From Siphonodentalium dalli (taxonomy: Eukaryota; Mollusca; Scaphopoda; Gadilida; Siphonodentaliidae): a stretch of 64,000 nucleotides of DNA. Shown piece after piece: positions 1-64,000 of the stretch. Numbering within the stretch: the first letter of the stretch is position 1; each line of letters opens with the position of its first letter. The stretch lies in NCBI GenBank assembly GCA_032622095.1, contig CP136061.1, positions 85,164,324 through 85,228,323 on the forward strand. The letters are read 5' to 3'. The translations under genes were made by a program, and so were the position numbers. Below the pieces are notes generated by a model. That model was not told where the DNA came from, did not search any database, and saw only the letters and a list, made by a program, of their open reading frames with translations.

Positions 1-400
1 GCAGTATTATAATTATACTCCTTTTTTTTTTATTATATAAAATAGGGGGTGTATACTGTTTCTCATCTTTACTTGCGTCCGTCCTTGCATCGGGTCATCC
101 ATCGGTGCATCGGGGCATCCGTCGGTTCGTAGGTGTGTCTGTCCAATCTCTGTTCAGGTTATACAGTGAACAGTAGTGCTTGGATCTCAATGAAATTTCA
201 TATTGCTGTTCACTATTATGAGGACATTTAATGGTGTGTTCAATCAAGAGTTATTTATCTTCGTTTATCTGAAAATGATGATTTTTGGGTCCGTCTGCCT
301 GCCTACCTCAGTTATAGGTTATAGATATGCCTACACTAGGTGGTATGCCACATGGGGGATATGCTTTAGACGATAGTCCATTTCTTGTTATATCCCCACA
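1..400. repeat. Interspersed repeat of the 'ggggtatactg / ccgtccgtcc' family
   Basis: The start 'agggggtgtatactgtttc', the cgtccg-rich tract and the later 'gggtccgtctgcctgc' and 'atgccacatgggg' blocks match the longer copy at 28085-29220. The open frames that cross it are artefacts of the repeat. Confidence 0.75.
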
Positions 401-1514
401 ATGAAGTTGTGTGGGGTTATACTGGAATCAGCTCATTTGTCCATGGACACAAATTTGTCCAGAGTTTTTCTCAGTTGTTTTTTGATCATTTTCTGTGAAG
501 CTTGGCACAGACAACATCTACCACGGGAACCTGTGATTATGAAGTGTGTTGGACTTTTTTTGGTGGCATTATCCCCCTTTTTCGACCCAGAATTTTTTCG
601 CAACATGTATAATTTTGTCCTAGCTTTTATTCCTACATTTTAAGGGCAATGTTTTTGAAACATGGCACAGATATATTTCCGCTAAAGGAAGCCGTTCACA
701 CTGAACTATATGGATATATGTCCTGCGTTTGTAATCCATAGTAGAAAAGGGGTTAACTTTTTTTGTGGTCGCCTACGATCTCTCGCGGTCTTCAGTGGCT
801 TGCTCGGATTAGTCACGCATGCGCAGTCCCAATATAACCGACTGAATTCGCCAGTTTATTTTCTGCTACGAACCGAACGAGAATTCTAAGGGAGTATTTT
901 TCCGAATTTGTCGTTTAACAACTAGACAACAAATTCAATTTATCGATACAATAATTACTGGTCGCCTACGCGTTAGTTTTTAGAATTATTGTTTCGAATT
1001 CACGGACCGTTTCGCTTCAAACATACAAATTGTCCGGGTTTTCGAAAAGGCGGCGGACTTAAATTTTTTCGAATATGAAAATCGACATTTCGCCATAATC
1101 AGCCGCCATTTCAAGGTTTTACGAGGCGCATAGATTATTGTGAGCAATGCATCTATGTAATTATTATAGAACCTATAAGGTATGATATAATTTGTCAGAT
1201 ATAAATGCCACGTGATTCGCTACCGGAAGTCTCCTAATTTCGTGGGAATTTATTTACGCGTGGACATTTATTTAGCAATAATTACCATCGCTACTGACGC
1301 TATCTATCATAATGTTATGAACAACATTCTTTCTCATAATACTTTGTTGTTTTATGGTTCAATACAACTGATACAGATGTGTTGGTCACATTTGAACTTA
1401 AAAGTTGATTACAATTTACATCTGGGTTTATCAATGTAAAAACAGTAGTGTCATTATTACTTTAATAAATTGACAGAGATTGATATTGGACAAGTGTTAT
1501 AATTATGTTCATGG
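401..1514. other. Intergenic or intronic sequence, nothing recognised
   Basis: AT-rich with scattered CpG around 760-1130. I see no splice-bounded cysteine exon. About 1300-1500 resembles 2965-3160, suggesting an old local duplication now split by the hAT-like insertion. Confidence 0.5.
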
Positions 1515-2632
1515 TAGGGTCCTGCGAATTGGAGATTTTGATCGAATCGAATATCGAATCGAGTTCAGGAAATCGAATCGAATATCGAATCGAATATCGA
1601 ATCGAATCATATCTGTGTGTTGTATTCTCAATTGGGCATGTTTTGTCAACGATTAGTCGATTTGTGAAACGTTCTATGAACTACATGCACGAAGTTCCAT
1701 CATAACTTATGTGGTGATGAACCATCGTTTGCAATACTATTAACTTCAAATGATATTTGTCGAGAGAAAAACAAAACAGATTAAAACGTCCATGCGGCCG
1801 TTACGACGATAAATATATAACCAGTAAACTGATTATCGGAACTAAAATCACGCGAAATTTATATAAAATTTCAAATCGACATTTGGAATCACCCATTGTT
1901 ATAAACTTGAATATGCAACAACAGTCGCAGGGTAGCCTGTTTATGGAGTGCTGCATGGATGCTTCTTGGACAGATGATTTCATAGATGGATCGTTGTCCC
2001 AGATGCTTGCGATTTATACACCATTTTGCATCCATCACACATGTAAGTCCCTGCCTGCAGCTTTATCATGTTTAAAATAGACATGAATAACGGACATATT
2101 GTCAACTGTCAAGGAATGCTCCGAAACTGAAAGTCAACTTCAAAAGAAAATACGGCCAAAATGCAGTTTTAAATACTGTGTTGTTTAAATTCTCAGCTAT
2201 ATTACATGACGCAGAATCTGAGACAGATAGACGGCAGATAACGATAGCGGTTGCTCTGTCTCATGGCTATTATAATTTACGCACGTCGTCGGACCATCGG
2301 CGATCTCCGAGCTTTTGGCTATCTTGTTCAAAGTTAGAATTCAGATGTATTTAGTCATCCTATAGTGGCCAATTGCTTATTATATTTAATATATATAATC
2401 GCGACATACAATAAAAATTATAAGGTGCATATATACATCATTTTCTCTAATTATATGGCAAAAAACAGCTAAGATCGACGTGTGTACTTGTCCGTAAACA
2501 GCCTACTTTTCTATCAGTGTATATTCGAAATTTCGAGTTGGCAATTTCGACTCGAATTCGAATCGAATTTGACTTTCGAATCGAATCTCGAATCGAATCT
2601 CGAATCGAATATCGAATATTCGCAGGACCCTA
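1515..2632. mobile_element. hAT-like non-autonomous element A, 1118 bp
   Basis: The ends are TAGGGTCCTGCGAAT and its reverse complement ATTCGCAGGACCCTA. They are flanked by an identical 8-bp target duplication GTTCATGG (1507-1514 and 2633-2640). Next to each end is an array of 'tcgaatcgaa'-like repeats (about 1540-1610 and 2545-2615), probably transposase-binding subterminal repeats. Eight-base duplications and TAGGG-type ends are characteristic of the hAT superfamily. The internal frame of about 107 codons shows no transposase motif that I recognise. Confidence 0.85.
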
Positions 2633-2640
2633 GTTCATGG

Positions 2641-3388
2641 TTTGATTCTCGTAACGGAGCATCACCTTCAATGTAACAATCTCAGCCATGTGCTAGCGGA
2701 CCGGGGGTCGCACCCTGGTCAGGGTATTCTGACAGAAATCAGAACTCGGTTCGATACCAAGTTTGTCAGGCTAACAAGTCCCATTCGAGATTACTGAATA
2801 AAATCCGAATGCAAATGCCGACTTTTCCCATTACAACACTTGTTCAGGTATGTTGTCGTGGGTGCACTACGCTGTGCGATCGGGTGTGGACAATAAAAAC
2901 TTGATGGCTGACCCATGTACACACCGAGGTGTGTGCATGTTACAGAACACTACTGGAGTCACTAGATCTCATCAAAACAACATGCTTTCACAAAATACTT
3001 TGTGTTTTATGTTTTAATACTGTCACACATGTCTCCTATGATTTAGATGTGTTGGTCGACGCTTGAAGTTATCAGACTACAGTTTATCAATATCAGAAAA
3101 ATAATGACTGTTGTCGTACTAAGATTCGTTAAGTGTCATTAATTTCAGACAGGGATTGACATCTGACAGGAATCAGAATTCTGTTGAGTACATTATTCGA
3201 TTCTCGTACAGTGCTTCAACTTCACTGTCAAATTTTGAACTGCTAGCATTTAATGATTGCAAGCATGACACTAAAATTAATCGTGATGACAGTTTCACTA
3301 TTGTCTCAATTCCAGATTTTAGTTATTATTCTGAATTGTATCCAAAATTAACCCATCCTTTCATAATTGCTGGGTTGTTTCTCGACTA
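2641..3388. other. Non-coding sequence with a possible tRNA-derived SINE head
   Basis: At about 2690-2765 there is 'ggttcgatacc', a perfect match to the RNA polymerase III B-box form GGTTCGANNCC, about 45 bases after a weak A-box-like 'tagcggaccgg'. The tail is not a clear SINE tail. The rest is AT-rich without genes. Confidence 0.25.
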
Positions 3389-4223
3389 AATGATGTCTCC
3401 TTCCGGAATACAAACATAATTGCTTTCCTTCCTGTGTAGGTTTACCGAAAAGAAGCGGGGGGGCTGGGTTACTACGATTCTGGATATGGCTCTAATTGGG
3501 ACACAAAATTACAAATCATGGGTGCTCCGGTTTGCATTCTCTAGAGTAAGGCAAGAAGCTTATCGTCACTCTGACGCTGTTTAATCATGGTTTCACTATC
3601 TACAAATATATTTGAAGATACTTTGGTTTGAACAACCTTTCCCCTTCTTGATTCAATTATGAGAATGATTCCAGCCTGACAGGTATTTAGAATCGTGGTG
3701 ACTTGACCCCTCCAGGTACATGTATCTGGCCCACTGGCAATAACTGGCGACCGTGGCCTGGATGACGTTCCCCAATGAATAACGATATAATAGCAGTGGT
3801 ATTCCAAGACGAAGAAGGTGGGGGGAGACATTATTTATGGCAAGTAACCATATCAAATGTGAGCTTGGTACAAGAACAGGCTGTACATCCAATAGAGCAT
3901 GCATTGTTCATAAAGGGCATGGTAGGTGTTTTGAAGGTATTCATGGACTAGCTGGAGTCTCAATGAATTTTAAAATATATACGTGTCCCGACCTTTCATA
4001 CCGTTGATATGGCGAATATACTTCACACACGAATGAAGCATATTTACATGGAAAGCATTTATATTGCCACGTGTCCCACGACCACTGCCAATAGCCTTTC
4101 CGACAAGAGGCCATCAGCATGGCTCTTCATACTTCTATTGCCCATATCAATTTGATTATCTGGCACATAGACAATAAAACAGGCAAAGACGTTTGCGCTG
4201 TCCAGCTAAGCTTTCGAGGAAGC

Positions 4224-4592
4224 TCATTGACCAGCATTACCGACCTTTCCTAAGACGCAGGCAGGGGACCACCCCGTTCGAGTGGCATCCTGCACATATG
4301 AAAGTTCCCGCTTAACACTGGCACGCAAGTCACGGTACCCACCGGCTGTGATGTCGTTAGAGCCAAGCTGGATGATGATGTGGGTAGGATGCCGAGACTG
4401 CGGACAAGCGGCGAGCTCCCGGTCGAACTTGGCGTGGAAATCGCCCCAGAGCATCCCACGAGTGCCGATCCATCGAACAGAAGCGCCGCGGCTGGACAGC
4501 TGGAGATGTTGGCCAACAGGACGCCGCACAGCACGCTGGTGAGCCCAGTAGACGTGGGACGAACCCAAGACCCAGATAATGGCTACTGAAAC
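4224..4592 (-). pseudogene. SGNH-hydrolase domain remnant of the Ngaro element
   Basis: Directly after the recombinase, in another frame, is a stretch beginning VSVAIIWVLGSSHVYWA (GxSH-type block I). Next come WIGTRGMLWGDF (block II Gly region) and IIIQLGSND (block III Gly-x-Asn-Asp). Known Ngaro-group elements often carry an SGNH hydrolase of unknown role here. No DxxH block V is readable downstream and the frame closes at 4224, so the copy is probably incomplete. Without an alignment the end of similarity is approximate. Confidence 0.7.
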
Positions 4593-4596
4593 GAGA

Positions 4597-5500
4597 CTAA
4601 GCAGATGTTGAGTGGATGTATTGACGACAAACATCAGACCGCCAACGACCCCGGTGTTGGATGGCATGGTAAGGGGTGCCCAGATCCGCCAGATAGGTAG
4701 CACCACCCGAACGAAATGAATGTGGCGTGATATATTGTCGAGAGCCGGACGTACGCAAAGCCTGACGGAGCACGGCCCGAAACTGCGCGACTGTGAGCGG
4801 GGTCTGAGTCTGGTGAGAAAGGAACAGTCCCGACCGGGAGCCGCGAATGGCAAGAAATGTGGTGGCCGCGCGCAGCGGGCAGATATGTGGATCAGTCGGC
4901 AGGCACGGAATGCGAGTATGAGCGGGAGGACCACATTGGTTCGTTTTAGAATGCCGGAGCCAAACGTCAATGGCGGAGCCACTCAACGAGACATCGCGAA
5001 GAAATATAGCATGTCCAAAGTCTGCCTTGGACACAGCGGCCAGGTCCCCCACGCGGAACAGTCCAAAAAAGGCCATCGTAAAGGCAGACGTAAACAAAGC
5101 GACCTCATGGAGCGACGAGCAGATGCGAGGAAGCACGCGGAGCAAGGTGCGCAGCAAAGGTATTGTCACGAGAGGATGAAGGCGTCAAGCGACGGACCCC
5201 GGTCAATAGTTGGCGAATGAGGTAAGTCGAAGTGGGATCTCGCATACCCCGGAGTCGATGCTGCCGACCGATGGCAGCCAGGTAGGTGGAAATGGTTGAA
5301 GCAGAATGCTGGGAGCGATGAAGCCCCGCGATAAACCCGACGATAGCGTGTTCCGGGAGCGGCCAGGAAACGGCCAAGCGATGCTGGTGTGCGAAATCGA
5401 GATAAGCCCGTATGGCGGTGCGATACGTGCGGTGAGTTTTTGGCGCCCGGGAGGAAGTCAAAAGCAGCGTTACATGTCGACGCAGGTCCACAGGCACCTG
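4597..5500 (-). pseudogene. Tyrosine recombinase of the Ngaro element, split by a frameshift
   Basis: The N-terminal part (5497 to about 5170) has the SAM-like core-binding motif KTHRTYRTAIRAYLDF and STISTYLAAI. The catalytic part is in another frame (5169-4597). It shows the complete set: Arg39 in FRVGDL, Lys75 in HSKT, His150 and Arg153 in HSFR, Trp176 in GRW and the nucleophile Tyr184 in CRQYI (numbering in the 190-codon frame). Such enzymes insert the circular DNA copy without making a target duplication. The one-frame change near 5165-5175 breaks the protein between the two domains. Confidence 0.82.
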
Positions 5501-7277
5501 GGAAATGGTGTTGGCGTTCCACGGCGGACGGCGCCAGTCGACGGAAACGATTCATCTGGAAACGAGAGAGGCTGTCAGCGAGAGCATTATCACGAGACGC
5601 GATCCATGAAGCACGCAAGGAGATGTTGTGAGACAGGAGCAGCAGGACCAGCTGGCGCAACAGGGCCATGAGCGGCTTGCATTTGGAAGTTTGGTCGTTG
5701 ATGGCGCGGACCACGGTAATGTTATCACAGTGTAAATGGAGGCGATGATTCCGGAGGCGACGCCCCCAGACGCTGATGGCCACTAAGACAGGGAACATCT
5801 CGAGGACACCCATATTGTGGGTCAGGCCCAAAGCATGCCAAGGAAGGGGCCACTTGCCAAAAGCCCAAAGGCCGTTGAAATAAGCGCCAAAGCCGCCGGA
5901 CTGACCACCACAAGCGTCCGTGTGGAAATTGATGTCGGTATCATGGGGCCAGGTCGCAGAAGGGAAAAGGTAGATCCCATTGAATGACGTGAAGAACTGT
6001 AACCACGTGGCCAAATCGGCACGCATGCCAGAATTAATTCGGATTTTGTGATGCGGCTTAGAATATCCCTGCAGGGCATCAATCAGGCGACGACAAAATG
6101 GGCGGCCCGGACGAACCACCTTGCACGCAAATTGTAATGAGCCAATGAGCGACTGTAGTTCACGGACCGAGATTTTACGGAAGCGCAAAGCCATAGAGAT
6201 TTTGGACTGAATGGCTGTGAGCTTCTCAGCAGGGAGACGCACCGCGTTAGCCAACGTATCGAGTTCGAGACCAAGGTAGCAGAGCTTCGAGGTGGGCGAG
6301 ACCGTTTTGTCATGAGCAATAGGTACGCCAAGATCAGAGCAAACGCGATGAAACATGTCAAGACTGTCTGAGGCCTGGGACGTGGCTGGCGGACCACAGA
6401 ACAGGAAGTCATCGCAGTAGTGCAAGATGTGTGGGTTGCCGGACCACTGCTTAACAACCCATTCCAAAAATGTCGAGAATTTTTCAAAAGTTGCGCACGA
6501 CACGCTGCAGCCGAAAGGTAAGCATTTGTCGAAATAATACATGTCGTCCAGTTTAAAACCAAGTTGATCGAAATCGCCCGGGTAGATGCGAAGATTACGA
6601 TATGCAGCCTCTAAATCCCCGCGCGCGAGCAAAGTCCCGGCCCCAAGGGACTGGATGGTGGCAACAGCAGCGTCAAAACTGGTATATGTGACAGTAGTGA
6701 ATTCGCGCGGAATATGATCATTGAGCGACTGGCCTGCCGGATAGGAGAGGTGATGGATGAGACGGAATGAGTCAGGTTCATGTTTAGGCACCAGTCCAAG
6801 CGGCGACACGCGGAGCGTTGGAATTGGACGAGCGCAGAAAGGACCAGCAATGCGACCAAGGCGAACTTCCTTAAGGATCTTTTCCCGGACGACCTCGGGA
6901 CGGTCACGAGCAGACTTGAGGTTCGGAGCGTCAGTTGGCATACGCGGGCCAGTATAATGGAGTGGAAAACCATGAGTAAAACCGAACCGGAGTTCCCGCG
7001 CGACTTGGTGGCGAGGGTACCTCCCAAGCCACCAACACAAATAGTCAAGATTAACGGCGGAAGGGGCGAGCTGGTAGACGCTGCTGGCGACCGCTGCGGG
7101 CTGAGCGGCGAAAGTCTTGTCCATGGGCAGCGGTTGCGGCATGAGGCTTTGAGCAGATGTTGCAGATGTGTCGAAAACGACAGTTTGGCCAGGAGCAGCA
7201 GCCGGCGTTGAATTCAAAACAGACGGGACTGGGACGGCCCGGACGCGTGGGAAAATTGTCCGCACGCCCGGAGGCAC
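5166..7277 (-). CDS. Reverse transcriptase-RNase H of the Ngaro element
   Basis: An open frame of 703 codons. Reverse transcriptase motifs are in order: SPLGLVPK (about 158-165), FRLIHHLSYP (171-180), RGDLEAAYR with a catalytic Asp (219-227), CLPFG (252-256) and HYCDD with the two catalytic Asp (286-290), then the LGLELD block (335-340). The RNase H domain follows, with TDACGG (453-458), Glu in LEMF (492), HCDN (516-519) and SRDNALADSLSR (561-572). All the expected acidic residues are present, so this domain is not obviously dead. Beyond about residue 590 the frame only shadows the recombinase start read in another frame; the true RT-RNase H end is near 5500. In life it copies the element RNA into DNA. 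Confidence 0.88.
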   Translation of the reverse strand: MPPGVRTIFPRVRAVPVPSVLNSTPAAAPGQTVVFDTSATSAQSLMPQPLPMDKTFAAQPAAVASSVYQLAPSAVNLDYLCWWLGRYPRHQVARELRFGFTHGFPLHYTGPRMPTDAPNLKSARDRPEVVREKILKEVRLGRIAGPFCARPIPTLRVSPLGLVPKHEPDSFRLIHHLSYPAGQSLNDHIPREFTTVTYTSFDAAVATIQSLGAGTLLARGDLEAAYRNLRIYPGDFDQLGFKLDDMYYFDKCLPFGCSVSCATFEKFSTFLEWVVKQWSGNPHILHYCDDFLFCGPPATSQASDSLDMFHRVCSDLGVPIAHDKTVSPTSKLCYLGLELDTLANAVRLPAEKLTAIQSKISMALRFRKISVRELQSLIGSLQFACKVVRPGRPFCRRLIDALQGYSKPHHKIRINSGMRADLATWLQFFTSFNGIYLFPSATWPHDTDINFHTDACGGQSGGFGAYFNGLWAFGKWPLPWHALGLTHNMGVLEMFPVLVAISVWGRRLRNHRLHLHCDNITVVRAINDQTSKCKPLMALLRQLVLLLLSHNISLRASWIASRDNALADSLSRFQMNRFRRLAPSAVERQHHFPGACGPASTCNAAFDFLPGAKNSPHVSHRHTGLSRFRTPASLGRFLAAPGTRYRRVYRGASSLPAFCFNHFHLPGCHRSAASTPGYARSHFDLPHSPTIDRGPSLDAFILS

Positions 7278-8280
7278 GAACCGGAGGCGGAGTCGGCTGC
7301 GGAGGTTGCCGAACCTGGGGCGTCATGACCAGCAGCCAAATGTTAGGGTCGATTGTCTCCCAAGGAGTAGCTGTATTACCATCCCACATCAACCGAAATT
7401 GGGTATCGTACACCTGCCAGGCAGAACCCCCATATTTAGCAGCCGCCCAACGAATGGTGCGCAGGTAACGCAAAAGGGGCTGGGCCGACGATTCAGGGTG
7501 AACGTCGAGGTATACCGAAATGAAAGTGAGAAAAGCATCGGTCCACGAGTCAACAGACGTTATTGGAGCAGCATGCCCGCTTGGCGCAACGTGGATTCGC
7601 CCGGAAGCAGAGACAACCAACTGATGGGGGTCAACTGTATGAATAGAGGCGGCGGGTTCCTGCAGCTGATCCAAATTGATAAAATCGCCCCGGAAAATTT
7701 TGTCGCGAATAGATGAGAGCCATAGCCATCTGCCGCCGTAGGAATCGGCAAGGGGGCGTCCCAAGGGGAGACCAGCGAGGATGGGAAACTAAATAAGGCA
7801 TTACCCGGATCAGTTCTGTCTCTTGCCGGAGCGTTCGGTCGGTGTATCACTGAAGCCACACGGGAATCCTCGCGGCGGCGGAGAGAAGTGGAGCTGTCAT
7901 CAGAACTGCTGCGTCGACGGGTCGACAAAGGAGACGCTGATGGTGACCTGGATCCATAGCGCGGAAACTTGGGGCGCGGAGAACCATCCTGTCGGCGACT
8001 AGCCTGGCGACGAGACTGACGACGAGGCTGACGAACAGGAGGCGCGGCGTCCCCGTCCAGAGCCACGAGCAGGCCTGCCACGCGAATGCTGTCCACGGCC
8101 GCGCACCCGTGAATCAGCCACAGATGACACACTGGCCGAAACCCGAGAAGAAGGCCCAACACGGTCACTGGTAGCAGGACCAGCACGAGACGAGCTGGCA
8201 GACGCATCCTGGCGACTGCTACGAGACGAACGGTCGCGGGCCCGACCGCGAGATCCCTTACGAACCATATGAGAAATATG
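7051..8280 (-). pseudogene. Gag-like region of the Ngaro element, frameshifted
   Basis: The probable start is the Met of MVRKGSRGRARDRSSR (about 8268), followed by a long Arg/Ser-rich low-complexity stretch. The readable frame then changes near 8000-8030 and again near 7760-7790. The last part (7764-7051) has conserved-looking sequence such as KIFRGDFINLDQL and ends in a Cys/His cluster, CFEFNAGCC...CRFRHICNICSKPH, like the zinc-binding tail of DIRS-group Gag proteins. It overlaps the start of the RT frame by about 230 bases. Frameshift locations are read from where similarity moves between frames, not from an alignment. Confidence 0.6.
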
Positions 8281-8600
8281 TGATTGCGACCGAACGACAA
8301 ACACAAACAGGGAAACACGTGCGCTACCCACGAAAATAGGTAACGCCGACGGAACAGGACGCAGCCAGAACGCACAAGGAACAAGATGATAGACGAATAA
8401 ATGAAGGCTGGCGAAGAAACACGGTGACGGATGGAAACAGATAGGATTTGACGACACACAACCGAGCGCAATGCGTATAATTCAAGAGTGAATTGCTTTT
8501 TCAGTTACCGGAAGGAGGCAGCATTCCGGGCGGATGTAAAATGCGGACTTTAAGTTCGGCCGATACGGAACGGATCGTACCGAAAAACCGGAATGCTGCC

Positions 8601-9761
8601 AGTTGACAGGATCAAAGAACCACATAAATCACCCCGAACCTTATCGGCCCTGGGTGCAATAAGTCAAATACTTTTCTTCTGATATGCCTCATATTTCATA
8701 CCTAGGATTTTCATTTACTCTTGAACCAGGTTTACTAATGAACACTCCATAATACACTTATCTGATAGTTTTATACCATTAGATGTGATGTCCTGTTTTG
8801 AAAATATGAATATTTTATTTTCAGTAAATTTAAAATAATGATATCTGATGCTAGAACAGCATTTTAAGTAACAATAATCAGTATCACTATAGCTATATAT
8901 AAAACTAAATACCAGCGGAGCATTATTCTTCTAAATATATTGTGAAATTGCCGAAGATATTTTGGTATTCTCACATTATTGGATTTCTGAAGTTCACAGA
9001 AATCTAATGTCCCAATGCCAGGAATAATTCTGCTTCAGTGAGCATTGATAGGATATCTGAAACAGCAATTTATAATAATGACCACCACTGAAATGATGAT
9101 GTATCATTGGTTACTGTTCATTTGATGTGTAAACAGCATAACAAAATGTCACAAATATATATATATTCCAGATAGTTTTAGTTTATTATCCCCCTAAAAT
9201 TTTTCGAGGAATATTATAATCAACATTTTCATCTGTCTGTGTTTTAGGATCATAACTTTGAAGATATATATCAGAATTCCATGGGATATGTTATTGATAT
9301 ATGAGAACACTCAAGTTAAGTTGGAATTTGGTCACGTTCGGATTGACCATTGACAGAGTTATGCCCCTTATTCAATTTATAAATCTTTGTTTCTGGATTG
9401 TCTGGATGATAACTTGAGCAATATACAACAGAATTTCTTCTTGTCTGCTTTGTATGTAGATCACATTTGAGAAGACCCAGATCAATTTCAATTTTGGTCA
9501 TGGTCTGATTATTTTTGGTAGAGCTATGTTCGATTTTGTCCTCCAAAATATTTTGAGGGTCTATTATAATCAACATGTCCGTCGAGCCATGTGTCCATTT
9601 GGCTATGCAACCGTCTGATAGCAAATTGAATTAATATAATTGTACTGGGTGGAGCATCTATTATATTGACTTGATTGGGTCTCCCTATGCTGATTATCTG
9701 TGAGCCATGCAATGATCACCATGGATTTCAGATTAGATTATTGAGTTTGTGATAATTTCAG
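8601..9761. other. AT-rich non-coding sequence with a short internal repeat
   Basis: The segments at about 9190-9300 and 9530-9660 share 'tattataatcaacat' and neighbouring bases (a diverged repeat). No further exon with cysteine-module features is seen upstream of exon 1. Confidence 0.5.
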
Positions 9762-9899
9762 GGGTGACTCATAATGGTGGCTGCAGCTCTAGTACACCTA
9801 TAGCAAACCAGTGTGCTGCAACTCTGTCATGTCAAGGAGACCTATGCTTATGTGCAGACATTAGTAATGAGTACTGGAATGGAGCCACCTGTCAATCAA
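9762..9899 (+). CDS. Exon 1: EGF/EB-like six-cysteine module 1
   Basis: The exon follows an acceptor 'gataatttcag' and ends at donor 'gttagt'. Read in phase 1 it gives 46 codons with cysteine spacing C-9-C-5-C-4-C-1-C-12-C and the signature EYWNG before the last cysteine. The two closely spaced cysteines (CLC) and the Tyr-Trp-x-Gly element recur in most later modules. It is the first module seen, but it starts in mid-codon, so at least one upstream exon must exist. A nested hAT-like element begins 137 bases beyond the donor. Confidence 0.85.
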
Positions 9900-10784
9900 G
9901 TTAGTTCAATTTATTCACATCAATATTACTATTATCATCTCGTTATCTGAAGGTAAACTAAAAATGAGGTCTCTCCATAGTAATTCTTAAAACAACTTCT
10001 CAGGAACCATTGGGCCGAATGGGTTCATATTTGGTACAGGGTTGGGGTAATCATAATCAGTAATTGTAATCATTGTAGTCGATTACAAAATTTAGAGTAA
10101 TTGCCTGTAATCAGAAATCATGACATTTTTTTATTACAAGTAATCATAATCAATTACTTTCAAATGTACCTGTAATCATGATTATATTTTGATTACTTTT
10201 TGATTACTTTTACTATAATATCCATATTGATGGCTATTGGATATTCATAGGCTCATAATGTAGTACTGTGGAGTGTGCACAGATACAAACAAAATATTAG
10301 AAAGTTAGTACAATTTTTTCATGTTAGTTGTATGCTTTGTACATTCTGGCAGTGGATACAGATAACAACACACAATTGCTTGAATACAGTATGCATGGCA
10401 ATAAACTTGTGATACAGACAATGAAATGTTCTAATACATTAGGGACCGACGAATCGGCAATTTCAACATCGAATCGAATCTCGAATCGAATCATGATGAT
10501 GATTCGAAATCGAATCGAATCTCGAATCGAATCTTTTGCCGACACTTTAGAAGATTTGCTGTACATGTCGGTGGGAGGTATGAGCAAAATGAGGGCAAAT
10601 GTCAGACGATTTTATAACGTCTGAGATAACACGAAGCTTACGAATTTACGATGGAGGTTCATTAAACTACAGTTTTATGACATGGTATGGTCAACATTTA
10701 GTTTAATATGAGAATGGCACGTCAGTTCATAGTTGTTTTGTTTACACAGTAACTCTGCCACTAGTCTATGCGAGGCATACATGT

Positions 10785-10872
10785 CATACATGCGCAGAAT
10801 AGTTTCCGTTTGCAATTGAGTCTGGTGCGAGTCATTGTAATCGGAAACGATTCTGCGCATGTATGTCTCGCC
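10785..10872. repeat. Imperfect hairpin in the left arm of element C
   Basis: The segment around 'catgcgcagaatagtttccg' at about 10789 is repeated in inverse orientation near 10840-10868, differing at about one base, with a loop of about 35 bases. Confidence 0.7.
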
Positions 10873-11193
10873 CTGTCGCATGCATGGCAGCATTGCACGC
10901 GCGATATCAGAATTGCGCATTCTGACTTGGGATTGGCGCATACGATTGGTGGTTTACCTCGCTTTTGGCAGCTGGGGCCGGGCTAGATCGCGACATTTCT
11001 GGTATTATGTGGTGGAATAAACATTGCGTGCTCTGCTCTCATTTTGGTCCAACCGTGCTGAAAACGTGACGTGACCCATCACCGAATACCGACCTATATG
11101 TTGTTGTATGAGTAACCCGCCGACTTTCCGCGTCCGCGAGTAACCACCACTGGGACTGGGAAGCCTATGTGCAGTGGGCTATTGGGCAACCTA

Positions 11194-13754
11194 CAGCACT
11201 GCTCAAATTAAGCGACCTGTTTTAACGAGGTGTACATGCGTTAATACCACGGTGCAATACCGCGACATATCGCCGATTCGCGGTTGCACTACCACGCGCA
11301 TACCGCGGTACCACCGCGACGTTCACGGTACTACCAGCGGTAACGAATGTTGGTAGCGCGGTGGCACGCGGTAATGCACCGCACAAACGCGGTAGCATTT
11401 TTGTAACGAGGTTAATGACGGGATTCGATGGCTGACCGTCAATCTTCAAAATAGGACGGCCGTTCTCACGATCTCCGTCCATGATTGTGTATATACCGTG
11501 AACTGTATTATTAAAATATTGAAATAGATGAAAGCCGAGTATCGGGAAATATGCCCATTATAACGGGCTTCCAGATTAAGTAAAGGTAAGTATAAGTTAC
11601 TTTGAGAAAGTCATTTTTCAATTAATGTGAATATTAAAATATTACAATAACATTTCTAGTTTTGTTTTATTGCCAAATATTCCCATAAATGACACTATTT
11701 GTAATCAGTGTTGGTTATCGGGAAGGGAACAAATGATTTCGGCCATTTTAGACAGCTCGATAAATCCTGTATCTACAGTTTATATCAATGTTCAGATGTA
11801 CGTGATCTCTAAATTGAATGACAACGACACTATTTAAATAGTCCCCAGTATAAATATCGTTATTAACTTTATTGACATTCATTAACTGCAAATCACAAAC
11901 ACCATTTGTTCGTATAACGGGAATTATTGTCTTAGCAATAAAAGACACAAAGTGGAACTCCCGTATATCCAGGAAAAAAACACATTCTGCGCAAAAGCAC
12001 GTGTCACTGATTACGTCATACTGCAGCTGGCAGACTTTGTTAATATAGATGTCGTCATGTCTTTTTATAACTGGCCTCAATGGGTGAAATAAATATTTGT
12101 GTTTTGTTGATGGTGCTATTAGTAAAACTACACACGTGACGCGGAATGGCTGTTTTGTGTTTTGGACACTTGTATTTCCATTACTTCAATGCGTCCGTTT
12201 GGCTTACATAATGCTCGCAGAAGGTAGTTCAGATATTTATCGATCTATTTTGGTATTGCGAATAATATTATGTGCGAACCGCCACGTGGCTTTAAACAGA
12301 CAAGTCTCATTCGATCTTTAAAATGTTGTGCACGTAATAGCTATTTATAAATATTTGTCGCACAAAAGTGAGACAAATGCTCTTTATTGCTACCGTATCG
12401 GGAATAAACTAACAAGGACTAAAACACCGAATTCGCGATCACTTGAAATAATTATGTTACAATGTTAACCTCTGTATATAACCAAACAGACATATTTAGA
12501 GGTCAACTTTCCAACACCATGCATGTTTTCTTCCGAATAACGATTAGATATGAATACCGGTATGTGATATAATTTATACTGCGACCCACCGAGAACTACA
12601 AGTGCACGCCCTCGCCAAAAGTTGCAATTTCACATCAAACGATGCCGCCCGACACTCACTCGTGAGCTCAATGAATGTTCACGTAACAAAATCAAAGACT
12701 GATTTGACAACGTTGTGTCTTTCAATGTTTGGTGTTTTGCATGTGTCTTTTGTCGCGCACATTGGTGATGATAACAACTTTACTTTGCTGCATGACATGT
12801 GCCACGCTTTCTTAGTTATACATTTTATTCCCACCGACAAGAAATCTTCAGGCGCTAATGTTTGTAAATTGCTTTACTATTTCACGCATGCGTACAATCA
12901 TACGTCTTGGTGACATTATACTATTTACGCACCGATTATGTTTGGCATATGAACAAAACTATAGATTTGAACGAATATGAATATTTCTGCAATGATCGCC
13001 GCCCTGGCCTCTAAGAATAAAATCGGACTCAGTGTTACTAATGCACCGTCCCCGCTGGTTTCGACCAAATTCAGATAAATGGGGGATTTACTTTTCCCAT
13101 TTTATAAGAAATTTAGATTTCGGAAACTCAAACAAAACAAAAAATTCCGCATGAGTGGAAACCGATATGGGAATCGGGTGCGTAAATCATTTGACGATAT
13201 GTAAGATAGATGCTAACAACAAAACTATTAATCCACGGTGTTTTGCGTAATCCAGTCGCCGTAAGCAACTATAGCTGATTTCAAAAACCGCCGACGTGAT
13301 TAAACGTGATGTACGTGTACATTTGTAATATGTTACGTGTAAACCCGACATGTTCAGATGTAATCCGATTGTATTGTTATTCATTTATATTCATTACGTA
13401 TACATAATTACGTCCAGCTTACAGGTATTCATTCAATACAAAAGTTATTCATAATCGTTTACCTACCGTGTGACGCCTTGTTTCAGTCGTGTTCTCTCCG
13501 CGGTGGAGGCGGTGGAGGGCCATTAGCGGTAATTTGAACGCGGTTACGGAAAAAATAACGCGGTGTATGGCGGTAACGAACACCAATAACGCGGTGACCT
13601 GCGGTAACCAACGGTAAAAATACCGCACCAGTACCGCGGGTCAACCGCCCTCCGTCGCGGTACAGAATGATAACCGCGGTAGTTTGGTGGTAACACCGCG
13701 GTAAGTACCGGCCCATAACCTCGTTAAACAGGTCGCTTACTGAGAGCATAGCTG
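11194..13754. mobile_element. TIR element D, nested inside element C
   Basis: The left end CAGC..TGCTC..TAAGCGACC and the following 'tgttttaacgaggt' are mirrored at the right end (13718-13754). Just inside are subterminal arrays rich in 'accgcggta' (11240-11400 and 13490-13710), which differ strongly in GC content from the surroundings. CAG-type ends suggest hAT, but no convincing 8-bp duplication was found, so the exact limits may be off by several bases. No coding content recognised. Confidence 0.65.
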
Positions 13755-14764
13755 TATATGTACATGTTAGACCACGGAGGTCGCAGATGGTCGCGGAAGG
13801 GGATTCAGGTTATTGGGGATATAATGAACATTTTTTAAGATACTGCAGGCGATAAAGGACTGTTATACAACGATTCGAAATATCCCGCTTTCGAATCGAA
13901 TCGAATCGGAACGTAAGATTCGAAATCGAATCGAATCTCGAAGCTTCGTCGGTCCCTATAATACATGTATGAAGAAATAGGCTAGCTAACTTCACTTATG
14001 ATTAAATGTTATTGGGACTGCTGCAGACAATGGTTGTAGGTAGAGTCACACTAGTACAAATAGGGCTAATTAACTGAACAAAGCAGGTGTGTTGTACATC
14101 AGTATACCTAATTAGCTGGTTTGTCATTTACTGCACTCATAGAGTTAAGCCTCATTTAATCCCCATCAGGTTATCAATGGATGATCATAAAATAAACCTT
14201 AGTGTTATTTTTATTATGTTGGGTATTAAATCTAACAGAACATGCACATATTTTATAATTGTTTCTAATGATAGTTTCATAAATATTATGCATTAGTTGC
14301 AATGCTTGTAAGAAAATAAAAATATATAATAAATATATATTTACATAAATAAATACACATAAAACATAATATATTCCTAATAAGTTGGTGCACAACTTCA
14401 TGATGAAACCCCACCAATACATGTAAATTAAAAATTTTATGTGTTTATTGCTTGCTTCTTTCTATTATTTCGGTCGTTTCTTGTTTCCATGTTATGTAGT
14501 GATGTTTTTATTCAATCAAATTTGATATTTTAATTTGATTTATTTCATTATTTATTCCTGTGCGAACAACATGGTTGGAAACTAACAATTGTAATCAGAT
14601 GTAATCAAAAAGTAATCAATTACATTTACTAAAGTAATTATAATCGTAATTGATTATATTGGAAACATGTAATTAGTAATCATAATTGTAATAATGTAAA
14701 TCAAAAGTAATTGTAATCATAATCGATCACATTGGTATGTAATCGCCCCAACCCTGATTTGGTA

Positions 14765-16361
14765 TGAAGGGTCCTTGGGTGACTGCTGTTCAGATTTTTT
14801 CAAATGAGGTCACTGGGTCAAATGTGGGTGGAGCCAGCGACATAGCTAAAAAAAAAAGAAGATTGAACTACTTGCTTGCTTTTTTTTTGACTCACTCAAT
14901 GCTGGCGATGATTACCATACTTATTTGGTACATATATGGTCTACCTCACATTCTCTGTAATTTTCTCGCACAGCTGGATGAGATTAAGTTTACCTGCGCA
15001 TGCGCAGATGACATATTGAGACATTATTTACCTGTCAGGTCAAAATACCAGATCGGCTCTTTTAGAAATGTTTGATATATAATTGTTCTCATATTGATAC
15101 GTGCTGCCAATATTACATCACACATCCATCATATGGTGGATAAACCTAATGTATGTGCGTGTACCTCTCATGGGGGGGGGGTAATTTATTCATGCATGTG
15201 CAACAGACCATTTCGTCAAATTTCGATGCAACAACCGCCAACTGATTCCTCCCGATGCGTTATGTTGTTTACAATAACAATTCATAACATCGACCTTCTC
15301 ATAATCTTTTGACACCAGTATATAGGCTTATAAATATTCTACATCTCACATCAAATCAAAGTGTAAATGCAAGGATCGATCAGGTTCGATGAAGTATTTA
15401 TATTGTATCTACATGTAGGACAGCGATAAAAACAATATGTACATAAATCATTAAATGTCTATTGCTACTCCGATAACAACAGTCTAACAACTGACTATTA
15501 ATTTTGGGGGTCATGCACTAATGACATGTGTAATATCATTGAGCTATATTATTTTTTTCAACATATATTCAAACTCATAGCGTCCAAATTGCCTTGAAAT
15601 CACCAGGAAACCTAGCACACTGACCTATGTTAATCACAGGAAGCGCAGCACTGAATCAGTTAAATAGTAACAAATTTCTACTTTAAAAGTTTTTTGTTTT
15701 TTGTTGGTTAAATTAAAAAAACTTCCGCCATTATAACATCCACTGGGGTACCCTGAATCACCACACCAAATTTGGTTGAAATCAGTCCAGGGTCTGGGAG
15801 AAAAATCAGGAACAGACAGATTACCCTTGCCAATTGAACGGTCAAACACCCATATTACCTTGTTATTTCACATTCCCAATGAAACTAAATTTTGACAAGT
15901 CTTTCACAATCAAAAATAAGCTTAATAACAACAATAAGCTTAATAAGTCATCACATGCCACATGCTATGTGGTGGTAATTACAGATGATGTTATCTGACA
16001 CTGGTTCATAAACAAATAAGAGAAATATGGGGGAAATGGTTATCTGTGTCAGTCATATTAATTTAAATCAGCCTTGTGTTTGTTCTATGTATTTGTATAC
16101 TGGACAGATGTTACAATTTATTAGCTCAACTTTGCTTTGTAAAGTTTGAGCTATTGCCATGGCTTGGTATGCATCGTCCGTGTGTGCATGTGTGTGAGCT
16201 AGAGAGCTCTTACAAAAGTAAATTTTTGTCATTCATATAGAAAGCCTACCCCCATGAAGAAGTTAGCTTAATAATTAGTGCACATTTCTCCATATTTCTC
16301 TAAACATTTTCATCAGATGCCAGATTTTTGTCTTATTATGTTTACACATCACTCTGAACAG
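14765..16361. other. Intron 1 remainder, no gene
   Basis: AT-rich intron. At 16132-16200 lies a fragment beginning TAGCTCAACTTTG, matching the left end of the long repeat at 58081. Nothing else is recognised. Confidence 0.5.
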
Positions 16362-16490
16362 GATTAACATTCAATGATACATGTGAGGCTGATACAGAAG
16401 GCATGTGCGGAACTGAGTTTAGTTGCCAGAATGGAACATGCAGATGTTCCAATGAATCAGATTACTGGAATGGAACTAATTGTAGCATGC
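16362..16490 (+). CDS. Exon 2: EGF/EB-like six-cysteine module 2
   Basis: Acceptor 'ctctgaacag', donor 'gtatgt', phase 1 to phase 1, 43 codons. Cysteine spacing is C-7-C-5-C-4-C-1-C-11-C with DYWNG before the last cysteine. There are four possible N-glycosylation sequons (NDT, NGT, NES, NGT), more than in the other modules, which fits an extracellular product. The preceding intron is about 6.5 kb and holds the nested transposon stack. Confidence 0.87.
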
Positions 16491-17004
16491 GTATGTAAAT
16501 GGTTTTCCTGACACAGTTTGTTATTCCTCCTCACTGCACTCCTCTCCTCTCTGAACACTCCAGCCACATGCTAGTGACTTTGTCTCTCTATCCTTCTTGT
16601 GCACTCACACGTATATGTGTATATTATATGTCAACGTTTTTACGTCAAAATATAAATTGTATCCCCAGGAGACCGAACATGTCATTCCACAGCACTTCAA
16701 TGAATCATTTACTTAGTGCAGTACAGTATATGCGGATATGTTGCATTTTAATTAAGATCAATATTATTCAATTTCTTTAGCATATTGCGATTTGTTTCCA
16801 AAAGATAAGGCATTTAAATAAGATAATAACATTAGATTGGAAGTGAACATTGAATGCAGGAGTTTCGTCATTGAAACACTGAACATCGCGGCATTGTTAT
16901 TATCAAGTTCCTATTAGTAAATGATAGATGTATTTCCAACTGAAATTCATGTCTGTGATTCATCCCAAATATTGCTATCCACCTCCCACCTCTACTGGCA
17001 ATCC

Positions 17005-17436
17005 TGAAAATAGTGTGTCTGTCATTTGCAGATTGAGGTTCCCAGAGGGTGAATTTAGTGACCCTATCCCGCATGATGGGCTAGCATCACCAAATTCACC
17101 CTCTGTGATCCTCATTTTGCTGATATCTCAACTGCTATGGGAGACCTAGGATCAGATTGAAGCTCCCTAGTTGAAATCTGTGATGTTCACCCATTAGTCT
17201 CCTTGGTTATGCATTTTATCTTCTGCAAATTAGGGGATGTAGAAACTTCCCAGTAGGGAAAAGTAATTAAAAAACAATGTTAATTTGATACTATAGATAC
17301 TTCCCAGAAGATGAGGCCTAAGCAGAATGAGGTCCCCAGAGGGTGAACTTGCTGATGTTAGCCAGCTGTTTGGGATAGCAACTCTAAATTCACTGGCTGG
17401 GGACTTCATTCTGCAAATGACAGACACTCTATTATA
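17005..17436. repeat. Small TIR repeat of the 'cccagagggtgaa' family
   Basis: The sequence 'gtgtctgtcatttgcaga' at about 17013-17030 is repeated inverted at 17411-17430. Internal 'cccagagggtgaa' and 'gctagcatcac' blocks are shared with 25401-25850. Confidence 0.65.
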
Positions 17437-17649
17437 AAGCGTATCTCCGGATATGAAAGGGTTAAATATAACACTCCTGTATGGAGCCTCACAGATGACT
17501 GTCACCAGTGCATTGTTCTCTCTGTCTGGGGCTCCATAAAGGGTTTAATATTTGAATGGTGGTTATGTGATGATGCTACCGATTGTGGTCTCTTGTTAAT
17601 TTATAATGATCTGAAGTTGATGATCATATGAACCATTCTCATCATTTGG

Positions 17650-18790
17650 GTTTAGTTATCTTCACATGGATAATTTTAGTACAGTTGGGTGGTACACAGT
17701 ATACTGATTTAAACACTTTGGTATTTATAGATTGTTCATTTCCATGGATAATTTTAGTACAGTTGGGTGGTACACAGTAAACTGATTTAAACACTTTGAT
17801 ATTTATAGATTGTTCATTTCCATGGATAATTTTAGTACAGTTGGGTGGTACATTGTATACTGATTTAAACACTTTGATATTTATAGATTGTTCATTTCCA
17901 TGGATAATTTTAGTACAGTTGGGTGGTACATTGTATACTGATTTAAACACTTTGATATTTATAGATTGTTCATTTCCATGGATAATTTTAGTACAGTTGG
18001 GTGGTACATTGTATACTGATTTAAACACTTTGATATTTATAGATTGTTCATTTCCATGGATAATTTTAGTACAGTTGGGTGGTACATTGTATACTGATTT
18101 AAACACTTTGATATTTATAGATTGTTCATTTCCATGGATAATTTTAGTACAGTTGGGTGGTACATTGTATACTGATTTAAACACTTTGATATTTATAGAT
18201 TGTTCATTTCCACATTGATAATTTTAGTACAGTTGGGTGGTACACAGTATACTGATTTAAAACACTTTGGTATTTATAGATTGTTCATTTCCACATTAAT
18301 AATTTTAGTACAGTTGGGTGGTACATTGTATACTGATTTAAAACACTTTGATATTTATAGATTGTTCATTTCCACATTGATAATTTTAGTACAGTTGGGT
18401 GGTACACAGTATACTGATTTAAAACACTTTGGTATTTATAGATTGTTCATTTCCACATTAATAATTTTAGTACAGTTGGGTGGTACATTGTATACTGATT
18501 TAAAACACTTTGATATTTATAGATTGTTCATTTCCACATTGAAAATTTTAGTACAGTTGGGTGGTACATCAATACTGATTTAAACACTTTGATATTTATA
18601 GTTTGTTCATTTCCACATTAATAATTTTAGTACAGTTGGGTGGTACATTGTATACTGATTTAAACACTTTGATATTTATAGATTGTTCATTTCCACATTG
18701 ATAATTTTAGTACAGTTGGGTGGTGCATTGTATACTGATTTAAACACTTTGATATTTATAGATTGTTCATTTCCATTGATAATTTTAGTA
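17650..18790. repeat. Minisatellite, 78-bp unit, about 15 copies
   Basis: The unit includes 'gataattttagtacagttg' and 'ttatagattgttcatttcc'. The period is 78 bases in the left half, divisible by three, so both strands stay open as a 26-residue repeat. Copies differ by 'catgg' versus 'cacattga' and by one extra A ('aaaacac') in part of the right half. It lies in the intron before exon 3. Confidence 0.9.
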
Positions 18791-19041
18791 AATTTGGGTC
18801 GAACATGATTTGTTGTTTTAAGCATTTTACAATAATTTTTTTATTGTTTGGCTTTTATGTGTATGATATAGACATTCTGCATCTTTGATATCTATGCATG
18901 TTACAACAAAATAATCTATATATAGAATATATGCCACTTTGCTCGTTCTACTCAGTCTTGATCTATCATTTATGCATTGTTTGCTGGAGCATGTTATTCG
19001 CTCTCTCTATCTTTCTCTCGCTTTTTGTCATTTGCTTTTAG

Positions 19042-19176
19042 GCTTGTCATTCAATGGTAACTGTGCCAGCGCTGGAGCGAATTCGTGTGCTACCCTAAAA
19101 GGTCTGAGCTGTCAGAGTGGCCTATGTAAATGTAATAATGCCAACACATATTGGGACGGTGCCAGCTGTATAACTA
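19042..19176 (+). CDS. Exon 3: EGF/EB-like six-cysteine module 3
   Basis: Acceptor 'tttgcttttag', donor 'gtaagt', phase 1, 45 codons. Spacing is C-7-C-7-C-4-C-1-C-11-C with TYWDG. The gap between the second and third cysteine is two residues longer than usual. The 9-bp target duplication of a MULE-like insertion starts only five bases after the donor hexamer, so the start of the next intron has been changed by a transposon. Confidence 0.88.
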
Positions 19177-19196
19177 GTAAGTATCTCAGACTAGAC

Positions 19197-20551
19197 TAGT
19201 TCAAGTCTTCTCGTACTAAAGCCGGCTAAGATATTGGGATGGAGGTGCCGGTCTTTAGTCCGAGATTGTCCCGTATAGTCTCTTATGACACGACTTACGC
19301 CCACGATCTGTGGCGGGAATCTGTGTTGTATTTTACTCGATTTACCTAATAAATCAATACATGATGCTATATACATCGGAAAGAGAGACATCTTATGGTC
19401 ATAATGGTGTATAATAATCTAACTTTCATGTTACATTACGCATAGAATATTCCGGTTGATTGTCACCAACATCGCTGTTTTTATATTTTGTTTACTTAAC
19501 TGAAAGCCGAAGTCAGGTTCCGAAGAATTCCGGCATTGTCCGCTGGGTATTCTAGTTTCCGTTTCTATATATAGCGCGGGGTTTTCCGAACAAAATGGCG
19601 AAAACCGATCGCCCCAAAGTCCAGTTTCCTATGTGCTTTGAGAACAATTCCCGCACTAAAAACTTAATGACATAATGGAGGATCAGAACGGTAGTTTTGT
19701 TGACAATTTTCGCAAGCAACTTGTCAAAATTGGAGCAAATTAGAACTCTTATGTCTGACTTGCCATGCGTGTGATGTGCATTTTGATTTGTGTGTTGATA
19801 AAATAATCGGAGAACCGAATCACACAGTTTCGAAATATAGTTCTTCCGTTTCAGTGGGACTTTTCAAACTTAAGGTTCAAAATGTATACAAATTTTGTTT
19901 GATTTTTTGTGTGCATAACAAGAGCAATATATTGCCCTGTTCGCTTAGTATATATCTTAATTTCGCGGAAGTCCACCAAATGTGGGTGAAATGTAGCACC
20001 ATATAAGGCATATTATTTATTCTAATGCTCGTTGTGTTTACACTGTTTTAAACTTTGAGAGGGTTATAATTCCCGTAATTTATTTAATGTATTACATTTA
20101 TATCTCCAATGTTTAATTAATCTATTTATTTTTTATTTATTGACACACATAATTACGATTACAATTGAGAATTCATCGTAATTTGCGTTGTTAGTCCAAA
20201 ATCTACGGAATATTTTCAACGGAAAATGCCGAACACAGTTTGCGAGGTCAACTGAGTTCGCATACTTTAAAAAAATTGTAAACATTGCGATAAATGTCTA
20301 CTTTCGCATTAAATTACCGCTTTCAATTCACAACTGATGTGGGTTTCAGATCAAATAGCATGTCTTCTGTTGAAAATATCCGTTTATTGTCGCAATTGTG
20401 ATATTTTATTTCATATAATTGTGGTTTTATTTGAGCGGGTCACTAACGCTTAAGTCGTGTCATAGGAATGCATGGGCCTGGAACTCGGACTAAAGACCGG
20501 CACCTCCATCCCAATATCTTAGCCGGCTTTAGTACGAGAAGACTTGGACTA
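19197..20551. mobile_element. MULE-like non-autonomous TIR element, 1355 bp
   Basis: The TIRs are 68 bases long with one mismatch (19197-19264 against 20484-20551), starting TAGTTCAAGTC on the left. A 9-bp target duplication AGACTAGAC is identical on both sides (19188-19196 and 20552-20560). Long TIRs with 9-base duplications are typical of Mutator-like elements. No transposase frame is seen inside, so it is non-autonomous. The near-identical ends indicate a young insertion. Confidence 0.88.
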
Positions 20552-20565
20552 AGACTAGACATGAA

Positions 20566-20896
20566 AGTTGTTTTTATTTGTGAGATTTTGGGTAACGTCT
20601 GCTCATGTATTTAATTATTTGTGAGTTTTTGGGTAACGTCTGCTCATGTATTTAATTATTTGTGAGTTTTTGGGTAACGTCTGCTCATGTATTTAATTAT
20701 TTGTGAGTTTTTGGGCAACGTCTGCTCATGTATTTAATTATTTGTGAGTTTTTGGGTAACGTCTGCTCATGTATTTAATTATTTGTGAGTTTTTGGGTAA
20801 CGTCTACTCATGTATTTAATTATTTGTGAGTTTTTGGGTAACGTCTGCTCATGTATTTAATTAGTTGTGAGTTTTTGAGTAACGTCTGCTCATGTA
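20566..20896. repeat. Minisatellite, 41-bp unit, about 8 copies
   Basis: The unit contains 'gggtaacgtctgctcatg' followed by 'tatttaattatttgtgag'. It abuts the right target duplication of the MULE-like element on the left and the MITE on the right. Confidence 0.9.
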
Positions 20897-21153
20897 TTAA
20901 CCCTTTGTTTACTAAATGGATTCTCTCCGACTCTGTTATAAAAGTATACTTTGGTATTGTCCACTACCATATTCATCAGGAGGTGTGTTCAGGAAATAAG
21001 AGCAGATGACAGACAATATAACATGCAGAAGGATTCCTATTCATTGGTGGGAAATGCTCAGATAATAAGTTCAAGGCCTTGACCATTTGTTGAACTTATT
21101 ATCTGAACATTTCCAAAGATTATGTCAATAAGTATTTAGTAAAGAATGGTTAA
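20897..21153. mobile_element. MITE with TTAA ends, piggyBac-like copy 1
   Basis: It begins TTAACCCTTT and ends near 'aaagaatggttaa', with an internal palindrome 'cagataataagttca...tgaacttattatctga'. TTAA duplications and CCCTTT-type ends are known for piggyBac-type elements. Copies at 34283-34549 and 45140-45368 share the same order of blocks. Confidence 0.7.
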
Positions 21154-23056
21154 TTTATTATCTGAACATTTCTCAAAGTCAATGAGTATTTAGTAAAGAA
21201 CGGGTTAATTTATTATCTGAACATTTCCAAACAGAACTGCATGTCAAGAATATTTAGTAAAGAACGGGTTAATTTATTATCTGAACATTTCCAAAGAGAA
21301 CTGCATGTCAATGAGTATTTAGTAAAGAACGGGTTAATTTATTATCTGAACATTTCCAAACAGAACTGCATGTCAATGAGTATTTATTAAAGAACGGGTT
21401 AATGTATTATCTGAACATTTCCAAACAGAACTGCATGTCAGTGAATATTTAGTAAAGAACGGGTTAATTTATTATCTGAACATTTCCCAACAGAACTGCA
21501 TGTCAATGAGTATTTAGTAAAGAACGGGTTAATTTATTATCTGAACATTTCCAAACAGAACTGCATGTCAATGAGTATTTAGTAGAGAACGGGTTAATGT
21601 ATTATCTGAACATTTCCAAACAGAACTGCATGTCAATGAGTATTTAGTAAAGAACGGGTTAATTTATTATCTGAACAATTCCCAACAGAACTGCATGTCA
21701 ATGAATATTTAGTAAAGAACGGGTTAATTTATTATCTGAACATTTCCAAAGAGAACTGCATGTCAATGAGTATTTAGTAAAGAATGGGTTAATTTATTAT
21801 CTGAACATTTCCCAACAGATCTGCATGTCAATGAATATTTAGTAAAGAACGGGTTAATTTATTATCTGAACATTTCCAAAGAGAACTGCATGTCAATGAG
21901 TATTTAGTAAAGAACGGGTTAATTTATTATCTGAACATTTCCAAAGAGAACTGCATGTCAATGAATATTTAGTAAAGAACGGGTTAATTTATTATCTGAA
22001 CATTTCCAAACAGAACTGCAGGTCAATGAGTATTTAGTAAAGAACGGGTTAATTTATTATCTGAACATTTATTATCTGAACATTTCCAAAGAGAACTGCA
22101 TGTCAATGAATATTTAGTAAAGAACGGGTTAATTTATTATCTGAACATTTCCAAAGAGAACTGCATGTCAATGAATATTTAGTAAAGAACGGGTTAATTT
22201 ATTATCTGAACATTTCCAAACAGAACTGCATGTCAATGAATATTTAGTAAAGAACGGGTTAATTTATTACCTGAACATTTCCAAACAGAACTGCATGTCA
22301 ATGAGTATATAGTAAAGAACGGGTTAATTTATTATCTGAACATTTCCCAACAGAACTGCATGTCAATGAATATTTAATAAAGAACGGGTTAATTTATTAT
22401 CTGAACATTTCCAAAGATAACTGCATGTCAATGAGTATTTAGTAAAGAATGGGTTAATTTATTATCTGAACATTTCCAAAGAGAACTGCATGTCAATGAG
22501 TATTTAGTAAAGAACGGGTTAATGTATTATCTGAACATTTCCAAACAGAACTGCATGTCAATGAATATTTAGTAAAGAACGGGTTAATTTATTATCTGAA
22601 CATTTCCAAACAGAACTGCATGTCAATGAGTATTTAGTAAAGAACGGGTTAATTTATTATCTGAACATTTCCAAACAGAACTGCATGTCAATGAGTATTT
22701 ATTAAAGAACGGGTTAATTTATTATCTGAACATTTCCAAAGATAACTGCATGTCAATGAATATTTAGTAAAGAACGGGTTAATTTATTATCTGAACATTT
22801 ATTATCTGAACAATTCCAAAGAGAACTGCATGTCAATGAGTATTTAGTAAAGAACGGGTTAATTTATTATCTGAACATTTCCAAACAGAACTGCATGTCA
22901 ATGAATATTTAGTAAAGAACGGGTTAATTTATTATCTGAACATTTCCAAACAGAACTGCATGTCAATGAATATTTAGTAAAGAACGGGTTAATTTATTAT
23001 CTGAACAATTCCAAAGAGAACTGCATGTCAATGAGTATTTAGTAAAGAACGGGTTG
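21075..23056. repeat. Satellite, 65-bp unit, about 30 copies, derived from the MITE right end
   Basis: The unit contains 'gggttaatttattatctgaa', 'catttccaaacagaactgca' and 'tgtcaatgagtatttagta'. These are the right-half blocks of the adjacent MITE, including its terminus with TTAA. Most copies are exactly 65 bases; two places (about 22070 and 22800) carry a short extra 'attatctgaac' step. It fills half of the intron before exon 4. Confidence 0.92.
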
Positions 23057-23391
23057 ATGCTTTAGTTTTTCTGTCAACATTTACGTTGAATAACTTCTCA
23101 TCTAATTTAATCCAAATTAGTTTTGATATTTCCTCTGTTAACTGTTATGTGTATTCAAATGATATGAATGGTACGAATGATAGGTATGTCAGATAGGGGA
23201 TGGAAAATTAAATATCTATGATTCAATTAATAGCAAATAATTTAAATTATTAATAGTGGCTTTAACACTACATCCTTAAATGTCTTCATAAAGAGTTGTA
23301 TTTGTACAAATAGGTAGTTTGATATTTATTGTTTGTTCCGTTACTACAGAAGTCCAATAGATTACAAGACGTATTTGTTTGTGCACTGTAG

Positions 23392-23529
23392 GTTTAATGA
23401 AAGGCGTCGCATGTTCCTCACATGCGACCTATGATGACCCCTGTTTACTTGCTCTGATTTGCCGGGATGGAGTGTGCAAATGTCCCACATCGGACCAATA
23501 TTGGGATGGTACTTCATTGTGCCCAGCAA
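23392..23529 (+). CDS. Exon 4: EGF/EB-like six-cysteine module 4
   Basis: Acceptor 'gtgcactgtag', donor 'gtaagt', phase 1, 46 codons. Spacing is C-9-C-5-C-4-C-1-C-12-C with QYWDG. A decayed tandem copy lies immediately downstream (23551-23667). The upstream intron is occupied by the MULE-like element, a 41-bp minisatellite, a MITE and a 65-bp satellite. Confidence 0.87.
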
Positions 23530-23550
23530 GTAAGTTAACTATCTTTATGT

Positions 23551-23667
23551 GATGCATACGCGACCCATGATGACCCCTGTTTATATGTCCTGGTTTGCCT
23601 GGATGGAGTATGCAAATGGCATACATCATACCAATATAGGGATGGTACTTAACTGTGCCCAGCAAGC
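23551..23667 (+). pseudogene. Dead tandem copy of exon 4
   Basis: The stretch aligns along most of exon 4, sharing for example the 'catgatgacccctgttta' block and the 'gatggtact' block. Read in the exon 4 frame, the cysteine after Lys (exon 4 KC) has become Trp, the Trp of YWDG has become Arg, and TAA follows DGT. The donor GT has become GC. It therefore cannot serve as a normal module exon. Intron sequence just past it (about 23650-23735) is repeated again at about 23800-23885, so the duplication was tandem and included flanking intron. Confidence 0.8.
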
Positions 23668-24302
23668 AAGTAACCTCTGCTTGATAATTTCATCTCAGTC
23701 TGTTTTACTCTTCACATTTTCTTTAAATGATGTTCCCTATAATGACATATTGATTCTTTTGGTGATACATCAACCAATAGTTGGAAGGCAGTTTTTCATG
23801 TCCAACAAGTAAGTAATCTCTTTGATTTATTCATCTCAATCTGTTTTACTCTTATACATTTCTTTATATGACGTCCCCTATAATGACCTATTTTGACCCA
23901 AAGATGACATGAAGTTTTCTTGGATGGCTGGAGTTCCAGATTATTTGTTCTTGATCTGAGTCAAGAGGAAATAACTATAAGATAACAAATCTCAATCTCA
24001 GATGCAAATAGTGAATCAATCAATTCAGATTTAGAGCTAAAAAAGAATACAAATTTAAGGTTTATTCATAAAGTTAAGTGCTCTTCGTGTCCGTTGTGTT
24101 TTTATATTAAAGGTGAGTGAGTGATCCTTGCAATAGTAGTGCTCGAGCTGGCCAGAAAATATTATTGACCTATTTTTTGCCATTTATGAAGTTGGGCTAC
24201 GTTTTAAGAAGCATCGGCGATTTGGGGATATCAGGAAGACAGCCTTTCCTGGTTATGCCGCCCCAATAACTCATTGTTTGTAGAAATTAATTATGTTATA
24301 TT

Positions 24303-24395
24303 GAGTTATAATCAAAGTCATAATCATAGTCATAAGCATAGTCATAATCATAGTCGTAATCATAGTCATAATCACAGTCATAATCATAGTCTTTA
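24303..24395. repeat. Microsatellite of 'ataatcatagtc' type
   Basis: Interrupted repeats of 'cataatcatagt'. The minus strand reads as a meaningless Asp-Tyr run. Confidence 0.85.
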
Positions 24396-25060
24396 ACAAA
24401 ACAAAAATATATTTGAGAAAATTGAAATGCAAGTGTCATGAAATGTTTGAACTTGTTAATGTTATTGCACGAGTTTGTTGTGACACGATGGTAAAGGAGA
24501 ACCATGTTGTTCTATATTTATTGCACACTCTGGGGACTGTAGATTGTAGTATACTGATATTTAGGTTGATATTTCATAGAACAAACTTCTGAATTATGTA
24601 GACATTGCCTCATAATTTAGTGAAGACATTTTTCTGTTACAGCAGAGGTTGTCAATGACGTAATCGGTTTGTATTGTCTAAGGACAAGACAAATATTTTT
24701 ATTGAACATTTTGAAATCTGTATTTTGCAAAAATAAACCAATGGGTATGCAATATACATGAAAAAGAAAAAAGAAAATGAAATTATAACAAAAATAGAGA
24801 ATAAATCATACTCACAACAAATAACTGATACATTTTTAAGTAGAGTTGTATGAGAACATTTATACTGAAAATATGTACTGATGAGAGCTATAAAACTGTA
24901 GCATAGGTCTACATGTACAGGGCTCAATTTAACTGGATTCACATCACAATTTGCAATGCAATTTTCAATTTCTGCAAACCAATTTAAAAATGAAAAGCAT
25001 CTACATGTAGCTGATATTGAATACCAATATAAACTAATATAGGACTACATGTAGCTAGTA

Positions 25061-25304
25061 TCTAATATATATTTTGGGACTTCTGTCTGTCTGTTTGTCT
25101 GTTAGCAATGGCCGGGAAAACTGCTGGACGGATTTTGACGAAATTTGATACCTAGGGTGCTTTTGTCCGGGGAGTGTTTTGGACGAGTCAAATCATGACC
25201 CCGACCTGACCTTGACCTTCAAAATGGTCAATTCAAGGTCGAATCGCGCCTTTCGATGGATTTCGATGTTACTTAGCCCGGACGAAGTCGGGTCACCCTG
25301 CTAG
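25061..25304 (+). mobile_element. Helitron-like non-autonomous element, 244 bp
   Basis: It begins TCTAATATATATTTTGGG after an A and ends CCTGCTAG before a T. The expected short hairpin lies eight bases before the CTAG end (ccc-ggac-gaa-gtc-ggg at about 25277-25292). A 5' TC, a 3' CTRR preceded by a hairpin, and insertion between A and T without duplication are the Helitron hallmarks. Confidence 0.75.
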
Positions 25305-25400
25305 TCATATATATATGAATGAGTAAATATTTGCCTGTTGTTGGAACCATTAAGATATATTGCCGATTGACTAACAAAGGACATACTACTAGCGACCAGG

Positions 25401-25850
25401 CCTAATAATATGGTGCCGGACATTTACAGAGTGAACCGTACAGTGGGCTAGCATCACTAAATTCACTCTTTGATGACCTAATTCTGCTTAGCAGGTTAGC
25501 ATCACTAAATTCACTCTCTGAGGACCTAATTCTGCTTCGGTCTCATTTTCTCTGGAAAGTATCTTTATCAAATTAACAAAGATTCTTTTTCTTTTTCAGT
25601 TAAATATCTCTATATTTCCAAATCGGATAGACGAAACGTTGCATAATCGAGGTGCTCAATGGGTGAACATCACCATCTTCACCATGTGGGAACCTAAATC
25701 TGGGTCTGGGTCTCCCATAGTAGATGGAGGCTATGCTAATGAGGTCCCAAGAGGATGACGTTGGTGATGCTAGCCCACTGTGAGGGTAGCATCACTACAT
25801 TCACCCTCTGGGGACCTCATTCTGCACATGTCTGGCACCATATTCTCAGG
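25401..25850. repeat. Small TIR element of the 'cccagagggtgaa' family
   Basis: The left end CCTAATAATATGGTGCCGGAC matches the inverse of the right end (CCTGAGAATATGGTGCCAGAC) with four differences. Internal blocks match 17005-17436. No duplication of the target could be fixed. Confidence 0.7.
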
Positions 25851-26015
25851 GGCTATTCATAATTATTTTGATAACTAAGCATGTGCAACTTCAGATAAAT
25901 TGTTAGTGGCGAGTAACTACTGATTCATGTCCTGTTGATGACTGTAAGGGTATTAGTGAGATCTGGAGACATTTGGTGAGATGATTGAAGAGATTATAAG
26001 CCTCAATCATTTTGG

Positions 26016-26330
26016 TTAACCCATTCATGATGGGAGCTGTGATGGTGCAGCATTAAAGATCCTGTGCCAGTCCATTCTCTTATATATGCGAGTCTTCCAT
26101 AGGGAGCCTCGCATATATAAAAGAATGCACTGGCTTTACAAGGTCAAGATAAATATTGTTAGGCCTATGTATTCACTTATATATGTCCATTGGGAGCCTC
26201 GCGTAAATAAAAGAATGCACTGGCTTAATTACAAGGTTAAGATAAATATTGTTAGGCCAATGTATTGACTTAAAAATGTGAGGCTCCCTATGGGAGCACA
26301 GGGTTTTCACAAAATTTCAGGAAGCTCTAG
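26016..26330. repeat. TTAACCC-starting palindromic repeat, copy 1
   Basis: It begins TTAACCCATTCATGATGGG and holds inverted 'cgcatatataagagaatgca' type segments. A second copy with the same block order is at 55930-56153, ending in the same 'tttcaggaagctc'. Confidence 0.7.
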
Positions 26331-26331
26331 T

Positions 26332-26545
26332 CATCAAAGTGTTATGTGTGTTAATGGTGGTATAACAGACACTTACTGATATCTGGTCGTGTTATGTGTG
26401 TTAATGGTGGTATAACAGACTTACTGATATCTGGTCGTGTTATGTGTGTTAATGGTGGTATAACAGACTTACTGATATCTGGTCGTGTTATGTGTGTTAA
26501 TGGTGGTATAACAGACACTTACTGATATCTGGTCATGTCGCCATA
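26332..26545. repeat. Minisatellite, 48/50-bp unit, 4 copies
   Basis: The unit holds 'gttatgtgtgttaatggtgg' and 'ttactgatatctggtc'; copies differ by the two-base step 'acactt' versus 'actt'. Confidence 0.88.
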
Positions 26546-26749
26546 TTTGGTGTTTACTTAAAGAACAGCTTCGTCCCGGAAGTCCACACTGTGCATGATC
26601 TAGGGTGTACTCTATCGTCGATCTGATTGTTCTAGATCACACTTACAAAATGTTTGGCTGAGTTCCCTTTGTCTAATATTGTTTCTACAACTAACGAAAC
26701 TAATACTAATAGAGGAAAGTGCTGACGTAATTTCTTTCTTGATTTCCAG

Positions 26750-26890
26750 AGGTGGCATACAACGACAACTGCAAGACTATTCCAGCAGTCATACCAGACC
26801 AGTGTGTTGTCTCTCTGTCTTGTCAAGGAGGTTTCTGTAAATGTGCTGACAGGACTACAAAGTACTGGGATGGAGACAGCTGTGAAACAA
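26750..26890 (+). CDS. Exon 5: EGF/EB-like six-cysteine module 5
   Basis: Acceptor 'tgatttccag', donor 'gttagt', phase 1, 47 codons. Spacing is C-10-C-5-C-4-C-1-C-12-C with KYWDGDSC. It is very similar to exon 6, including the shared 'aggtggcataca' start, the SLSCQGG core and the 'gaaacaagttagtt' end with donor, which marks a recent exon duplication. Confidence 0.88.
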
Positions 26891-27856
26891 GTTAGTTATA
26901 TTATACATTTTCTCTAGTTTAGCAGTATTTCTATGGGAACATTGTGTAATATAGAAAGATGAATTCAACAAAAATCTGAATAAAGATGTTATTTATTCTT
27001 CCTGAAGAATCTAAGAACCTTATTGTTCAATGCTGCATTCTTTCCAGCTCGGTGAATCCTTGATAGATTATCATTCTCTTTTACTTTAATGTTTTTTTTT
27101 TATCATTTTATTAATTATTTCTCTTCTGTCTTGATATCCTCACTATCAACAAAGTTGACTAAGCGTTCAGTCATGTGCATAATTTTTTATCATAATGAGT
27201 GAAAGCATGAAGATCAGAATATTTCCAGAACTGCTCATGTAGTTTTTGTTGGCAAGAATAACGAACAAAATAAATTTACTTTCTTGCTCTAACTTGAAGA
27301 AAACTTTGGATGAGAATCTTGTAAGTTACATTATTATTCTTAGTTTAGCTTTATGAGCTGCTGTCATCAGTTTGGAACTGATTGTGATATAAACACCGAA
27401 AAGAAAAGTAAGTTCCCCCTCCTATAATCAATGATGGGGTCCTCGTTTTCTGTAATTGTATTGTATTTGTGATGATTACAAATTATGAAGTATTTGTATT
27501 GTATTTGTAGTCAAGACCTTGTAGTCATGTTGACATATAGTACTATTAGTAATTTCAACTTTCTGCATTCCTAATCGCTCCATTGACTGTAACACATGCA
27601 ATTATCCCTTCTCCAAGTTGAGCTACTGTGTCATAGACACTTTCATTTGATTACTTTTGAAGGGGTACTGTACACTAAATCTGACCATTTATGGGACCAT
27701 CTCCTTTTATACTCAACAGAATATATGCAACAAATGAATGATTTTGAGCCATGTATTAGTGCAAGATACACTGGTGTGTACTATGGAGGATCCAAGCAAT
27801 ATGGAAATTATAATTAAAATGAGTTTGTGACTACAGTCATCTTTCTTGAATTCCAG

Positions 27857-27991
27857 AGGTGGCATACAATGGCGGCTGCGACACTAATCCTGTCATAACA
27901 GACCAGTGTGCTGTCTCTCTGTCTTGTCAAGGAGGTGTCTGTAAATGTGTGGGCAGTAATCAGTACTGGGATGGAGACAGCTGTGAAACAA
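27857..27991 (+). CDS. Exon 6: EGF/EB-like six-cysteine module 6
   Basis: Acceptor 'tgaattccag', donor 'gttagt', phase 1, 45 codons. Spacing is C-9-C-5-C-4-C-1-C-11-C with QYWDGDSC. It is the near-duplicate of exon 5, about 1.1 kb downstream. Its first residues (VAYNGGC) also resemble module 1 (VTHNGGC). The following 7.5-kb intron holds a TIR element with a broken transposase-like gene. Confidence 0.88.
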
Positions 27992-28084
27992 GTTAGTTGC
28001 TTATATTAACCTAAATGAATGTAAAAATTAGTCCGGTCAATGGAGTGTAGGACCTACCTAGCAGAAATTCGGAACAAGGTGATT

Positions 28085-29225
28085 TTTATACCCCCTTTTA
28101 AAAAAAAAAGGGGGGTATACTGTTTTGCACCTGTCCGTGCGTCCGTCCGTGCGTCCGTCCGTGTGTCCGTGCGTGCGTCCGTGAGTCTGTACGTCCGTCC
28201 GATGTCTGTTCGTGTCATAACTTGAACAGTAGTGCTCGGATCTCAATGAAATTAGGTATGGATGTTCACTATTATGAGGACATTTAATAGAGGGTTCCAT
28301 CGTTTTGTTTGGATTTTCCATTCTAGAGTTATTCATCTTTGTTTATCTGGAAATAGTGGCTTTTTGGTACGTCTGGTGTCTGTTCATGTCGTAACTTCAA
28401 CAGTTGTGCTGGGATCTCAACCAAATTTGGTGTGGATGTTCACAACTATGAGGACATTAAATAGAGGGTTCCATCGTTTTGTTCCGATTTTCCATTCTAG
28501 AGTTATTCATCTTTGTTTATCTTGACATGTTGGAGTTTTGGTCCATCTGGTGTCTGTTCATGTCATAACCTTTGTTCATCTGGAAATGTTGGCTTTTTGG
28601 TTCGTCTGGTGTCTGTTCATATTGTAACTTCGACAGTTGTACTGGGATCTCAATGGGATTTGGTATGGATGTTCACTACTATGAGGACATTAAAAAGAGG
28701 GTTCCATCGTTTTGTTCCGCTTTTCCATTCTAGAGTTACTCATCTTTGTTCATCTGGAAATAAATGTTGGCTTTTTGGTCCGTCTGGTGTCTTCATGTCG
28801 TAACTTCAACAGTTGTGCTGGGATCTCAATGGAATTTGGTATAGATGTTCACTGCTATGAGGACATTCAATAGGGGGTTCCATTGTTCTGTTCTGCTTTT
28901 CCATTCTAGAGTAATTCATCTTTGTTTATCTGGAAATGTTGGTTGTTTGATCCATCCGATGTCTGTTCAGCTCATAACTTGAACAGTAATGCTTGGATCT
29001 CAATGAAATTTTGTATGGATGTTCACCACTATGAGGACAGTTAATGGCACATTCAAATGTTTGTTTTGGTTTTTTGTTCTATAGTTATTCATCTTTGTTT
29101 ATATGAAAATGCTGATTTCTGGGTCCATATGTCTGAGTATAGCCATCATAAGTTATAGATGTGCCCACACTAGGCGGTATGCCATGAGGGGGTATGCACC
29201 GGACGACAGTCCATCTCTTGTTGTT
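28085..29225. repeat. Full-length interspersed repeat of the 'ggggtatactg' family
   Basis: It starts with a palindromic 'ttataccccctttt...ggggggtatactg', then a cgtccg tract, then several diverged units of about 190 bases. Each unit has 'gggatctcaa', 'gatgttcac', 'tatgaggacat' and 'attctagagttattcatct'. It ends near 'cgacagtccatctcttgtt'. Related copies lie at 1-400, 41815-42445 and in part at 44480-44880. Confidence 0.8.
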
Positions 29226-29449
29226 TCTGTGTGGCATAACCTGGGGAAGACATTTCCAGCATCTAACTTGAGAAAAACTCAGAATTCATGATGGCATCCA
29301 AGATCTCCATTGAGATCTATCAGTTCATATTTGATAAACTTATTTCCAAACTATTCCTGGCATCATATCTCATACACTTGGCTTTGTTCAGGTAAAGAAT
29401 TATACCCCATGATGACCCCATTACAACATGACTGCTTAGATGCCTGCTG

Positions 29450-32400
29450 ATAATAGTCTGGCTGTTGAAGGGTTGAACCCGGAAACAATTCTTAACAAGC
29501 TGAATTTGGTGTCATTCGATGCAGCATAACCCCCTGGTGAACATATCCAAAATCCGCTAAAATCCGTTTTGGGGAATTTATTTTATTCAAGATGGCGTCC
29601 AACATGGCCGCTTGAAAGTTGAACATTTCGAGAAGTCTATTGTTTGACGCACAATATAAAACTATCAACCCGTGTTGTAACCAAAAGTCCTTTTGTAGTA
29701 TATACAATATATGTCCAACACAAACGATGCTGTTTCCGGTTAAAAGACCTAAACATGGCGGCCAAAATGTCAGCCAAAACGGGAAAATATGTGTTTTCTT
29801 TATTTTTCCACTAATTTTCCACATTATGAATGTATTGACTTTGAATCCCCGACCAAAACGAAAGATATATTTATTGAGTATTAAGATTGCTTTCTGGCGA
29901 TAAAGCCACATTCAATCCAGTTCCTTATCAACAACCGTTGAAAAGATTCGTGCAAATCTCCCCACGACAATCCCCACAGGCAGTGACACACTTAATCCCA
30001 TTCTTGCGACATGAACATTGGTTTGTGCCACAAGGAGTTCTTGAAGAAATTTTTCAATTGCATTCCATGAATTAAAGAAGAATTTCGGTGCTGGTTCTAG
30101 GTCAGTCATTATAGCGATAATTATTGACCCCTGCAGTTTCCATCCCCAATGTTTGCAAAGTTTGGGTTCTAGATCTATTTTCCCGAGATATGCCCAGATT
30201 AAAACATGTAAGTGAACCCTAAGACTAAGGCTGCCCTCTCTGTGTGTGTCAGTTTCTGAGGTTCGATAGCAGACCTGCCGGAGGAAACACGGTAATGAAC
30301 TTCGCGTATCTTAGATGATCGAGGGACTCTCCATCCTTGCCCGAGTACATTTGAATGAAAATCTTCGAACTGCCTTGCCTAACTGTTGGGCTGACGCAGC
30401 CCGATTGCTGATTTCTAAGGAAAGATGTTGCAGATGAGCAGACGATTCTAATCGTTTCATCATAAACCCAATTGCTGGCCTCTTCCTCGTAGAAGTCCAT
30501 CCCGACTTTTGATGGAACGCATCATGATTTGCTCAATAACTAGGTCACTTGACAGTCATGCCCAAACCTACTGCTCCTTCGAATAGTATGAACACCATCC
30601 TCTATCAAAGACTTGTATAACCACGGATATTTCTTCTTGGGTAAGTCAAGCATCATTTGCAAAAACAAGCGGCAAACAAATTCAACATTTTCCCAACAAC
30701 TACTAAATGGAGATTCCAATCTCCTGTTCTCTCAGCTCGAATAAAATCTGTCAACATTTCTAGACTCTCCATATACTGTAACCAACGTTTGGATGTTCTG
30801 GATTTCTCGCCAATGTATGTCTTGTAATATAACATAAGTTCGTTCAATTTGAGCAGTTCTATTGAATCGGAAGCAGCCGGAACTGGGATGGACCCATCAA
30901 ACACGTTTACATACAGCTCAATTATTGCTTTCACTTCAATCTGACTAAGCTTCGCCCCTTCGAAACTGTCAGTACCAATTGCAGCGATTCCCTCGATTGC
31001 CAATTCTTCGTTAGTTGATGTCGAAGGTACTTCGATATTTAACGTTGAAGGTACTTCGACATTTGATTTTGCAGATAATTCGGTATCTGATGTCGCGTTT
31101 GATGCCTCGTCATCGGCTGTCGTCTTGGAGATTTCATTTGAATCCTCAGAGATCAATTCATCCAACAGTAAGGGCTCTGTCTACAAGGAAATGACATATG
31201 AGTGCTCGCGAGAATGCCTTCCCGGAAAGCATTGTGGCAACTGTGTTTGAGCCATAAGCGTTTTCAAGAGCCTCATCTAACCCCGACCCATTCATCATGG
31301 TACCAATGCTACCCATGAACTCATCATCAGATGGAAGCCGCCGAGTCTACAAACTATTCCAAGTGACTTGGCTTAAATGATCTCAACCTGTTTGAACCAA
31401 AGTGACTGGTCAAACGCCAAGCATGGAGACAGGGTTTTCCCAACTGTGTCGCGTGATTCTGAATACACATCAAAGTGGAAAACAAACAAGACTCACCTGA
31501 TGGGTTGAGGTCTATTATCGGTAGAAAAAGATCTTCTGACTAGGCTGAATGTTCTGAGCTGTTTGAAGAAAATATGTGTTCCATTAATCCAGACCAGTTC
31601 GGTCTGTTTCATTGCTCGATTTGAAAGCCAACCGCAATGCCAATCAGTGCTCAAACCTGTGTATGGGTCGGTACTCTATAGTGGATAATCCCAGCTTTTT
31701 TGTAGGTTTCTAATGGTGTATGATGGGCACATCCTTGTCTTCGATTAGTTCTTCAACCATAACACGTTTTTGATGAGTGATGACTTTGATATAGGTGCAA
31801 CCAGTGTGTCGTCCTTCTGAAACTGCGAGTATCCCCATAACATGGAATGAACCTTTACCATCAATAGTAGCGACGTTTAGGTCGACTCTATCTGCTGTCG
31901 ACTGAGTAAATGTACCTGGAAAATACTCCATGTGTGTACTCTCAGGATTTTCCACCTGGATCACTGATTGCTCGTACCTGCTTACTTCGTCGTAAGTAAT
32001 TGAAAACCCCAATTTAGAGAGTTCACCAGCAAGCCACCTTGACCTGAAACGCGATCCATTTCAACCCAAATACCAAAAATAGTAGAGGTAATAACAGATT
32101 GTACGATACTGTGACCATTGCTATTCTGTTTTATTTCAGATGGAACTAGTATCTCCAGATACATTTCTAAATGGCGAGAAATCCATTTATTTATGTTGTA
32201 AATATTCCCAATCTCCTCGCTGGTGGTGTAGGTTTTCTTATCATATGTCATTTTCCGTAACTTTGCCCTAATCATCTTCGTGGCGGTCACAACAACTCTG
32301 CCTGCCTCCTCATCTATGTCATCTTTCTTATCCGCATACCGCTTGTCATTTGTCGAGTACGTGGCCATATCTTTGAAGCAAATGTCGTTGCTATGCCTTT

Positions 32401-33955
32401 CGATTTCAGCGAAAAAGATATACTCCCCATACCGTTCTTCCAATTTCTGTTTAAGGCGTTTTATTGAATTAAGATTCTGACCAAATTGCTAGTTCTATCA
32501 TTTGAGTATGTAACTCGGACAGAGTATACAGTTCTGCACCATCCCCAGACTCCAGCCCGGATACACACAGCGAATCAAATGAGCGTTGCATTTCGAGTAT
32601 TTTCAACACTTGGTATACATGATATACGGCTTCTGCAGCAACGAAATCAAGGCAACTTAGAATGAGTTTCTTAACCTTCAATGCTCACAAATCTTCTCTG
32701 GTATTTAATAGGGAGAGTTGCTACTGTTCGCATTTGCCTCATACAGGGATGACGGGGATCTGATATGACACCCTTTCCAGATATGGAACAGTCTTCTTTG
32801 AAATTAACTGGCTCTTGTTTAGACATCATTTTCTTAGAGAGCGGAACCGTATATCCATACACTCAGGATTGACACTGAAGGTTCTTTTCCTATCAGTGAA
32901 ATCACACCTACAATTGTTATGGACCAAGACCTTACCAATGGGTGTGGTTATTGTTGCCCCTTTAAATATTCAGATAAGTGGTTACATCCTCGCTTATCAG
33001 AGAAGTCAATCAAAGTCTCCAATCCTTTTGCCATAACTTGTACCAATGGATTTCCCTTAGTGTCCACATTAAATTGATACATGCTATGAAAGGACGAGAC
33101 TCGCAAGTCCTCTTGAAAGTTGCTGACCCCAACATATGGGTTTGGTTCTGCCATTGCCGAACACGCACCATACCAAACGAGAGAGTATGATAATAAAACC
33201 CCCAAAACATTGCAGTTTGAATATGCAATAAGCCTTCCGCGTATGTTGGCGCCGTTAGGTTTCAACAGAAGACGAAAAATAAACACAATGTCACACAAAA
33301 CACATATCAAAACAACTATATCAAGACATGATGGCCACCACACACTTGAAGAAACAATCGCTACGTTATATTTGATAGTTATATTACATAAATCATTGAA
33401 TTGATAGTCTAATTGGACCATTAAAGGGCATTAAGCACGAGTCATTTAAAATAAAGAGCATTAATTTATATGTAGACCCATCACTTCATCTTTTCATAGT
33501 ATATCGCTACGCTCAAGTAAGAATGAAAAATTCGAGACTAACTATATATTTAGTTTAATGAAAGCAATTAGAGAGCGTTTAATTAAACGGACTTTCATCA
33601 TGATATAAGAAATACGCTTTCCATTGCCCATATGTATGTAAATATATTATCTGATGACCTTGCAATTATATGATCGTTCATTATATTTAAATATATGTAC
33701 TGAAAACAACTTTTATCTAGACCACTTGGCGCTCATACGGAGTCCCGTAGTCACAAATACCTTCATAAATTACGTCAGACCCCTCCCCTATTCAGGGCGC
33801 TGTAGAAAAATTTCCCCAAAGCGGATTTTAGCGGATTTTGGATATGTTATATACGAATGTCTCCTCTTTCGAACGATACCAAATTTAGCTTGTTAAGAAT
33901 TTTTTCCGGGTAGGTCCTATAATTCAGCTCCGACAGCCAGACTATAACTTCAAAA
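29450..33955. mobile_element. TIR element with a broken transposase-like gene, about 4.5 kb
   Basis: Imperfect TIRs of about 130 bases face each other (29450-29580 and 33815-33955). Shared blocks include 'tagtctggctgt', 'aattcttaacaagct' and 'atatccaaaatccgctaaaa'. Between them the minus strand carries a single long but frameshifted protein gene. The target duplication is not resolved (bases at the ends are 'taatagtc' and 'ttatagtc'). The element lies in the intron between exons 6 and 7. I do not recognise its superfamily. Confidence 0.8.
29930..33154 (-). pseudogene. Uncharacterised transposase-like protein, about 1000 residues, with multiple frameshifts
   Basis: Read from 33154 downwards, successive frames give the parts of one protein. 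First is a start at MAEPNPYVGV, then a Cys segment VHNNCRCDFTDRKR (about 32890) and a Cys-poor linker. Next is LSCLDFVAAEAVYHVYQV (about 32650), a helical part (32443-31982) and GFSITYDEVSRYEQS followed by RVDLNVATIDGKGSFHVMG (31990-31850). Then come FLPIIDLNPS, KSLGIVCRLGGFHLMM (about 31380), RAERTGDWNLHL (about 30720), IEQIMMRSIKSRDGLLRGRG (about 30510) and a Cys-rich tail CSCRKNGIKCVTACGDC (about 30000). From memory this layout belongs to a large unnamed family, multi-copy in many metazoans. Frameshifts and stops break it at least six times. Confidence 0.72.
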
Positions 33956-34282
33956 TTGAAGGCCACAAATTTTCTGAAATTTCCAGTATTAAAAAAAAGT
34001 GGAAACACAATAATTTATCTTTCATTTCACAATTTAATATGTGGTTTTTCCAGGAAATAGAACAATATCATGACAATAAAATAAGGAATTTTCCTGTATG
34101 ACAATTTAATTTTAAGTATTCAGCAGAAAGCATGCATACTGTAACGTATGTGTCAATATCTGCTGGTAACATCAATAATTCGCAGAACATTATTATATGC
34201 TTTCAGTGATGATGTTGCCCATGAGTTTCATTTAAAACTGATCTTACACAACAGATCATTCATAAAAGTGACATTTTAGCAT

Positions 34283-34549
34283 TTATTCAGTTCTATTCTA
34301 AATGGATTCTTTCTTTCGGTTATCAAAATATAAATTGGAACAGTCTATTATTCATTTGAGGGGTGTTCAGGTAGTAAAAGCAGATGACAGGCAGAAAGAT
34401 AATACCATAGCAGAATGATTCATAGCCATTGGTTGGAAATTTTCAGATAATAAGTTTAACAAACGATCTATGATAGTTTGTTGAACTTATTATCTGAACA
34501 TTTCCTATGGGATAAATAATCAATGATGCTTTAGTATAGAAAGGGTTAA
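34283..34549. mobile_element. MITE with TTAA end, copy 2
   Basis: It has the same block order as 20897-21153: 'taaatggattct', 'ggtgttcagg', 'gcagatgacag', then an internal palindrome 'cagataataagttt...aacttattatctga'. It ends 'agaaagggttaa'. The left end is degenerate (ttattcag). Confidence 0.7.
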
Positions 34550-34629
34550 ACCAAATTAAAATTCCTGTACATATAAGGCATCTGAAATAGGCCTATAAAT
34601 CATATAATAAACACATTATCACTACATAC

Positions 34630-34756
34630 ATGTACAGTGAAGTGATATTGGTCTTTATATCATGTTGAGTTGAGACTGCGGCAGCTTGTCAGATCCTGGA
34701 TCTTACCTTCTCAACTCGACACCATATGAAAACCAATAACACTTCACTGTAGTTTT
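34630..34756. repeat. Hairpin repeat
   Basis: 'acagtgaagtgatattggt' is mirrored by 'accaataacacttcactgt' about 100 bases on, with an inner 'gttgagttgag...ctcaactcgac' pair. Confidence 0.7.
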
Positions 34757-34924
34757 AATCTGTATTTATTACACACTTAGCCGTGATTTATAAGGATTTC
34801 TCAGTGAATTAAAAGTGATAATGACAAACCTGTGAATTACATCCCCAGTGAGAGCACTTGATCAGCTGATCAGGGACTATTTTGTCACATATTATCTTTT
34901 GAATTAGCAGCTTTTTTCGTGCTT

Positions 34925-35110
34925 GAATGTGTGTAATAAACAGAATAATCAATTGGTTTTGATGATTACGTAACACAATTCACTCAGGGATCTGGTCCTA
35001 TTGTTAAACCCTTGTTTGCTCCACTGACTCAGGGGTTTTACCAGGCCGGCACTTCTTGTGAATTATTTCACATTATCATCAAAACCAATTGATTACTCTC
35101 TACTTATTAT
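34925..35110. repeat. Hairpin repeat
   Basis: 'aatcaattggttttgatgat' at about 34949 is mirrored by 'atcatcaaaaccaattgatt' at about 35076. Middle sequences 'tgactcaggg' and 'tcactcaggg' are also related. Confidence 0.7.
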
Positions 35111-35451
35111 GTGAATGCCTATAAAATAGCAGAAAATTTACTGAAAAGTAGATTGTCATATGTATCTCTTAAAACCACGGTTAAATATGATTTAATTATT
35201 TCAATGTAGCTTTTGTTATTTAACTGTATCTTGCCGTCTGTTTACGCAAGCGTGAATCAATACACCCAGTACATACATGACATGCCCTCTTTAATTAAGT
35301 AGACTTAATAATTTAATTAAGTTAGAGTTAATTTTGCAACTTTAAGCATTGAAAATTTGATATTTCTTTCCAGACATGAATGAGACGTTTCGGTATGATC
35401 TCCACTCCATTTTAACACATTATCTGATATTTACTCCATTATTTTTTACAG

Positions 35452-35574
35452 AAATTAGTTTTGATTTAGGATGCACCATTGTGGGGTCCTGTGTATCCGG
35501 CCTGTCATGCGTGTCCAATCTATGTAAATGCAGTGATACTGGAACATTTTGGGACGGAGACAGCTGTGAGAACA
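35452..35574 (+). CDS. Exon 7: EGF/EB-like six-cysteine module 7
   Basis: Acceptor 'attttttacag', donor 'gtacgt', phase 1, 41 codons, the shortest module. Spacing is C-5-C-5-C-4-C-1-C-11-C with TFWDGDSC. The shortening is between the first and second cysteines; the core from the third cysteine on is unchanged. Confidence 0.87.
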
Positions 35575-37190
35575 GTACGTGCCTTAAGTAAACTCATATT
35601 ACCTGTTTTCTGTAAACATTGAAGAGAATATAATTGGTATATATCCTAATTATAATGATTTTAGGATCCTGTGAATATTCATACTTCCAATTGATGTCAA
35701 TATCAATGAACAGTTTTGTTATTGACAATTAATCGGTCTGGTTGTTTGCATATTCTCAACTTATATGACCTGCAAAATGTACCTGAAATAGCATATATTC
35801 TGTTCCCAATTTTAGATATGTCAGTCGAGGCCACATGAATAAACCAACTTTCATTTCCCTGGCGAAAGCAATATTATATAAGTTTTAGAATTGCATTTCC
35901 AGTACTGATTTTACCAGATTAGCTTTCAACTTTATTTAGGGCATAAACCTGATTTACAGGCTCTTATCGCTGGGGTTTAAGATTATAAATGCATTTTTAC
36001 CGGAGGAGCCGATAGCGGTAAAATGTATATTTTTCATCGAAAATCCCACCGATAACATCTCAAAATCACCCCAGACAGCATGTTTATTGCCATTCACACC
36101 GATAGTATAATCATGCTATAGACATGAGATTCTGACAAAGAGTTGCTGAACTAAACATGATTGACAGTTTGCAAATAATCCATATCACTCTCTCCTGGAA
36201 ATTGTAATTCACTCCATGAAGATATAATTACATATTTCGGATAGAAATAAACCGAGCAATCCAAAGGATTCGGTGAAATTCATCAACTTGAATTCTATAT
36301 CACGCCATTATGACACTGGCTATGTAAAAATTATATTAATAAAGGTAAGTCCAAGAATTTGAAACTGGGTTTCCCTTCATGACCTTCCACATGCAAATTC
36401 TCAATTTGTATTCATAGTGCTATTAGATTCTGTCGGGTGTTTGCAAACAAAATTAAGGCATTTCACTCAGTGTTTCACTGTGAAATTTCTGACCAGTTTT
36501 TGGGGTTTCCTGAGGAGCTCTATGTGCAAAATCGTTTTATACTGTGAGTGCAATAAATTATTTCATAATTTAAGAATGCTTTAGATGTAAGAAATCTCAG
36601 TAGATTTTGTTCATATTGATCGCATATGTTCTGTGCATAACCTTACTGCTGTCATATTACCATGTAAACCAGTCACTGTAAGCGACACACCTTGAAATAT
36701 TTATGTGAATATTCACATAAACAAAAGATCTTTTGAAATCTACGACAAAGCACACGCTCTATTGAGAAACACGACACCTGTCAAGTCATTTACAATTTGC
36801 ACAATTCCTTCTGTGACTCCAGGGTGAGTGGCTTGAATATATGTCATGGCATCGGTGTATATTGTATGGACAGGACACAAAGCAATAACCGCCTATCTCA
36901 CAGTCGGCATTACTTCGACAACAGCTCGTGATAAATGCTTCGAATTAAAGTTAGCCGTAGTGATTAGTGTAGTGATTATGCATGTCTGTCTGTATAATCC
37001 AGGTCGATATAGTATTACTAACCGGTATTTTTGTTCTGTAAGATCTGCGAAACCGACAAAATTAATATGCTGATATATGCTTCAGTGGTCTACTGTATAG
37101 CTCTATCGATGATAGTGTTATCTGTATGTGTTGTCTTTCGTTGGTATTATAATCTTTACATAAAAGCAATGGTTGTCAGTTGAATTAATG
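35575..37190. other. Intron 7, first part, nothing recognised
   Basis: AT-rich intron without repeats that I could match elsewhere in the window and without a phase-1 cysteine exon. Confidence 0.45.
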
Positions 37191-37194
37191 ATCA

Positions 37195-38160
37195 TAGGGC
37201 TACAGGTCGTACTGTTCGTCTGATGATCATGACATTTGTCACAGATGTTAATATTGACATGTAGATGGGAACGAGTCATTTGGGGTCATTCGGACAAAAA
37301 ACATGGCTGCCAGTGGCCATCTTGGATTTCAAAATTTAAGCATGGATGTTAATATTGACATGAGGATGGGAATGAATAATTTTGGAGTCGTTCGGCCAAA
37401 AAACATGGCCGCCAGCAGCCATCTTGGATTTTACTCTTTGCATGACTAAATCCTTTGACACAGGCTTACGTCATTTTGGGGTCATTCGGCCAAAAAACAT
37501 GGCCACCAGCAGCCATCTTGGATTTTACTCTTTGCATGACTAAATCCTTTGACACAGGCTGCAGGTCGTATCTTTGGTCTGATCATTATGAAATTTGTCA
37601 TGGATGTTGACATTGACATGTAGATGGGAACGAGTTATTTTGATGATCATGAAATTTGTCATGGATGTTAATATTGACATGTAGATGGGAATGAGTAATT
37701 TTGGGGTCGTTTGGCCAAAAAAAACTTGTCCGCAAGCAGCCATCTTGGATTTTGCTCTTTGCATGACTAAAGCCTTTGGCACGGGCTACAGGTCATAATT
37801 TGGTCTGATCATCATGAAATCATGAAATTTGTCATGGATGTTGACATTGACATGTAGATGGGAACGAGTCATTTTGGTGTCATTCGGCCAATAAATATGG
37901 CCACCAGTGGCCATCTTGGATTTAAAAATTCAATCCATTAGCATGTGCTACAGGTCCTACTGTTCGTCTGATCATCATGAAATTTATCATGGATGTTAAC
38001 AATGACATGTAAATGGAACGAGTCATTTTGGGGTGCTTCGGCCAAAAAACATGGCCGCCAGTGGCCATCTTGGATTTAAAAATTCAATCCATTAGCATGG
38101 GCTACAGGTCGTACTGTTCGTCTGATGATCATGAAATTTGTCATGGATGTTAATATAATG
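37195..38160. repeat. Tandem-like array of the 'ggccatcttggatttt' interspersed repeat
   Basis: About six diverged units of 130-180 bases with 'atcatgaaatttgtcatgga', 'gacatgtagatgggaacgag', 'cattcggccaaaaaacatgg' and 'agccatcttggattttactc'. The same family fills 58081-60590. Confidence 0.85.
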
Positions 38161-38510
38161 TGTTCTAAATGATATATCTATGTAGATAAGAGTCTATGTA
38201 ATGTTAATAGTGGACAAACATGAGTAAATTTCAGTGTACTGGTAGGAAAAAAATTTGCATTACCTATTTTTTCCAGCCCTGGCTGACATACCCACCTATC
38301 CTCGCCTTGTGTCTGGAAAAAAATATGCAGACCCCCCGTCTGTGTTCTCAGGCGATTTAATCTCATTTGTGGAATGAGGGAGGCTATTTATTTTTATCTC
38401 AAAATCTGGAAAATTAATAATAAAAAAAAGCTATCCTTACTAAAAAGCCACCTTTTCGTGGGGACACATTGTCCCCAACCTTTTATTATATATTGTTTGT
38501 TTGCTTACAG

Positions 38511-38642
38511 AGATCAATGTAAATCTGGTGTGTAACTCACCAACTCCAGAGAATCCCTGTCAGGGGACTATGACATGTGTGAATAATCAATGTACCTGTG
38601 GTAACACTCTCTTTTGGACTGCAGGATCAGAGTGCACCGCGC
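38511..38642 (+). CDS. Exon 8: EGF/EB-like six-cysteine module 8
   Basis: Acceptor 'gtttgcttacag', donor 'gtgagt', phase 1, 44 codons. Spacing is C-8-C-5-C-4-C-1-C-11-C. The usual YWDG is replaced by LFWTAG, so the aromatic Trp is kept but the Asp/Asn-Gly is not. All six cysteines are present. Confidence 0.86.
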
Positions 38643-39640
38643 GTGAGTAGACGTTATAACCATAATTAAATATGTCGCATCCGAGTCGTGGATTTCCAAA
38701 CATCCAGTTACAACAGCAACAAAGGTAGCTCATCAAAAGCTGTTTTAGTCATCAAAATTAGTTTATTACCAATGAAATCTGACAACAATAATACCACATA
38801 TAATATCATAGTTGTCAAAATAGTCATCTTCTAATGTTTTCATGACATTTTCCGTAGAATGGAATGGATTATTACAACATCGTAAAAAATACATTCGTTA
38901 TGATATAAATACACCCCTATTTCTCACTTTCATTTTCCTTTATTCTGATTGGAAAAGTCTTAACAACGCCTCAGTTACTTGTTACTTGTATTTATCGATA
39001 AATATGAAAGTGGTCAAGTCACCGGCATAGGAATTCGGTAAGAGTTAACATTCTCGCGAGTTGATTCACATCAAATTCATATAGTATCTAATTTATATTT
39101 CCGAATTTGAAAAGTTATTTTTAATGACACAGTTGTTAGTTGTTCCTCCGCATCAGTTTATATTTTATTTACATTCTTGAAAGGCGATCTTCACTTGTGC
39201 AGCCTTGAACTTCTTTTATCACACTTTTTTTTCGTTGGCAAAATAATGGAAATCTTGATTTTTTACAACAGACAGATTTTAGATATTTCTTTCTAATATG
39301 TTGAAATTAAAATGCCGGGGCATAATGCATGATTTGCGACTTCGCCAATTTATACAGTATGTTATTTGGCCACTTACAATTTTATAAGTCCATAAATGCA
39401 ACAAAAAATATGTTGATTGCCTATTTTATTGATCAAAACCAGATAAGATAAAACCAACTGTGGAAATGGGTACATATGTATATAGTCCATAAAATCTTAG
39501 TGGACACATGTGTTTGGTTTGTGATTATATTGTGTGCGTATTTGGTGGGGGAGGTGGTACATTTTACATGGGTATCAAGTTTAGCAGATATATGCAACTA
39601 ACCATTATTTTTGGTGGTAGTGAGTATGTTAATGGAATTA
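38643..39640. other. Intron 8, first part, nothing recognised
   Basis: AT-rich; no matched repeats or exon signatures. Confidence 0.45.
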
Positions 39641-39644
39641 TTAT

Positions 39645-40550
39645 GCCTCCGAAGGATGATTCAGGGGTATATAGTGGAGACCTCCGTCTATCCGTCCTTC
39701 CATCCGTCCATCCATTACAAACATTTCACAAGGCAGCTCAAGTATCGATAGTCCAATTTGGATGTCCTTTGGTATATCGGTAGACCAGCATTATGGAATG
39801 GATCTCCACATAGTGCAGGTTTTGTCCGCACTTTTTTCCAGAGTTATGGCCCTTAGTTGGACTTAGAGTAAACAAGTCAACGCATCCATAACAAATGTTA
39901 TGCTGTGGATGTCTTTATTATTTGATTGCATTTTACTTTGGCATGGTGATAGCACAGGTAGGGGGAAAGGATATCCACATACTACTGGTTTCGTCCATTA
40001 ATTTTTACCAGAGTTACGACCCTTGTTTGACTTGGAAATTTATGAATTTTGTGTCAGAAAAAACATTTCAGCTTGTATTTAGCTTGGGTGTTAATTCTCT
40101 GATTTCGTTCCCCATTGGATGGTGATAGCACAGGTTGATGGAAAGGATACCCACATACTCCAGTTTTTGTCCATTAATAGTTACCAGTTACGGCTCTTGT
40201 TTGACTTGTGAATTGAGGATTCGTGGGGTATATAGTGGAGTTCTTCATCCATCCTTTTTTTCTCCAGACATGGCGTTTGCCAGAGTTATGAACTGGGGTT
40301 TGTTTTGTCTGCACTTTTTTCCAGAGTTGTGGCCCTTTGCCAGAGTTATGAACTGGGGTTTGTTTTGTCTGCACTTTTTTCCAGAGTTGTGGCCCTTTGC
40401 CAGAGTTATGAACTGGGGTTTGTTTTGTCTGCACTTTTTTCCAGAGTTGTGGCCCTTTGCCAGAGTTATGAACTGGGGTTAAACTGAGAGAATGCACCAC
40501 TATTTCTTCATTTTCTCTCTAAATACAGCCAATATGAAGCGTACAGTCGG
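39645..40550. repeat. Interspersed repeat of the 'ggtatatagtggag' family with an internal 60-bp tandem repeat
   Basis: Blocks 'ggtatatagtgga', 'tccatcc' and 'agttatggccctt' recur. At about 40270-40480 a 60-base unit ('ccagagttatgaactggggt', 'ttgttttgtctgcactttt') occurs about 3.5 times. Since 60 is a multiple of three, it yields spurious open frames on both strands. Confidence 0.85.
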
Positions 40551-40963
40551 GGGCATTGGCCCATGCTTGGTGTGGCCCTTGTTTTTTATATTTTAGTGGC
40601 AAGTATTCTACAAGCATCTTACATAATCTTCAGATTTTCCACCATTATTTCACATTATATCTCAATGCATGACATGAGTGGTTGGGATACTGGATTATGG
40701 AATTCAGTTTTTCCACAAACTTACATCACTACCTCCACATATGATGTGAATGATTGGGATATGGATTCACTTATTCATACCATTTATCTGTCAGTCTGAG
40801 CATCTCAGCCACATCGTGCCGATCATGAGATCGACCAAGATAGTCAGTTGCATTCAGGGTCGGTGGTTGCTAGGTGCAGTGGGGCCTAGCGACTGAAATT
40901 ACAATAAACCAATTTAAATCCAGTTTCTTCATCTGCATCCTAATTAAAATCTCAATTCTACAG

Positions 40964-41098
40964 GGAACAACTTGAAGGAAAGTTGTGTGAGAGATCAAGA
41001 AGATTCCTGTATTGTTGGATTAACTTGTCTTACTGACACAAACAAGTGTAGATGCTCTCTTTCGACGAAGTACTGGACTGGATTTTACTGTGATCAAC
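40964..41098 (+). CDS. Exon 9: EGF/EB-like six-cysteine module 9
   Basis: Acceptor 'caattctacag', donor 'gtaagt', phase 1, 45 codons. Spacing is C-7-C-5-C-6-C-1-C-11-C with KYWTG. The loop between the third and fourth cysteines is two residues longer than in most modules (LTDTNK). Confidence 0.87.
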
Positions 41099-41814
41099 GT
41101 AAGTTAGCTTACCACTCAGTAAATTTCGGCACTGTGTGTGTTATATAGTCCCATGCATGTACACAGGGTAACGCTTAGCATGTCTCTGAGACAGGTACAT
41201 ATTGTTAATATCTACAGTTTATATGACACTTCTGGTCAGACGGTAGACAGGATGTGGCATGTGAATGCAGTTACTTTAAGCAGTGTTGTAATATATATTG
41301 GTGTGGATGAGTGAATGGAAACTGAACAAAACTAATGTGATATCTATCACTGAGCAGAGATATTCGATACTATGATCAACACATATAACATGCAGCTGTG
41401 CTAAAAATCTACCATATACCTAACACTGAGACACTAAAATGTACCTATAGTGTCCAAAGTGTGACATCTGAATACAGAGGTCATTTGAGCTTCCTTTTGG
41501 GGGTCACTTCCATGGCCGTGTGGTATTGACATTGATCTTTGCATCTGAAGGCACCCATCATGGGACTGGGATCGATTTCCATCTAATTCAATAATGTGTA
41601 TTGTTGCAAAAACACAACTTTCAAATCATAAGTGCTATTGTTTACTATTAGGCTTCATTGTGCGTATAATAAAGCCTTCTAAATGTCACACATGGATCCC
41701 TGTGTGTGTAAAAATATGTTGTTAAAGAACTAGAAATCATAGGCATATTAACATAGTATATGCACTGACCTCCACCACGATTGATATATATGAGCAAAGC
41801 TCTGCGTTTTTGTC
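41099..41814. other. Intron 9, first part, nothing recognised
   Basis: No gene or matched repeat. Confidence 0.45.
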
Positions 41815-42445
41815 CTATTTATACCCCCACTTTCGAAGAAAATAGGGGGTATACTGGATTGACTTCGTCTGTGCGTCCGTCCGTCTGTCCGTCACGCTTT
41901 CTCTGTCCGCTTGTCCGTCCGTCCGTCCGTCCGACCTCATAACTCGAACAACTATGAACCGATTTCAATAATTTTTTGTATGCAATCTCCTTAGGACGGT
42001 CTCTCTGCATGATGCTAATTGCGGTCGGTCCGACTTTTTTTTTTCAAGTTATGCCTCTTTTTCGACTTATTTTGACTTAGAAAATTCTGTCCGACTTAAT
42101 ATCTTTAACAAATATGAACCGATTTCAATAATTTTTGGTATACATGCTTCTCACAATACCCTCTCTACATGATGCGGCTAGGGATTGGCTCAGACTGTTT
42201 TTCGTAATATTACACATCATTTTCGACTTATTTTGACTTAGAAAATTCTGTCTGACTTAATAACTTTAACAAATATGAACCGATTTGAATAATTTTTTCT
42301 GTACAAGCTTCTTGTGACACCATATCGATATTATTAGTCCGAATTTTCTTTAAAGTTAAAAATCTTATTGGTTGAGTTTACGGATAATGCGGGTTGAATT
42401 TGCCACGGTGGGGGTATGCTAGCACTCGAGTGCACACCTCTTGTT
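41815..42445. repeat. Interspersed repeat of the 'ggggtatactg / ccgtccgtcc' family
   Basis: It starts with the palindrome 'tatacccccacttt...agggggtatactgg', followed by a cgtccg tract and two to three units with 'aacaaatatgaaccgatttc'. It ends in 'gggggtatgctagcactcga'. Confidence 0.8.
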
Positions 42446-43448
42446 GTATCTATTTAATTATTAAGATTGTGATTATTTGTTAAATATATATATTTGTAAA
42501 TGATAACGCTCATGATACATATATCATTCGGCATATCTCAAAGGCCTGAGTTGGGAGGGTTTGGGAGGTGGTGTCCCTCTCCTGTTGTTTTGTGGTCCAT
42601 CTTATGAAAATCCAATGCATTGAGCAGTATTTTGGGCATATAATCAAGGGCAGTATTTTGGGCACAATTGTCAAGGTGAGTATTTTGAATTGGTCAATTT
42701 GATCAAGTTTCTAAAGAGTTTCTAACTTAGGAAATTTTGATAAGTATAGGATTGGAAATGCTTATAAGTTATTGTCAGATATCTCTTGGTTCAATGGTTT
42801 TTGCTTATCCTGCTTGAAATGAGACTTACCGTATTAATCTAATTAATAGGCTGTTCTCTAAAATTCAAGTGAGAGGCACGTGCATAATATAGTGCAGAAA
42901 CAATATCTATTAAGTTAGTAATTACTTGTTGTAATAATCTCTATGTTAATTATTCATTTGGTATTATTAGATCCCACCTGATAACCAGGTTGATTTTATC
43001 AAATAGTCAATTTTCCTGTACAGTTTTTTGTAATTTCACTTGAATTCAACTGAAAGTTTGAAATCTGAATGATAATATTCCTGAACTCAAACTCACAGAT
43101 GAAACCTTGATAAAACCAAACATACATTGCAGTATAATTCCACCTGTTAAACTTAAAAAAAAATTTAAACTTTAATGTCATGTCAATATATAATTGTATT
43201 CTGTATCTTAGTATGATATGAATTGTGACCTGAATAAAAAATATATTAAATTTTTTTTTAAATTATTTTTTGTTGTTGAAATTTTTATAGGGCACCTGGA
43301 GTTTGGACGCCCATACCGGTTACCAGTATGAAAACCAGCCTGGATATGTCCCTGAATAGCCTCCATTCCTCATCTCAATTTTCAGATTTAATCTGTCTAT
43401 ATTTTTTTATTTTAATGGCATATAAATGGTTGAATTCTATTATTACAG
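42446..43448. other. Intron 9 remainder, nothing recognised
   Basis: AT-rich sequence, no gene. Confidence 0.45.
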
Positions 43449-43586
43449 GCCTCGGATTCAATGTTCCATGTGCCGGAGCACAGTTCCCAGAAATGCCATG
43501 CAGTTCAGAGTTCACATGCTCCACAGGAGGGAAATGTGTCTGTACTGGAACTAATCAGTATTATACAGGGTCAACCTGTCTAGCCA
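43449..43586 (+). CDS. Exon 10: EGF/EB-like six-cysteine module 10
   Basis: Acceptor 'tctattattacag', donor 'gtatgt', phase 1, 46 codons. Spacing is C-9-C-5-C-5-C-1-C-11-C with QYYTG, where the usual Trp is Tyr. The 3' part of the exon, its donor and about 15 bases of intron are repeated twice more immediately downstream. I chose the first donor because it keeps phase 1; use of the copy-3 donor at 43717 would run into a stop. Confidence 0.83.
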
Positions 43587-43735
43587 GTATGTATCAAATG
43601 AAATGTGTGTGTACTGGCACTAATCGGTATTATTCAGGGTCAAGCCAGTATGTATCAAATGAAATGTGTCTGTCCTGGAACTAATCAGTATTATACAGGG
43701 TCAACCTGTCAAGCCAGTAAGTATCAAATAAAATG
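43587..43735 (+). repeat. Two extra tandem copies of the exon 10 3' end and its donor
   Basis: A unit of about 69 bases (from 'aaatgtgtctgtactgg' through 'agccagtatgtatcaaatg') occurs three times: in exon 10, at about 43599-43656 and at about 43657-43735. The middle copy lacks eight bases of the 'acctgtct' segment, which removes the last cysteine and shifts the frame. The third copy ends in a strong donor 'gtaagt' at 43717. Reading through from exon 10 meets a stop in the third copy. Confidence 0.8.
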
Positions 43736-43739
43736 CATT

Positions 43740-46108
43740 ATAAACAAAGGAAACTCCAGAAGATGCTCAGGCTATGATTATCAGTCCTATTGAAGTGCAT
43801 AATTGCATAAGTGCATAACATGGATAATGTTATCCTCTGGTAACTGAGATGCCTGTGATTTTAGGAATTTTCAAAACAGAACATCACCTCTAATTATATA
43901 ATAATATTATTGAAGTATATGCCGTATGAGTCTGTGTCAATAATAAATGGGAATAAAATAAAGTAACACCATTTAAGATCGACTCATTTGAGTTTTTAAT
44001 AATATCCAATGGGTGTTTTATAGAGTGTGCATTAAGGGGTTTCCATATCTGAACTATGTCAAGAGGTGGACAGTTTAGATGGAACTACACAGAAAACGAC
44101 TTAATTGTTAAGCTAGTACACATTAAAACAAAATTTTTAATATTTTTGTTGTTGATAAATTAAGCAAAGAGCTGAATCTAAAAAACAAATAAAAAAATGA
44201 AATTAAAAACAGAAAATTTTCTAATTTTTTTTTAATTTAATTTTTACCCACATGGGGTAGCACCCCATATCAATGCAAAGATAGACTTACTGTATTAACC
44301 TTTCTACTTATAAACCATTGTAGGCATATTTTTTATACCAGCCAAAAACACTCATCCATTACCATGGAAACACAAATTTTGCACACTAAGCTTCAGATTA
44401 TAAGCTTTGGCCCACTAAAATGGTCCTGACTCATGGACTAACAATTTACACAGGTGAAACAACTTTGTATCTCTCAAACACCGGTTGTTGGATCTGAATT
44501 AGTTTTTTTTCCAGATTTTTCATTCTAGAGTTATTCATCTTTGTTTATCTGGAAATGTTTTTTTTTTCCATATGAGCTGATATGTCCACCACAGGCTGAC
44601 CAATCTCAATGAAATTTGGTATGGATGTTCACTACTATGAGGGCAATCAATTGAGTGTTCAATTTTTTTTTTTCCCGTTTTCCGTTCTACAGTTATTCAT
44701 CTTCGTTTATTTGGAAGTTTAAGTTTTTTGTCTGTATCTCCACCACAGGTTGACTGATATCAATGAACTTTGGTAGGGATATTCACTACTATGATGGCAA
44801 TCAACTAACTGTTCTATCGTTTTGTTTATGTTTTCTGTTCTAGAGTTATTTATCTGAGCAGATGGCTCAACCAAACTTTGTCACTTCGAATTTGTGACTG
44901 TGGAGGTATGCCAACACTGCCAGTGCAATTTCTTGTTTTAATTGGAACATAACTTTATTTGACTTTGGGTGTGGGAAGATCATAAGTACATAAACATTAA
45001 TAGATCTGAGTTGGGCCGATATATCAAGCAGGGAGTGATGAATATCTTGGGTATTTATATTTATGTTATTATACTGTGAACATTTTTGTGGAATCATAAT
45101 GTCATTGTACTGATTTAAATAATAATTCTGTTTTAAATATTAACCCTTTCTATACAAATTGGATTCTCCCACGCAGTTATAACAGTGTATATTGGAATGG
45201 TATATTATCAATTGGAGGGGTGTTCAGGGAAAATGAGCATACAAAAAGATAATATAATTGCAGAAGGATTTTTATTCATTTGTGGGAAATGTTCATCAGG
45301 TCGTTTGTTGAACTTATTATCGCAAAATTTGCTTAGGATCATCAATGAGTATTTAGGAAAGGGGTTAAACAAACATGTTGCTAATGGGAGCACAGTTTGA
45401 AGTCGAAATCTGGGATTTTTAATTTGGTGTGGCTGTTGTGCAATGCTTCACATGAACAATTTGGATGACAGCAGGTTGTAGCACTCGTAAATTATCATAC
45501 TGGTGCATTTTACACCTCTATTAAGTTAGATACATGTGACCCAGAATAGTGTATACATGTATTACAATGAAATGTATTAATTTGGTTGATGAAAGTTAAT
45601 GTTTCGTTTCCTTTTAGATGAAATTCTTACTGTAACCAGTAAATATCTTCTGCTCTTATGTTCACCGGATACTATTTGCTAACATTGAGATCATTTTAAA
45701 AAGATGCTGACTATAGTGCTATAATGATTACAGGCCACAAACTCCACTGTATGATGATGATACTCATAGCAGGAGTGATGGATCATATTTAAAAAAAATG
45801 TATCAAGTTAAATAATAGGATGCAGCCAATCGAGTACTTGAGTATAATTAAATCTATTTAATACATTTCAGCTCGGTTTGTGGATACAAGTGTTTAACTC
45901 ACAGATTTCTGGTGGTGAGGTCTCATGATGCATGAGTTTCATTGTTCTCTACTCTTCATAAACTCAACATTGCTAAAGTTCTAGATTCTATATATGCTAC
46001 TCTTTTGTTGCGCTCTTCATACCTGAATGCTTTTTCTCGGCTGAGCTTATGTTCTTGTTCATTACATTTGAGTATGTAAGATAAATTATATTACCTTTCT
46101 TATGTTAG
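43740..46108. other. Intron 10, mostly repeats
   Basis: About 44480-44880 is a partial copy of the 28085-29225 repeat ('attctagagttattcatct', 'gatgttcactactatgag'). A MITE copy is listed separately. The remainder is unremarkable. Confidence 0.5.
45140..45368. mobile_element. MITE with TTAA ends, best-preserved copy 3, 229 bp
   Basis: It begins TTAACCCTTTCTAT and ends 'aggaaaggggttaa', so TTAA is at both borders (45140-45143 and 45365-45368) with CCCTTT-type ends. It shares 'ggattctccc', 'ggtgttcaggg' and 'gttgaacttattat' with the other copies. Confidence 0.78.
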
Positions 46109-46246
46109 GAATCGACGATCAACAATCATGTACTGATCCTGGAAATGGGGAGAATCCTTGCCTGAGTAACCTGATTTGTACTAATGGATTTTGTGCATGT
46201 GCATCTCTACACTTTTGGATTCCGGGCTCTCAAACATGTGCTCCTG
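46109..46246 (+). CDS. Exon 11: EGF/EB-like six-cysteine module 11
   Basis: Acceptor 'tcttatgttag', donor 'gtaagt', phase 1, 46 codons. Spacing is C-9-C-5-C-4-C-1-C-12-C with HFWIPG before the last cysteine. The acceptor lacks a long pyrimidine run directly at the AG, but the frame, phase and cysteines all fit the series. Confidence 0.85.
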
Positions 46247-46369
46247 GTAAGTACTTTTGTAATTTAGATATTAGTTTTATGTAAACATTATAATAAACTC
46301 AAGTTCATATAAATTGATCAAAAATAAAATAAAAATAACAAGCAAAGTAAGAAAGTAATTCAAATTTCA

Positions 46370-46836
46370 GCTTGTCATCTTGACTACTAGATGGGAGTCA
46401 TCTATTTGTTCTGAAATTCGTAGAAAGACATGGCTGCCAGTGACCATCTTGGCATTTACTCTTTTCATGACTAAATCCTTTGGCACACCAAACAGGCCAA
46501 AACATGGCTGCCAATGGCCATCTTGGAATTTACTCTTTGCATGACTAAATCCTTCAGCACACCATACAGGCGACATCCTTCATTCAATGGTCACCAAACT
46601 CCATCTAGATCTTCGGGGTGACCTCTAGATATGTGAGCCATCGATTATTTAAGAAATTCATTAAAGAAACATGGCTGCCACTGGCCATCTTGGATTTTAC
46701 TCTTTGCTTGACTAAATGTTTCGGCACACCCTACAGGCCACATCTTATCCAATCATCATCAAACTTCATATGGATCTTCAAGGTGATCTCTAGATTAGAG
46801 CCAGTAATTATTTCCAAAATTCGTTAATACACATGG
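46370..46836. repeat. 'ggccatcttggatttt' family repeat, left part
   Basis: Three units with 'catggctgccan...ggccatcttgga' and 'tgactaaatcctt'. The right part resumes at 47820, so it was split by an insertion. Confidence 0.75.
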
Positions 46837-46846
46837 CTGTCAGCAA

Positions 46847-47819
46847 TAAAGATGAGGTCTGAACCATGAACAAAAAATGGTCTGGTCCAGGGCCAGACCG
46901 CGGACTGGCCTGGACCGCCGTCATAAGACTGCTTTGGACCGGTCCACCCATGGCGGTCCAGTACTGTTCTGGTTCGCGAACTTGAATACATAGATGCATC
47001 CCTAGCTTTATAAGTACTGGCCCTACTGGGGTTTACTGGTATGGAACTCCAAAGTTCCAATCACCAGCCAATGCACAGTGTTGCAGATATCTGGTTACCT
47101 GGTGTCAGTTCACATGTATAGCAGATTGTAAGATACATTCTTTGGTCTCGGCGACATCAAACGACTGTGAGTACCCCCTGTGTATTTTGATTCCGCTGAC
47201 TTCAGAGAATGCCCTGATCGGCACAACATCATGCTTGGGTTAGTGACTATGTATTTGGTAAATATGTAACTGCACAAGATAGCGAATTACCATCAATACC
47301 ATGTCAACTAACCCTCATCTACATATCGATGTACTGAATAAAGGGCACGATATACTGAATAAAGGTCACGATATACTGAACACAGGTCACGATATACTAA
47401 ACACAGGTCACAATATACAGCCAAAAGTTGGCAATATCTAACTCCAAGTAACTCCATTCAATACCGATATGGCAGTATGTGAATACCTGCATGTCGGAAT
47501 TGACCAATCTACCTGGAATATGTCAGTTGGCAATGCTAAGAGCAAAATTTTATGAGGACTAAATGACTTAGAGCATTTGTATATTGCACTCAATCCAATC
47601 ATAACATCTGGGGGTTGCTGAAACAGTAACTTGACACTTTCTGTAACACAAACACATATACCAAAGTAAGACTTAACACATTTCCGTCCATTTACGGTAT
47701 TTTATAATGATTGGACTGGTACAGACCGGTTCAGGAAAGAATTCTGGACCACTGAGAGCTGGACTGCCTATGCACTGAACCAGACCACCACAGGCGGTCT
47801 GGTCCGATCCACATTCCTA
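46847..47819. mobile_element. Putative hAT-like element E inserted in a repeat
   Basis: The host repeat breaks in the middle of 'gccagcagccatcttgg' and resumes at 47820. The ends are loosely inverted (TAAAGATGAGG against TAGGAATGTGG read inverted), with ctggaccgg-rich arrays near both ends (46875-46975 and 47710-47810). The candidate 8-base target copies GTCAGCAA and GCCAGCAG match at 6 of 8 positions. Confidence 0.5.
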
Positions 47820-48296
47820 GCCAGCAGTCATCTTGGATATCAAATTTGAATCCATTGGCACAACCTGCAGCCCTTATTTATTGGTGAAATGTTGAAATGA
47901 AAATAATTTCATCTACACAATACAAGACCTTTACTGTAACTTATTGGCTTTCCTTCTTCTTTATCAATCTATTCATTGTTCAGCAAAAGATAAACACCTT
48001 CCCAAGTTGAGCTACAGTATCATTGACACTTTCATTAAATTTGCACACAGGGCGATTTGACAAGTTAGTTTGCAGTTTATCTCAACTGCCATAGGGTGTA
48101 TCCTTAGTCCCATTGGGACAGCCCACCTCTAGTATTAAATTCTGTCCTGTCCTGTCCTGTCCTGTCCTGTCCTGTCCTGTCCTGTCCTGTTTGGATTTGA
48201 CACTGTGGGGGGGATGCCAGCACCCAAGGTGTAACCTCTTGTTTCTCTTCATATGACATATTTCCTCATATTTTACACTCTTTTAATGTTTTGCAG
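47820..48296. repeat. Repeat fragments and a pentanucleotide microsatellite
   Basis: The continuation of the split 'catcttgg' repeat is followed by 'aagttgagctacagtatcat' (right-end motif of the 58081 repeat family). A (cctgt)n tract of about nine copies lies at about 48145-48191, then 'gggggatgccagcac' as at the end of the 41815 repeat. Confidence 0.7.
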
Positions 48297-48440
48297 AGGG
48301 CGGCTTTGGAGCAAGATGCACTGGAAATAATCAGTGCAGTTCCATCAAAGGACTGAGTTGTAGAACTGTGGGAGCCAATCAACTCTGCAGGTGTGCGACT
48401 ACGTACTTCTGGTACTCCAATGGGGGTAATTGTATTGATT
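48297..48440 (+). CDS. Exon 12: EGF/EB-like six-cysteine module 12, last before FN3
   Basis: Acceptor 'atgttttgcag', donor 'gtgagt', phase 1, 48 codons, the longest module. Spacing is C-5-C-7-C-8-C-1-C-12-C with YFWYSNGG. The loops around the third cysteine are lengthened, so this is the most divergent module. It is the last cysteine module before the FN3 exons. Confidence 0.84.
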
Positions 48441-49140
48441 GTGAGTGATCCAAACTAATTCTAATCTACTTAGAACATAGTGGAAACAACTGGAATTGGA
48501 GAGTTTTTCAACTGAACACAGTATAACAATGTAACATTATTGGAATTGAAGAGCAGCAAACTATACAACATAGTTTCGGCATTAACGTTTTCTGTAATTA
48601 ATACTCATTTATGATCAGCTCATTTAGGAAATGTTTAGATCATAAGTTCAACCAACGTGTTTGAACTTATTATCTGAACATTTCTCACTAGCGAAAACAG
48701 ATCCTTTTGCACATGTATTGTCATTTTACCTCTCTCCAAATGAATAATAGACCATTCGAATGTAAACTTTTATAACTGATGAAGAAGTGTTAAATAAATG
48801 CCTCCATAACTACAATGTCGTGAATCCAATTATCCTGGTAACAGGAATAACTGAGAAACAAGACGTCCTCAAGAATAAAATAAGTCATAAAAGTCCTTCA
48901 GTTTGGGGTTAAAATGAAATACATGATGATAGTCGGATGGCTCAGCACAATCCCTTTAAAATATTCAAATGACCTCATTTATATTTATAAACTGACTCTT
49001 GGTGGGGCAATTCATGAAGCAGAATTAATGAGGTTGATGCGAAAATCACAATCATCATCTGGCAATATTGAATTCGCATAAAACATTTTTACTGTTGTTT
49101 ATAACTTAAAACCTTATAGTTGCATTTGCACATGGAAATC
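48441..49140. other. Intron 12, first part, with a MITE fragment
   Basis: At about 48620-48690 the palindromic centre of the TTAA MITE is recognisable ('gatcataagttcaa...ttgaacttattatctgaa'). Nothing else. Confidence 0.55.
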
Positions 49141-49802
49141 TATGGCAAGCCAAACCGCTATTTAATATTAATTTTACTTAAGTAAAATAAAATGACACTT
49201 TATTTCACTTAAGTGAAATAAAATGACACTTTATTTTACTTAAGTAAAATAAAGTGTCATTTTATTTTACTTAAGTGAAATAAAGTGCCATCTACATGGT
49301 TTTAAGTAAAATTAAAACGCACACTAATTTTACTTAAGTGAAATAAAATTACCATTATGTTACGCCCTTTTTTTATTTTACACTTAAGTAAAAAAGAATT
49401 TTACTTAAGTGAAATAAAACAGTTTTTATTTAACTTAAGTAAAATTCTTTTTCACTTAAGTAAATTAAATGAACATTTGGGTTTATTTCACTTAAGTGAA
49501 ATAAACGCCATCTACCGCTCATCGATAGATGTCATTTATTTTTCTTAAGTAAAATAAAGTGCAACCGGGTGTTAAGAGTTATTAATGATTTCCCCCCAAT
49601 CAGTTTAGAGACCATCGCCAAATCCCACCAAACCACATGTGACCTTGTTATAGGACAGCTTAAGTAAAATAAAACCATGTAGATGGCGCTTTATTTCACT
49701 TAAGTGAAATAAAATGACACTTTATTTTACTTAAGTGAAATAAAGTGTCATTTTATTTTACTTAAGTAAAATTAGTATTAAATAGCGGTTTGGCTTGCCA
49801 TA
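49141..49802. mobile_element. Foldback-type element built from CTTAAG palindromes, 662 bp
   Basis: The ends TATGGCAAGCCAAACCGC and GCGGTTTGGCTTGCCATA are perfect inverses, and the inverted similarity runs on for over 100 bases. Inside are about 15 CTTAAG-centred palindromes such as 'ttttacttaagtaaaa' and 'tttcacttaagtgaaa', spaced by 'ataaaatgacactt'. A TA at each border may be a 2-bp target duplication. There is no coding content. Confidence 0.85.
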
Positions 49803-50046
49803 TGGGGCATGGCGATCAGAACTTTTTATTCATGATGTAAAAAGATGTGATCTGATGAATCTCCAGCTTGATCCATCAACTGAAGAAAATCTTTCAAAGG
49901 AGTGAAATTTGTGAATAATAGTTACTGTCCTTCTCAATGTTTTATTCAAGATATCGACTTCATGTATCGTTATTCTCAATCACCTTTTGACCTTAATCTG
50001 AACCTGGAGAGATATTATATTCATGTTTTCAATTTTTTAATTACAG
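49803..50046. other. Intron 12 end
   Basis: Short AT-rich sequence leading to the exon 13 acceptor; nothing recognised. Confidence 0.5.
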
Positions 50047-50316
50047 TGAATATTTTACGTGTCACCACAGTAACATGGAAAGATCAGACACCAGATTCTC
50101 TTGTTATATCATGGACTGCTCCATCACTCAGTACATTCATTACAAGATACGATGTCACCTACTCTCCTGGTAGTAGTCTCACAGACCAACAAAGTTCATC
50201 CACAACAATCAGTTCTTTGACAGCAGGAACAACATATAGCATTAAAGTCATATCTGTTGTTGTAGAACTTGGAGAAACAAAGTCTACAGAATCTGCTTCA
50301 AATGATTACACCACAG
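50047..50316 (+). CDS. Exon 13: fibronectin type III domain 1
   Basis: Acceptor 'ttttttaattacag', donor 'gtatgt', phase 1, 90 codons, the usual size of a whole FN3 domain. FN3 landmarks are in order: a strand-B Trp in VISWTAP, a strand-C RYDVTY, and the LTAGTTYSIKV motif with the conserved Leu, Gly-Thr and Tyr of strands E-F. No cysteines are present, as usual for FN3. It would form a beta-sandwich spacer or ligand-binding domain outside the cell. Confidence 0.9.
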
Positions 50317-50719
50317 GTATGTTGACAACATTCTTATTCACCACATCAGTATAGCTGGTTTGGATTTGAATGTTTTCATTGATATCATGTACCCTGGATC
50401 TCCAATTGTTGACTTTGATACTGAGGATTTCTAAATCTTGTCCAATCAGAACACAATCTGTGACACAGAAACACACGCTAAGACGATGACAGCTATTTCG
50501 GAATTTCAAATTGCATAGGCAGACTTATGATAGAAACATGCAATAATTTTTCTCTTTTTTTTTTCAATCAGTCAAATTTTGCAAAACAATTTTCGCTTAG
50601 GGAGGCAGATTTATAGAATATGTTATTCAGCATTTGACACTTTTATATGGTCAGAGATGCAACAAAATTGACCTTGAGTGCATGCATTAAATTGAAGCAC
50701 ATTTGACCTATCTTTGCAG

Positions 50720-51001
50720 AACCAGCCCAGCCGGGAGCCATAACTTCCCCCTCATTAGATGCTATCAATGCACCAGATTTTGTACTGGTATGGACAGTCT
50801 CATCTGGAATCGTACAACATTACAATGTGAAAGTGATGGATGGAAACACAGAGGCATTCAGTGGGAATACTGACAACAATGTTCCTCAGAAAACAGTGAC
50901 TGGACTGAAGCATGGATATCGGTATCAGGTTCAGATAATGGCATACGTTGGATCTCTAAACAGTGTAACTATGACTACGGACATCAGAACTGTTGTTACA
51001 C
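50720..51001 (+). CDS. Exon 14: fibronectin type III domain 2
   Basis: Acceptor 'ctatctttgcag', donor 'gtaagt', phase 1, 94 codons. It begins with a Pro-rich linker (PAQPGAI) usual at FN3 starts, then LVWTVS (strand B Trp), HYNVKV (strand C) and LKHGYRYQVQIMA (strand E-F Leu...Tyr). It is separated from exon 13 by an intron of only about 400 bases. Confidence 0.9.
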
Positions 51002-52859
51002 GTAAGTAAATATTCAGTTACACGAGTCACATGACACACTGAGATTAAAATACCTCACAACAGAGATATATAAAATGCTAAGATCTAAGTCATGATAAGT
51101 AACTTGAGATTTGCTTTGAAGGCAATAGGGTCGCAGGAATTTTTCACATCTGCCAGTAACTGGTTCCAAATAGTTTGTGCGAAATATTGAGAAGACATTC
51201 ATCCTCACATTTCCACTGTAATTTCGATCATACCATACCTGATATTGCACTCTAAATTAACACTGCTATTATGTCACATATGTTTTAATAGCAGGGTGAC
51301 CCAGTGTTGCCCATTTTAATGTGATGTGGTGCACTCCACTGGGGAAATTTGATGGGAATAGAGAATACTCTTCCTCAAATGCCTAATATATTTAGAGGAA
51401 ATTTTGGAACCAACATGGTTTTATCAATTCTAGTGCCTTTAGCTCCCGATCCCTAATGTCACCCAGGGCTGGGAACCTGTCACCCAGAGATGGGAACCTG
51501 TCAACCTATGTCATTAATTGCTCGAAAATGGTGGCGAGATGTCTCACCTTGAAGTGAACATTTATAGTTTTCTTCACCTTTATAAATAACTTAAATAAAA
51601 AGCATCCCATTAGACTCAGCTTGCAGGTTGAAATAGGGAGAAGTGAGAAAAAAATAGGGAGAAGTGAGAGACTGGAGAATAATTTCATCTGATAATTTAT
51701 TTAATATGTATAGGTGTTAAACAAACGAAAAAAACGTTATCATGGAAAAGAAATTTAAATTTTTCATTTAAATGTAATATAGATTGTTTGTTGCATTTGG
51801 TTTGCATATATATGCCACAATTAACGACCTTGAGTCATGACATCGACTACCGATATAAAAGGGTGCTCTCGGATAATTTTGTTGCCAAATATATTCAGTA
51901 ACATGAGGTAACATCGGATAATTTAAAGGGAGTACGATTCAATAAAATTGTTTGAGGTCTGTTCGATTGGCATTCTGTTATTGTGTAAAAACATGGAATA
52001 CCACAAAGACGGAAACGGAACTAAAACAAACAAAACGTTTAAATCGGCAATATAATAATAATTTGAGTCGGCGATTTTAAAGCAGTCGGTCGGGACGAGC
52101 AGAAACCAACACTTTATTAAGTATGGCCAAAACTGAAGGCTTCTTTGTTTGCTATATTATAATCTTTGTCTGAACATTGAAGACCGCATTTACTTACTCA
52201 ACACTGTTAAACAAAAGGAGTCGACCTTGTGTCAACATTTTGTCACTGTTGACTCGCAGGCAATATATTCATAATTGATTTGTAACACTACAGCATGCAT
52301 GGCTTATCGCTTGCTACAGCCATAGGATAATTTTGGGAAAATCGGAGGGCAACTTCACTTCTCCCTGGCGCGACACTAAGGCGACTTCGAGGCGTCGAGG
52401 GCAATTATTTTGCCCTACTCGCCTGGTAAGCTGAGGCCTGATTAGACTCCTCATATCATGTAGATGATATCTACCTTTGGCGGAAATTGGTGTTGAAAAA
52501 AATGTCATTTGTTGCCCCTCCCCCTTTTTCTGTCCCTGACCTCAACAGTGTCACTTTAGAAATTTTAACCTGCACCATTATCTTCCTCATAAAAATTGAC
52601 CCCTGTCAGACCAATTTTGAGCCCTCTAAATGGTCCCCAGTTAATTTCTATAGCGGACAGACATTCGCAAATATAGATATGAGAAATGTTGTAGAACCAA
52701 ATATAGTAGCAGAGCTCACCTCTAAATGTGTGACCATTACACAAATAACTCTCTTGCATATCCTGTCACATGATCAGTCTGCCCTTGTCACATGACACAT
52801 TTATAGTGACACCATGTACACTAGTACAACAACCATTTTGGGAGAATAGTTTAAAGTTC
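51002..52859. other. Intron 14, no gene recognised
   Basis: AT-rich with short open frames lacking support. The last few hundred bases may belong to the LINE remnant that follows. Confidence 0.45.
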
Positions 52860-53027
52860 TCATCCATATCAGACGGTGCATTCAGTTATGCCAGACCCAC
52901 ACTGTGGAATGCGCTTTCGATAGAGCTTAGAACAGAAGTGTTTGTCAACAATTTCAAGCGGCAGCTCAAAACATATTTATTCTTTGAACATTTTGGTGCA
53001 GACATGGCTAAGAAAGACCTTAAATAA
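52860..53027 (+). pseudogene. Non-LTR retrotransposon (LINE) reverse-transcriptase C-terminal fragment
   Basis: The frame reads SISDGAFSYARPTLWNALSI, ELRT and then FKRQLKTYLF, followed by a stop at 53025-53027. This is the well-known C-terminal signature of many LINE ORF2 proteins (RSFSxAAPxLWNxLP...FKxxLKTxLF). Only the last 55 or so residues remain; the rest of the ORF is absent, as usual for 5'-truncated insertions. An AT-rich tail follows to about 53300. Confidence 0.7.
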
Positions 53028-53299
53028 TTACTTGTTTATTACACGTGTCACTTAATCAAACTCGTTTTTAATCTATATCTGTCTTTTGTTTTGTTTTATA
53101 ATGTTTTTCTTTTATTATTGTTTTTATTTTGTTTTTTAATCGGAGCAATTTTAGACCCTATATTATACATTGATAATATCATGCAGATAATAATGGTTTA
53201 TGACCTGATCTTTCTCATTTTAACTGGCATATTTAATTTAGATGTGTTGCGTGTATATATTTATTATTTTATCATACTTTATGTTGAATTATAATTGTA

Positions 53300-53633
53300 C
53301 TAGTAAGAATTTTAGAGGATGTCAATGGATTTACGCTATATAAAATAAATTAATATTATTTTGTATGTAATTATACAAGGCTTTATAGTCTATGATCATG
53401 TTTTACCTGCTATGTGGGACGACCTGAACAAGATATATGGAGACCCAACATACATGTTCAAATGCGCAAATTAGTGATGTGATCATATTACCTGAGGGAG
53501 AATATGTTTTTTTCACTTTGATATCTATAATTACCCAATTTATTTCATTAATTTAGTATTTCTGTTGATTAAACATAATGAAATTTGCCACATAGCTATT
53601 AGAAACTTAACTGTGATTTATTTTCATCCATAG
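53300..53633. other. Intron 14 end, nothing recognised
   Basis: AT-rich; no gene. Confidence 0.5.
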
Positions 53634-53849
53634 GCCCTACTGCTCCTGGTCCTGTGACTCTAACAGTGGAATCATCAACATCAGTTCGTGCTCGTTGGTC
53701 CATACCATCAGCTGTAAACGGGGATCTCAGAGGCTACGTTATTGAGGTGTATACGAGAATGTATACAGATGAGCTGCTTACTCTCTCCAACACACTGTTC
53801 ATATCTGTTGTTACTGAAACAACATTGAATACCATCGGTTTTACAGCAG
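53634..53849 (+). CDS. Exon 15: N-terminal two thirds of fibronectin type III domain 3
   Basis: Acceptor 'tttcatccatag', donor 'gtaaat', phase 1, 72 codons. It opens with PTAPGPVTLTV, has RARWSIP (strand B Trp) and GYVIEVY (strand C), and ends at TIGFTA, just before the expected Gly-Thr of the E-F region. The missing part is supplied in phase by exon 16, so this FN3 domain is interrupted by a 2.6-kb intron, unlike the other two. Confidence 0.88.
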
Positions 53850-53989
53850 GTAAATATTCCCTTCATAGATGTCACAATTAGGTTTGGTGTATATTAATTA
53901 ACTAATTGTAACTAATTCTAATACAAACCAATATAGAATTTCATGCAATTCTAAAGCAGTTCTGTAGAACGAAGATTACAATTTCAGGA

Positions 53990-54740
53990 CCACATCACTC
54001 ATCCAATCATCACCAAACTTCATATGGATCTTTGGGGTGACCTCTAGATGAGAGCCATTGATTATATCTGAAATTCGTTAAAATAACATGCCTGCCAGCA
54101 ACCATCTTGGATTTAATTTGAATCCATCGGCACATTATGCAGCCCGGATATAGCAAAGAAATGTTTTGTAGATTTACAGGCATGTTTATGATCACCTCTA
54201 GATGGGAGCTATCGACTTTGAACGATTTTCTATGGAAAACATGGCCACCATCAGCCATCTTGTATTTTACTCTTTGCTTCACTAAATCCTTTGGCACACC
54301 CTACAGACCGCATCCCTCATGCGATCATTACCAAACTTTATTTGGATCTTCAGGGTGACTTCCAGATGGGAGCCATCGATTATTTAAGAAATTCATTGAA
54401 AAAAAATGGCTGCCAACTAGTGGCCATCTTGGAATTTACTCTTCGCATGACTAAATCCTTTGGCACACCCTACAGCCAACATTCCTCATCCAATCGTCAT
54501 CAAACTTCACGTGGATCTTCGGGTTGATCTCTAGATTGGAGTTATTGATTGTTTTCAAAATTTGTTATAAAACATGGCTACCAGCAGCCGTCTTTGATTT
54601 CAAATTTGAATCCATCAGCAGCCCTAATTTATTTGTGAAGTATTTGAATTGATAATAATTTCATCCACACAATATAAGACCTTACTAACTTTTTGACTTT
54701 CCTTCTTCTTCATCATTCTATTCGTTGCTCAGCAAAAAAG
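53990..54740. repeat. 'ggccatcttggatttt' family repeat
   Basis: Four diverged units with 'catatggatctt', 'ggtgacctctagatgagagc' and 'ccatcttggatt', closest to the copy at 46370-46836. Confidence 0.8.
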
Positions 54741-55929
54741 TCTCCTTCCCTTACACTCTTATTTACTAGAATTTGACTGCATTTCGTCATTTAAATTAGG
54801 GGTATATCATATATTTATTGAAAGCTCAAATTGATATTGTATTTTGCAGTAGTAGAATTTGAAATGGCAGAATGGCATATATTGTCAAACACTGCCGATG
54901 CTTTTGTTAACTACTGTATCACCCATCAGTAAGCCTGGGGGGGGGGGGGGCATAGATGTTTTTGACGGCTTATTATGTTTGAGGACCCCCAGTTTGCTTG
55001 CATTCATAGTGCTAATCTAATTTTGTGTTTTATATTAATCATGATGTATATTTTGAGATGCATTAATTGGGTTATAAAGTGTTAATTAGTTGATTTCCGA
55101 GGTCATTGGTTTCTACCTTCAGCGGGTCATTCCTCAACAATTAAAACTGGCAAAGTCACAATATTAGTGAGTTTACGATTTAATAGGTACATGTTGAGCA
55201 TCGCAAATTATTTTACATGTAGAATCCTGCACATGAACAAGTTATTTGTGGCAAGCCTACAGGAACATAAATTTTATATGATATAGAGCAATTAATGTAC
55301 TTTTCATTCGACGTTATATTTGTCGTTCAAGAGAGTACGGGCATCTCGATACTTAGTTGCATTCAACAGAGATGAGGCGACAATGGGGAGTGGTTGGATG
55401 TCTGTCTTCCTTGGTAATATTTTCAACAATTGGATTTCACAACTTATTTCATAAACTGTTGGCTGTTGACTAAAACAACAGTTAGAATGTTCAGACTGAG
55501 AAAATGTGATAGCTCTAATATACAATGTTAATTAAAGTTCCCAACTTGTATAACTATGAGAAATAGCAGGTTCTAGATTTTGTGTTGTGTAACATTTCCT
55601 CAAATTGCCATTATTGGGTTTTATCTCAGAACTCAGATATTTTGAGCTGCTCCTTTAGAGGCATTAAAATGGATTGTGGTCTATGAATTGTACTTAAAAA
55701 ACATAATCTATCATGATAAGTGCTTTTATTCCACAAAAAAAATATTGGTATGGGTATTTTTATTGAAAATTGGAAGCAAATTATAAAATCTCCTTGAGAT
55801 TGAAGTTTTTGTACGAGAAGGTTAAGACTTTGTTTGAAGCAGAATGATATATTTATTGTGAAATAAAGACCGAGATAGTCCTTAAAACATGATTTGAAAA
55901 TTACCAGGATAGAGCACATAATTATGAGC
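54741..55929. other. Intron 15, no gene
   Basis: AT-rich, with a G12 homopolymer at about 54938-54949. No matched repeat. Confidence 0.5.
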
Positions 55930-56153
55930 TTAACCCTTTCATGATGGGGGCCATGCTGGTGCAGCATTAATGATCCTGTTCCAGTGCTTTCTCTTATATG
56001 AGCGAGTCTCCCATAGGGTGCCTCGCATATATAAGAGAATAAACTGGCTTACACGGTTGAGGTAATATTGTCAGGCCAGTGCATTCTCTTATATGTATAA
56101 GAGAATGCATTGGCACAGGGATTTCGCAAAATTTCAGGAAGCTCCAGTCATGG
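55930..56153. repeat. TTAACCC-starting palindromic repeat, copy 2
   Basis: It begins TTAACCCTTTCATGATGGGG, with inverted 'ctcttatat...atataagaga' segments, and ends 'tttcaggaagctc' as in 26016-26330. Confidence 0.7.
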
Positions 56154-56453
56154 AAGAGCCAAGACAATAAGCTATTTGGTGGTTAGAGTGTTGTGTGAAA
56201 TTATTAATTATTCTAGCAGTTCTTGGTACTGAAAGCGACAAAAAAGAAAATAATATTTTCAACTTCTCAAATGTATTAAAATCATTGTTTTTGTTGTCTC
56301 TTAATACTTGCTCAGATTCTATATACAATGAAGATGATGATATGTGAAATTCAATGTTTTTTCGCTAGATAGATCCAGAGAAATTCTTTGTTGTGCATCT
56401 CCCCCTTAAATAAATGAATGCTTATAAACTAATAGTTTTTCCCTTTTCTACAG

Positions 56454-56546
56454 GAACATTCACTAAGGTTCGCATGTATGCTACCAATGATGTTTATAAT
56501 GGAACCCTGTATACTGAAAGCTCGGAAGTGCGGACAACTCCAGGAA
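56454..56546 (+). CDS. Exon 16: C-terminal third of fibronectin type III domain 3
   Basis: Acceptor 'ttttctacag', donor 'gtaagt', phase 1, 31 codons. It starts GTFTKVRMYATND, which completes the FN3 motif begun in exon 15 (Leu/Phe-x-x-Gly-Thr-x-Tyr-like-x-Val-x-Ala-x-Asn). Joined, exons 15 and 16 give 103 codons. The last codon is split, so coding continues past the window's last detectable exon. Confidence 0.85.
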
Positions 56547-58080
56547 GTAAGTGTGGACGTTAACAATGAAGTTGTTCCAGCTATATACAGATTCATATGA
56601 ATCAATTTCATGGAAAAAAGTCGGTTTTATATTAAAGGAGACTAGCGACCCTCCCCCCAGAATCTGACATCTAGATTAAAACAGACTTCAGCATCCTGAC
56701 AACTCCATAACAGAGAGGCAGAATACTGCCAGGTTATCAAAAATCTAAAATAGTCTGATGGGTCACAGAAAACTGTAACATCGGATTTTATATTTTAATT
56801 TATTGGCACACCCTATTGGCTGTAGCCCACATTTATCGAAGAAATGTTTTGAGAGTTTACATGCTTGGTTAGGATCATATGTAGATGGGAACTGTCTAAT
56901 TTGTATGATTTTCGATGAAAAACGTGACCGCTGGCAGTCATCTTGTATTTTACTCTTTAAATGACTAAATTATTCATCCTATAACGATCATTTTCCATCC
57001 GACTGATCCAAAACCTCTATTATTACTTAAATATTTATACTTTCCGAGTTCCTTATCCCTCCATTTACTGTAGCATTATCCCGTCTCCTAGTTGAGCTAC
57101 AGTGTCATTGACACTTTCATTTTTCATCTGGTGGAAATTATTTTAAAAATATGGTCCAATGATGATAACGAAAAGTGTAATATTCCCGGTCCATATGGTA
57201 AATCCATTTTCAGTGAAAATTCAGGAAAGTGAGCACCGGAAATGTGCGACATTTTATGATTCGTCTAATTCCATGGTATAATATGTCACGACGATGAACT
57301 GAATATAAACTCAACACAACCCATTTAAAATATATATTTTTGGCTGGCAAGAACGATACTTGTATGTTGAAAATTCTCAAAATTGTGACAGTACACGTGT
57401 ATAAAAAGGAACTGGAGTCGTGTTTTATGGAAAGCTGATTATTTTGTAAAAATTATAATCAGGCCATAACTGGTCACATAAACGTACCGTGTAGCCGCAT
57501 TTATTCAATGGGTGTACATGCATTTTATTTTGTTATATAGGCATATAGTACTGTTGCATTGCCACAGAAAAGTGAATTAAATCCCTTGTTGGGATCGAGA
57601 TGTGTGTGTTTACCTCATATTTCTTAAATAACCCATTGCGAACCCCATAGAGGAATTCTAGATAACATGAGCATGAATCTTTGTTACATCGTAATTCGAT
57701 ATAATATCAAAGGTAAAAAAACAGGTAAACATTTGATTGCATTGATCTGTTTGCTACAAAGTATTCTGTAAATGAAACTGGTTTGTCACACAATGTGGAG
57801 AAAGACAAGACAGCAAGGACAGATTGACTAAGAAATGAGCCATGCATTTCTATGTTGTGCTCTTTGGTCAATGATCTCAGCAAAGTTTGGCAAAGTTTTG
57901 TGGTCAGCAATGTACCCTTTAGATTTGCATTTAATTGAATTTGACGTTGTGTACTTATGGAATAAGTTAAATTCAACTCTAGAATTGTGTAAAATGTAGG
58001 CTGGGGAATGGAACTGGAAATGCGTTGATTCGTTTGGACACAAACTATGTGCGTCGTGGCAATTATAAAATTATAGTTTT
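56547..58080. other. Downstream intron, partly repeats
   Basis: About 56790-57120 is a 'ggcagtcatcttgtatttta' repeat fragment ending in 'agttgagctacagtgtcatt'. The rest shows no exon. Confidence 0.5.
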
Positions 58081-60590
58081 TAGCTCAACTTTACTTTGTA
58101 AAGTTTGAGCTATTGCCATGGCTTGGTATCCGTCGTCCGTGTGTGCGTGTTGCGTCAACAATTTCCTTTAGCACGGGATACAGTTCGTACCTTTGGTCCG
58201 ATTATTATGAAATTTGTCATGGATGTTGACATTGACATGTAGATGGGAACGAGTCATTTTGGGGTCATTCGAAAAAAAAAAATGGCCGCCAGTGGCCATC
58301 TTGGATTTCAAAATTCAATCCATTAGCACGGGCTACAGGCCGTACTGTTCGTCTTATTGTCATGAAATTTGTCATGGATGTTAATATTGACATGTAGATG
58401 GGAACGAGTAATTTTGGGGTCATTCGGCCAAAAAAGATGGCCGCCGACAGCCATCTTAGATTTTACTCTTTGCATGACTAAATCCTTTGACACGGGCTAC
58501 AGGTCGTACCTTTGGTCAGATCATCATAAAATGTGTCATGGATGTTAACAATGACATGTAGATGGGAAAGAGTTATTTTTGGGTCATTCGGGCAAAATAC
58601 ATGGCCGCCAGCAGCCATCTTGGATTTTACTCTTTGTATGACTAAATCCTTTAGCATGGGCTACAGGTCGTACCTTTAGTGTGATCATCATGAAATTTGG
58701 CATGGCTGTTGAAATTGGAATGTAGATGGGAACGAGTCATTTTGGGGTCATTTGGACAAAAAACATGGCCGCCAGCTGCCATCTTTGATTTCAAAATTCA
58801 ATCCATTAGCACGGGCCACAGGTCGTACTGTTCGTCTGATCATCATGAAATTTGTCATGGATGTTAATATTAACATGTAGATGGGAACGATTAATATTGG
58901 AGTAATTCGGCCAAAAAACATGGCCACCAGCAGCCATCTTGGATTTTACTCTTTGTATGACTAAATTCTTTAGCACGGGCTACAGGTCGTACCTTTAGTC
59001 TTATCATCATAAAATTTGTCATGGATGTTAACAATGACATGTAGATGGGAAAGAGTCATTTTGGGGTCAATCGGCCGAAAAACATGGCCGCCAGCAGCCA
59101 TCTTGGATTTTACTCTTTGTATGACTAAATCCTTTAGCACGGGCTACAGGTCGTACCTTGAGTCTGATCATCATGAAATTTTTCGTGGCTGTTGAAATTG
59201 GAATGTAGATGGGAACGAGTCATTTTGGGGTCATTCGGACGAAAAACATGGCCGTAAGCGGCCATCTTTGATTTCAAAATTCAATCCATTAGCACGGGCT
59301 ACAGGTCGTACTGTTCATCTGATCATCATGAAATTTGTCATGGATGTTAATATTAACATGTAGATGGGAACGATTAATTTTGGGGTCATTCGGCCAAAAA
59401 ACATGGCCGCAGCAGCCATCTTGTATTTTACTCTTTGTATGACTAAATCCTTTAACACGGGCTACAGGTCGTAACTTTAGTCTGATCATCATAAAATTTG
59501 TCATGGATCTTAACAATGACATGCAGATTGGAAAGAGTCATTTTGGGGTCATTCGGCCGAAAAACATGGCAGCCAGCAGCCATCTTGGATTTTACTCTTT
59601 GTTTGACTAAATCCTTTAGCACGGGCTACAGGTCGTACCTTTAGTGTGATCATCATAAAATTTGTCAGGGATGTTAATATTGGCATGTAGATGGTAACGA
59701 GTCATTTTGGGGTCATTCGGCCATAAAACTTGGCCACCAGCAGCCATCTTTGATTTCAAAATTCAATCCATTAGCACGGTCTACAGGTCGTACTGTTCGT
59801 TTGATCATCATGAAATTTGTCATGGATGTTAATATTGACATGTAGGTGGGAACATTTATTTTGTGGTCATTCGGCCAAAAAATATGGCCGCCAGCAGCCA
59901 TCTTGGATTTTACTCTTTGTATGACTAAATCATTTAGCACAGGCTACAGGTCGTAATTTTAGTCTGATCATCATATAATTTGTCATGGATGTTAACAATG
60001 ACATGTAGATGGGAACGAGTCATTTTGGGGTCATTCGGCCAAAAAACATGGCAGCCAGCAGCCAGCAGCCATCTTGGATTTTACTTTTTGTACGACTAAA
60101 TCCTTAAGCACGGGCTACAGGTCGTACCTTTAGTCTGATCATCATGAAATTTTTCATGGCTGTTGAAATTAGAATGTAGATGGGAAAGAGTCATTTTGGG
60201 GTCATTCGGACAAAAAACATGGCCGCCAGCAGCCATCTTGGATTTTACTCTTTGTATGACTAAATCCTTTAGCACGGGCTACAGGTTGTACCTTTAGTCT
60301 GATCATCATGAAATTTATCATGGCTGTTGAAATTGGAATGTAGATGGGAAAGAGTCATTATGGGGTCATTCGGACAAAAACATGGCCGTCAGCAGCCATC
60401 TTGGATTTTACTCTTTGTATGACTAAATTTTTTAAGCCACAGGTCGTACCTTTAGTTTGATAATCATAAAATTTGTCATGGATGTTAATAATGACAAGTA
60501 GATGGGAACGAGTCATTCGGTCAAAAAACATGGCCGCCAGCTGCCATCTTGGATTTTACTCTGTGTATGACTAAATCCTTTACTGCTCAT
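58081..60590. repeat. Long array of the 'ggccatcttggatttt' repeat starting with TAGCTCAACTTT
   Basis: The left end TAGCTCAACTTTACTTTGT is followed by about 13-14 units of 150-190 bases carrying 'atcatgaaatttgtcatgga', 'gatgggaacgagtcatttt' and 'gactaaatcctttagcacgg'. The inverse of the left end, 'aaagttgagcta', occurs at 62299 with 'cagtgtcattgacactttca', which may be the right end of the same family interrupted by other repeats. Confidence 0.85.
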
Positions 60591-60599
60591 TTTTTACAC

Positions 60600-60674
60600 T
60601 CCTTTTTATGTTTACCCATACCATAGTATGGTAAACATAGTGTCGTTGCCCGGATTGACCACTCGTCGTTCGTC

Positions 60675-60705
<31 letters not shown>

Positions 60706-62050
60706 AGACACTTTACGAGTAATGCGATAACTCAAACATTTTTTATCCGATCGAAACCATATTTTGTATATGGGTTTCTCAACCCAAAATACAGATCGAG
60801 TTCGAATTTGGGTTTGATTCGAGATTTTGTTACAGAGTTATGGCCCTTTTTCAACTTAGAATTCACGCATTCTGCCATAACTCAAACATTTTTTATCTGA
60901 TTGGAACCAAATTTGGGATGTGAGTTTCACAGCCCAAAATACAGATCGAGTTCGAAAAAAAATTGAAAAAGAAAATCGATTTTTTTATTTTTTATTTTTA
61001 ACTTTTATAATAATAACAAAAAAAATGTCATTGACATTGTTATTTGTTTTCATTTAGATACTGATGATTATGATAAAAGTTGATAAAAAGATTTCCAATG
61101 TGTCCCTTTAATTTGACTTAAAATTCATGCATGCTGCCATAACTCAAATTTTTTTTATTTGACTGGTACCAAATCTGGTATGTGAGTTTCTCAGCCCAAA
61201 ATACGTATTGAGTTCGAATATGGGTTTGATCTGATATTCTTTAATGGAGTTATGGCCCTTTGACATAGAATTCATGCATTCTTCCATAAATACACCATAT
61301 CTCAACTGATAGGAACCAAATTTTGTATGTGAGTTTCTCAACTCAAAATACAGATCGAGTTCGAATATGGGTTTGATCCGTTATTTTTTAATGGAGTTAT
61401 GGCCCTTTTTCAACTAAGAATTGAACAGAAACCCTAGCAGTCTACAATTAATTACCAGTGATATGAAGTTTAACTCCTCAGAGAAGGAGATAAGCAGTAA
61501 TCTGTATTATGAGAAATAGAGTTATTTTTAGCCATCAGTATGAGCTAACCAGAGATACTTTATACCTGTGGAGAGATAAGAGCTCTGTGTAATTAATTTG
61601 CCCTGTTAGCCTGGGTTATTGAGGAGGTCTCTATGTCAAGAAAGATGGCTTGCAATAGAAAACTCATAGGGAATAAATTGTGTTTTATCACATAATCTGT
61701 CATGTTTGTCCAGTGTTTCACAAAAATCACATACATGCCCATGCTAGTGGAGATGGGAAAATTGATACTTATCCACAAATTACTAATTTGTATGTTTACC
61801 CATACCATAGTATGGTATTAAAACATAGTATCAATTTCCGGATTGACCACTCATCCGTCCATCTGTCTGCCTGTAGACACTTTACGCATGGTGCGATGAC
61901 TCAAATATTTTCTATCTGATCGGAACCAAATTTTTTATATGAATTTTACAGCACAAAAGACAGATTGAGTTTGAATATGGGTTTGATCAGACTATTTTTA
62001 AGTGAGTTATGGCCCTTTTTCCAAATAAATATTCACTCTTAAAAAAAAAA
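60600..62050. repeat. Two copies of the 'acccataccatagtatgg' repeat
   Basis: Copies begin at about 60609 and 61793 with 'tgtttacccataccatagta', then 'ccggattgaccactc' and a ccgtctgtctg tract. Units with 'ataactcaaacattttttat', 'ggaaccaaatttt' and 'gagttatggccct' follow. Confidence 0.82.
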
Positions 62051-63346
62051 AAAGTTTTAATTTCTTGCACAATTTAACATAAAATGAATAAATAAATAAA
62101 TAACAACAAAAAATGAATAAATAAATAAATAACAACAAAAAATAATAAAATTGTTTTTTTTATAATAATAAAAAAAAAGTAGTAACAGTAACAGAGTAAC
62201 TTACTATCACCAAGGGATGGGTTAACATCTGCCGATCGTGATCGGCCTCTCGTTAATCTCTCTATTCATTGCTCATCACAAAAAAATTACCTTCTTTACA
62301 AAGTTGAGCTACAGTGTCATTGACACTTTCATTTAAATATTTTGTTTCCCGTGTTTCTTAAATACACTTACCACTCACAAACGCTCTTTATTGTTTCATT
62401 CTGAAGAAAACTTCGGCCCCGATTTTCCCAGATTCAATGACCGGACAATGATTTTAAGGGAGGCCCATATAATTTAAAAGCAAATATTATTGGATATTGA
62501 ATTTGTCTTGCACAGAATACAATACGGAGCAGACCTGTTAAGTTTTAAAAATGGTCATCCGGGAGATTTTTGAGGGAGGGACCACCTTCAATTTGCGACC
62601 ACATTTCCTGTTCACCGACTGGTTTATTCTATATATCACCTTCAATGGGCGATCACCTGTTAAACTCGACCGCGCCCACCTAATTGTTGGTTCAAAACAC
62701 AAATTCCACCACCTGTATTGAGAGACCGCCACCATTTATTAAAGAGAAATAAGCAGACACTTTGTTTAAATTAATTAAAATACTCAGAACTCCACCAGAT
62801 ACGGCCGGATTTGCAAGAAACTGAAAGTACAAAATTGGAATAAACTATAAAATGGACTTGTCTTATGATCTGGATCTGGATGTACACTTCCAAGTAACCA
62901 ATTATGGTATAATAGGACGGGCAGGAAGAAAAAAGAAATGGACACATTCCACCATTTATTAAATAATTTTAAGCAGAAACTTTATTTAAAATAAGTGAAA
63001 TGAACCAGAGTTACACAGGACATGCATGAAACCGGGAGTACAAAATTGACCCATCTTTCAGTTTAACACACAAACAAAATTGACTGAGGCTGTAAAATAA
63101 TGATTAGTGGCCGATGCGTGTACTCATTTTATCTATTGACATGCGTGGCCCAACTAATTGGCCACATTGTGACATGCGGGAGAAATGGATGATTATCCGT
63201 ATTTTAGATGTTTTCGCTATGGCAATATGGGAGTCTCACGGACAATCCATGAAACTTAACAACTCTGATTCAGGCTCTGCCCAATGGCCTACATTTCAAT
63301 AGCAATTGATAAAATATCAGTATTGGGTGACAGGCTGATGAGCCAA
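62051..63346. other. AT-rich sequence with an internal duplication, no gene
   Basis: The right-end motif of the 58081 family lies at 62299-62331. About 62736-62845 and 62945-63050 are diverged direct copies ('accatttattaaa', 'aagcag.cactttgttt', 'gtacaaaattg'). Confidence 0.55.
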
Positions 63347-64000
63347 TTTTCCAATGACATGCAGTCACTTGTAGGCATCCCATGACATGCAGTCACTTGT
63401 AGGCATTCCATGACATGCAGTCACTTGTAGGCATTCCATGACATGCAGTCACTTGTAGGCATCCCATGACATGCAGTCACTTGTAGGCATTCCATGACAT
63501 GCAGTCACTTGTAGGCATCCCATGACATGCAGTCACTTGTAGGCATTCCATGACATGCTGTCACTTGGTGGCATTCCATGACAAGCAGTCACTTGTAGGC
63601 ATTCCATGACATGCAGTCACTTGTAGGCATTCCATGACATGCAGTCACTTGTAGGCATCCCATGACATGCAGTCACTTGTAGGCATTCCATGACATGCAG
63701 TCACTTGTAGGCATCCCATGACATGCAGTCACTTGTAGGCATTCCATGACATGCAGTCACTTGTAGGCATTCCATGACATGCAGTCACTTGTAGGCATTC
63801 CATGACAAGCAGTCACTTGTAGGCATTCCATGACATGCAGTCACTTGTAGGCATTCCATGACATGCAGTCACTTGTAGGCATTCCATGACATGCAGTCAC
63901 TTGTAGGCATCCCATGACATGCAGTCACTTGTAGGCATTCCATGACATGTAGTCACTTGTAGGCATCCCATGACATGCAGTCACTTGTAGGCATTCCATG
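63347..64000. repeat. Minisatellite, 28-bp unit, at least 23 copies, running off the window
   Basis: The unit 'catgacatgcagtcactt' plus 'gtaggcattc' has very few variants (mainly ttcc/tccc and isolated single-base changes such as acaagc). High uniformity suggests recent or ongoing amplification. Confidence 0.95.

Follow-up and report, generated by a model that had tools for sequence, protein, structure and literature searches.

The nuclease of AcademX transposons is of the XPG type, and Kolobok transposons duplicate the target sequence TTAA. Academ lineages encode a helicase and a nuclease (the portion of PMC10045372 that describes them speaks of a nuclease and does not state the XPG type), and the target site duplications (TSDs) given there are 3 or 4 bp long for AcademX and 9 or 10 bp long for AcademH. 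In surveyed molluscs, Academ is third by number among DDE/D superfamilies and is nearly confined to bivalves, where curated elements average 5565 bp (PMC10294476). A transposase is also accompanied by an accessory nuclease in KolobokE, D and P; as described in the relevant portion of PMC9587614, these nucleases are lambda-exonuclease-like, DnaQ-like and of the His-Me finger type, not FEN1/XPG-like.

The stretch of the Siphonodentalium dalli genome analyzed here (64,000 nucleotides of contig CP136061.1, positions 85,164,324 to 85,228,323 of the forward strand, hereafter the window) contains a decayed element bounded by terminal inverted repeats (TIRs). This copy is probably a dead, internally deleted Academ DNA transposon of the AcademX type, as judged from the architecture of its family, the length of the TSD and that of the element.

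A broken element with inverted ends

The window element occupies positions 29454-33944 (4491 bases) and is flanked by TAA on both sides. Its inverted ends are TAGTCTGG/CCAGACTA and its termini read TAGTCTGGCTGT / ACAGCCAGACTA. Two pairs of inverted arms, 29477-29519/33869-33911 (43 nt, 91%) and 29540-29585/33803-33848 (46 nt, 91%), lie no more than about 130-140 bases from the ends, and a single broken gene remnant on the minus strand is enclosed between the TIRs. The features of the element are as follows:

29451..29453, no strand: left copy of the TSD, TAA (flank reading)
29454..29585, plus strand: TIR on the 3' side of the gene, starting with TAGTCTGGCTGT (inverted-repeat and end analysis)
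29915..30463, minus strand: C-terminal remnant, L031 aa 1392-1575, including the Cys-rich tail (tblastn of the L031 protein)
30460..30478, no strand: deletion junction, L031 positions 3665-4911 gone (blastn of the L031 element)
30478..32467, minus strand: transposase-like core remnant, L031 aa 283-977, disrupted by frameshifts and stops (tblastn, residue conservation)
31852..31898, minus strand: motif of the first aspartate, decayed to TADRVDLNVATIDGKG; open-frame relatives have VADNVDHN (alignment)
32472..33184, minus strand: remnant of the N-terminal Cys/His segments, L031 aa 19-281 (tblastn, N-terminal alignment)
33803..33944, minus strand: TIR on the 5' side of the gene (inverted-repeat and end analysis)
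33945..33947, no strand: right copy of the TSD, TAA (flank reading)

In tblastn comparison with the protein of L031, an open-frame copy whose element is 5922 bp long, the remnant corresponds to aa 19-977 and 1392-1575, spread over several frames; the six matches together contain 19 internal stops. Aligned as DNA by blastn, the two elements share five collinear pieces of 85.7-91.0% identity; the part of L031 from element position 3665 to 4911 (aa about 978-1392), which holds the whole nuclease core, is missing from the window copy. The core remnant spans the regions of residues D480, D653, H679 and E959 of L031. The RVDLN/DGKG stretch at 31852-31898 is the counterpart of VADNVDHN..DGKG in open-frame copies, and VADNVDHN is kept among open-frame relatives, apart from small variants and from L038, which has N in place of the first D.

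The arms, the TAA flanks and the 19 internal stops bear out the first-pass annotation in its description of a TIR-bounded element with a broken minus-strand gene; the limits that it had drawn, 29450-33955, were off by a few bases at the left end and by 11 at the right. The internal deletion that removed the nuclease region had been missed.

Copies in the S. dalli genome

A search of the species' own assembly with the central fragment of the protein yielded at least 150 matches, that is, 150 matches from the 150 places scored out of 858 first-look places, so that these counts are lower bounds. Together with the fixed geometry of ends and gene described below, this number makes the observation more than a matter of chance. 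The closest copies are decayed like the one in the window (L003 is 97.4% identical to it over 3356 aligned bases). In seven of the 12 fetched stretches (L031-L037), a single stop-to-stop frame of 1494-1579 codons is present; since the frames of L036 and L037 stop before the Cys-rich tail, the whole protein is encoded by five of these seven copies. Three further copies (L016, L017 and L018) are 99.6% identical over 3342 bases to L011, the place of L031, which suggests that the element moved recently.

In the three pairs compared between families, pN is 0.26-0.28 although synonymous differences have reached saturation (pS 0.81-0.85), which points to long-run selection on the protein. Within families, dN/dS ranged from 0.28 to 0.79 in five pairs, with no strong constraint. 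Viral contigs were also scanned; there were two pattern matches, and no relative was found.

Ends, target site duplications and empty sites

The inverted ends of the family begin with TAGT. Both ends were found around the gene in nine of the 12 stretches (L031, L033-L037, L039, L041 and L042), and one end was not found in L032, L038 and L040. Six of the seven open-frame copies have both ends, and L032 is without the right one.

An exact 3-bp duplication was read in 15 of the 19 copies with both ends, a count from which L032, L038 and L040 were left out. When left flanks were compared with the right flanks of other copies as a control, three bases agreed in 19 of 342 cases. Flanks did not match in L033, L039 and L042, and those of the copy at C1:137.0M match over 2 or 4 bases. 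A later reading outside this count, that of L082, revealed TTA on both sides. The duplicated triplets are varied (TAG, CAA, TTG, ATA, CAT, ATT, GTG, CTA and others). The first-pass annotation had suggested a check of whether each gene sits between the same TIRs with a constant duplication; this is so in most of the copies read. An initial reading, with a TA duplication and ends GTCTGG, was abandoned: none of the 40 main end matches starts beyond query position 16, and this, with the flank comparison, placed TA within the end and set the TSD at 3 bp.

Empty sites were sought by joining the flanks of a copy with one set of the three bases and searching the genome with the joined sequence. All 40 scored places cross a junction at 99-100% identity, 29 of them for the copy at C2:207.9M and 11 for the copy at C6:233.5M; 26 additional rows are short partial matches. 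The remaining joined junctions do not appear among the 40 scored places and are uninformative either way. The empty sites are precise and lie within two repeat families.

The position of the gene relative to the ends was counted using 101 of the 150 scored gene places. A same-strand gene match was located on the inner side, within 8 kb, at 26 of 40 left ends and 35 of 40 right ends (61/80), and on the outer side, on either strand, at one of 40 left ends and none of 40 right ends (1/80). No gene match adjoined 14 of the 40 left and five of the 40 right ends; in these 19 cases, the gene may be absent, or its place may have been unscored or unused.

Common repeats do form inverted pairs, and the ends could in principle have been an unrelated interspersed repeat lying in two orientations around the remnant of a host gene. 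The inner-side location of the gene argues against such a chance pair, as do the open-frame relatives with the same ends and 3-bp duplication and the precise uninterrupted sites. This explanation, whose probability we consider negligible, is refuted by the ends, the TSD, the geometry and the empty sites, and the locus is treated below as a transposon.

The encoded protein

The L031 protein (1575 codons, stop to stop) is made up, in this order, of two N-terminal Cys/His segments, a central part, the nuclease region and a Cys-rich tail. Each of nine Cys positions of the tail is kept in all rows with a letter at that position (14-16 rows). In the core, among the rows that have a letter at the respective position, D480 is present in 14 of 15, D653 in 15 of 15 and E959 in 13 of 13, and all three are found in L079, a paralogue of 22% identity; H679 is conserved as well. 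By conservation, D480, D653 and E959 are the candidate catalytic residues of a putative D-D-E core. E882 (in RAERTGDW) was considered as the third catalytic residue and rejected: since L079 has no acid at that position and keeps E959, the latter appears preferable on the basis of the alignment.

A comparison with the RNase H fold, which is expected of an Academ DDD/E transposase and had been suggested as a check in the first-pass annotation, relied on a model of aa 376-1000 of low confidence (mean pLDDT 39.6), too poor to show such a fold. A Foldseek search with this model returned no match at E ≤ 0.001 and nothing below E 0.83. Structural alignment of this poor core model to Hermes (Z 4.4, rmsd 6.3, 195 residues aligned) and to HIV integrase (Z 4.1, rmsd 3.2, 79 aligned) gave weak matches that sit among unrelated folds, some of them with higher Z.

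The model of aa 1000-1575 has a mean pLDDT of 48.8, with 16 of the 21 ten-residue blocks between model positions 161 and 370 at 60 or more. Its best PDB matches in Foldseek were plastid exonuclease 1, T5 5' nuclease, EXO1, Rad2, ExoIX, XPG and FEN1, two matches being at E ≤ 0.001. In a second alignment (VIA), the best match was GEN1 (Z 11.4, rmsd 3.7, 187 residues aligned); the 50 rows shown have Z 9.9-11.4 with 157-216 residues aligned, and GEN1, FEN1 and XPG are at the top. L031 aa about 1158-1388 are thus predicted to adopt the FEN1/XPG/EXO1 5'-nuclease fold, in the same open frame as the core. Seven acids of this region (D1185, D1224, D1294, D1296, D1318, D1320 and D1379) are conserved in 16-18 of the 17-18 rows with a letter and presumably correspond to the active site of FEN1. 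An acid of L079 aligns at six of these positions, the counterpart of D1185 being unclear. The resemblance to FEN1, XPG, EXO1 and GEN1 lies in the predicted fold and the conserved acids; unlike these 5' nucleases, the predicted nuclease of L031 is embedded in a transposase.

At the sequence level, no match to the nuclease region was found in PDB or Pfam. The Pfam family LacAB_rpiB was reported for nine of the 22 rows of alignment A2 (best E 3.1e-5), over about 66 residues inside the nuclease region; its printed scores of 14.6-19.3 bits are below the cut-off of 24.7 bits, though the best row may come near it. This candidate was set aside because it conflicts with the fold result.

Placement among transposon superfamilies

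Harbinger, EnSpm/CACTA and Zator elements produce 3-bp duplications, and the target of PIF/Harbinger is TWA. The TSD length would fit each of these superfamilies, and the TAA of the window would suit Harbinger. However, the targets of the family, listed above, are not limited to TWA, and no Pfam transposase family was found in the full frames or, among the families listed at E ≤ 1, for the 28 rows of alignment A1. None of the three is known to carry an XPG-type nuclease. Membership in any of these superfamilies is very improbable.

The first-pass annotation had read the gene as the transposase of a superfamily that matches none of the standard ones. The first half of this reading stands: the gene is part of a TIR transposon, whose transposase it very probably encodes, as indicated by the stretches with both ends (9/12), the exact 3-bp duplications (15/19) and the two precise empty sites. 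The second half is not supported, AcademX being the better fit. An unnamed superfamily would combine an Academ-like TSD and nuclease with a transposase that is not homologous to that of Academ. In its favor, no Pfam family scored above the cut-off for the window fragments or for the full frames L031, L036 and L037, PDB sequence searches gave no credible match, and no paper in the collection searched contains the string ADNVDHN; moreover, the likeness to Academ is known by description and not by sequence. On the other hand, a transposase and a nuclease together with a TSD of 3-4 bp are what is published for AcademX (PMC10045372), so that an unnamed superfamily is not needed, and Academ is abundant in bivalves, with a mean length to which the 5922 bp of L031 are close (PMC10294476). 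We regard the unnamed superfamily as unlikely.

AcademX, then, is the placement we prefer: a probable transposase and a predicted nuclease are found in one element with TIRs, and the 3-bp TSD observed here is within the reported 3 or 4 bp (PMC10045372), the difference being that the window copy is without the nuclease. In the collection of papers searched, none was listed for Academ with XPG or for transposase with XPG. The KolobokE, D and P elements resemble the family in pairing a transposase with an accessory nuclease and differ from it in the TSD, which here is 3 bp of varied sequence, not TTAA.

A distant paralogue and DUF6589

L079 is located on the same chromosome, about 500 kb from the window, and has an open frame of 1541 codons. 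In a one-sequence comparison, it is 22% identical to L036 over 1557 columns (E 1e-40), and the order of its parts is that of the window's family. L079 is without the first bases of the left end; the near-identical L080 has the ends TAGTAGAGGCTC, with inverted repeats about 450 bases long (68%), and is flanked by TAT on both sides, as read by eye. This single case suggests that the 3-bp duplication and the TAGT ends hold across a deep split.

Both L079 and L080 score above the cut-off for Pfam DUF6589 (PF20231), a family of unknown function (29.4 bits, cut-off 27), in the part with the E motif. The window's own family, in contrast, stays below that cut-off: DUF6589 was not listed for L031, L036 or L037, and the best E, 0.076, was obtained for one of 28 rows. 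When three DUF6589 proteins were compared by profile with alignment A1 or A4, the result did not reach significance (E 0.14-0.2), and in a multiple alignment with the same number of DUF6589 proteins the E motif was not clearly aligned. In the collection of papers searched, DUF6589 yielded nothing relevant, only an unrelated match from optics.

Copies without the nuclease

A 171-base query spanning the deletion junction of the window copy matched in one piece at 33 of 40 scored places, a count that includes the window copy. The match was within 4 bases of the query length in 24 of the 33 and 7-17 bases longer in nine, which may have a slightly different junction; at the remaining seven places, one side only was matched. 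L082 and L083, two copies with one in-frame TAG, have lost L031 positions 3776-5059, nuclease included, by a deletion that differs from that of the window. The distance from the gene to the right end was 2.3-2.6 kb in 21 of 35 cases and 3.9 kb in eight, a pattern that would follow if such deletions were present in many copies, the named copies being those that were read. Given the broken frames of the window copy and of L082 and L083, movement in trans is the plain reading.

The nuclease might be required only by autonomous copies, or might be able to act in trans: at least two groups of copies have multiplied despite losing it, each through a different deletion. We put this forward as a tentative and rather doubtful reading.

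Discussion

By the mechanism that we propose, the element protein would bind the inverted ends, and a centre formed by D480, D653 and E959 would excise the element and join it to a target cleaved at positions 3 bp apart; filling of the gaps by host repair would then generate the 3-bp duplication. At donor or target ends, the predicted flap/XPG-type nuclease may trim or otherwise process 5' branched strands. Intact copies probably moved the window copy and its deletion sisters in trans, by acting on the inverted ends that these have kept.

The surprise is limited, since the superfamily has already been described. Nevertheless, large unannotated proteins become, through this analysis, a probable named mobile element with defined ends, a TSD and candidate catalytic residues, and the near-identical open-frame copies within one genome are material for tests. 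The scores of the distant paralogue link DUF6589 to an architecture of transposase plus nuclease. If the nuclease is dispensable in cis, the element can be moved by the transposase core on its own, or by a core and a nuclease that come from separate molecules; those DUF6589 proteins that lack a nuclease would then be relatives of this transposase, either free-standing or domesticated.

Surroundings and derivative copies of the element

The element in the window is decayed, and its flanks carry the following repeats.

Window 28196-29044: repeat array next to the element, with periods of about 174-176 bases and matches of 84-87%
Window 34435-34505: hairpin just beyond the element; its 34 nt arms are 91% paired
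Window 34633-34751: hairpin just beyond the element; its 43 nt arms are 86% paired

The two hairpins are possibly other small inverted-repeat elements. Elsewhere in the assembly, two left ends in the same orientation lie ca. 4 kb apart (C2:159774822 and C2:159778828) and are followed by a single right end, an arrangement that would fit the insertion of one copy into another.

A nuclease deletion that differs from that of the window copy is common to two other copies that were read, L082 and L083. Further places with one in-frame TAG were grouped with them as the same derivative, L082 and L083 being the only members read.

Related proteins in the same genome

The final ~45 residues of the open frame of L031, the relative to which the window copy was aligned, form a Cys-rich tail, whose Cys spacing we take to be reminiscent of the CXC (tesmin) pattern.

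A second lineage has the architecture of the window copy's family, to which it is 22% identical. Its members are located as follows.

L079: C1:85.73M
L080: C9:173.87M
L081: C2:144.99M

The termini of L080 are TAGTAGAGGCTC, and a 3 bp duplication is present at this locus. Both L079 and L080 matched DUF6589, a Pfam family (PF20231) of unknown function, above the cut-off. The same genome also encodes DUF6589 proteins with frames of 616-630 codons (L074, L075 and L076); these contain the motifs GDNINF and GGDQLT, which resemble a D-D pair.
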